A stretch of 39,075 nucleotides of DNA from Anaerolineae bacterium (GTDB lineage: Bacteria > Chloroflexota > Anaerolineae > B4-G1): positions 1 through 39,075 of the forward strand of contig JADHWW010000109.1 in the NCBI GenBank assembly GCA_016783285.1, given 5' to 3'. Position 1 is the stretch's first letter. Each line of letters opens with the position of its first letter. Shown one piece after another: positions 1 to 39,075 of the stretch. The notes under the pieces were generated by a model. It had not been told where the DNA came from and did no database searches. It saw only the letters and a list, made by a program, of their open reading frames with translations. The translations under genes and the position numbers were made by a program.

Positions 1-43
1 GTAACTCTGCGCCGTACTTGTCAGATAAAAGTTTAGTCGCCAT
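1..43 (-). CDS. N-terminal fragment of a gene running off the left edge
   Basis: On the minus strand an ATG at 43-41 opens a frame reading MATKLLSDKYGAEL before the window ends. A good ribosome-binding site (GAGGAG) sits about 7 bases upstream, at roughly 51-56. Fourteen residues are too few to name a family. The gene lies 41 bases downstream of the histidine kinase stop on the same strand, so it may be the last member of that run. Its ribosome-binding site falls inside a hairpin (44-72). Confidence 0.55.
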   Translation of the reverse strand, partial: MATKLLSDKYGAEL

Positions 44-72
44 ATCTCAACTCCTCGAAGCTCGGGGTTGAG
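44..72 (-). promoter_or_regulatory. hairpin covering the ribosome-binding site of the leftmost gene
   Basis: Positions 46-54 and 64-72 pair over 9 bp with one G-U, around a 9-base loop. On the minus-strand transcript the 3' arm contains the GGAG Shine-Dalgarno bases of the gene starting at 43. No T-run follows, so this is not a convincing terminator. It may limit translation of the downstream gene, or it may be a chance fold. Confidence 0.35.
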
Positions 73-84
73 CAAGTATACCAA

Positions 85-2958
85 TTACTCTGTTGGACGC
101 AAGTCAAACCTTTTTGGTTCTGGCTTGTCCAGGTTAGGGATTGTGAAGTAAAATGTGCTGCCCCTCCCCGGCTCGCTTTCCACCCAAATCTGCCCATCGT
201 GGCCCTCTACGATACGTTCGGCAATCGCCAGGCCCAGTCCAGAGCCAACGAAGTTTCGCCGGGCAGAACCATCTACCCGATAGAACTTTTCAAAAATCAG
301 TTTCCGCTCATCCTCGGGAATGCCGATCCCCTGGTCAGAAACTGACGCTCGCACCATAGACCCCGCATCCTCAACAGTCACCACGATCTGTCCACCATCG
401 GGGCTGAACTTGATCGCGTTACCCAGTAAGTTGTCGAATACCTGCAGCAGCCTTCGCTCGTCCCCTGCCACCTGCGGCAGATCATCGGGCAGGTTCGCCA
501 CCAGGGTCAACCCAGACTCCTGCGCCGTAGCCGCGCACCCCCGCAGGGCTCGCCGCACCAATTTGTCCAGCGAAACGGGCAACTTCTTGCCGGGCACCCG
601 ATCTGCCCGCTGCAGGAAAATGATGTCGCTCACCAGTTGCGTGACGGCATCGGTCTTCTCGGCCACGATTGCGAGATATTCCCTCTGTTCATCGGTGAGT
701 GGCCCCACATCGCCGGTCAGGAGAAGTTCCACGTAGCCCTTTACAAATGTCAACGGTGTCCGCAACTCGTGTGACACGTTCTGCACTATTTCGTCCTTGA
801 GCTGGTCGGCCTCCCGTAACTCGGCGTATGCATCCGCCAGGCTCCTGGCACGCCGCTCTAGACTGGCGTACAACCGAGCATTCTCAATGGCTATAGCCGC
901 CTGAGTCGCTGCAATGGTGATCAGCCGCTCGTCAGCCGCGCTGAAAGCGCTGGGTCGCTCACTATCCACAGTCAGCGTACCAATCACCTTCTGCTGTACA
1001 CTCAAGGGCACTGTCAAAAGCGACCGCACGGACGGATCAAAGAAGACAAAATCATCCAGTTCCAACACGTCAGGCACATACATCGGCGTACCATCAAGGG
1101 CCACGCGACCCGCTACCCCCTCACCCAAGCGCAGATTGAAGCCACGCCGCCACTTATCCTCAATACCTGCCGCTGCGCGGATTTCCAGCACATTGCCAAC
1201 TTGGTCTATGAGCGCAATAGAACACCCCCGGCAACCCATTGCCTGCTTCAGGGACCAGACGATAGAATCCAACACCTCTTGGATATCAAGGCTCGTGTTC
1301 ACCTGCTGGGCCAACTGGTAGAGCGTCGATACCTCCGCGAGCCGCCGTTGAGTCTCCTCATACAGTCGGGCGTTGTCAATAGCAATGGCCAACTGATCGG
1401 CCAACGCCTCCATGGCCCTGACATCTTCCTGGTCAAAGGCCCCCCGCTCCAGGTCCTGAACATCCAGGACACCGATCACCTCATCAAGCCGCACAATGGG
1501 GACCGCGAGTTCCGCACCCACCGGCCCGCCAATTGGCAAGATGGACCGATAGCGCGGCTCCTGGGCGACATCGTTCGCTAGCAAGGTTTGCCCCGTCTCC
1601 GCCACCCACCCCACGATGCCCTGCCCAATTGCCTGACGATAGCCACGCCGTATGATCATCGCGTGTCCCCCAGCAATAGAGCGAAGCACCGTTTCTGAAG
1701 CCGCTCTGTCAATCAGAAAGAGCGCGACGTTGAAGTAGGCAAAACTACGTCGAATAGCGCTGGCGGCTGTGTCCAGAATCTCATTCAGGTTGAGCGTTGC
1801 CGTGGCCTGCCGGGCCACCTGGTTAACCAAGGCCAACTGAGTAGAACGATGCGTCTCGCTACCGAATAGGTAGGTGCGTTCAACGGCGATGGCCGCCTGG
1901 TCGGCCAGCACATTCAATACCAGCATCTCGTACTGGGAGAAGGAATGAGGGACGCAAAAAGCGACCGCCAATACCCCCAGTGTACAGGTTGCCCGCTTGA
2001 GGGGCAGAGCGACCAAGGCCTGCACACCGTGAGCCTGCCACCTATCCGCGCTCAATTGCGAGGCAGTAAGGTCCTCCAGAACCAATGCCTCGCCACCACG
2101 CGCCGCACAGGCGATTGGCCCGTTGTCCGGAGGACGGCCGCCAACCGGCGCTCGCTCCCCATCTCTGCGCAGCGCCATCGCGAAAGAGAGTTTGTCATTC
2201 TCACCCTCGTACAAGTGCACCTCTACCACGGCAGCGCCGGTCAAATCCAATATCGAGGAGGCGATAGCCTCCAACGCCACCCACAGGTCAAAAGTGGCTG
2301 CCACCTGCATACTCGTCGCCTGCAAGGTGGCTAGCTCCTGCATCCTGCTGCGGGCTTCGCCAGACAGACGAGCGTTGTCGAGAGCAACACCGATCTGATC
2401 AGCGATAGCGGAGATGAGCATGATCTCCTCAGCGCTGAACTCGTATGGTGCGCACCCCATCACACCCAACACGCCCAGCACGCGGCCACGCGCGCGCATA
2501 GGGGCCAGAGCCATTGCCCGCACCCCTCCGTCACGAAACTCCGGGACTGCCACCCGCGGGTCGTGGCTAATGTCCCCTGTCACCACCGGCTGTCCGGTCC
2601 CCACCACCAGGCCCGAGAGGCCCAGGTCGGCCGGCACTCGGACGCCCTGGGAGACGAAATTGCGCCCGCGCCATCCTTGCTGTACGCGGAAGACCAACTC
2701 GTTCGTGGTCTCGTCAAGCACCAATATCGCCCCCCCTTCGACACCCACGACTTCCAGGACCAGTGCCAGGGCTTGCCGCAGCACCTCGTCCACGTCCAGC
2801 GCCATGCTGGCCACCGCGGCGACCGCGTTGAGAGTCGCCAACGCTCGATCAGGGGCCCGAATCCCTTGCTCCAGGTCTTGAGAGACAGCCGACCGGTCCA
2901 GGGACAAGCGACGTTTCGCTAGATCCTTTCTCTCAGAGTCCATCCCCAGTAGTAGCAT
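85..2958 (-). CDS. multi-GAF sensor histidine kinase
   Basis: Predicted cytosolic sensor kinase of 957 residues. About four GAF domains fill residues 50-200, 225-365, 390-535 and 560-700. Each ends in the typical ADQ-AIAIDNARLY type helix, which leads into the next domain. The HisKA dimerisation helix has the phospho-acceptor in NVSHELRTPL (His730). The HATPase domain has its N box (DNLLGNAIKFSPDGG), the DQGIGIPEDE box and the GSGLGLAIAERIV box. No transmembrane segment is visible, so the input is probably a small molecule or redox signal sensed by a GAF domain. No response regulator lies next to it. The chosen start overlaps the upstream gene by 40 bases. Met6 (2943) is an alternative that would leave 25. 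It is the last complete gene of the run behind secA. Confidence 0.93.
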   Translation of the reverse strand: MLLLGMDSERKDLAKRRLSLDRSAVSQDLEQGIRAPDRALATLNAVAAVASMALDVDEVLRQALALVLEVVGVEGGAILVLDETTNELVFRVQQGWRGRNFVSQGVRVPADLGLSGLVVGTGQPVVTGDISHDPRVAVPEFRDGGVRAMALAPMRARGRVLGVLGVMGCAPYEFSAEEIMLISAIADQIGVALDNARLSGEARSRMQELATLQATSMQVAATFDLWVALEAIASSILDLTGAAVVEVHLYEGENDKLSFAMALRRDGERAPVGGRPPDNGPIACAARGGEALVLEDLTASQLSADRWQAHGVQALVALPLKRATCTLGVLAVAFCVPHSFSQYEMLVLNVLADQAAIAVERTYLFGSETHRSTQLALVNQVARQATATLNLNEILDTAASAIRRSFAYFNVALFLIDRAASETVLRSIAGGHAMIIRRGYRQAIGQGIVGWVAETGQTLLANDVAQEPRYRSILPIGGPVGAELAVPIVRLDEVIGVLDVQDLERGAFDQEDVRAMEALADQLAIAIDNARLYEETQRRLAEVSTLYQLAQQVNTSLDIQEVLDSIVWSLKQAMGCRGCSIALIDQVGNVLEIRAAAGIEDKWRRGFNLRLGEGVAGRVALDGTPMYVPDVLELDDFVFFDPSVRSLLTVPLSVQQKVIGTLTVDSERPSAFSAADERLITIAATQAAIAIENARLYASLERRARSLADAYAELREADQLKDEIVQNVSHELRTPLTFVKGYVELLLTGDVGPLTDEQREYLAIVAEKTDAVTQLVSDIIFLQRADRVPGKKLPVSLDKLVRRALRGCAATAQESGLTLVANLPDDLPQVAGDERRLLQVFDNLLGNAIKFSPDGGQIVVTVEDAGSMVRASVSDQGIGIPEDERKLIFEKFYRVDGSARRNFVGSGLGLAIAERIVEGHDGQIWVESEPGRGSTFYFTIPNLDKPEPKRFDLRPTE

Positions 2959-3254
2959 ACAAGCACCAGGTTGAGAGTCACCCCTATGGCCAGGGGGATA
3001 TGGAAACCCACCATACCAAACCAGGGCTCTAGCAAGACAGGCAGCGCAGATTCGGGCGCCAGAGCTGCAGTGCCCCGCACTGCTTTGCTCATCGCGGCCA
3101 GAGTAATCAGACCGTTGGCCACCAGAAACCAGCGTTGACGGTCCGCCATCTTCGTCACCGCACCTAATCGCCGGCTGAAGTTGGCAAAAAGAAAACCCAG
3201 GTAGACGATAGCCAACAACCCAAAGGGCGCTAAAGTTGTTGTGATGACAATCAT
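2919..3254 (-). CDS. small three-helix membrane protein
   Basis: A 111-residue protein with hydrophobic segments at about residues 4-24, 43-62 and 80-105, so probably three membrane helices. I do not recognise the family. Its ATG overlaps the stop of the preceding small membrane protein by four bases (ATGA), which suggests translational coupling. Its own end overlaps the histidine kinase start. The position between a KaiC-like ATPase and a sensor kinase suggests a part in the same signalling unit, perhaps as a membrane anchor or sensor. That is inference from context only. Confidence 0.75.
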   Translation of the reverse strand: MIVITTTLAPFGLLAIVYLGFLFANFSRRLGAVTKMADRQRWFLVANGLITLAAMSKAVRGTAALAPESALPVLLEPWFGMVGFHIPLAIGVTLNLVLVCYYWGWTLRERI

Positions 3255-3544
3255 CGTCGCTCTCCAGTCATCAATTCCTGCAGGTGGAAGCCAAACAACC
3301 CAAGCAAAACACCACCGAGGACCAGCAGCGCATCGCCGACAGGCTCCCCAATGAAGTCCCCGCCGCGCACGAGGTAGTAAATGGCGCCGGCTGCCAGCAA
3401 CAGCAACGGGAGGAGGAGAAAGTAATAGCCCACGCGCTGGCCCGAGGTCCTCTCATAGAAGTAAGCGATGCGCCATAGAAAAACGATTAGTATCCCGATG
3501 ACAACCCACGAGTAGGCGGCCAAGATATGTTTGATTGCCTCCAT
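3251..3544 (-). CDS. small membrane protein of the KaiC-like gene run
   Basis: A 97-residue protein starting MEAIKHILAAYSW. The open frame extends upstream to 3616, but ATG 3544 has a strong AGGAGG about 8 bases upstream. That start also clears the ATPase stop by 16 bases instead of overlapping it, so I chose it. Hydrophobic stretches at about residues 10-28, 40-60 and 70-90 predict three membrane helices with a charged C-terminus (TGERR). The family is unknown to me. The ATGA overlap with the next small membrane protein makes a coupled pair. Confidence 0.75.
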   Translation of the reverse strand: MEAIKHILAAYSWVVIGILIVFLWRIAYFYERTSGQRVGYYFLLLPLLLLAAGAIYYLVRGGDFIGEPVGDALLVLGGVLLGLFGFHLQELMTGERR

Positions 3545-3560
3545 AGAGTCAACCTCCTCT

Positions 3561-4322
3561 TCAACGCCGTACGAAGGCCTGTACGAACGAGTCGACCATA
3601 CGCCGGGGGCTGCCACTCATAATCCCTTCCCGTCCCTCGAACGGTGCCCGAACCTCAATACCCCGGGAAGTAACCTCAAGCTGACGGATGCCTTTGTCGT
3701 GATTGCTGCCCCGCATCTTGAGCACCAGGAGTGCCTTGCGAACAGCGCTCTCGATCTCGACGTAACGGAGGAGGACATAGGAGTCAACCATAAAAGCAAG
3801 GACATCATCCTCTCCTTCGGCCTCACCCAGCAGCGCCACGCTCTCTCGCGTCAACACGGATGTCAATCCCTCGCGCTTGAGTGAGTTGATAAATCCATAG
3901 ACGATGCCCCGCAGGAGCACTGGCTCTTCGCTGATGCGCTCGAAGTGTGAAAGGCTATCAACCAGGATCCGTTTGACACCCATCTCCCGCACCAGTCTCT
4001 CGATTCGCCCGCCGACCTGCTCCAGATCAGCCCTACTGACCTCCGGGCTGGTCATCACCACACGCAACTTCCCCTCCCGCTCCATCCGTCGGAAGTCCCA
4101 CCCGAAACTGGCTGCATCACGGTAATATTGCTGCGGGAATTCCTCAAAGGTCAATATCAGGCCGGGCTCTCCGCAGGCCACTATGCCATGGTAAATGAAC
4201 TGCATCCCCAGTGTCGTCTTGCCCGTGCCCGGCGCGCCTTCAACCAGATTGGCAGTCTGATGCAGGAAACCTCCACCTAGCATCTCATCCAGACCCGGGA
4301 TGCCTGTCTTCACCCGTTCCAT
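3561..4322 (-). CDS. KaiC/GvpD-like RecA-superfamily ATPase
   Basis: A single-domain ATPase of the KaiC type, 253 residues from the chosen start. It opens with the family signature VKTGIPGLDEMLGGGF. A Walker A (GAPGTGKTT) follows at about residues 30-38, and a Walker B strand ends in RILVDSLSHFE near residue 120. It has one RecA domain where cyanobacterial KaiC has two. Such proteins in archaea and Chloroflexota are usually tied to signal transduction, but their outputs are mostly unknown. Start: ATG 4322 has GGAGGG about 5 bases upstream, whereas the upstream codon at 4340 has no ribosome-binding site. It sits 37 bases behind the winged-helix-like gene and 16 bases ahead of the small membrane protein pair. 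Confidence 0.88.
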   Translation of the reverse strand: MERVKTGIPGLDEMLGGGFLHQTANLVEGAPGTGKTTLGMQFIYHGIVACGEPGLILTFEEFPQQYYRDAASFGWDFRRMEREGKLRVVMTSPEVSRADLEQVGGRIERLVREMGVKRILVDSLSHFERISEEPVLLRGIVYGFINSLKREGLTSVLTRESVALLGEAEGEDDVLAFMVDSYVLLRYVEIESAVRKALLVLKMRGSNHDKGIRQLEVTSRGIEVRAPFEGREGIMSGSPRRMVDSFVQAFVRR

Positions 4323-4359
4323 ATGTCCCTCCTCTGACACCTCGTGCCCACGTTACCAT

Positions 4360-4740
4360 TCATCGCCGCGTCCCCCGGATGATGTGGTAGATCGCCTTGA
4401 CTCGGAATTGTCGGTCGTCGGACGCCTTCACGAACTGCTCCAGCAACTCCCTGATCTGGCGGTTCGAGGCCAACGAGTAGACAGTCATGTCACCCAGTCG
4501 GTTTTCCTCCAGCACCCCCTCCCGCGCCAGGTCGGCCAGTTCGGTACAGATCGTCTCGACACTGCGACCGGCGTAACGGGCAATGTTGTCAGCCGTGTCC
4601 GTCGTGTGTGGGTTATCGTGAAAGAAGCGGATCAGGTCCCACTTGACGAAGGAATTGATCTTCGTCTGCAAGAATTGGAGCAATCGGGGGTCCATGTCTG
4701 CCATAAGGCGACCCGCCAGGTCAAGTTCCCTTTCCTCCAT
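4360..4740 (-). CDS. winged-helix-like putative regulator
   Basis: A 126-residue helical protein. Residues about 35-95 look like a winged helix: KWDLIRFFHDNP, then a helix-turn-helix around ADNIARYAGRSVETICTELADL, then a wing-like REGVLEENRLGDMTVYSL. It may bind DNA or act as a protein adaptor. Start: ATG 4740 lies 6 bases after AGGAGG, while the in-frame GTG at 4746 would be too close to it. The gene begins 19 bases after the secA stop and precedes the KaiC-like ATPase, so it is a candidate partner or regulator of that ATPase. No close family could be named. Confidence 0.75.
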   Translation of the reverse strand: MEERELDLAGRLMADMDPRLLQFLQTKINSFVKWDLIRFFHDNPHTTDTADNIARYAGRSVETICTELADLAREGVLEENRLGDMTVYSLASNRQIRELLEQFVKASDDRQFRVKAIYHIIRGTRR

Positions 4741-4759
4741 TAGCACCCTCCTGTAACTC

Positions 4760-7700
4760 TTAACGTCTCCGCCGCTGCTCCCGCCCGGCCGCCTCGGGCG
4801 GCCGGGGAGCGGCTACTTGGCCCCGTTGTGCCTCCATATCCTGTCGCATGTGGCAGTTCTTGTACTTCTTGCCACTGCCACACCAGCAAGGGTCATTGCG
4901 CCCCAACTTCTGACCCGACTTAACTCCAGCCGGCTGTGCCAGCTGCCCCCCCCTCACCGGCACGCGGGGGCGCGTCGCCTGCAACCGCCGACGCCTCGGC
5001 TGAGCGACCAGAGTCCGCGGCACCAGATAGACGGATCGCGCCACCGTCTCCTGAACACGGACCAGCAATGCTTCGTACATCTCGTGCGCTTCCTTGCGAT
5101 AAGCCACGAGTGGGTTCTGTTGACCGTAGGCCCGCAGTCCAATGCCCTCGCGCAGAGCCGACAGATCGGTGAGATGTCGCACCCACAGACCATCCACCGC
5201 CCGCAGCATCAATTGCCGGTCACGGAATAGGCGGTAAGCGTCCACAAATGCCACCTCGACCTGCGCTTTTAACTCGTCCGGAAGCCGGCGTATGGGTAGG
5301 GCCGCCAGATCCTCGTCAAGTTCCCTTCCCAGCCGCTCTGCCGCCCGCTGATAGACCAATCGCTGTGCCGGGTCGGCACTCTGCGCCAGCGCCCGCAGCG
5401 TCACGTCCTCCCGCGCTGCCTGCCGGTACACCTGGTGTCCAACGGCACGATTGACCTCATCGTAGGCATGCTCCGTCATCTCAAATAACTGCGCTTCGAT
5501 CTTGGTGGGAGAAAGTTTCCCCCACTGGCGATAGTTCAAATCACCTGGCAGCGGGAAGAAGTTTCGCAATTCGCTGTAGAGCCCACGCAAGTCCCAATCA
5601 TCCGGGTCGGGACCAGGTGTGTGGGCGGCGACCACACGTCCAATCTCCTCCCGCACCATGCGCAGCACCTGCTCCCGCAGGTCTGATGCGCTGAGCACCT
5701 GCCGCCGCTGGGCATAGATCACCTCACGCTGCTTGTTGACCACGTCATCGTACTCCAGCACGTGCTTGCGGATGTCGAAGTTGTACCCCTCCACCCGCAT
5801 CTGCGCCGACTCGATAGACTTGTCGAGCCAGGCATGCTGGATGGGCACGTTCTCCTCCACGCCAAGTCGCTCCATCAGTCCCCGCACCCGTTCGCCACCG
5901 AAGCGGTGCATCAACTCATCCCCTAGCGAGATGTAAAAACGGGAAGAGCCAGGGTCACCCTGGCGGCCGGCCCGGCCCCGCAACTGATTATCAATGCGTC
6001 GCGCCTCGTGCCGCTCCGTGCCCAGAATATGCAGACCGCCCATAGCCACCACACGCTCATGGTCTGCAGCACAACCGCCCACCACCTCAGTCAGCACCTC
6101 CGCCCACCGCTCAGGGTAGACTTCTGTCACGTCCTGCCCCCGACGCAGCAACTCCAGTGCCTGGTTCCAGTGCGCCTGGCTGATCTCGGTCAGATCGCAG
6201 CCTTCCTTGCGCAGCCGTTCACGAGCCACGCCCTCCTGGTCACCGCCCAGTTTGATGTCTACGCCTCGACCGGCCATGTTGGTGGCGATCGTCACCGCGC
6301 CAGGGCGACCGGCCTGGACGATGATCACCGCTTCCTTCTCATGGTACTTGGCGTTGAGCACCTGGTGGGGAACGCCCCGCCGCTTGAGCATTCGCGAAAG
6401 CCGCTCTGAGGTCTCAATAGCGATAGTGCCTACCAGCACCGGCCGGCCTACCTTTTGCAATGCCTCGATCTCGTCCACTACGGCCCGGAACTTGGCCCGC
6501 TCGGTTCCGTATATCACGTCCGGCAGGTCAAGTCGCTTGAAGTAGCGTCGTCCATTCTCATCGGATGGCTCGTACGTAGTCACCATCACGGCTCGACTGA
6601 GAGCGCGAAGGTCGTCAGCGCGTCCGTTTAGCACCCCAGCGAAAGCAACTTCCTCGATCTCATCCACCGACCGCTCGCAAGTGACCAGATCGCCATAGGT
6701 GGCGCGGGACTCGACGTTGGTGGGGAGCACCACCACGTCCAGGTCGTAGATCGCCTGGAACTCCTCCTCCTCCGTCTTGGCTGTGCCAGTCATACCGGCC
6801 AGTTCTTCATACATGCGGAAATAGTTCTGGAAGGTGATGGTGGCGTAGGTCAGGCTCTCGCGCCGTACCGCCACACCTTCTTTAGCCTCGATCGCCTGAT
6901 GCAGCCCCTCAGAAAAGCGTCGCCCATACATCAACCGCCCGGTGAACTCGTCCACGATGATAGCCTCGCCGTCCTTGACGATGTAGTGCTTGTCCCGCTT
7001 GTAGACGACGTGTGCCCGCAGTGCGTTATCGAGGTAAGGCAGCATGTGGGCGCGCTTGGGATCGTAGATGCTCTCCTCCGTTTCGACCTCCGGGAGCATC
7101 TGCTCGACGCGCTCGATCCCTTGCTCCGTCAGTGTGACGATCTGGGTCCTGTCCTCCAGCACGTAGTCGCCATCCGGCTCATCTCGCTCAACGCTCTCGG
7201 GGCTGCTGGGTCGCAACCGGCGCACGATGTCAGTGAAACGACGATAGAGTTCCGAGGATTCCTCTGCCGGGCCGGAGATGATAAGTGGCGTGCGCGCCTC
7301 GTCAATCAGGATATTGTCCACCTCGTCAATGATGGCGTAGTGGAGTTCCCGCTGTACGCACGCACTCAGATCGTGCGCCATGTTGTCGCGCAGGTAGTCG
7401 AACCCGAACTCGTTGTTGGTACCGTAGGTAATGTCAGCCAGATAGGCATCGCGCCGGGAGACTGGCCGTAGGTTCAGGAAGCGGTCGTCAGCCGAGGGAT
7501 AGTCAGGGTCAAAAAGGAAAGAGCCCCGGTTGGGATCAGCGGCTGCCGATTGGATCACCCCCACCGATAGACCCAGTGCATGATAGACCGACCCCATCCA
7601 CTGCACGCCCACTTTAGAGAGGTAGTCGTTGGGCGTAATCAGATGAGCACCCCTCCCTTCCAGCGCGTTGACATAGAGCGGCAACGTGGCAACGAGAGTC

Positions 7701-8023
7701 TTCCCCTCGCCGGTCTTCATCTCCGTGATCTTCCCCCGGTGGAGCATGATGCCACCGATCAGTTGCACGTCGTAGTGGCGCAGACCAATGGTGCGCTTGG
7801 CCGCCTCGCGCACAGCCGCGAAGGCCTCAACCAGAATGTTGTCGAGCGTCTCACCGTGCGCCAGACGCTGGCGAAACTCATCCGTCTTGGCCCGCAGTTG
7901 AGCATCATCCAGCGCCTCAAACGATTGCTCAAGCGCGTTGACACCCTCGACCACTTTCTGCAGCCGAGCGATCTCGCGCTGATTAGAGTCGCCAACTACT
8001 TTGGTGAATAGCCCACGCAACAT
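4760..8023 (-). CDS. secA: preprotein translocase ATPase SecA
   Basis: SecA drives post-translational export through SecYEG. The start LRGLFTKVVGDSNQREIARL is typical. Walker A is in MKTGEGKTLVATLPLY, the DEAD-type box is DEVDNILIDEARTPLI, and the second motor domain has TNMAGRGVDIKLGG and QLRGRAGRQGDPGSSRF. The C-terminus carries the SEC-C zinc motif NDPCWCGSGKKYKNCH, which usually binds SecB or ribosomes. At about 1087 residues it is longer than the E. coli protein (901). Start: a GTG at 8044 is in frame, but the promoter at 8058-8086 would leave it almost leaderless. ATG 8023 has AAGGAG 13 bases upstream and a leader of roughly 27 bases, so I prefer it. Confidence 0.97.
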   Translation of the reverse strand: MLRGLFTKVVGDSNQREIARLQKVVEGVNALEQSFEALDDAQLRAKTDEFRQRLAHGETLDNILVEAFAAVREAAKRTIGLRHYDVQLIGGIMLHRGKITEMKTGEGKTLVATLPLYVNALEGRGAHLITPNDYLSKVGVQWMGSVYHALGLSVGVIQSAAADPNRGSFLFDPDYPSADDRFLNLRPVSRRDAYLADITYGTNNEFGFDYLRDNMAHDLSACVQRELHYAIIDEVDNILIDEARTPLIISGPAEESSELYRRFTDIVRRLRPSSPESVERDEPDGDYVLEDRTQIVTLTEQGIERVEQMLPEVETEESIYDPKRAHMLPYLDNALRAHVVYKRDKHYIVKDGEAIIVDEFTGRLMYGRRFSEGLHQAIEAKEGVAVRRESLTYATITFQNYFRMYEELAGMTGTAKTEEEEFQAIYDLDVVVLPTNVESRATYGDLVTCERSVDEIEEVAFAGVLNGRADDLRALSRAVMVTTYEPSDENGRRYFKRLDLPDVIYGTERAKFRAVVDEIEALQKVGRPVLVGTIAIETSERLSRMLKRRGVPHQVLNAKYHEKEAVIIVQAGRPGAVTIATNMAGRGVDIKLGGDQEGVARERLRKEGCDLTEISQAHWNQALELLRRGQDVTEVYPERWAEVLTEVVGGCAADHERVVAMGGLHILGTERHEARRIDNQLRGRAGRQGDPGSSRFYISLGDELMHRFGGERVRGLMERLGVEENVPIQHAWLDKSIESAQMRVEGYNFDIRKHVLEYDDVVNKQREVIYAQRRQVLSASDLREQVLRMVREEIGRVVAAHTPGPDPDDWDLRGLYSELRNFFPLPGDLNYRQWGKLSPTKIEAQLFEMTEHAYDEVNRAVGHQVYRQAAREDVTLRALAQSADPAQRLVYQRAAERLGRELDEDLAALPIRRLPDELKAQVEVAFVDAYRLFRDRQLMLRAVDGLWVRHLTDLSALREGIGLRAYGQQNPLVAYRKEAHEMYEALLVRVQETVARSVYLVPRTLVAQPRRRRLQATRPRVPVRGGQLAQPAGVKSGQKLGRNDPCWCGSGKKYKNCHMRQDMEAQRGQVAAPRPPEAAGREQRRRR

Positions 8024-8057
8024 CAACCGTTCTAACTCCTTCACAAATCACCCGCTC

Positions 8058-8086
8058 ATTATACCCCGCAGACAACGCAAATGCAA
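8058..8086 (-). promoter_or_regulatory. sigma-70-type promoter of secA
   Basis: On the minus strand, TTGCAT (8086-8081) and a perfect TATAAT (8063-8058) are separated by 17 bases. Transcription would begin near 8051. This promoter probably serves secA and, through tight spacing, the signalling genes behind it. Confidence 0.7.
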
Positions 8087-8190
8087 GCAGCCCTTGCCGA
8101 ACTGGAGAGCAGTGAGCGATAAGTACCGTAATGCACCTACCGCAAGTGGCGGCAGTTGTTCGAGGAGACTGCGGAGTATGATACCGAACC

Positions 8191-8215
8191 AATCCGCAAT
8201 CCGCAATCCACAATC
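8191..8215. repeat. seven-base stutter repeat at a gene end
   Basis: Three and a half copies of AATCCGC (the third is AATCCAC) lie directly downstream of the methyltransferase stop at 8217. The 8087-8190 stretch beside it shows no gene. Comparable stutters with other unit words sit at several other gene borders in the window. Confidence 0.7.
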
Positions 8216-8216
8216 G

Positions 8217-9425
8217 CTACCACACTCGACAGACCAGCCCCTTCAGGTACGCCCCCTCCGGGAAGGCCAGTGCAACCGGGTGATCGGCCCCTTGCGCCAG
8301 GTGTCCAATGATCTGCGCCTCCCGCTCCGCGTCCACCGCCGCGCCGAAGATGATCTTCTGGAACAAGTCGGCGGAGACAGCGCCAGAGCAGGAACAGGTG
8401 AACAGTGTCCCGCCCGGCCGGAGCAACTGGAAAGCCAGCAGGTTGACATCTTTATAGGCCCGCGCTGCCTGCTCCACCTCCCGCCCGCCGCGGGCGAACC
8501 TGGGCGGATCAAGCACAACGACGTCAAAGCGGCGACTTTGGGCACGGTAGCCGCGCAAGACACTGAAGACGTCGCCTTCCACGTATTCCACGCCGCGATG
8601 CTCAAAGCCGTTGAGGGCAAAATTGCGCCGCGCCAGGTTCAGCGCCGGAGCCGAACTTTCGACTAACGTGACCTGCGCCGCCCCGCCCGCTGCCGCACAG
8701 ACGCCGAAACCCCCGGCATAGGCAAAGGCGTCAAGCACCTCCGCCCCATCGCAGAAAGCCGACAGCCGCGCCCGGTTCTCCCGCTGATCCAGGTAGAAGC
8801 CGGTCTTGTGGCCTCGCTGGACATCCACCAGGAAACGATGACCGTTCTCCAGGACCTCCACCAACTCTGGTGACTCTTCCCCCCATAGCCGCCCTGTGCG
8901 CTGCCCCAGCCCCTCCTTCACCCTCACATCCACGTCGGAGCGTTCGTACACGCCGCGCACACCATCCACCGAACCAACCAACAAACCAACTAACTCATCC
9001 CTCCACCGTTCGACTCCCAGGGTCAGAAATTGGATCACCAGCCACTCCCCATACCGGTCTACGATCAGCCCCGGCAGGTAATCCGATTCGGCGTGCACGA
9101 GCCGATAGGCCGTGGTGGTCGGGTCATCGGCGAGAGCCTGACGGGCGGCGACTGCCCGCTCCAGCCGCCGCCGCCAGAACTCCCGATCAACAACCTCATC
9201 CCGCTCCCAGGTCAGCAACCGCACTGCGATCTGGGAGCGCTGGTTGAGGTAGCCTCGCGCCAGCCAGTTGCGGCCCGCGTCGCGCACATCGACGATGTCA
9301 CCAGCCGCCACCTCCCCCTCAATGCGCTCAATCGCGCCGGAGAAGACCCAGGGGTGGCGCTGCAGTACCGGCCTGGCACGTTTGCGCTTGAGGATCACCA
9401 CCCCGCTCGCATCACCATTTGTCAT
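8217..9425 (-). CDS. class I SAM-dependent rRNA methyltransferase (RlmI-like)
   Basis: Resembles RlmI, which methylates cytosine 1962 (C5) of 23S rRNA using S-adenosylmethionine. The N-terminal 80 residues look like the PUA RNA-binding domain (VLQRHPWVFSGAIERIEG). A central domain precedes the Rossmann core with the SAM loop in VLDAFAYAGGFGVCAAAGGA, motif IV in VVVLDPPRFARG and the catalytic cysteine region FTCSCSGA. The length (402) fits the family (about 396 in E. coli). The listed start lies inside a stutter repeat (9416-9451). A GTG just downstream (Val9 or Val10) could be the real start, so the first residues are uncertain. Confidence 0.88.
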   Translation of the reverse strand: MTNGDASGVVILKRKRARPVLQRHPWVFSGAIERIEGEVAAGDIVDVRDAGRNWLARGYLNQRSQIAVRLLTWERDEVVDREFWRRRLERAVAARQALADDPTTTAYRLVHAESDYLPGLIVDRYGEWLVIQFLTLGVERWRDELVGLLVGSVDGVRGVYERSDVDVRVKEGLGQRTGRLWGEESPELVEVLENGHRFLVDVQRGHKTGFYLDQRENRARLSAFCDGAEVLDAFAYAGGFGVCAAAGGAAQVTLVESSAPALNLARRNFALNGFEHRGVEYVEGDVFSVLRGYRAQSRRFDVVVLDPPRFARGGREVEQAARAYKDVNLLAFQLLRPGGTLFTCSCSGAVSADLFQKIIFGAAVDAEREAQIIGHLAQGADHPVALAFPEGAYLKGLVCRVW

Positions 9426-9451
9426 TTGTCCATTTGCTCATTTGTCATTCA
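9416..9451. repeat. CATTTGT-type stutter repeat
   Basis: About five copies of a 7-8 base word (CATTTGT, CATTTGTC, CATTTGCT) span the junction between the oxoamine synthase stop and the methyltransferase start. The same words occur at 13849-13882 in front of ligA. Confidence 0.7.
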
Positions 9452-10635
9452 ATCACCCCCACCGCCTTACCCGCCCGCTCGAAGACGTCTAGCGCGTAGG
9501 CAATGTCCTCCTCCGAGTGAGCCGCCGTCACGTTGGCCCGCAACCGCGCCAACCCGACCGGCACGGCAGGAGAGACCACCGGCAGCACGAAGATGTCCTC
9601 CTCCTGGCACAACTTCGTCATCTGAAAGGCCCGTTCGTCCTCGCCGCAGATGATGGGCACGATGGGAGTCTCGCTGTTGAGCGTATCGAAGCCTCGCGCC
9701 TTGAGACCACCCAGGAACAGTTCGACGTTACGCTGCAGTCGCCTCACGCGCTCCGGCTCCTCCTCGATCACCTCGAACGATGCCGTGGCGGCGGCGGTCT
9801 GCGCCGGGGGCAGCGAGGCCGAGAAGACAAACGCCCGCGCCACGTGTTTCAGATATGTGATCAACTCTTGACTTCCCGCCACGTACCCTCCGACGCTGGG
9901 GATAGACTTGGAGAGCGTGCCCATGTACAGGTCAATGGCTCCTTCGAGCCCAAAGTGCTCCTCGATGCCATGACCTGTCTCGCCCAGCACTCCCACGCTG
10001 TGCGCCTCGTCCACCATCAGCAGCACGCCGTACTCGCGACACAGACGGCTGACCTCGGGCAGATTAATGACGTCGCCATCCATACTGAAGACAGCGTCCA
10101 CGACGACCAGGCAGCCAGCGTCAGGGTCAGCCTGTTGCAGCCGTCGCTCCAGGTCGGCCATATCGTTGTGGCGGAAACGAAGAAATTTGGCCTGGCTGAG
10201 CAGGCAGCCATCCACGATACTGGCGTGGTTGAACTTGTCGCAGATGACGACGTCGTTGCGGCCCACGAGCGCAGCCACCGTCGCCAGGTTGGTGACGTAG
10301 CCGCTGGAGTAAACAATGGCCGCCTCGGCCTTCTTGAAGCGGGCGATCGTCTGCTCCAGTTCCTCGTGCAGCGGCAGCGTGCCGGCCAGGATACGGACAC
10401 CTTGAGTGCCCGTCCCGTAGCGGGCCAGCGCCTCCTGTGCTGCAGCATCAATCTTCGGATGTCCCAGCAGGTCCAGGTAACTGTAGCCGGCGAACAGGAG
10501 CATGCGCCGCCCATTGACCGTGACCCAGGCCCCGTCCAGTTCGGAGATGGGCTGCAAGTAGAAATACAACCCATTCTCCCGAAGCCCGGCCACCCGCCGG
10601 TTCATCTCCTCAATGCGTCTTTGGATTGGATTCAT
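9445..10635 (-). CDS. alpha-oxoamine synthase family PLP enzyme
   Basis: A fold-type I PLP enzyme of the family that includes glycine C-acetyltransferase (Kbl), 8-amino-7-oxononanoate synthase (BioF), ALA synthase and serine palmitoyltransferase. It condenses an amino acid with an acyl-CoA and releases CO2. Features seen: YSYLDLLGHP, the glycine-rich GTGTQGVRILAGT, the PLP-binding VDEAHSVGVLGETG and the Schiff-base lysine in GTLSKSIPSVGGYVAG (about residue 243). The SKS context resembles serine-palmitoyltransferase-like members more than the GKA of BioF/Kbl. No biotin, threonine-degradation or lipid gene lies next to it, so the substrate cannot be told. ATG 10635 has GGAGGG upstream. Confidence 0.88.
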   Translation of the reverse strand: MNPIQRRIEEMNRRVAGLRENGLYFYLQPISELDGAWVTVNGRRMLLFAGYSYLDLLGHPKIDAAAQEALARYGTGTQGVRILAGTLPLHEELEQTIARFKKAEAAIVYSSGYVTNLATVAALVGRNDVVICDKFNHASIVDGCLLSQAKFLRFRHNDMADLERRLQQADPDAGCLVVVDAVFSMDGDVINLPEVSRLCREYGVLLMVDEAHSVGVLGETGHGIEEHFGLEGAIDLYMGTLSKSIPSVGGYVAGSQELITYLKHVARAFVFSASLPPAQTAAATASFEVIEEEPERVRRLQRNVELFLGGLKARGFDTLNSETPIVPIICGEDERAFQMTKLCQEEDIFVLPVVSPAVPVGLARLRANVTAAHSEEDIAYALDVFERAGKAVGVIE

Positions 10636-10668
10636 GACGACTATTCCCTCCAGGTAAAGATTTCACAC

Positions 10669-10677
10669 ATTATAACA
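10669..10677 (-). promoter_or_regulatory. extended -10 promoter of the oxoamine synthase gene
   Basis: On the minus strand TGTTATAAT gives a perfect -10 with the extended TG element. No good -35 is visible at 16-18 bases. Transcription would start near 10662, giving a leader of about 27 bases. I see no gene in the 160 bases between this gene and the kinase ending at 10796. Confidence 0.6.
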
Positions 10678-10795
10678 CAATTTGCGCCTTATGGTACGCC
10701 AAAGACAGAGCGTCACGCAAGGAAATGAAGAAATGGAGAATGGAGAGCCATCGCCCGGCGCGACGAGGAGAATATGACAATATGACATTGTCAAT

Positions 10796-11689
10796 CTAGT
10801 CGCCAAGCAGCAGCCAGACGGCGAATGTGGACCCCACACCTTCCTCGCTCTTCACCATCACTCGCCCCCCGTGCTGTTCTACGATCTCCTTGGCGATCGT
10901 CAGCCCTAGTCCAATCTCTTTCGCCCTGGTGGTGAAAAGCGGCTCGAAGATATTCGCCAGATTCCTCTCAGGGATGCCCACCCCCGTATCGGCGAACGAG
11001 ACGACAACCCAATTCGGCCTGCGGACTTCGGCCTCGATGACCAACCGGCCGCCCTCAGGCATGGCCTGGAACCCGTTGAAAACAATGTTGCCGAAGACCT
11101 GAGCGAGTTGATCGGGCTCGGCCGGGATAGTCGGCAACGATTCGTCCAGTTGGATCACTACCTCGACATTCCCCGGTACCGCGATGCGGGACAGCGCCTT
11201 CTGGAGAACGTCGTTGAGATCAACCTGACGCCGAATAGGAGACCTGGCACGGGCGAAGTCAAGAAGGTCGCTGATAATTCTCTCGGATGTCTTCACTTCC
11301 TTCTGCAGAATCTCCAACGTCCCTTTCACCGCCGGATCCAACTCTTCCAGCACCATATTCAGGAAGTAGACGGCATTACTGATTGCCCCCAGCGGGTTGC
11401 GCAGTTCGTGTACCATACTGCCGGACAGTTGCCCCAAAACGGCCAGGCGCTCCTTGCGGATCATTTGCTCCTGGGCTTCTCGCAGTTCCTTGGTGCGCTC
11501 TTCTACCATCTCTTCCAGCCGCTCGGAGTATCTCTTCATTACCTCCTCTGCCCGCTTGCGCTCAGCGATCTCGGCTAAGAGTTGCTCATTGACCCTGGTC
11601 AATTCGGCCATGCGCTCGACGATCCGCTCAAAGGCCATCTGATCAACCCTGTCACCTTCAACCAACGAGATTTTGTGTCGTTTTTCCAT
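10796..11689 (-). CDS. cytosolic sensor histidine kinase with coiled-coil N-terminus
   Basis: A 297-residue histidine kinase. Residues 1-85 form a charged coiled coil (ERIVERMAELTRVNEQLLAEIAERKRAEE and on) with no recognisable sensor domain or membrane helix. HisKA has its phospho-acceptor in SGSMVHELRNPLGAIS (about residue 96). The HATPase domain has VFGNIVFNGFQAMPEGG, FADTGVGIPERNL and the glycine-rich IGLGLTIAKEIVEQHGG, and ends WLLLGD. The HELRNP motif and domain order are of the NtrB/HPK4-like type. No cognate regulator is adjacent. The start has GGAGGG about 7 bases upstream. It may take its signal through a partner that binds the coiled coil. Confidence 0.93.
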   Translation of the reverse strand: MEKRHKISLVEGDRVDQMAFERIVERMAELTRVNEQLLAEIAERKRAEEVMKRYSERLEEMVEERTKELREAQEQMIRKERLAVLGQLSGSMVHELRNPLGAISNAVYFLNMVLEELDPAVKGTLEILQKEVKTSERIISDLLDFARARSPIRRQVDLNDVLQKALSRIAVPGNVEVVIQLDESLPTIPAEPDQLAQVFGNIVFNGFQAMPEGGRLVIEAEVRRPNWVVVSFADTGVGIPERNLANIFEPLFTTRAKEIGLGLTIAKEIVEQHGGRVMVKSEEGVGSTFAVWLLLGD

Positions 11690-11754
11690 GATTCACCCTC
11701 CAGGTGGGAACTCACTCAGCGTCCAATACAGGTCAATCCTTCTCACCACCTCCA

Positions 11755-13818
11755 TCAAACACTCAGCGGAAACCTCAGTTGCCCTCCCTCATCTCTTGGG
11801 CCGACCATTTCCAACAGCCGCGCCTCATCAATCATCGGCACCTCCAATTGCTGCGCTTTGCGGTGCTTTGTGCCGCCGGGCGACTCACCCACCACCAGGT
11901 AGCCTGTCTTGCGGCTGACGCTGCCGGTCACCCGCCCACCATGCCGCTCAATGAGCCGGGTCGCCTCCTCCCGGCTCATCGTTGGCAACGTCCCGGTGAT
12001 GACGAAGGTCAGGCCCGCCAGTGGACCTTCCGCAGGCGTAGCAGGGGTCTCCTGCTCCAGTCTCACCCCTGCCCGGCGCAACTTCTCAACAAATTCCTGG
12101 TTGCGGGGACGGGCGAACCACTCCACAATGGCTCCGGCTGTGTGCGGCCCCAACCCCTCGATACCTTCCAGTTCCTCGCGGTCGGCATCCGCCGGTTCGT
12201 CCAGCGAGCGATAACATTGCGCCAGCAACTGGGCCACGGTGCCGCCCACACCCTGGATGCCCAACGCGGCGATGACCTGCGCCAGCGGCCGATCCTTGCT
12301 GGCCTCAATGGCCCTCAGCAGGTTGTCCGTGCTCTTTTCGGCAAAACCTTCCAACTGCAGCAGGTCCTCCCGCTCGAGATAGTACAAATCGGCGGCATCC
12401 TGCACCAGGTTGCGCTCCACCAGAAGTTGCGCCGTCCGCTCACCCAGCCCCTCGACGTCCATCACGGCGGCGAAGTACCCCGCGCGCCGCACACGCTGCT
12501 CCGGGCAGGCGACGTTGATGCAATAGACCGCCACCTCGTCCTCCGGCGAGACCACCGGCTCGCCACAAGAGGGACAAACCTTCGGCAGGTCGTAGACTTT
12601 CTCCCTCCCCGTGCGCGCCGCGACCACCGGCCCGACGACGTAGGGAATCACGTCGCCAGCACGCTTGACGATAACCCGATCGCCGATACGGATGTCCTTA
12701 CGCTGCAAGTCCTCGAAATTGTGCAGAGTGGCCTTGCGAATGGTGACACCGCCCAGTTGCATTGGCTCCAGCACGGCGTAAGGGGTCAGTGCACCAGTGC
12801 GCCCCACGTTAACGCCGATGCCCAACACCTCGGTCATCGCCTCCCGGCCGGGAAATTTGAAGGCGACCGCGCCCCGTGGCGCTCGCCCCACCATTCCCAT
12901 CTCCGCCTGCGTCGCCAGGTTGTCCACCTTGATCACCAGGCCATCCACTTCGTAGGGCACCGTGTTCCGCTTTCCGATCCAACCCTCGCAGTAGGCAATC
13001 ACCTCGTCCAACGACTCGAAGCGGGCGATGTGCTCCGAGACAGGAAAGCCCAACTCACGCAGGTAAGCCAGTCTCTCCCACTGGGTGGACTGCACTGAGC
13101 CATCTGCTTCGACGATACCGTAGCAGAGCAAGGTAACGGGACGGGAGGAAGTGACGCGCGGGTCGAGTTGACGCAAACTGCCCGCCGCCGCGTTGCGTGG
13201 GTTGGCGAAGAGTTTCTCCCCCACCTCAGCCTGCCGGCGGTTCAGCGCCTCGAACTCCTCGATCAGCATTATCGCCTCGCCGCGCACGACCAGACGGTGG
13301 GGCGGCGCCTCCTCTCCCACCCCGGCAACGGGGATGCGCAGCGGCAAGGTGCGCACAGTGCGCAGATTGGACGTCACGTCCTCGCCGACGTACCCGTCTC
13401 CTCTCGTCGCCCCCAGCACGAAGAGACCATCCTCGTAGTGCAGCACGACCGTCAGCCCATCCAGTTTGGGCTCGACCACCCAGACGGGCTCGTGTGCGTC
13501 GGGCGGGATGAACTTGCTCACCCGCTCCCACCAGGCACGGACCTCCTCACCGCTGGTGGCCTTGTCCAGGCTAAGGATGGGGGCGGGATGCTCCACCTTG
13601 ACGAACCCCTCGGCGGGCTGCGCTCCTACCCGCTGAGTCGGCGAGTCAGGAGTGATCAGTGCCGGGTACTCCGCCTCCAGCGTGCGCAGATCGTCCATCA
13701 GCGCGTCATACTCGGCGTCGCTGACGAGGGGCACATTCAGCACGTAATAGCGATAGTTATGATAGTTGATCTCGCGCCGCAGTCGCGCAATGTGCTCCAC
13801 GACCTCACCTTGATCCAT
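11755..13818 (-). CDS. ligA: NAD-dependent DNA ligase LigA
   Basis: Seals nicks in replication and repair using NAD+. The domains follow the LigA order: the Ia NAD-binding region (NYHNYRYYVL, SDAEYDALM), adenylation with the active lysine in VEPKLDGLTVV, the OB fold (GRTGALTPYAVLEP), a four-cysteine zinc finger (CPSCGEPV...CINVACPEQ), helix-hairpin-helix repeats (VEGLGERTAQLL, IQGVGGTVAQLL, IEGLGPHTAGAI) and a C-terminal BRCT (LAGLTFVITGTLPTMSREEA). The open frame reaches 13851. However, that upstream ATG sits in a stutter repeat, while ATG 13818 (MDQGEVVEHIARL) has GGGAG 8 bases upstream and matches the usual family start, so I use it. The length, about 687 residues, is normal. Confidence 0.97.
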   Translation of the reverse strand: MDQGEVVEHIARLRREINYHNYRYYVLNVPLVSDAEYDALMDDLRTLEAEYPALITPDSPTQRVGAQPAEGFVKVEHPAPILSLDKATSGEEVRAWWERVSKFIPPDAHEPVWVVEPKLDGLTVVLHYEDGLFVLGATRGDGYVGEDVTSNLRTVRTLPLRIPVAGVGEEAPPHRLVVRGEAIMLIEEFEALNRRQAEVGEKLFANPRNAAAGSLRQLDPRVTSSRPVTLLCYGIVEADGSVQSTQWERLAYLRELGFPVSEHIARFESLDEVIAYCEGWIGKRNTVPYEVDGLVIKVDNLATQAEMGMVGRAPRGAVAFKFPGREAMTEVLGIGVNVGRTGALTPYAVLEPMQLGGVTIRKATLHNFEDLQRKDIRIGDRVIVKRAGDVIPYVVGPVVAARTGREKVYDLPKVCPSCGEPVVSPEDEVAVYCINVACPEQRVRRAGYFAAVMDVEGLGERTAQLLVERNLVQDAADLYYLEREDLLQLEGFAEKSTDNLLRAIEASKDRPLAQVIAALGIQGVGGTVAQLLAQCYRSLDEPADADREELEGIEGLGPHTAGAIVEWFARPRNQEFVEKLRRAGVRLEQETPATPAEGPLAGLTFVITGTLPTMSREEATRLIERHGGRVTGSVSRKTGYLVVGESPGGTKHRKAQQLEVPMIDEARLLEMVGPRDEGGQLRFPLSV

Positions 13819-13848
13819 TTCCACCACTCCCGAGACTTGTTCATCTGC

Positions 13849-13882
13849 CATTTGTCATTGTTCATTTGCTCATTGTTCATTC
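13849..13882. repeat. CATTTGT/CATTGTT stutter repeat
   Basis: Four to five tandem words of 7-8 bases (CATTTGT, CATTGTT, CATTTGCT, CATTGTT) between the SH3-like gene stop and ligA. It is clearly the same family as 9416-9451. It supplies a spurious upstream ATG to the ligA frame. Confidence 0.7.
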
Positions 13883-13884
13883 CG

Positions 13885-14463
13885 CTATGGATGCTCCACC
13901 GGCTCCAGAAAGTTCCCTACCGCCCACCACTCCCGTTCCTCGTTCTCCAGATCGCGGATGTTCCACCATTCAGAGCCGCCGGACACTGTCGGCCCATCAA
14001 CGACGATGAAAACCTCTCCCTCGAGCACAACGCCCATGCGGGTGTAGTTCTCGCCCGGTCCTGAGCGGAGATTGAGGCCATACCCACCGGTGCCTGCCAC
14101 CCGCACATAGCGCCCGATGGCGATGTCGGGCGAGATAGTCGGGGTGGGCTCATCCGTCTCGACGGGCGGAGGGGTCGGGCCAGTAGCGGGCGTGGTCACC
14201 GGCGTGGGCGTCCAGATGATGAGGGTGGGAGTAGGGCCGCCGATGGCTAACTGCCCATGCAACAGGTACAGCGTCCACAGGCCGCACACCATCAGCGCCA
14301 GCAGCACCACGACAAGACCCAGTACCCAGACGCAAGCCTTTCGTTCGGCAAGGTCTCCCGACCGCCGCCGGTCTAGATCCGGCCGGACGTAATCCCTTGC
14401 CTCGCCGTCCGGTTCCACGCGGTGGCTGGGGACCGTTTCTTCCGTCCAGTTGTCGCCGCGCAT
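13885..14463 (-). CDS. membrane-anchored SH3-like domain protein
   Basis: A 192-residue protein. The N-terminal 45 residues are charged and probably cytosolic. One membrane helix follows (VWVLGLVVVLLALMVCGLW, about 46-68), then a Pro/Thr-rich extracytoplasmic linker (TPTPVTTPATGPTPPPVETDEPTPT), then a bacterial SH3-like domain (YGLNLRSGPGENYTRMGVVLEGEVF) to the C-terminus. Such domains commonly bind peptidoglycan or wall peptides. The start has AAAGGAGG 5 bases upstream. The large wall amidase is next upstream on the same strand, about 110 bases away, which supports a shared cell-surface role. That role is inferred. Confidence 0.8.
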   Translation of the reverse strand: MRGDNWTEETVPSHRVEPDGEARDYVRPDLDRRRSGDLAERKACVWVLGLVVVLLALMVCGLWTLYLLHGQLAIGGPTPTLIIWTPTPVTTPATGPTPPPVETDEPTPTISPDIAIGRYVRVAGTGGYGLNLRSGPGENYTRMGVVLEGEVFIVVDGPTVSGGSEWWNIRDLENEEREWWAVGNFLEPVEHP

Positions 14464-14575
14464 CTCGGCCTCCTTTCACCCGACCGGTAGGGCGGGGTGA
14501 TCCAGTCCCTACAGAGGTTCCATCATCTCCCAGCGCAGATACGAACCGATGCCCAGGGGTGAAGCCAGACCGCTC

Positions 14576-17500
14576 TCACGGGCAGACCTCCAGCGCCACG
14601 TCGTCCACGTACAGCGCCGCTGTATCATCGTCTCCGTCGTTCCGCGTACCGATGTAGACAGTCACCGTCTGGCCTACATACGCGCCCAGGTCATACTCCC
14701 GCTGCTCCCAGGCCCGCGCGTCGGACTGCCAGGCATCCAAGAAATGATAGTTACCCGACGAATCGGACAAACCCACGTAATGCCAGTCTCCAGGGTCATC
14801 CCCCTCGCCGATGGGATAGACCCACAACCGCAGTGTGGCCCCGCTCCCCGCTGGCAGCGGTACCGTCTGGGCCACCGAGGAGTAGGCACCGTCCCCTGGT
14901 TCCCCCGGCGGGATGCCCACCCGCACGCCCCGCGCGCCGGAGTGAACCCGACTGGTCTCGTAGGCCGCCAGCCGGTTGATCACCCAACCCTCACCTGACT
15001 CAAAGCCACCGTTGACCAAAACACCAGCACACGTGCTCCCACCGCCCTCAGCATTGCGCATCACTAGCGACAACCACAGATCATACCGACGGACGTAGAA
15101 GGTGCCCGTGGCCCACTCCGAGCGATTTCCAGCGGCGTCGAAGACCTGCACCCCCCAGGCATGCGGCCCACCGGAGATGTGAGAGACCACATACGTGGAC
15201 TGGGTGGTCGTGTAGGGCTGCCCGTCCAGTTCCACCACGTAGGCCAGGGAAGACCCGCCGTCCGACCCGACCGACTCCCACGTCAGAACCACGTCCGTCA
15301 CGAGGGAGACAGTGCTCCCGTCCGCCGGGGCGATGAGGACGGCGTTGGCAGGCGGGGTCGTGTCATAAGTGAAAAAAACCTCATCAGGCGACGGGTCAAC
15401 TCCTCCATCCGTCGTCCGCGCACGGGCACGCAGGTAATAGCCGCTGTCGCTCAACGACGGGAGCGGGTAGGACCACGAAACGGTCCCCGTCGCCGTCACC
15501 CAGGTCGTCCCCGGCACCCAGACCGACCCCAGCGCCCAATCGCTCCCCGTCCAGTAGCGCCCATCGCTACCGCGCTCGACCTGCACCTCCACCCGCTGGA
15601 CTGCCACATCGGACGCCCCGGCTATCCCCCCGAAAGGCGGCACGCTGCTGTCAGCGCTGCCATCGGCCGGGGTGGTGATCTTCGTATTCGCGGGCGTAGC
15701 CAGGCACAAGTCCAGGAAATCCAACACCCGGCCCATCACCGCCGGTCGCTGGTCCGGCCAGACAGTCTCGAAGGGAAAGCCGAAATACACCAGCCGCTCG
15801 CAGCCGCCAGCGGTGTCCGCGTACTGGACCGCTGCCGTCCCCATAAGGCCACCACCGTAGATCAACGCCGCCACGGAGCCACCGATAGGCGTCATCTGGT
15901 CCGGGCGATCGGCGTCGTACATCCCCGGCGCGTCGAAGCGGAAGGGGGCCAGTCCCTCGAGAATAGAGCCAGGGGCCGGGGCGACCTCGTAGGTCTCCGC
16001 ATCATCCCCGGCATAGTCAGCCCGAAGACAAGAGTTGTAGAAATCGGAGTCGCCCTCCTGGTCGTCCAGGTGCCAGCCCACCTCCGTGCCGCTCAAAAAC
16101 AGCGCCCCGCCACCCCTCAGGAAGTCCGTCAGGAATGCTCGCTCCGTATCGTCCAGCGTCTCGTTGGCGACTGACTCCTCCCCCAGGATCCAATCCACCA
16201 GTGCGTAGTCGCTCAGATCTATTGCCCCGTCCCGAACCACCTCGTTACTGGCACTGTCGAAGGGGTAGGAGATGACCTCCCCGTGTTGAACCACGTAGTC
16301 ATACCCGTTCATCCGGTCCAGGAACATGCGCAGGTTGTACCCCTCCACCGGGTCGTAATCGGGCACCAACATCGCGCTGCTCAACCGGTCGAAGCCATTG
16401 ACCAACAGCACTCCAGTCTCGTCCCCTGCGCGGACTCCCAGCGTCTCGGTGGGAAAGGACTCGCCACCGCCGTTGGTGGCGGTGACGCGGACGAAGAGGA
16501 GTTGCTCCGGTGAGAGACCGGTGAGGGTATAAACAGTCGTCGCCACCACCACCCCGTTTGACCAGCCCAGGCCGTCGGTGCTGGTGTACACCCGGTAGCC
16601 AGTGGCCGCGTCGCCGACCAGGCCGGTGGCGTCGGTGGGGGAGGAATGCCAAGAGACCCGCACCTGCCCAGCGCCCACATTCTGGACCGCCAGGTGGGTC
16701 GGCGGTTCCGGGAGGAGCGCCAGGCCCACGCCGTCCCGCTGCTCGAAGTACTTGACGATGCCCTGGTAGACGGCGCGGGCAGCCAACATATTGAAGCGCG
16801 GTTCCTTGAGCGCGTCGGTGTCGTCCGGGTGATCGTGGTAGGCCAACTCGATCAGCGCACCGGGCATGCGCACCGCCGCATCATCGTCCCACAACTCCCG
16901 TAGTTCGCCCAGATTCCTGCTACGCTCGCCCAGGTCTCTCCAGCCGGAGTCCCACCCAGCCCTGATGTCGTGGACCAACTCGGCATGAACAGCGTGGCGC
17001 AGGCCGGCGCTGCCTGGGGTGACATCCTCGCCCTCGCCGCTGTGGATATAACTCACCGTGCCACTGAAATCCCACTGGTAGCCGCTGTAACCGTTGGTGT
17101 GCCAGGAGACATAGATAGCATCCTCCCCGGTGCCAGCGTGCTCCCAGCGGGCGTACATCGGGCGGGCGACGACGTCGTTGAAATAGGGCCAATCGTCGGG
17201 GTCCAGCCCCATCCACTGCGTGTAATAATAAGCAGCCACCTCCCACCACGGCTTGTCGGGCGGGTGCGGAGCCGTCGTCCCAATCCCAGTCAGGTCGTCG
17301 AAGGTGCCCCCGCCGAAGCGGACTGCGTCTGCAACGACCACGCGGCCGGCCACCGTAGACTGGTTGGTCAGAACGACCCGGGCCTCCTCTCCACCCCGGA
17401 AGCCGTAGGTACCAACGTAGTGCCAGGTGTCTCCGTGCACGTGCTGACCGACGATGACCTCGGTTGACCCTCCAGCGTGGTGAACGACGTAATGGGCATC

Positions 17501-18565
17501 GGGGGTATGTGTGCCTCCCTGCCGGTACCAGACGTACACGGCGTAGCGACCATCGGCAGGAAGGACGGCAGTCCAGACAGCAGTGGCGGTCGGAGTACCG
17601 TCCGCCGTCTCGGCCCGGCGGTAGTCGGTGCCTGCGTAGCCTGTCCCTGCTGGGGTAGCCGTCGTCCAGTTGCCAGTCTCGACGTATCCGGTGCCCGGGC
17701 CGGGGTCGTCGTTGTCCACCACCACCCCGGTTCCGTTCATGTCCCGCTCTCGCGCCGGGATGACCCGCGCTCCGGCGTTCCACAAGTACGCCAACAGATA
17801 CTGGTTCACCGCCTCGGCGTTATTGTGATCCTCGATGATGGGACCGACGTAGGGCGGGTTAGGATAGGGAGGGCGCTGGGCACGCCAGGCATAGCCGTTC
17901 CACTGCCAGCCATGTCCCGCGCTGACGTAGACCGTCTTGCCACTAAGCGCGCCCTGCGGTTTCCCCCCCTTCATCCCCCCCAATGGGGGGGAAAGAGGGG
18001 GAGGCAACGTCTCCTTACGCGGCGCGGGCAGAGGCGGGAGAAAGTCGGCCAGGGAGCGAAACTCGTGCGTCGCCGGGTCGAGTGCCTCCACGCGCAGGTC
18101 ACGCCAGCCCAGCGGCTCCAGTGTCGCCGCTATCTGTTCGACCATCTCCTCGACAGCCATCCCGTCCAGCCCGACCAGCGGTTCATCTGGCAGCACCAGT
18201 CGCACAGTGAACGCCCGTCCCCCCTCCCCCGGCCACTCGCCGATGCCAGGGAGGGAACCTACCTCTACGCCCTCCAGCGCTGTCCCCTCAGGGATCGCCG
18301 AGCGCAAGCCACGCGCCCGCTCCTCGGCGGTGGGCCCTGCCAGGAGCGCCTCCAGCGCCATCTCCGGATCCAGCCCGGTGGCCCCCAACCTGATGGCCCG
18401 CTCGACGCAGACCAACCCCTGCTCGCTCCAGAAACAGGCCAGGCCGACCGACCCCACCCTCCTATCCCCCGGGGGGATGGGGGATAGGGGACCCATCCCC
18501 AGTGCTCCCAGCGCCAGCAGCGTTATCCCCACCGCTATCCCTATACGCACCATCGGACGGCTCAT
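14576..18565 (-). CDS. large secreted N-acetylmuramoyl-L-alanine amidase with inserted golvesin-like domain
   Basis: About 1329 residues from ATG 18565, which follows GAGGAGG; the frame opens 48 bases earlier without support. A signal sequence (VRIGIAVGITLLALGALGMG) leads to a GerMN-like domain (about 40-170). Next is an Amidase_3 catalytic domain, with zinc ligands suggested by SAGHG, the Glu of EDHNN and SWHTN, and the catalytic Glu in LIELAYHDHP. The amidase is split by a golvesin/xanthan-lyase-like beta domain (VVDNDDPGPGTGYVETG to VVADAVRFGGG). A fibronectin III domain follows (VQNVGAGQVRVSWHSSP). Then comes a region resembling a glutamine-amidotransferase-like fold (GVLLVNGFDR to YFGFPFETVW), Ig-like repeats, and a C-terminal jelly-roll/CBM-like domain (LVNGGFESGEGW to YVDDVALEVCP). 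It probably remodels or degrades peptidoglycan outside the cell. Two GC-rich palindromes are inserted in frame. Confidence 0.85.
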   Translation of the reverse strand: MSRPMVRIGIAVGITLLALGALGMGPLSPIPPGDRRVGSVGLACFWSEQGLVCVERAIRLGATGLDPEMALEALLAGPTAEERARGLRSAIPEGTALEGVEVGSLPGIGEWPGEGGRAFTVRLVLPDEPLVGLDGMAVEEMVEQIAATLEPLGWRDLRVEALDPATHEFRSLADFLPPLPAPRKETLPPPLSPPLGGMKGGKPQGALSGKTVYVSAGHGWQWNGYAWRAQRPPYPNPPYVGPIIEDHNNAEAVNQYLLAYLWNAGARVIPARERDMNGTGVVVDNDDPGPGTGYVETGNWTTATPAGTGYAGTDYRRAETADGTPTATAVWTAVLPADGRYAVYVWYRQGGTHTPDAHYVVHHAGGSTEVIVGQHVHGDTWHYVGTYGFRGGEEARVVLTNQSTVAGRVVVADAVRFGGGTFDDLTGIGTTAPHPPDKPWWEVAAYYYTQWMGLDPDDWPYFNDVVARPMYARWEHAGTGEDAIYVSWHTNGYSGYQWDFSGTVSYIHSGEGEDVTPGSAGLRHAVHAELVHDIRAGWDSGWRDLGERSRNLGELRELWDDDAAVRMPGALIELAYHDHPDDTDALKEPRFNMLAARAVYQGIVKYFEQRDGVGLALLPEPPTHLAVQNVGAGQVRVSWHSSPTDATGLVGDAATGYRVYTSTDGLGWSNGVVVATTVYTLTGLSPEQLLFVRVTATNGGGESFPTETLGVRAGDETGVLLVNGFDRLSSAMLVPDYDPVEGYNLRMFLDRMNGYDYVVQHGEVISYPFDSASNEVVRDGAIDLSDYALVDWILGEESVANETLDDTERAFLTDFLRGGGALFLSGTEVGWHLDDQEGDSDFYNSCLRADYAGDDAETYEVAPAPGSILEGLAPFRFDAPGMYDADRPDQMTPIGGSVAALIYGGGLMGTAAVQYADTAGGCERLVYFGFPFETVWPDQRPAVMGRVLDFLDLCLATPANTKITTPADGSADSSVPPFGGIAGASDVAVQRVEVQVERGSDGRYWTGSDWALGSVWVPGTTWVTATGTVSWSYPLPSLSDSGYYLRARARTTDGGVDPSPDEVFFTYDTTPPANAVLIAPADGSTVSLVTDVVLTWESVGSDGGSSLAYVVELDGQPYTTTQSTYVVSHISGGPHAWGVQVFDAAGNRSEWATGTFYVRRYDLWLSLVMRNAEGGGSTCAGVLVNGGFESGEGWVINRLAAYETSRVHSGARGVRVGIPPGEPGDGAYSSVAQTVPLPAGSGATLRLWVYPIGEGDDPGDWHYVGLSDSSGNYHFLDAWQSDARAWEQREYDLGAYVGQTVTVYIGTRNDGDDDTAALYVDDVALEVCP
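17963..18001. repeat. in-frame GC palindrome inside the amidase gene
   Basis: Seven C then seven G (17975-17981 and 17985-17991) around AAT, flanked by a second C run (17963-17969) facing a G run (17997-18001). In the protein it encodes the low-complexity segment PPPLSPPLGGMKGGK, between the GerMN-like and amidase domains. It looks like a mobile palindrome that landed in a linker. Confidence 0.6.
18461..18488. repeat. second in-frame palindrome in the amidase gene
   Basis: CCTATCCCCC (18461-18470) and GGGGGATAGG (18479-18488) pair perfectly over 10 bp with an 8-base loop. It encodes part of GPLSPIPPGDRRVG just after the signal sequence. Confidence 0.6.
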
Positions 18566-18596
18566 CCCAACAACCTCCTCACCCTCCAGGTGTTGA

Positions 18597-19085
18597 TCAC
18601 GCCGGCAGGCCACGTCCAGCCTCGCCTACCGTCGCCCTCAGCACCTCGATCCCGTCCAGTACTCTCTCCTCGCTCCTGGCCCCCATACCGGCCAGGTCGC
18701 GCAGGCGGCCCTCCCGCGCTGCCTTCTCCAGCGCCCCGACGCTGCTGATGCCCAGTTCCTTCCAGAACAGCGCCGCCCGCTTGGGACCGACGTCAGGGAC
18801 CTGGAGCATCTCGATCACACCGGCGGGCACCTGGGCCTGGAGTCTCTCGTAGGCCCCCAGCCGGCCGGTGCGCATCAGTTCATCGATCTTGGCCGCCAGG
18901 GTCTTACCGATACCAGGAATCGTCTCCACTTCCCCAGCCCGCCAGACCTCCTTCAGCGGCCGGTCCAGCGCAGCGACGTTCTCCGCCGCACGGCGGTAGG
19001 CCATGATGCGGTGAGTGTTCTCCCCCTGGACGGCCAGGATGTCGGCCATCGCTGCGAAGATCTTGGCCACTTCCTGGTTTTCCAT
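18597..19085 (-). CDS. stand-alone PolX-type N-terminal (8-kDa and helix-hairpin-helix) domain protein
   Basis: The 162 residues match the N-terminal part of family X DNA polymerases: NQEVAKIFAAMADILAVQGEN-RIMAYRRAAENV, then helix-hairpin-helix motifs (IPGIGKTLAAKIDELMRTGRL and VPDVGPKRAALFWKELG) and a third hairpin-like segment (LAGMGARSEERVLDGIEVL). The nucleotidyl-transferase palm and the PHP domain of bacterial PolX (usually about 570 residues) are absent. The next gene starts right after, so it is not simply cut by a frameshift nearby. It could bind gapped DNA without synthesis, or act as an accessory to another enzyme. The start has GGAGGAGGGAG directly upstream, and a clear promoter lies at 19112-19139. 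Confidence 0.85.
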   Translation of the reverse strand: MENQEVAKIFAAMADILAVQGENTHRIMAYRRAAENVAALDRPLKEVWRAGEVETIPGIGKTLAAKIDELMRTGRLGAYERLQAQVPAGVIEMLQVPDVGPKRAALFWKELGISSVGALEKAAREGRLRDLAGMGARSEERVLDGIEVLRATVGEAGRGLPA

Positions 19086-19111
19086 CTCCCTCCTCCAGCA
19101 CCCCCCACCTG

Positions 19112-19139
19112 ATTATACCCCATCTCCACCGCTTGACAA
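19112..19139 (-). promoter_or_regulatory. promoter of the PolX-like gene
   Basis: On the minus strand TTGTCA (19139-19134), a 16-base spacer and a perfect TATAAT (19117-19112). The start site would be near 19105, 20 bases before the ATG. It shares its -35 bases with the divergent promoter on the plus strand. Confidence 0.7.
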
Positions 19140-19161
19140 TGGCCCTTCGGTAGGGTAAGAT
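19133..19161 (+). promoter_or_regulatory. divergent promoter of the 19232 gene
   Basis: A perfect TTGACA (19133-19138), a 17-base spacer and TAAGAT (19156-19161). The -35 overlaps the minus-strand -35, so polymerase could occupy only one direction at a time. Confidence 0.5.
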
Positions 19162-19231
19162 AGCGCCAGGGTAACTGTGTGAGGCACTTACAACAGCCAT
19201 AGAGGCAGAAGTGTGACGAGGATAAGCACGG

Positions 19232-19684
19232 GTGCAACACTACGTCGAAGTCGATCAGAGCATCAAGATGGAGCAGACGCAGGGAGATACTGTCCTGGCC
19301 TTCTCCGACGGCATAGAAAGGACAATTCTTATTCCTGCCAAGGTCAAGCGAGCCTGTCAGCGGGAGTTACGGGCCAGGGGCGTGAAGCCCGGCATGATCG
19401 TATTGCGTATGTTTGCCTCTGGGCTTTTATTGCTTCTGGAGGATCGGATGGAACACGTCAGCAGTGTAACCATTGACACGGAGTACGAGGGCAAAGAGGG
19501 AGAAATCAAGGGGTTGTTGCTTCGCTTCATCCTCAAGTGGGTTCCTGACTTCCCGAAAGAGGCCATTGCCTTCCGCCAGGTAGGAAAGCAGTCTGGCGCA
19601 CACGTGCTGGCCTGGGAAACCCACAAGGCACGGCGTAAGCCCGACAGGCGGGTAACCATAGAGGAACTGTTGCGGTACTGCTGA
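19232..19684 (+). CDS. hypothetical protein
   Basis: A frame of up to 150 residues. The start is uncertain: GTG 19232, or ATG 19268 (MEQTQGDTVLAFSDGIERT). The first half looks like a beta-rich domain (ILIPAKVKRACQRELRARGVKPGMIVLRMFASGLLLLLEDRMEHVS). The second half is basic (AWETHKARRKPDRRVTIEELLRYC). I do not recognise the family. A divergent promoter lies 70 bases upstream. GC content is slightly lower than in neighbouring housekeeping genes, and it opens the accessory region. A structured sequence follows directly after the stop. Confidence 0.65.
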   Translation: MQHYVEVDQSIKMEQTQGDTVLAFSDGIERTILIPAKVKRACQRELRARGVKPGMIVLRMFASGLLLLLEDRMEHVSSVTIDTEYEGKEGEIKGLLLRFILKWVPDFPKEAIAFRQVGKQSGAHVLAWETHKARRKPDRRVTIEELLRYC

Positions 19685-19694
19685 AAGACAAAAA

Positions 19695-19778
19695 ATCGGG
19701 TGGGCACCTGTATTAGGGTGCTCACAGTCAGGCTCACATCCCCGGAGTGGCTACCGTGGAGGCACCTGACCACCCGAT
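19695..19778 (+). other. 84-base structured element after the 19232 gene
   Basis: ATCGGGTGG (19695-19703) pairs perfectly with CCACCCGAT (19770-19778). Immediately inside, GCACC (19704-19708) pairs with GGTGC (19717-19721). There is no T-run after the outer stem, so it is not a standard terminator. It may be a small structured RNA, a 3' processing or terminator structure, or a small palindromic element. The remaining 19779-19944 stretch shows no gene. Confidence 0.35.
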
Positions 19779-19944
19779 CTTCTGATAGAATAATACCACA
19801 ATTCACCTATGATGTCAAATTGTAACCCTTCAATCAAGAGAGTGCCCTGCACCTGATTTAGTCTGCTGGGGTGAGTAGTTATGCGCCAGGTCCAGGCGTT
19901 ATCGAGGAATCAGAATTCCAGGTGAGAAAAAGGATGATGTAACA

Positions 19945-20205
19945 ATGAGTATGCCTATGCGTGCAATTGAAACAACGGGTATGATTGACGAAGAGAGACA
20001 ACTACGGCTGGATACTCCGCTGCCAGTTGTCGGCCCAAGTCGGGTACGAATCATTGTGCTATTTCCAGAGGAGGAGTACGAGGAGATCAGTGAGTCGGAG
20101 TGGCTGCGCGCGGCGGCAACCAGTCCGGCTTTTGATTTCCTGAGGGAGCCTGAAGAGGATATTTACACCCTGGCGGACGGGAGGCCGTTTGATGACAAAG
20201 GGTAA
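19945..20205 (+). CDS. antitoxin-like protein paired with a broken PemK/MazF toxin
   Basis: An 86-residue acidic protein. An N-terminal MIDEERQLRLDTPLPVVGPSRVRIIVLF segment looks like a short DNA-binding or dimerisation region. The C-terminal tail (WLRAAATSPAFDFLREPEEDIYTLADGRPFDDKG) is typical of antitoxins that sit directly ahead of PemK/MazF-family toxins. The following toxin frame starts inside its last codons (ATG 20192). Because that toxin is reduced to 21 codons, this antitoxin is now an orphan. The family assignment is from motif and arrangement. The mechanism (toxin neutralisation and autorepression) is known for such pairs but not shown here. Confidence 0.65.
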   Translation: MSMPMRAIETTGMIDEERQLRLDTPLPVVGPSRVRIIVLFPEEEYEEISESEWLRAAATSPAFDFLREPEEDIYTLADGRPFDDKG

Positions 20206-20257
20206 AGTGGTGCTCGTGCCGTTTCCTTTTAGAGATACTACGAGGAGAAAGTATTGA
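20192..20257 (+). pseudogene. 5' remnant of a PemK/MazF-family toxin
   Basis: The frame reads MTKGKVVLVPFPFRDTTRRKY then stops. The first 14 residues match the first strand of PemK/MazF endoribonucleases (KGxVVLVPFPFxD), whose full length is about 110 residues. It overlaps the upstream antitoxin by 14 bases, the normal arrangement. The lost body contains the RNase active site, so it should be inactive. The following 20258-20384 bases show no clear continuation in any frame. Confidence 0.7.
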
Positions 20258-20384
20258 CCTATATTCAACGGTTGTCGCTGCGATCGTTCTAACTGTGCTG
20301 AACCTGTTTGGAATTGCCCAACATCGTTGCTGGGACCGGAGGCAGGCAACATAGAGTCCATGCGTCTTTGCTGAGAGAAGACCG

Positions 20385-20408
20385 TGCTACACGCCGTGAC
20401 ATTCGACT
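20385..20408 (+). repeat. 24-bp copy of the start of the HAD gene
   Basis: Identical over 24 bases to 21165-21188, the first codons of the HAD hydrolase. With the preceding G it forms a GTG-started frame VLHAVTFD that soon ends in a stop (20423-20425). It marks one border of the 780-bp block carrying two damaged toxin-antitoxin pairs. Confidence 0.75.
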
Positions 20409-20427
20409 GCCGAAACCCCACCTGATA

Positions 20428-20456
20428 TTGACAGATGCATGTGATCGGGTTATACT
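20428..20456 (+). promoter_or_regulatory. consensus promoter ahead of the ribbon-helix-helix antitoxin
   Basis: TTGACA (20428-20433), a spacer of exactly 17 bases, and TATACT (20451-20456). Transcription would start near 20463, leaving a leader of about 12 bases that holds the purine-rich AAAGGA. Confidence 0.7.
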
Positions 20457-20474
20457 CTTGACCGAAAGGACGGT

Positions 20475-20840
20475 ATGACCAATATGGCCGCCGTAAAGAC
20501 AGCGATATCCCTTCAACAGCCTCTCTTTGACCAGGTCGATGCCCTGGCCGGCGAAATGCAGATCTCGCGCAGCCGGCTGTTCGTGCTGGCCATGGAGGAA
20601 TTCATCGAACGCCATCAGAACCAGAGGCTCCTCCAAGAGATCAACGCCGCCTATGAGGACATGCCAGAACCGGCTGAACAAGACCGCCGACGTAGCATGC
20701 GACACAAGCACCGACAACTGGTGGGAGGGCAATGGCAAGATCAGGGCGGAGGTGATTGTGATGGAAGACATGATGGGAGTGGTAAACATGAACACAATAC
20801 TGACCGAAGCCGAGCATCATCTGCGCAGCCTATCGACTGA
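20475..20840 (+). CDS. ribbon-helix-helix antitoxin with an abnormal C-terminal extension
   Basis: Residues 1-80 look like a MazE-type ribbon-helix-helix antitoxin: AAVKTAISLQQPLFDQVDALAGEMQISRSRLFVLAMEEFIERHQNQRLLQEINAAYEDMPEP, ending in MRHKHRQLVGGQW. In related antitoxins the frame stops right after this last tryptophan, at the start of the toxin gene. Here it runs on for about 35 residues of low-complexity Gly/Asp/His sequence. The DNA after GGGCAATGG looks like the first few codons of a MazF gene that has since lost its body. The DNA-binding part may still work. The extension is probably not selected. Confidence 0.65.
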   Translation: MTNMAAVKTAISLQQPLFDQVDALAGEMQISRSRLFVLAMEEFIERHQNQRLLQEINAAYEDMPEPAEQDRRRSMRHKHRQLVGGQWQDQGGGDCDGRHDGSGKHEHNTDRSRASSAQPID

Positions 20841-21012
20841 ACGGCTGCGAGTGGCCAACGACTTCCTGGCCTACCTCCAAGAACGTGAGGAGAACGAGGC
20901 GACCACTGAACTGCTGAACATCCCCGGCTTCGAAGCGGCCTTCCAGCATGCCGTCAAGCAGGCTGACAGCGGCGACGCGGTGCGCTTCGAGAATGCACGC
21001 CGCGATGTATGA
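20761..21012 (+). CDS. antitoxin partner of a damaged RelE-type toxin
   Basis: About 83 residues: MEDMMGVVNMNTILTEAEHHLRSLSTERLRVANDFLAYLQEREENEATTELLNIPGFEAAFQHAVKQADSGDAVRFENARRDV. The helical middle and the acidic C-terminal segment ending in F-N/D-R are typical of small antitoxins that precede RelE/ParE-family toxins. ATG 20761 has GGAGG 8 bases upstream. ATG 20788 (MNTILTEAE) is a second possible start. The stop overlaps the toxin ATG by 8 bases. The first 27 codons lie within the abnormal extension of the previous antitoxin, in another frame. Confidence 0.65.
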   Translation: MEDMMGVVNMNTILTEAEHHLRSLSTERLRVANDFLAYLQEREENEATTELLNIPGFEAAFQHAVKQADSGDAVRFENARRDV

Positions 21013-21157
21013 GGTCTGGCTGACCCGTGACGCGCAAAAGTCCTATCAGGCTGCCGATGATCCGCTGACCAGACGGCTGAACCGCTGCTTTGGCCAGCTA
21101 CGGTGCAATCCTCACAAAACTGTCATCCTTATCCTCCATCGCAGTAAGGCTTACTAA
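21005..21157 (+). pseudogene. RelE/ParE-family toxin with internal deletion
   Basis: From ATG 21005 the frame starts like a RelE-type toxin (MYEVWLTRDAQKSYQAADDPLTRRLNRCFGQLRCNPHKT) and ends like one (VILILHRSKAY). The middle, which normally carries the GxYRxRxGxxRxxY core strands, is gone. The product is 50 residues instead of 85-95. The frame is kept across the junction. The RNase core is missing, so it should be non-toxic. The HAD gene begins 6 bases after the stop. Confidence 0.65.
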
Positions 21158-21163
21158 ACGACA

Positions 21164-22597
<1,434 letters not shown>

Positions 22598-22618
22598 CTA
22601 CCCAGCAGGATGGTTCCA

Positions 22619-23674
22619 ATGAACATTCACGAATATGTAGGCAATCCTCACATACACACCTCCTACTCCGATGGGGAGGCCCTTCACGCCGAAATCGCGC
22701 AGGCAGCGGCCGAGGCCGGGCTCGATTTTATCATCGTCACCGACCACAACGTGTGGGTGAACGGCTGCGAGGGCTACCACGGCAAGGTGCTGCTCCTCGT
22801 AGGCGAGGAGATCCACGATGTGCGCCGCCGGCCCCAGGCTAATCACCTCCTGGCCTTCAACGCCGAGGCCGAGTTGGCCCCGCTGGCCTCGGACCCGCAA
22901 GGGCTGATTGATGGAGTGAACCAGCGAGGTGGTTTCTGTTACCTGGCCCATCCCTACGAATACGGCAGCCCTATCAGCCCCGACCTGGCCCCCATCCCCT
23001 GGGTCGATTGGGACGTCACGGGGTACACAGGGATCGAAATCTGGAACTACATGTCCGAGTTCAAGGCACACCTGCGCAACAAACTAGCGGCGGTCTTCTA
23101 CGCCTACTTCCCGGCCCGGGTCATTCGCGGACCATTCCGGGCCACGCTGCGCCAGTGGGATCAACTGCTATCACAAGGCCAGCGCGTCGCTGCCATCGGC
23201 GGGTCCGACGCGCACGGTAACACCTACTCGATGGGCCCCCTCCACCGCGTGATGTTTCCCTACACGTACCTCTTCCGCTGTGTCAACACCCACATCCTGA
23301 CCGAGCGCCCGTTCAACGGTCGCCTGGAGCATGACAAACCGCTGGTCTACGACGCGCTGCGGACTGGCCACACCTGGGTGGGCTACGACCTGCCAGCCTC
23401 CACAGCCGGCTTCCGCTTCCACGCCCGCAGTGGCGCTAACAACGCGCTGATGGGGAACGAACTGGCACGCGCGGGAGCGACCATCTTCGAGGTACATACA
23501 CCCCAAAGCGCCGACATCCGCCTGCTGCTCAACGGACAGGTGGTGGCCCGGACCAGCGGAAGCCACCTCAAGTACACCACAGCCGAGTCGGGCGTGTATC
23601 GCGTCGAGGTCTACCACAGATATCAATCGAGCCGTCGGGGCTGGATCTTCAGCAGCCCAATCTATGTCACATAG
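22619..23674 (+). CDS. PHP-domain phosphoesterase-like protein (CehA/McbA-like)
   Basis: A PHP-family protein of about 351 residues. Probable metal ligands: NPHIHTSYSDGE near the start, IIVTDHNVW, EEIH (about 70-73), YLAHPYEYG and GGSDAHGNTY (about 200). The PHP fold ends near residue 265. The remaining 85 residues look like a small beta domain (TIFEVHTPQSADIRLLLNGQVVARTSG). Similar proteins hydrolyse phosphoesters or carbamates, but the substrate here is unknown. ATG 22619 has AGGA 9 bases upstream; ATG 22610 is also in frame. Confidence 0.85.
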   Translation: MNIHEYVGNPHIHTSYSDGEALHAEIAQAAAEAGLDFIIVTDHNVWVNGCEGYHGKVLLLVGEEIHDVRRRPQANHLLAFNAEAELAPLASDPQGLIDGVNQRGGFCYLAHPYEYGSPISPDLAPIPWVDWDVTGYTGIEIWNYMSEFKAHLRNKLAAVFYAYFPARVIRGPFRATLRQWDQLLSQGQRVAAIGGSDAHGNTYSMGPLHRVMFPYTYLFRCVNTHILTERPFNGRLEHDKPLVYDALRTGHTWVGYDLPASTAGFRFHARSGANNALMGNELARAGATIFEVHTPQSADIRLLLNGQVVARTSGSHLKYTTAESGVYRVEVYHRYQSSRRGWIFSSPIYVT

Positions 23675-23676
23675 GA

Positions 23677-23708
23677 GCGTGCTGCGTGAAACGTGATGCG
23701 TGATGCGG
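23677..23708. repeat. GCGTGATGC stutter repeat
   Basis: Imperfect tandem words (GCGTGCTGC, GTGAAAC, GTGATGC, GTGATGC) begin directly after the PHP gene stop. Same style as the other gene-border stutters but with a different word. Confidence 0.6.
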
Positions 23709-23747
23709 AGCGGTTACGCTTCGCGCATGCCGACCAATACAATCTCC

Positions 23748-23786
23748 AACAAAAACAGAGACCCGCTCTCGCCAACGCGGGAGCGG
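23748..23786 (-). terminator. intrinsic terminator of the ferredoxin genes
   Basis: A 10-bp stem (23763-23772 with 23777-23786, one G-U) with a four-base loop. On the minus strand a T-rich tract follows (GTCTCTGTTTTT). It lies 33 bases after the ferredoxin stop and separates it from the convergent PHP gene. Confidence 0.7.
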
Positions 23787-23818
23787 ATCAGACTACTGAA
23801 TTTGGGCACAAAAGTCTA

Positions 23819-24025
<207 letters not shown>

Positions 24026-24038
24026 CTAGAGAGATTCT

Positions 24039-24081
24039 GAGAGACACCCCACCCCATCGTGAACGGGCAACGGCGTCTCTC
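24039..24081 (-). other. inverted repeat between the two ferredoxin genes
   Basis: GAGAGAC (24039-24045) and GTCTCTC (24075-24081) form a 7-bp stem around a GC-rich 29-base loop. No T-run follows. It may be an attenuator or processing site that sets the ratio of the two ferredoxins. Confidence 0.3.
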
Positions 24082-24130
24082 TTGACAAACTGCTAGTGGA
24101 GAATTCACACACACCCTCGTTGAAAGACGA

Positions 24131-24397
24131 CTACACGAGGTCCTTGCCCGGCCCGCTTTCGAAGAAGTCGGCATTCTTCTGGATGTCGTCAGCATATTCA
24201 TCAGGCACATCATCCTCGTGGAAGATTGCCTCGTTGGGGCACTCGGCCTCGCAGACCGCGCATTCGATACATGTTTCGGGGTCAATGTAGTAGGTGGGCC
24301 ATTCCGGATCATCGTCTACAAAGTGGATCGAATCTGTGGGACAGACGTCCACACACAGCCCGGCGCGCTCACACTTGCTGGTGATCACAGATGCCAT
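24131..24397 (-). CDS. ferredoxin with two iron-sulfur cluster motifs
   Basis: An 88-residue ferredoxin. The first motif is CERAGLCVDVCP (Cys9, Cys15, Cys19, with a five-residue gap between the first two), a spacing found in ferredoxins whose first cluster is 3Fe-4S or an atypical 4Fe-4S. The second is the regular CIECAVCEAECP. The acidic C-terminal tail (EDDVPDEYADDIQKNADFFESGPGKD) is common to this subfamily. It probably transfers electrons in central metabolism. Start ATG 24397 follows AGGGAAGAG. It has its own promoter (24488-24515) and an 84-base leader. Confidence 0.9.
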   Translation of the reverse strand: MASVITSKCERAGLCVDVCPTDSIHFVDDDPEWPTYYIDPETCIECAVCEAECPNEAIFHEDDVPDEYADDIQKNADFFESGPGKDLV

Positions 24398-24442
24398 TTC
24401 TCTTCCCTTGCCTCCGTTTGGCTATAGTGTTTCGACCGCGCT

Positions 24443-24469
24443 AACCACCTCGCATCGGTGAGGGTGGTT
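24443..24469 (-). other. leader hairpin of the ferredoxin transcript
   Basis: AACCACC (24443-24449) pairs with GGTGGTT (24463-24469). An alternative inner pairing CACC/GGTG exists. It falls in the 5' leader between the predicted start site (about 24481) and the ferredoxin ATG (24397). Confidence 0.35.
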
Positions 24470-24487
24470 TCTCAAGAGACAATTTCC

Positions 24488-24515
24488 ATTGTAACAAGAT
24501 TTGAATCTTTGTCAA
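24488..24515 (-). promoter_or_regulatory. ferredoxin promoter with an operator-like palindrome in the spacer
   Basis: On the minus strand a perfect TTGACA (24515-24510), a 16-base spacer and TACAAT (24493-24488). The spacer contains the perfect palindrome AAGATTCAAATCTT (24496-24509), which fills nearly all of it. A dimeric regulator bound there would block polymerase, or in the MerR manner realign the two boxes. Confidence 0.7.
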
Positions 24516-24586
24516 GGTGCTCGCCGCGCCCCAAAGCCCGGCCAACAGGAGAACGATGATGCCCCGCTCCTCTCGCAAGAAAAGAT

Positions 24587-24614
24587 TTGCACAAAACCCC
24601 GATACGAGTATACT
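24587..24614 (+). promoter_or_regulatory. promoter of the hsdM leader RNA
   Basis: TTGCAC (24587-24592), a 16-base spacer and TATACT (24609-24614). The start site would be near 24621, directly ahead of the structured leader. Confidence 0.6.
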
Positions 24615-24620
24615 AACAAC

Positions 24621-24737
24621 GCAAAAATCTCGCGGCTTGGCACAGCCCGAGGCTGTGGCCAAGGCGGTGGGTTGCCCTGGCAGACGATATGGTAGCACAT
24701 CGCCCGCCCACCGTCAAGGTGCAGCGGGCTTTTCTTT
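24621..24737 (+). ncRNA. structured leader or small RNA ahead of hsdM
   Basis: A segment of about 117 nt between a promoter and an intrinsic terminator. Hairpin 1 (24636-24663) has 12 bp with one bulged G and the loop CGA. A long-range helix CGGTGGG/CCCACCG (24665-24671 with 24707-24713) encloses small helices around GCC-CT-GGC (24674-24681) and CGAT/ATCG (24685-24702). The 3' arm of that helix overlaps the 5' arm of the terminator, so the two cannot form together. This is the layout of a riboswitch or attenuator. I do not recognise any known riboswitch consensus, the SRP RNA motif, or 6S RNA. It could instead be a free small RNA. hsdM starts 48 bases after the terminator. Confidence 0.5.
24702..24737 (+). 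terminator. intrinsic terminator between leader RNA and hsdM
   Basis: GCCCGC (24702-24707) pairs with GCGGGC (24724-24729). Inside it CACC pairs with GGTG around GTCAA. TTTTCTTT follows at 24730-24737. Both stem and T-run are good. Confidence 0.7.
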
Positions 24738-24785
24738 GTGCTCTAACACGATCCTGACAACACTACACACTAACAAGGACTGTGC

Positions 24786-26411
24786 ATGTCGGCCAACAAC
24801 ACCGAGATCGAAAAACGCCTCTGGGACGCCGCCGACGAGATGCGCGCCAACTCGCGGCTCAAACCGTCCGAGTATTCCGTCCCTGTGCTGGGACTGATCT
24901 TCCTGCGCTACGCTGACCACAAGTTCGCTCACGCCGGGCGGGAGATTGAGGCGGAACGGGCCGCGCGTGCCGGAGGTCGCCGCCAGCGCCCCGTCACCAA
25001 GGATGACTACCGCGCTCGGGGTGTTCTCTACCTGCCCGACGAGGCCCGCTTCCAGCGGTTGGTCGAACTCCCGGAGGGGGAGAATATCGGCTCTCGCCTC
25101 AACGACGCGATGAAGGGTATCGAGGCGGAGAACCCGGACCTCAAGGATGTGCTCCCCAAGACCTACAACCGCCTGGGTAATGTTACCCTGGTCTCCCTGC
25201 TCAAGACCTTCAACCCCATCCAGATGGATCTGGAGGGCGATGTCTTTGGCAAGATCTACGAGTACTTCCTGGGCAAGTTCGCTAGAGCCGAGGGACAGCG
25301 GGGCGGCGAGTTCTTCACCCCCACTTCCATTGTCCGTCTCATCGTCGAGATCATCGAGCCCTACCACGGGCGTATCCTCGATCCGGCCAGTGGGTCGGGC
25401 GGCATGTTCGTGCAGAGCGCCCGCTTCGTCCAGCGTCACCAGCAGAACCCTTCCGACGAGATCAGTCTCTATGGCCAGGAGCGGGTTGCCGAGACGGTGC
25501 GCTTGTGCAAGATGAACCTGGCGGTTCACGGCCTCGCCGGCGACGTCCGCCAGGGCAACACCTACTACGAGGACATCCACCGCAGCCTGGGCAAGTTCGA
25601 CTTCGTGATGGCCAACCCGCCCTTCAACGTCAACCGGGTGGACAAGGACCGCCTCAAGGACGATCCCCGTTTCACCTTCGTCCTGCCCCGCGTGGACAAC
25701 GCCAATTACCTGTGGATCCAGATCTTCTACAGTGCGCTGAACGAGACGGGCCGGGCGGGTTTCGTGATGGCGAACTCCGCCGCCGATGCCCGCGGCTCGG
25801 AACTTGAGATCCGCAGGCAGTTGATTCGGACCGGCGCGGTGGACGTGATGGTCGCGGTGGGATCGAACTTCTTCTACACCGTGACGCTCCCCTGTACGCT
25901 CTGGTTCCTCGACCGGGGCAAGATGGCCCCCTCTCCTGGTAGGAGAGGGCGGGGGGAGAGGTCTGACCAGGTGCTCTTTATAGATGCCCGGCGGATCTAC
26001 ACCCAGATAGACCGTGCCCACCGCGAGTTCACCCCAGCGCAGATTGAGTTCCTGGCCAACATCGTGCGGCTCTACCGGGGCCGGGAGCCGGAGACGACGC
26101 AGGGCAGCGCCGACCTGCTGCGGGAGCACTTCCCCGACGGCATCTACCAGAATGTGCCGGGGCTCTGCAAGGTGGCGACGCGGGGGAAGATCGAGGCCCA
26201 GGGCTGGAGCCTCAACCCGGGACGCTACGTGGGTGTGGCCGAGCGGGAGGAAGACGCGGACTTCGACTTCACCGGGCGACTGATGGAACTGCACGAGGAG
26301 TTGGAGGTGCTCAACGCCGAGGCGCACGGGTTGGAAGAGCGCATCGCGGAGAACGTAGCGCAGTTGTTGGATCTGACTTCCACCCAGGAACGACTGGCAG
26401 ACTTTCTATGA
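24786..26411 (+). CDS. hsdM: type I restriction-modification methyltransferase subunit HsdM
   Basis: HsdM methylates adenine (N6) within the recognition sequence, in a complex with HsdS. The N-terminal HsdM helical domain ([37 protein letters not shown]) covers about residues 1-150. The N6-adenine methylase core follows: the SAM loop [16 protein letters not shown] (about residue 200) and the catalytic NPPF in [14 protein letters not shown] (about 275). The C-terminus is a coiled coil ([28 protein letters not shown]). The length, 541, is normal. A 15-residue insert ([15 protein letters not shown], about 380-395) comes from a palindromic element. A duplicate of its 3' end lies ahead of hsdS. 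Confidence 0.96.
25929..25949. repeat. in-frame palindrome inside hsdM
   Basis: CCCTCTCCT and AGGAGAGGG (25929-25937, 25941-25949) pair perfectly around GGT. It lies in frame and codes for PSPGRRG. Beyond it, the protein resumes the conserved [10 protein letters not shown] stretch. Confidence 0.7.
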
Positions 26412-26438
26412 CTAGATCGCTCACAGAGGAGAAAACAA

Positions 26439-26993
26439 ATGGCAACCAAAGTCCCGATTTACCAGATCAAAGTCACCTTGAAGGGCAGCAAGCCGCCCAT
26501 CTGGCGGCGTATTCAGGTTCCCTGCAACATCACCCTGGGGGAACTGCACCACATTCTCCAGGCGGTGATGGGATGGTGGGACTATCACCTCCACCAATTC
26601 ATCGTCGGGCAGACCTATTACAGCGTACCCGACCCGGACTACGATGACTTCATGGATATGTGCGATGAGAGCGAGGTGCGGCTGAACCAGATTGCCGATG
26701 AGGGATTCAAGTTCGTCTACGAGTATGACTTCGGCGATAGTTGGGAGCACGTCCTGTTGGTGGAAAAGGTCCTGCCGCCGGAGCCGGGCCAGCATTACCC
26801 GGTCTGCGTCAAGGGCAAGCGCGCCCGCCCGCCGGAGGACGTGGGCGGCGTCTGGGGCTACGAGGGATTCCTGGAGGCCATCCGGGACCCCGACCACGCC
26901 GAGCACGACGAGTACCTGGAGTGGGTCGGCGGGGAGTTCGACCCGGAGGCGTTTGATCTGGATGAGATCAACGCGGCGCTGCGCGACTTGTGA
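26439..26993 (+). CDS. plasmid pRiA4b ORF-3-like protein
   Basis: A 184-residue member of the pRiA4b ORF-3 family (PF07929-type). Seen: IYQIKVTLKGSKPPIWRRIQVP, LGELHHILQAVMGWWDYHLHQF, FVYEYDFGDSWEHVLLVEKVLPPE, CVKGKRARPPEDVGGVWGYEGFLEAIRDPDHAEHDEYLEWVG and the FDLDEIN end. The family is widespread and often carried on plasmids or transposons; its biochemical role is not established. It sits between hsdM and hsdS, 27 bases after hsdM, where type I systems normally have nothing. I think it arrived with the DNA that split the operon. The GAGGAGAAAAC before the ATG is a good ribosome-binding site. Confidence 0.88.
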   Translation: MATKVPIYQIKVTLKGSKPPIWRRIQVPCNITLGELHHILQAVMGWWDYHLHQFIVGQTYYSVPDPDYDDFMDMCDESEVRLNQIADEGFKFVYEYDFGDSWEHVLLVEKVLPPEPGQHYPVCVKGKRARPPEDVGGVWGYEGFLEAIRDPDHAEHDEYLEWVGGEFDPEAFDLDEINAALRDL

Positions 26994-27022
26994 TGAGAGG
27001 TGCCCTGATACCCGGCGTTGAA

Positions 27023-27285
27023 GACTCCGCGCTGAAGGAACGAAGCCCTCCTTCGGCTTCGGCAGTCTCAGGACATGCCTTCGGGGGCTAGCGCTACAAC
27101 GTTAGTTTCCTTGCTGCTCGCGTCGGATCGCCAGATCCGATGCTTGACCAGGCCAGTCTAGGGCCATCGCGGATCTGACGATCCGGTTTGAGCGTATGAA
27201 GACAACGCTTCTGTGTAAGGTCGCGTTGTAGTACCAGAATGGTAGCCCGTCAGGGCTTTGTTCTCTCAGCGGTGGGCTTCAGCCC
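27023..27285. repeat. cluster of REP-like hairpins between the pRiA4b-like gene and hsdS
   Basis: Five small perfect hairpins in 260 bases. CGAAGCC/GGCTTCG is at 27041-27061. TCGGATC/GATCCGA (27123-27140) and CGGATC/GATCCG (27170-27185) share the same arms. AGCCC/GGGCT (27244-27257) is preceded by an overlapping GTAG at 27242. GGGCT/AGCCC is at 27274-27285 in the opposite sense. The GTAG-plus-palindrome and inverted-pair layout is that of REP elements mobilised by REP-associated transposases. No transposase gene is in the window, and no gene is seen in this stretch. Confidence 0.55.
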
Positions 27286-27293
27286 GGCGCGTA

Positions 27294-27365
27294 GGTGCTC
27301 AACGCCGAGGTGCACGAGTTGGAGCAATGAATCTCGGAGAACGTGTCATCACTTTTACAGGGGTT

Positions 27366-27369
<4 letters not shown>
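27294..27369 (+). pseudogene. decayed duplicate of the hsdM 3' end
   Basis: Read from 27295, the frame gives VLNAEVHELEQ, a stop (27328-27330), then ISENVSSLLQGL and a stop (27367-27369). This aligns without gaps to the HsdM C-terminus [23 protein letters not shown] (from about 26307), and 18 bases are identical. The last stop overlaps the hsdS ATG as ATGA, the usual hsdM-hsdS junction. Confidence 0.8.
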
Positions 27370-28633
<1,264 letters not shown>

Positions 28634-28637
<4 letters not shown>

Positions 28638-29344
28638 CCCAGGTGTTTAATGTGTACTGTGACGAAAGCTGTCACATGGAACACGACCACCAGCAAGTTA
28701 TGGTCCTGGGAGCTGTGTGGTGTCCACTAGATAAAGCCCGGGAGATTGCAGTTCGCATTCGCGAGATTAAAACCAAGCACGGATTGCCACCAGGATTTGA
28801 GATCAAGTGGGTGAAGGTCTCGCCTGCCAAGGTTCAATTCTACCTGGACATCATGGACTATTTCTTCGATGACGATGATCTTCATTTTCGAGCCTTGATT
28901 GTGCCCGACAAGTCCAGGCTTCGACATCAGGATTTTGGGCAGACCCATGATGACTGGTATTACAAAGTGTACTTCGACATGCTGAAGATCATTCTTGATC
29001 CGAACGCACGATACAGAATTTACCTGGACATCAAAGACACGCGCGGTGGAACCAAAATCGCCAGGTTGCACGAAGTGCTCTGTAACAACATGTACGACTT
29101 CTCCCGGGAAATCATCGAAAGAGTTCAGTTGGTTCGATCCCACGAGATCGAAATCTTACAACTCGCTGACCTGCTAACTGGCACAGTTTCATACGTGAAT
29201 CGTGATCTTTTCAGTAGTGCGGCCAAAAGATGTCTTGTTGATAGGATGCGTGAGCGATCAGGGTACATGCTTACTCACACCACATTGCTTCGGGAAAACA
29301 AGGTTAACCTATTCCGCTGGCACGCAACGGAGGCACAGATATGA
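28634..29344 (+). CDS. DUF3800 protein in the restriction operon
   Basis: A 236-residue DUF3800 protein. The first strand is FNVYCDESCHMEHDHQQVMVLGAVWCP, with the YxDES motif. Later strands are LHFRALIVPDKSRL and RYRIYLDIKDTRGG, and a conserved helix lies in EIEILQLADLLTGTVSYV. The fold is thought to be RNase H-like, with acidic residues (Asp9, Asp in YLDIKD, Asp in QLADLL) that could bind metal, so a nuclease role is plausible but unproven. The start overlaps the hsdS stop by ATGA, and its own stop overlaps the next gene by ATGA. Visibly lower GC than hsdM and hsdR points to separate acquisition. Confidence 0.88.
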
Positions 29345-29835
29345 TAACTGTACCTGGTTGGCTTCCACCACTCGTGCTGTTCCAAAACTATAGTGGGAAT
29401 TGGGAACGCTATGTCGAGGCCTTGTACGGGTATTTCAGGAGAGATTTCATTGACGATTCCCCTTCATTCCGGGGAACTCGATTGGCACTGAAGCGCCACC
29501 CAATGGAACACGGGAAGGAAGCGACATTTTGGCACCTGATTTCAGAGGGCAAAGATGAGCGAGTGCCAGATCTCAGGAGATGCGAGCGGATTCGTTGGCC
29601 GCGCCCGATCATCGAACATGCCGATGGTTCGGTCATCAAGGTCTGGAAGAACAAAAGAAAGCACGAGAAACGAATTTGTATTTGGTTTGAGGATGTCGAA
29701 TATCTGGTTATTCTGGCCATACGCAAGGGGTATATCTTGCTGTGGACTGCATATCCTGTTACAAGGTTGCATCGCAAGAGGAAACTGCAGAAAGAGTACG
29801 AGGCTTATATCAAGGCGAATGCCGCTCCGGTTTAG
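29341..29835 (+). CDS. unknown basic protein coupled to DUF3800; possible BECR-fold RNase
   Basis: A 164-residue basic protein. The order of conserved-looking elements is FWHLISEG, DLRRCERIRWPRPIIE, KRICIWFEDVEYLVILAIRKGYILLWTAYPV, then a basic helix TRLHRKRKLQKEYEAYIKAN. A short beta sheet with His, Arg and Thr/Tyr followed by a basic helix recalls BECR-type (Barnase/EndoU/ColicinE5/RelE) nucleases found in phage and toxin contexts. This is a weak, motif-level guess. Its start overlaps the DUF3800 stop (ATGA), so the two are probably made together. GC is low, as in DUF3800. It is followed by an AT-rich stretch and a MITE-like element. Confidence 0.7.
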   Translation: MITVPGWLPPLVLFQNYSGNWERYVEALYGYFRRDFIDDSPSFRGTRLALKRHPMEHGKEATFWHLISEGKDERVPDLRRCERIRWPRPIIEHADGSVIKVWKNKRKHEKRICIWFEDVEYLVILAIRKGYILLWTAYPVTRLHRKRKLQKEYEAYIKANAAPV

Positions 29836-29929
29836 GGAACGGCATCGTTACTCCTTCTACTCCTGGTAGATGAGCTAATTATATTATAAACGATCAAGAT
29901 GTTTTTGTCAATACTTTTTCAAGTTTTAT

Positions 29930-30084
29930 CGTAACTGCTCAGGCTCTTCCCAAAACAGGCACAAATAGCACACGGATACACACGGATGAAACGGGTTCTC
30001 ACAGATTTTTTATCTTTATCTGCGCACATCCGTATGATCCGTGTTGATCCGTGTTCCATTTTCATGACTGGCTGAGCAGTTACG
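29930..30084. mobile_element. 155-bp MITE-like element with 13-bp terminal inverted repeats
   Basis: CGTAACTGCTCAG (29930-29942) and its exact complement CTGAGCAGTTACG (30072-30084) bound the element. GTTTTAT stands on both outer sides (29923-29929 and 30084-30090), so a 6-7 bp target duplication is likely. Inside, ACACGGAT words (29970-29987) face inverted ATCCGTGTT words (30027-30055), giving a long imperfect hairpin. No coding capacity. It lies in the 297-base gap between the small basic protein and hsdR, where nothing else is seen except AT-rich sequence. Confidence 0.75.
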
Positions 30085-30132
30085 TTTTATCCAAATCACC
30101 GCTTCTCGACCGAAACAGCGAGGATTTGACGC

Positions 30133-33100
30133 ATGACTCACTTAGGCGCTGACGCCGAAGAAGCCCTGGAAAACGCCACGCTGGCCCTCTTCGCCGAACT
30201 GGGCTGGGAGACTGTCAACGGCTACCACGAGGTCACCAGCGAAACGCCGGACGCCGGGACGGGCGGTCCCTACCTCAGCCGGGCGGCGCGTTACGAAGTC
30301 GTCCTGCGCCCGCGCCTGGAGGCCGCCCTGACCAGGCTCAACCCCACACTGCCCTCTGAGGCCCTCCATCAGGCCGTCGTCGAACTCACCCGCGACCGGG
30401 GGGCGATGACCCTGGTCCACGCCAACCGGGAGGTCTACGCCCTGCTCAAGAACGGCGTCCCCGTCACCTACCGGGACGCGGGCGGCGAGGAGCGGGTCGA
30501 GCGGGTCGCGGTGATTGGCTGGAACGACCCTGCCGACAACGACTTCCTGATGGTGCAGCAGTTCTGGGTCACCGGCGACATCTACACCCGCCGCGCCGAC
30601 CTGGTCGGCTTCGTCAACGGCCTGCCGCTGCTCTTCGGCGAACTCAAGGCCCACCACCGGCGGGTCGAGGACGCCTATCGCCGAAACCTCAGCGACTACA
30701 AGGACACTATCCCCCATCTCCTCTGGTACACTGGCTTCATCATCCTCTCCAACGGCAGCGACAGTCGCATCGGCACCGTCACCTCCGAATGGGAGCACTT
30801 CAGCCCGTGGAAGAAGATCAACAGCGAGGGGGAGCAAGGTCTCATCTCCCTGGAAACGCTGGTGCGGGGCACCTGCGAACCGGCCCGCTTCCTCGATATC
30901 GTCGAGAATTTCGTCCTTCACAAGGAGGAGCGGGGCGGCCTGATCAAGATCGTGGCCAAGAACCACCAGTACCTGGGTGTCGAAAGCGGTATCGAAGCGG
31001 TGCGGCAGATCCGGGAAAGACGGGGGCGGTTAGGCGTCTTCTGGCACACCCAGGGGTCGGGCAAGAGCTTCTCGATGGTCTTCTTCTCCCAGAAGATCCT
31101 GCGCAAACTGCCCGGCAACTGGACCTTCGTCATCGTCACCGACCGTCTTGACCTGGATGACCAAATCTACAAGACCTTCGCCCGCTGCGGGGCCGTCGTC
31201 GAACCGGAAGAGCGCGTCCGGGCGCAGAGCGGCGAGCACCTCCAGCAACTGTTGCGGGAGGATCACCGCTACGTCTTCACACTGATCCACAAGTTCCACA
31301 CCCGGGGCGGCGCGTGTTATCCCAGGCTCTCCGACCGGGACGACGTCATCGTCATGACTGACGAGGCGCACCGCAGCCAGTATGACGTCCTGGCGATGAA
31401 CATGCGCTACGCGCTGCCCAACGCCGCCTTCATCGGCTTTACCGCCACGCCCCTGATGGCCGGCGAGGAGAAGACGCGAGAGGTCTTCGGCGACTACGTC
31501 AGCATCTACGATTTCAAACAATCCGCCGACGACCACTCCACCGTCCGCCTCTACTACGAGAACCGCATCCCGGAACTGGAGCTGACCAACGAGCAACTCG
31601 ACGAGGACATGGATCGGTTGCTGGAGGCGGCAGAACTGGACGGGACCCAGGAGGGGATGCTGGCGCGGGAGTTCGCCCGCGAGTACCATCTCATCACCCG
31701 CGAAGATCGGCTGGAGAGGGTCGCCGAGGACGTCGTGGACCACTTCGCCAACCGGGGCTACCTGGGCAAGGCGATGGTCGTCTGCATTGATAAACTCACC
31801 ACCGTGCGGACGTACGACAAGGTCCAGAAGTACTGGCAGCGTGCCCTCGACAGGCTGCGGGCCAGACTCGCCACCGCCGCGTCGGAAGAACGGGAAGCCC
31901 TGGCGGCGTTAAAAGAGAAAATCGCCTTTATGGAAGGGACCGACATGGCGGTCGTCATCTCCCAGGAACAGGGGGAAGTCCAGAAGTTCAGGGAGCACGG
32001 CCTGGACATCAGGCCCCACCGCAGACGGATGATGACCGAGGACCTGGACGAGAAGTTCAAGCACCCCGATGATCCCTTCCGATTGGTCTTCGTCTGCGCG
32101 ATGTGGCGCACCGGCTTCGACGTGCCCTCTTGTTCCACCATCTACCTGGACCGGCCGATGCGCAACCACACCCTGATGCAGACTATCGCCCGGGCCAACC
32201 GTGTCTTCGGGGAGAAGGTCAACGGCCTGATTGTGGATTACGTCGGCATCTTCCGTGACCTGCAGCGGGCGCTGGCCATCTACGGCGCCGGGCCGGGCGG
32301 CGAACTCCGGCCGGGCGAGCAGCCGGTCGAGGACAAAGACGGTCTGGTCGAGCGGTTGCGCGAGGCCATCGAGGGGACCACCGTCTTCTGCGCCGAGCGC
32401 GGCATGGACGTCGAACCGATCCTGGACAGCGCGGGCTTCCAGCGCATCGCCCTGATGGACGATGCCGTGGAGCGGATCATCGTCAACGACGATCTCAAGA
32501 CCAGGTACCTGGCTCTGGCTGCCGACGTGGACCGGCTCTTCAAGGCCATCCTGCCCGATACGCGGGCCGGGGAATTTGCTCCCAGGCGCAAGGTCTTTCT
32601 CGTCCTGGCGGAGAAGATCCGCGCCCTGACCCTGCGAGCGGACATCTCCGAGGTGATGGGCGCGGTCGAGGAATTGCTGGACGAGTCCGTCTCCGCCAGG
32701 GGCTACGTCATCCGCGAACCTGGGATGTCCTATGATCTGAGCGAGATTGATTTCGAGGCGCTCAAGCAGCAGTTTGCGCAGGGACGCAAGCGCACCGAGG
32801 CCGAGAGGCTGCGAGGCACGATCAACGCCAGGCTGCACCGCTTAGTGCGGTTGAATCGGAACCGGATGAGCCTCCTGGAGGAGTTCCAGCGGATGATCGC
32901 TGAGTACAACGCCGGCTCCCGCAACGTCGAGGTCTTCTTCAATGACCTGGTTGATCTTGCCCAGCGGCTCAACGAAGAAGAGCAGCGCCACATCGCCGAG
33001 AACCTCACCGAGGCGGGACTCGCCGTCTTCGACATCCTCACCCGTCCCGGCCCCGACCTGACCGAGAAGGAGAAACGCGAGGCCAAGCGTATCGCCCGCG

Positions 33101-33318
33101 AGCTCCTGACCACCCTCTCCAGGGAGAAACTCGTGCTCGACTGGCGCAAGCGCCAGCAATCCCGCGCGGCCGTGCGGGTCGCCATCGAGGACACAATCTG
33201 GCGGCTTCCCGAGTGCTACACCGACGAGATGTGCCGGCAGAAGAGTGCCCAGGTCTACCAGCACGTCTACGACAACTACTGGGGGGCCGGGCAGAGTATT
33301 TATGCAATGACCGAGTAG
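30133..33318 (+). CDS. hsdR: type I restriction endonuclease subunit HsdR
   Basis: HsdR translocates and cuts DNA for the type I complex. The N-terminal nuclease domain (about 40-260) shows the PD-(D/E)xK site in RRADLVGFVNGLPLLFGELKAH. The SF2 motor has Walker A HTQGSGKSFSMVFF (about residue 303), the DEAH box MTDEAHRSQYD, motif III GFTATPL and, in the second RecA domain, VFVCAMWRTGFDVPSCSTIYLDRPM with MQTIARANRVF. A helical C-terminal domain for HsdM contact follows, ending YDNYWGAGQSIYAMTE. The length, 1061, is normal and no lesion is seen, so the system is probably active. ATG 30133 has AGGA 9 bases upstream. The MITE separates it from the upstream genes, so it may be transcribed on its own. 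Confidence 0.96.
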   Translation: MTHLGADAEEALENATLALFAELGWETVNGYHEVTSETPDAGTGGPYLSRAARYEVVLRPRLEAALTRLNPTLPSEALHQAVVELTRDRGAMTLVHANREVYALLKNGVPVTYRDAGGEERVERVAVIGWNDPADNDFLMVQQFWVTGDIYTRRADLVGFVNGLPLLFGELKAHHRRVEDAYRRNLSDYKDTIPHLLWYTGFIILSNGSDSRIGTVTSEWEHFSPWKKINSEGEQGLISLETLVRGTCEPARFLDIVENFVLHKEERGGLIKIVAKNHQYLGVESGIEAVRQIRERRGRLGVFWHTQGSGKSFSMVFFSQKILRKLPGNWTFVIVTDRLDLDDQIYKTFARCGAVVEPEERVRAQSGEHLQQLLREDHRYVFTLIHKFHTRGGACYPRLSDRDDVIVMTDEAHRSQYDVLAMNMRYALPNAAFIGFTATPLMAGEEKTREVFGDYVSIYDFKQSADDHSTVRLYYENRIPELELTNEQLDEDMDRLLEAAELDGTQEGMLAREFAREYHLITREDRLERVAEDVVDHFANRGYLGKAMVVCIDKLTTVRTYDKVQKYWQRALDRLRARLATAASEEREALAALKEKIAFMEGTDMAVVISQEQGEVQKFREHGLDIRPHRRRMMTEDLDEKFKHPDDPFRLVFVCAMWRTGFDVPSCSTIYLDRPMRNHTLMQTIARANRVFGEKVNGLIVDYVGIFRDLQRALAIYGAGPGGELRPGEQPVEDKDGLVERLREAIEGTTVFCAERGMDVEPILDSAGFQRIALMDDAVERIIVNDDLKTRYLALAADVDRLFKAILPDTRAGEFAPRRKVFLVLAEKIRALTLRADISEVMGAVEELLDESVSARGYVIREPGMSYDLSEIDFEALKQQFAQGRKRTEAERLRGTINARLHRLVRLNRNRMSLLEEFQRMIAEYNAGSRNVEVFFNDLVDLAQRLNEEEQRHIAENLTEAGLAVFDILTRPGPDLTEKEKREAKRIARELLTTLSREKLVLDWRKRQQSRAAVRVAIEDTIWRLPECYTDEMCRQKSAQVYQHVYDNYWGAGQSIYAMTE

Positions 33319-33490
33319 AAAGCTGCTGTGCAGAATGGCAACATTGAGCCAGTCCGGCGCTCGGGACTATGGAATGCCAATCACATCGCGGAGGATTACG
33401 ACCCTGCCTTCTTGGACGTGCTTCAGCGATGTAGTCCGGACCCGCCGCCCCCCGCGCCGAGCCGGGTGTAGAGGCACGGTCACCGCACCC
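33319..33490. other. gap between hsdR and the convergent lipoprotein gene
   Basis: No supported gene. On the plus strand a frame reads through to a stop at about 33473 with the protein-like stretch RRSGLWNANHIAEDYDPAFLDVLQRC before a proline run. I cannot assign it. It may be the tail of a lost gene. No clear terminator hairpin with a T-run is visible. Confidence 0.3.
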
Positions 33491-35275
33491 CTACTCCGGC
33501 ATGGCCATCCCCAGGCGCAGAGACCGGTATGGCACACCAGGCCAGACCTCCAAAGCCGGGGATGCATCGTCAAACCAGACGGCGTAGAGGGCATCGAACT
33601 GCCCTTCCGCCTTCATCGCCAGCAGCGTCAGGTTGACCAGGTCGCGGAAGGCAGAATCGCCCGGCGGAAGCCCCAGAGCCAGCGGCACCTGGGTCAGCCG
33701 CAGCGCAAGCACGCCCAGGCCCGGCGTGGCGTAGGCTGGCCCCAGCAGGTCGGCCCGCTCACCGGCCACCGCTACCACCTGCCCCTCCTGCAGCGACGCG
33801 ATAGCCGCCTCCAGTGCCGGTCGCGGCAGCACCGTCAGCGAAACGGATGTCTCCTGCGCCGCTGCCAGCAGCACCTCCCGGCTCCCGCTCCCCGCGACCA
33901 CCGCCACCTGCTGCCCGCTCAGGCTGGCCATGTCGGTGATCAGCGTTCCGGCGCGCACCATCAAACCCTCACCCGCCACGTAGGTCGTCAGGCCGAAGTC
34001 CAGCTCCAACTCGGCAGCATGGGTGCGGATCAGCCCACCCACCAGCAAGTCAGCCTGGCCAGTGCGCAGCATCTCCTTCCCCGTCTCAGCCGCCGTAGGG
34101 ATGAAATCCACCGCCGTACCATCACCCAACCAATGTTCAGCCATCTGCCGCACCAGGCTAACCTCGTAGCCGGCCGGCGCACCAGTCTCGTCCACGTAGG
34201 CAAACGGGGCACGGCCGGGCACCAGCGCCACGGCCAGCCGGCCCCGCGACTGGATGGCAGCGATGGTATCGGGCACATTTATCACGACAGGACCATCCGC
34301 CAGGTCGGGAATCTCCTCACCAGGCCAATGCTCCACGGCAGGCGGCGGCTCCGGCGCGAACCAGCGGGCATACAGTTCCGCGTAGGTACCGTCGCCGACC
34401 ATCTCCTGAAAGGTCAGGTTGACCAGATCGGCAAAGAAAGGGTCGTTCTGCGGAAAAGCGAGCGCCACCGGAATCGCCGTGTACTGCCCGACGATAGCCG
34501 TCTCGGGGAGCATGCGCTTACCCCAGAGAAGCCGGTGACGCATGTCGGCCACGGCGCCCACATCACCCCGGCCCAGCGCTTCCACCGCCGCATCGAAGCG
34601 ATCATAAGTCTGGAGCGTGAGCGTGAACGGTACCACCGCGCGCAGCGCGTCTGCGGCCTCTCCCCACGCCACTACTCCCACCGGGCGTCCCTCCAGGCTC
34701 AGCGGGCTATTGATGGCAGCCGTGTCGGCAGCGCGGACGAGCAGCGCCTGGCCGTCTATGAAGTACGGCAGACTAAAGTCAACTCCCGCCTCCCTATCCT
34801 GAGTGTGGGCGAGGGCCGCGATGACGATGTCCACATCTCTCGCCTCCAGGTGCTCGACGGCGGTGTCGGAGCGCACCTGGCGGAACCGCACCGCCTGGGC
34901 ATCCCCCAGCCAGCGATGAGCCAATTCTCGCCCCAGGTCCACGCCAAAACCGGCCACCTCCCCCTCGTCAGTGACGTAGCCAAAGGGCTGGAGGTCGTAA
35001 AGCACGCCGACGAGCAGGAAACCCCGGGCGCGGATGCGGGCCCCGGTCGTCGCATTGTCCGGCAGGGGGGTCGGCGTAGGCAGCGGGGGCGTTGCACTGG
35101 GGAGAGGTGACCAGACGCCCTCTGTCGTCTCCCCGTTGGTGCAGGCGGTCAGCAGCAGGGCGATTAGCAGCAGCCAGAGAGAAAAACGGTGAGCATGACA
35201 GACACGTAACCGACCAACGCACGTCCGGAGATGTTGGTTATCCCAGTTCATTCCACTCAGCGACTGTGTTTTCAC
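33491..35275 (-). CDS. lipoprotein with two tandem solute-binding (SBP_bac_3-type) domains
   Basis: A 594-residue exported lipoprotein: the signal FSLWLLLIALLLTAC ends in a lipobox cysteine (about residue 45), followed by a Pro/Thr linker (PLPSATPPLPTPTPLP). Domain 1 (about 80-315: RARGFLLVGVLYDLQPFGYVTDEGEVAGFGVDLGREL to FFADLVNLTFQEMV) and domain 2 (about 335-575: GRLAVALVPGRAPFAYVDETGAPAGYEVSLVRQM to FRDLVNLTLLAMK) are both of the amino-acid-binding family 3 type. Two domains in one chain are unusual for a simple ABC binding protein and more like a sensor input. No permease is adjacent. The start is uncertain between GTG 35275 and ATG 35251. Confidence 0.87.
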   Translation of the reverse strand: MKTQSLSGMNWDNQHLRTCVGRLRVCHAHRFSLWLLLIALLLTACTNGETTEGVWSPLPSATPPLPTPTPLPDNATTGARIRARGFLLVGVLYDLQPFGYVTDEGEVAGFGVDLGRELAHRWLGDAQAVRFRQVRSDTAVEHLEARDVDIVIAALAHTQDREAGVDFSLPYFIDGQALLVRAADTAAINSPLSLEGRPVGVVAWGEAADALRAVVPFTLTLQTYDRFDAAVEALGRGDVGAVADMRHRLLWGKRMLPETAIVGQYTAIPVALAFPQNDPFFADLVNLTFQEMVGDGTYAELYARWFAPEPPPAVEHWPGEEIPDLADGPVVINVPDTIAAIQSRGRLAVALVPGRAPFAYVDETGAPAGYEVSLVRQMAEHWLGDGTAVDFIPTAAETGKEMLRTGQADLLVGGLIRTHAAELELDFGLTTYVAGEGLMVRAGTLITDMASLSGQQVAVVAGSGSREVLLAAAQETSVSLTVLPRPALEAAIASLQEGQVVAVAGERADLLGPAYATPGLGVLALRLTQVPLALGLPPGDSAFRDLVNLTLLAMKAEGQFDALYAVWFDDASPALEVWPGVPYRSLRLGMAMPE

Positions 35276-35290
35276 ATCCGTCCGCTAAAG

Positions 35291-35319
35291 ATTATAGCAC
35301 ACCCACATCACCCAGGCAA
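35291..35319 (-). promoter_or_regulatory. promoter of the double solute-binding lipoprotein
   Basis: On the minus strand TTGCCT (35319-35314), a 17-base spacer and a perfect TATAAT (35296-35291). The -35 lies inside the end of nadD. The start site would be near 35284, which slightly favours ATG 35251 over GTG 35275. Confidence 0.6.
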
Positions 35320-35955
35320 CACTTCGTAGAGATGGTGCCTGCGGATGTAGTCCTCGACCAGCGGCGGAACCAGGTAGCGCAGCGGCAATCCAACGCGCAC
35401 ACGCCGCCGCAGATCGGAGGCAGCAATGTCCATACACGGTGCATCTAGCCAATCGACCCGCTCGCACAGGCCCGGTACGGCCTGCTCCAACGCCGCCAGG
35501 TCAAGTTCGCAGCCGGACCGCTGCATCACCGCCAGGCGGGCCTGCCGCACGACACCCGCTGGGTCACGCCAGGTAAGGAACTCGGCCAGACTATCCCCAC
35601 CCATCAGGAAATACAGTTCCGCGCCGGCATATTCCCGCCCTAAGAGAGCCAGCATCTCGACCGTGTAGTGCGGGCCAGACCGGTCCAGGTCCACACGGGA
35701 AAGAGCGAAGGCGGGATTACCAGCAATGGCCGCCTCCACCATCGCTACGCGGTGGTGAGCCGGCGTGACCGGCCGGTCGGGCTTGTGGGGCGGCTGCCCG
35801 GCCGGGACAAAGAGCACCCGGTCGAGCCGAAGTTGCACGCGACCGTTCTCGGCCAGGACCAGGTGCCCGTAGTGCGGGGGGTCAAAGGTACCACCTATGA
35901 CACCGAGGCGCAGGGAACCATCAGCACGCTGTAAGGCAACACGCTGTTCACTCAC
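35308..35955 (-). CDS. nadD: nicotinate-nucleotide adenylyltransferase NadD
   Basis: Makes nicotinate adenine dinucleotide from nicotinate mononucleotide and ATP in NAD synthesis. The nucleotidyl-transferase motif GGTFDPPHYGHLVLAE is near the N-terminus, followed by FVPAGQPPHKPDRPVTPAHHRVAMVEAAI and YFLMGGDSLAEFLTWRDP. The C-terminal DIAASDLRRRVRVGLPLRYLVPPLVEDYI replaces the usual ISSTxIR with AASDLR. The frame extends to 36015, but GTG 35955 (VSEQRVALQ) has GGAG 9 bases upstream, giving a normal length of 215. It follows obg, an arrangement seen in many bacteria. Confidence 0.94.
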   Translation of the reverse strand: MSEQRVALQRADGSLRLGVIGGTFDPPHYGHLVLAENGRVQLRLDRVLFVPAGQPPHKPDRPVTPAHHRVAMVEAAIAGNPAFALSRVDLDRSGPHYTVEMLALLGREYAGAELYFLMGGDSLAEFLTWRDPAGVVRQARLAVMQRSGCELDLAALEQAVPGLCERVDWLDAPCMDIAASDLRRRVRVGLPLRYLVPPLVEDYIRRHHLYEVLPG

Positions 35956-36027
35956 CGCAACTACTCCGTCCCGACAAGCGGGGCATATCTTCAACCACAG
36001 CCGGGCGCACCACAAGCGCCGGTTTGA

Positions 36028-36068
36028 GACCTGCGATTCGAGATTTGGAATCTGTGATTTGAAGACGG
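36028..36068. repeat. GATTTGAGA-like stutter repeat between obg and nadD
   Basis: Imperfect words (GCGATTCGAGATTT, GGAATCTGTGATTTG) occupy the obg-nadD gap, in the same style as the other gene-border stutters. Confidence 0.4.
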
Positions 36069-36075
36069 GCGTTCG

Positions 36076-37335
36076 TTATTCCTCCCACACCAGTTCCACC
36101 TCGCCGATACGGACCACATCCCCCGGCCGCACGCCGGCCTCCTCCAGTGCCTCCGAGACCCCCATCCTGTCGAGCACCCGCTGGAAACGACGCACCGCCT
36201 CGTCCAGATTCCACACCGTCATCGCCGCGAGTCGCTCCACGCGCACACCACGCACCCGCCACCCATCGTCCTCCCGTTCGATGGTGAATGGTTCCTCGTC
36301 CTCTTTAGGCCGCAAGACGGGCAACTCCCGAGCCGGCGCCTCCTCCGGCAGTTCGGCCAACATCTGCGCTGCGCGGTAGAGCAGGTCCCGCGTGCCCTCC
36401 CTTGTCAGCGCAGAGATCGCCATAACTGGGTACCCCTGCGCTTCAAGTGCTGCCTGTACCCCCGGCCAGCGTGCCCGCACCCCGGGCATATCCATCTTGT
36501 TGAGAGCCACCAGTTGTGGTTTCTGCGCCAGGCCGTGGCCGAACGCCGCCAGTTCGCGACTGATGGCAGCGAAATCCGCCAATGGGTCGGCGGAGAGACC
36601 ATCGAGGAGATGAATCAACACGCGGGTACGCTCGATGTGACGTAGAAACTCGTGTCCCAGCCCCTTCCCTTCCGACGCCCCCTCGATCAGACCAGGGATG
36701 TCGGCCAGGACAAACTCGGTCTGGTCATCGAGCACGACCACACCCAGGTTGGGCTGGAGGGTTGTGAAAGGATAGGGGGCGATTTTCGGACGCGCAGCGG
36801 TCATAGCCGCCAGCAGCGTGGACTTGCCCGCGTTGGGCGCTCCTACCACGCCCACGTCGGCCAGCAGTTTCAATTCCAACCGCAGCCAGCGCTTCTGGCC
36901 GGGCTCGCCATGCTCGGCGATGCGAGGAGCCTGGTTGGTGGAAGAGACAAAGTGAGCATTCCCCCGCCCACCGCGCCCACCGCGCGCCACGACCAACTCC
37001 TGGTCTGGTTCGGTCAGGTCGCCCAGCAACTCACCGGTGTCAGCATCGTACACGACGGTGCCGGGCGGCACCGGGACACGGTAGTCCGCGCCAGCCGCGC
37101 CGTGCTGATTCTTGCCCCGTCCATGTTCGCCGCGCTGCGCCTTGAAGTGGCGCTTTTTGCTGAAGCAATAGAGCGTGTTGAGGTGGGAGTCCACGTGAAG
37201 CAGGACGTCCCCCCCCCTGCCGCCGTCGCCACCCGCTGGCCCGCCATAAGGAACGTACTTCTCGCGCCGGAAAGCAACGCACCCGTCCCCCCCACCGCCC
37301 GCCTTGACGTAGATCTTCGCCCCGTCGTAGAACAT
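36076..37335 (-). CDS. obg: GTPase Obg (CgtA)
   Basis: Ribosome-associated GTPase used in 50S assembly and stress control. The glycine-rich Obg fold ([43 protein letters not shown]) spans residues 1-158. The G domain has [34 protein letters not shown] and ISAL. The C-terminal OCT domain ([44 protein letters not shown]) is present. The length, 419, is usual for OCT-carrying members. Two ATG codons stand in tandem at 37338 and 37335; the second gives the usual MFYDGAK start. No strong ribosome-binding site is seen. Confidence 0.96.
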
Positions 37336-37356
37336 CATCCAGTATCCAACACCCAG

Positions 37357-38607
37357 TCACTCATACCGCAGCGCGTCAATGGGGCTCAGAAGCGCCGCCC
37401 GCCGGGCCGGGTAGATGCCGAAGAAGAGCCCCACAGCCACCGAGAAGGTCGTCGCCAGCAACACCGCCTGAGACGTGACAACAGCGCGAAAATCCTCGAT
37501 CAGCGCAGATACAATCTCCGCCCCCAGCGATCCTAAACCAATGCCCACAACGCCTCCGACCAGCGAGAGTGTCACCGCCTCCATTAAGAACTGCCACAGA
37601 ATATCCCGTCGCCGCGCCCCCACCGCCTTACGCAACCCGATCTCCCGCGTGCGCTCCGTCACCGAGACCAGCATGATGTTCATAATCCCGATACCGCCCA
37701 CCAACAGGCTGATACCCGCGATCGCGCCCAGGAAGACCGTCAATACGTCGGTGATCTGGCCGAAGACGTCGAGGATGTCCGACTGGCTGATGACAGAGAA
37801 GTCATCCTCATCGCTGAAATCGATGTCGTGCTGCTCGCGCAGGATGGCCGCGACCTGCTCAGAAGCCGCCTCCATGCGGTCCTCGCTAACCGCCTTGACC
37901 AGGATGACGGAGACACGGTACTCACCCGAACGACTGCGAGACGGAAAGAGGCGGGTCTGCGCCGTCGTCAGGGGGATCAGGACGCTGCTGTCCTCGTCAC
38001 CCATCTGCGAGCCCCCTTTCTCCTCCAGCACGCCGATGACGCGGAAGGGAATCCCGTTGATCTTCACCGTTTGCTCCAGCGGGTACGGGTTGTCCGGGAA
38101 GAGATCTTCGACGACGGTCCGGCCCAGGATGGCGACCCGCGCCCGGCTGTTCAGATCCTCCTGGACAAAAAACTCCCCCACTTCCGGGAACCAGTTGCGC
38201 ACCCCCGCGAAGTCGGGTGTGACGCCCATCACCTGGGCGACCGTGTCTCGCTTTCCGGTGGCGACCGTGGTCGAGCGAAACATCTGCGGGGAGATAGCCG
38301 CCACGTCAGGAGCACGGATGGGATCGCGCAGCGCCTCCACGTCCCCGTTGGTCAACTCGGTTCCGCCGGCCCTCATGCCAGGCGGTCCCGCATTTGCCTC
38401 CTCCATCGAGCCGGGCATGACGAAGAGCAGATTGGAGCCCATACCTTGAAATTGTTCCTCAATGTAAAGTGAGACCCCCTCACCCGCCGACATCAGCGTG
38501 ATGACCGCGCCGACGCCGATAATGATGCCCAGCATCGTCAAGGCAGCCCGCAACTTGTTGGCCACCAGGGCGCGGAAAGCCAGACGAACACTCTCCAGTA
38601 TACTCAC
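37357..38607 (-). CDS. MacB-type ABC transporter permease
   Basis: A 416-residue FtsX/MacB-family permease. One N-terminal helix (LTMLGIIIGVGAVITLM) is followed by an extracytoplasmic MacB-PCD domain of about 230 residues. Three C-terminal helices follow (VFLGAIAGISLLVGGIGIMNIMLVSV, LVGGVVGIGLGSLGAEIVSAL, LLATTFSVAVGLFFGIYPARRAALLSPIDALRYE). The last is the family signature. With the adjoining ATPase it forms a mechanotransmission-type exporter of peptides, lipids or antibiotics; the substrate is unknown. The start is GTG 38607, overlapping the ATPase stop by four bases (GTGA). Obg is 21 bases downstream. Confidence 0.93.
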   Translation of the reverse strand: MSILESVRLAFRALVANKLRAALTMLGIIIGVGAVITLMSAGEGVSLYIEEQFQGMGSNLLFVMPGSMEEANAGPPGMRAGGTELTNGDVEALRDPIRAPDVAAISPQMFRSTTVATGKRDTVAQVMGVTPDFAGVRNWFPEVGEFFVQEDLNSRARVAILGRTVVEDLFPDNPYPLEQTVKINGIPFRVIGVLEEKGGSQMGDEDSSVLIPLTTAQTRLFPSRSRSGEYRVSVILVKAVSEDRMEAASEQVAAILREQHDIDFSDEDDFSVISQSDILDVFGQITDVLTVFLGAIAGISLLVGGIGIMNIMLVSVTERTREIGLRKAVGARRRDILWQFLMEAVTLSLVGGVVGIGLGSLGAEIVSALIEDFRAVVTSQAVLLATTFSVAVGLFFGIYPARRAALLSPIDALRYE

Positions 38608-39075
38608 GCCCTCCTCCCTCGCCGGGGCCGGTCTCCGACCGTGCCCCCCGCAGCAGCCACCAGGGGCTCTGCCACTGTCTCGTCGTGGGTGATGCGCCCG
38701 TCGTACAGATGCACGACCCGACCAGAGTGTCGCGCAATCGTCAGATCATGCGTCACCAGCACCACCGTGATCCCGCGCTCCCGGTTCAACCCCTGCAACA
38801 CCGCCATCACCTCCACCCCCGACTCGCTGTCCAGATTCCCCGTCGGCTCATCCGCCAGAATGATGGCCGGGTCATTCACCAACGCCCGCGCAATCGCCAC
38901 CCGCTGCTGCTGGCCCCCAGAAAGTTCAGTGGGCGTGTGCTCCATACGGTCCGCCAGCCCCACCACCTCCAGCGCCCACCGTGCTCGCTCCCGTCGCCCG
39001 GCCCGCCCCACCCCCGCGTAGACCAGCGGCAGCATCACGTTCTCAAAAGCGCTCGTGCGCGCCAGCAGGTTGAAG
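38604..39075 (-). CDS. MacB/LolD-type ABC transporter ATPase, partial
   Basis: The C-terminal 156 residues of an ABC ATPase whose N-terminus, with Walker A, lies beyond the right edge. Seen in order: FNLLARTSAFENVMLPLVYAG just after the Q loop, the signature LSGGQQQRVAIARALVNDP, Walker B AIILADEPTGNLDSE and the switch histidine in VTHDLTI. The LLARTSAxENVxLPL segment is typical of LolD/MacB/FtsE-type ATPases. The gene continues past its internal GTG at 39038 to the window end. It is translationally coupled to the permease. Confidence 0.93.
   Translation of the reverse strand, partial: FNLLARTSAFENVMLPLVYAGVGRAGRRERARWALEVVGLADRMEHTPTELSGGQQQRVAIARALVNDPAIILADEPTGNLDSESGVEVMAVLQGLNRERGITVVLVTHDLTIARHSGRVVHLYDGRITHDETVAEPLVAAAGGTVGDRPRRGRRA

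Follow-up and report, generated by a model that had tools for sequence, protein, structure and literature searches.

The window (the whole stretch of 39,075 nucleotides that was analysed, from an Anaerolineae bacterium, contig JADHWW010000109.1) carries a type I restriction island, in which hsdM is followed by hsdS and hsdR and which also contains a PRiA4_ORF3 gene and two genes matching PDC-M04 (Table 1). The HsdM protein is 82% identical to an Anaerolineales protein, and Obg from the window is 71% identical to that of genome G005 (an Anaerolineae bin); both place the window near Anaerolineae (Chloroflexota). Directly after hsdR lies an ORF of 591 aa (33335-35110) for which neither Pfam nor PADLOC gave a match. 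On the other side, upstream of the element studied here, a very good promoter (TTGACA-16-TACAAT, 24515-24488, minus strand) faces a ferredoxin gene (24134-24400, minus strand).

Table 1. Features of the element and of the genes behind it; positions refer to the window unless another locus (L) is named.
Feature	Position	Strand	Basis or remark
P+, predicted promoter, TTTGCA-17-TATACT	24586-24614	+	predicted start ~24621
Sense leader RNA, predicted P+ start through T+	24621-24737	+	R1 match 24621-24734, 108.2 bits
Predicted antisense RNA, ~60 nt (P2 hairpin, short spacer, P1 terminator)	start ~24681-24683, leftward to ~24622	-	
A run on the plus strand, U tract of the minus-strand terminator	24623-24627	-	sequence
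P1, terminator hairpin of the predicted antisense RNA	24629-24651	-	covariation, helices 1 and 2
P2, 5′ hairpin of the predicted antisense RNA, loop 24666-24673	24658-24681	-	wobble asymmetry; antiterminator on the plus strand
Antiterminator segment, can pair with 24707-24715	24663-24671	+	sequence; cognate complementarity
P-, predicted promoter: -35 TTGACG (24717-24712), extended -10 TG + TACCAT (24694-24689), spacer 17	24689-24717	-	predicted
T+, intrinsic terminator: hairpin 24702-24729, T tract 24730-24737; -35 box of P- in the loop	24702-24737	+	sequence, fold, covariation of helix 4
hsdM, type I methyltransferase, 541 aa, presumed regulated gene	24786-26411	+	PF02384 8e-83, HsdM_N 9.2e-22, PADLOC MTase_I 2e-223
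PRiA4_ORF3	26439-26993	+	inside the hsdM-hsdS-hsdR island
hsdS	27258-28637	+	restriction island
PDC-M04A and PDC-M04B matches (PADLOC), DUF3800 gene and second gene	28634-29835	+	inside the restriction island
hsdR	30133-33318	+	restriction island; rest of the island after hsdM, 26439-33318
Cassettes adjoining tRNA genes	L171 3118-3236, L173, L174, L176, L182, L183, L185, L192 532-647, L193, L219 1062-1177		

The preliminary description of this DNA had proposed a transcriptional switch ahead of hsdM, made of a promoter (24587-24614), an intrinsic terminator (24702-24737), and a long-range helix (24665-24671 with 24707-24713) that excludes the terminator, with hsdM beginning 48 bases further on. 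All of these parts are present: the promoter reads TTTGCA-17-TATACT and begins at 24586, the terminator is readable in the sequence and formed in the fold (a pattern-based terminator scan of the window did not report this hairpin), the helix can be extended to 24663-24671 with 24707-24715 including one G.U pair, it and the terminator exclude each other, and the distance to hsdM is correct. What had been overlooked are a promoter on the minus strand and the A run to the left of P1, which is a U tract when read on the minus strand. Taken singly, the leader of the window is only modestly unusual in its folding stability (z −2.0; 7 of 200 shuffles equally stable), so that the window alone is indecisive and the alignment of its family has to decide.

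Relatives of the leader were detected by blastn in 396 genomes of the class (71-75% identity over at least 100 bases), and those looked at adjoin genes other than hsdM. The covariance model R1 was built from six sequences, five of them from the searched genomes, and the window is one of the six. With up to nine candidates scored per genome, it gave 112 matches in 63 of the 396 genomes (E ≤ 0.01), with up to six in one genome. A second model (R2, 78 members) matched in 26 of 400 genomes of the phylum (E ≤ 0.001) and, among 48 genomes of other phyla, in one, by a single marginal match (26.5 bits) that is followed by a tyrosine integrase. Judged by these matches, the leader is a member of a dispersed Chloroflexota family of ∼130 bases. 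One locus (L129, 700-802) has P2 and the terminator but no P1; it may be decayed or a different form. Comparison with Rfam covariance models, which the preliminary description had recommended, yielded no match at the element, neither in the window nor in the 20 member loci scanned. The leader had no match in plasmids by distant blastn, an exact 28-base pattern had none in viral contigs, and no description of such a family was found among the matches listed from the open-access literature. A comparison with related genomes upstream of hsdM had been recommended as well. When positions 24400-24800 were compared by blastn with 80 loci of hsdM relatives, the only match covered 21 bases (E 0.40) and lay elsewhere than in the leader of hsdM; a search with R2 of five hsdM loci from Chloroflexota, together with 20 control stretches, likewise produced a single match (L001, 14.8 bits, E 0.084). 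As relatives of hsdM do not share the leader, the element appears to be tied to the cassette, not to hsdM.

In the alignment of the 78 members, every one of the 27 base pairs showed changes on both sides, with a covariation score of 0.559 versus at most 0.076 for slid partners; this alignment was fitted to the model, and the absolute covariation values therefore lean towards it, whereas the strand test described below is far less dependent on it. The absence of compensatory changes, named beforehand as an outcome that would count against a switch, is thus not what was found. For P1 (helices 1 and 2), 10 of 10 pairs had changed on both sides, and 96.8% and 95.5% of the cells were paired. The conserved hairpins P1 and P2 straddle a 12-bp hairpin (24636-24663) given in the preliminary description.

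A G.U pair is tolerated on the strand that folds and reads as A.C when the opposite strand is written. Counted in plus-strand letters over the 78 members, P2 contained 6 G.U and 87 A.C combinations, T+ contained 36 and 7, and P1 contained 11 and 20, the latter amounting to a weak strand bias. After thinning to 45 representatives, the respective numbers were 3/52 (P2), 19/3 (T+), and 8/10 (P1), and in 41 members outside the alignment they were 6/39, 18/3, and 10/13. Because of this asymmetry, P2 probably folds in RNA made from the minus strand and the right-hand terminator in RNA made from the plus strand. Calculated fold energies gave a more stable P2 on the minus strand in 59 of 78 members and a more stable T+ on the plus strand in 48 of 68; for P1 the minus strand was better in 40 of 78, its strand being undecided by energy and wobble. 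In 57 of 78 members, the sense-strand P2 has one or more A.C mismatches. Both terminators are followed by the expected tract: across the 78 members the eight bases to the left of P1 hold a mean of 5.3 A, which reads as U in minus-strand RNA, and the eight to the right of T+ hold a mean of 4.7 T.

The minus strand also carries a candidate promoter. Read as its reverse complement, the TNTAGCACA-like stretch to the right of P2 gives an extended -10 box, and a conserved CAA in the terminator loop likewise gives the TTG of a -35 box. Minus-strand promoters scoring at least 8 were predicted in 68 of the 78 members, versus 2.4 expected anywhere from shuffles; 55 of these 68 had a spacer of 17-18 and the TG extension, and in 67 (67 of the 78 members) the -10 box lay in the same register within the element. 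A plus-strand promoter to the left of P1, at the same threshold, was predicted in 60 of 78 members, versus 10.2 from shuffles. Among the 41 other members, only 17 had the minus promoter (2.7 expected; 15 in register) and 23 the plus promoter (5.9 expected). Transcription from the minus promoter is predicted to start at the foot of P2, and in the window the resulting RNA (24683 to 24622) folds into two hairpins (−27.8 kcal/mol), the second of which is followed by the U tract. As this RNA would end approximately where the leader begins, it would cover nearly the first 60 bases of the latter. The minus-strand unit is in turn flanked by the plus promoter and the plus terminator. The free-standing small RNA that the preliminary description had kept as a fallback is therefore right insofar as a small RNA is predicted, but it would come from the opposite strand. 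With regard to a small toxic peptide, which a type I toxin-antitoxin system would encode in its sense RNA, ORFs of at least 15 codons starting with ATG inside the element were present in 28 of 78 and 15 of 41 members, so that no such ORF is common to the family.

The P2 segment of the leader complements the 5′ arm of T+. When combinations within a cassette were compared with those between cassettes, this pairing reached z −8.4 with 59 representatives and −7.1 with 41, a value that none of 5,000 permutations attained in either set. An over-strict length filter, which 21 of the 78 members pass, had given z −4.0 on 20 members; the repeat with 59 and 41 representatives thus brought a stronger signal, but less flat controls. 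The other members gave z −3.1 (28 of 41 used). Controls with 59 and 41 representatives were z −2.2 and −2.9 for P2 with the reversed arm, −1.9 and −2.1 for P1 with the arm, and −2.4 and −1.5 for P2 with the 3′ arm; in the other members, the reversed arm gave −1.7 and the 3′ arm −2.4. The two arms of the terminator, as a positive control, gave −15.9 and −14.3. As the controls are not flat, part of the pairing signal probably reflects shared ancestry or composition. The 12-bp hairpin mentioned above does exist in the window, but as a cognate pairing it was rejected, the relatives giving z values in the wrong direction (+2.0 and +1.6). Compared with the antiterminated fold, the terminated fold was more stable, the difference being 9.4 kcal/mol in the window and 10.8 on average. 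Since the terminated state is favored energetically, any read-through would have to rest on the order of folding or on weak termination. For chimeric attenuators based on pT181, interior loops in the sense hairpin have been reported as required, according to the accessible part of that study (PMC4878617), and the A.C mismatch of the sense-strand P2 would fit this requirement.

The gene to the right of the element lies on the plus strand in 63 of 75 members by one gene caller, a count that admitted ORFs open at the edge of the element and thereby favors the plus strand, and in 66 of 75 when start codons were demanded; on the left side, plus-strand genes numbered 36 of 65 and, with start codons required, 33 of 54. 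In the other members, the plus-strand neighbors were 34 of 39 (right) and 14 of 23 (left). For the 78 elements, 68 right-hand genes were listed, all of them on the plus strand with a start no more than 700 bases away, and with exact duplicates counted once. As 32 of these 68 begin within 60 nt of the element, there is little room for another promoter.

After removal of 16 partial, duplicate, or doubtful ORFs, 52 of the 68 genes were retained, and 38 of these were individually scanned in Pfam. A defense-type domain was present in 17 of the 38 genes scanned singly (from the 68 listed). Besides HsdM of the window, the first genes of this type encode an SNF2 helicase (L124), DUF499 proteins (L170, L225), a C5 methylase (L177), a PLD-SNF2 protein with a restriction domain (L180), a CHAT-TPR protein with a NACHT-like stretch (L186), and a TIR protein (L189), furthermore HSDR_N (L190), BglI (L208), AlbA_2 (L210), a UPF0020 methylase (L213), Cas10/Csm1 (L214), an N6/N4 methylase (L218), a D12 methylase (L220), and an N6 methylase (L227); ResIII/TnsA (L127) matched below the curated cut-offs. 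We take proteins with AlbA_2, CHAT, TIR, DUF4007, or KAP domains to serve often in defense. Among the 39 genes of the other members, 10 were scanned and seven were of defense type: HSDR_N-Eco57I (L316), DUF499 (L300), DUF4007 (L299), HsdM (L302), KAP-FGE (L311), and Eco57I methylases (L312, L313). Overall, at least 24 of 107 right-hand genes are thus of defense type, a floor and not an unbiased rate, because the first batches and the 10 of 39 were chosen by eye. PADLOC matched 203 families in the 52 right-hand proteins (best 8.3e-240 among the matches listed) and 42 families in 52 arbitrary genes (best 6.5e-39 among the matches listed), a contrast that is only indicative because the families are not independent and each list holds its best 25. 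The control genes were 52 of 130 from 20 arbitrary stretches, and as their tallies comprise the best 25 of 42 PADLOC and the best 25 of 106 Pfam families, no rate per control gene is claimed. Housekeeping-like genes also occur to the right of the element (GatB, IscS, HrcA, and a peroxiredoxin, by eye; RNase H, L212, by scan). The first genes are thus of many kinds, with no evident common pathway.

The loops are the most variable part of the element: their entropy is 1.7 bits, compared with 1.0 for the stems and 1.6 for the spacer that separates P2 from the -10 box. Five of the six matched cassettes of genome G146 have an identical linker/-10 segment and stems that are 0-10% diverged, and carry five different loop pairs. 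Cassettes L207, L213, L218, L224, and L228 of this genome are near-identical in mostly unrelated flanks, the antisense loops being their main difference. Conversely, L175/L184 and L190/L194, from different genomes, have kept both loops with a diverged linker/-10 segment, and the same gene lies behind both L175 and L184. Speaking against private loops, within single genomes both loops are common to L181/L187, and the P2 loop is common to L169/L184, L216/L223, and L207/L224. The pattern as a whole resembles private recognition by an antisense RNA, although some of it could have arisen because unpaired bases drift neutrally.

In ten members, a tRNA gene lies 85-352 bases to the right of the cassette, in either orientation, an arrangement that offers no clear candidate for the regulated gene and counts against an attenuator there (Table 1). 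By eye, several of these cassettes have short ACAGCATC or TGACAACA repeats between themselves and the tRNA gene. L119 and L127 have a tRNA-Gln on their left side. Tyrosine integrases lie near several cassettes (by eye; by Pfam for L192). Because tRNA genes and integrases adjoin it, the cassette may travel on integrative elements and islands, and the tRNA-adjoining copies may face outward from integrative elements, in the direction of the attachment site.

Comparative sequence supports the hairpins, the folding strands of P2 and T+, the two promoters and two terminators, the P2-T+ complementarity, and the orientation of the genes behind. We propose, with a probability of about two in three, that the element is a compact antisense-controlled transcription attenuator of the pT181 type, existing as a dispersed cassette with variable loops that often precedes genes for restriction, methylation, or other defense-type functions. 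P+ would start the leader RNA at ∼24621, and P- would start an antisense RNA of ∼60 nt at ∼24682, which would run leftward through P2 and stop at the P1 terminator. If the antisense RNA is absent, the P2 segment of the nascent leader would be free to pair with the 5′ arm of T+, and transcription would read through into hsdM; if it is bound, the P2 segment would be occupied, T+ would form, and transcription would stop 48 bases before hsdM. In the window, hsdM, as the first gene of a type I system with PDC-M04 matches, is presumed to be under this control. We infer that the cell makes both RNAs, that expression falls when the antisense RNA is present, and that the loops are where pairing begins. 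In use, each copy would probably be a sensor of its own dosage, and on entry into a cell devoid of the antisense RNA an island would probably obtain an early burst of expression.

Several other explanations were weighed. It is unlikely that polymerases from P+ and P- act as a two-state switch by colliding, the antisense pairing being idle: the predicted starts do face each other at a distance of ∼60 bases, and a promoter convergence loop of this kind, which includes an antisense RNA of 88 nt, has been described for EcoRI (PMC3874152), but such interference needs neither covarying minus-strand hairpins nor variable loops nor cognate P2-T+ complementarity. Distinctly improbable is a minus-strand RNA that acts in trans as a small RNA, with the plus transcript as its mere decoy. 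Its own conserved promoter and terminator would suit such a gene, but its loops are its most variable part, and the element precedes a plus-strand gene (66 of 75 and 34 of 39), often too near for a second promoter. Even less credence is given to a passive mobile cassette, a promoter with a leaky terminator that moves with islands without regulating anything; the near-identical G146 copies in mostly unrelated flanks and the adjoining tRNA genes and integrases agree with it, whereas the compensatory change in 27 of 27 pairs and the conservation of the promoters across a diverged family speak against it. The small-molecule riboswitch of the preliminary description, for which a terminator with an alternative helix had spoken, is very improbable, as 57 of 78 members have mismatches in P2 when it is read as a plus-strand helix, this hairpin folding on the opposite strand instead, a conserved aptamer core on the mRNA strand is lacking, the loop is hypervariable, the antisense promoter explains the conservation between P2 and the terminator, Rfam gave no match, and the genes behind have no evident common pathway; its attenuator part (promoter, terminator, competing helix, and a gene 48 bases on) stands.

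The proposed antisense-controlled attenuator has its closest counterparts in pT181 repC and pIP501 repR, which, in the sections available of the two sources, likewise have a leader terminator before the gene, an antisense RNA to the 5′ part of the leader, and the antiterminator in the hairpin that binds the antisense RNA (PMC4878617; PMC8383071). For the element, an antisense promoter within the leader, a structured antisense RNA, a terminator before the start codon, and antiterminator complementarity are all predicted. In contrast to the plasmid systems, the cassette fits its sense and antisense units into ∼130 bp, the terminator loop housing the -35 box of the antisense promoter, and it occurs in many dispersed copies before unrelated genes, with no replication gene in the cases examined. 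As its targets are hsdM and many other kinds of gene and not a plasmid replication gene, the element was not filed in the families of plasmid attenuators. Antisense-induced termination of non-replication genes is reported for RnaG/icsA of Shigella and RNAbeta of Vibrio anguillarum; both are, however, described as single loci, and the portion of the review at hand mentions no dispersed homologous family (PMC8383071). Antisense RNA also controls restriction-modification systems in EcoRI (Rna0, 88 nt) and, by reverse promoters, Eco29kI, but these are of type II, have their reverse promoters inside the endonuclease-coding region, and come with no mention of an attenuator terminator in the excerpt concerned (PMC3874152). 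Control of the EcoRI Rna0 type was rejected for the window, as P- (24717-24689) precedes hsdM and does not lie inside a coding region. Likewise, the defense plasmid pSYSA of Synechocystis has an abundant antisense RNA, asRNA1, which is, however, antisense to coding sequence and serves ColE1-like copy control with RNase E, as stated in the accessible passages (PMC9978351). The Chloroflexi-1 RNA motif is a structured RNA reported from the same phylum, again by the available part of its description (PMC2864571), but Rfam gave no match to the element in the window or in the 20 loci scanned.

More tentatively, and with the odds rather against it, mobile defense islands of Chloroflexota may carry a standard, self-addressed antisense/attenuator cassette of ∼130 bp before restriction and methylase genes, cas10 of type III CRISPR, and genes for SNF2 helicases, DUF499, CHAT, and TIR proteins. 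Private loops would then allow several non-crossing switches per genome, and the cassette would sense the dosage of its island and permit a burst of methylase or defense gene expression on entry, before the antisense RNA builds up. At stake is how transferred defense genes stay quiet yet ready. On the proposed reading, a leader with the appearance of a riboswitch can turn out to be the gene of an antisense RNA seen from the wrong strand, and the counts of G.U and A.C in an alignment reveal the folding strand. Engineers report difficulty in making orthogonal attenuators from pT181, as far as the consulted part of the study goes (PMC4878617). If the proposed reading is true, the family would supply naturally occurring antisense attenuators that differ in their loops, and one reusable RNA switch would serve many unrelated systems in a single phylum.
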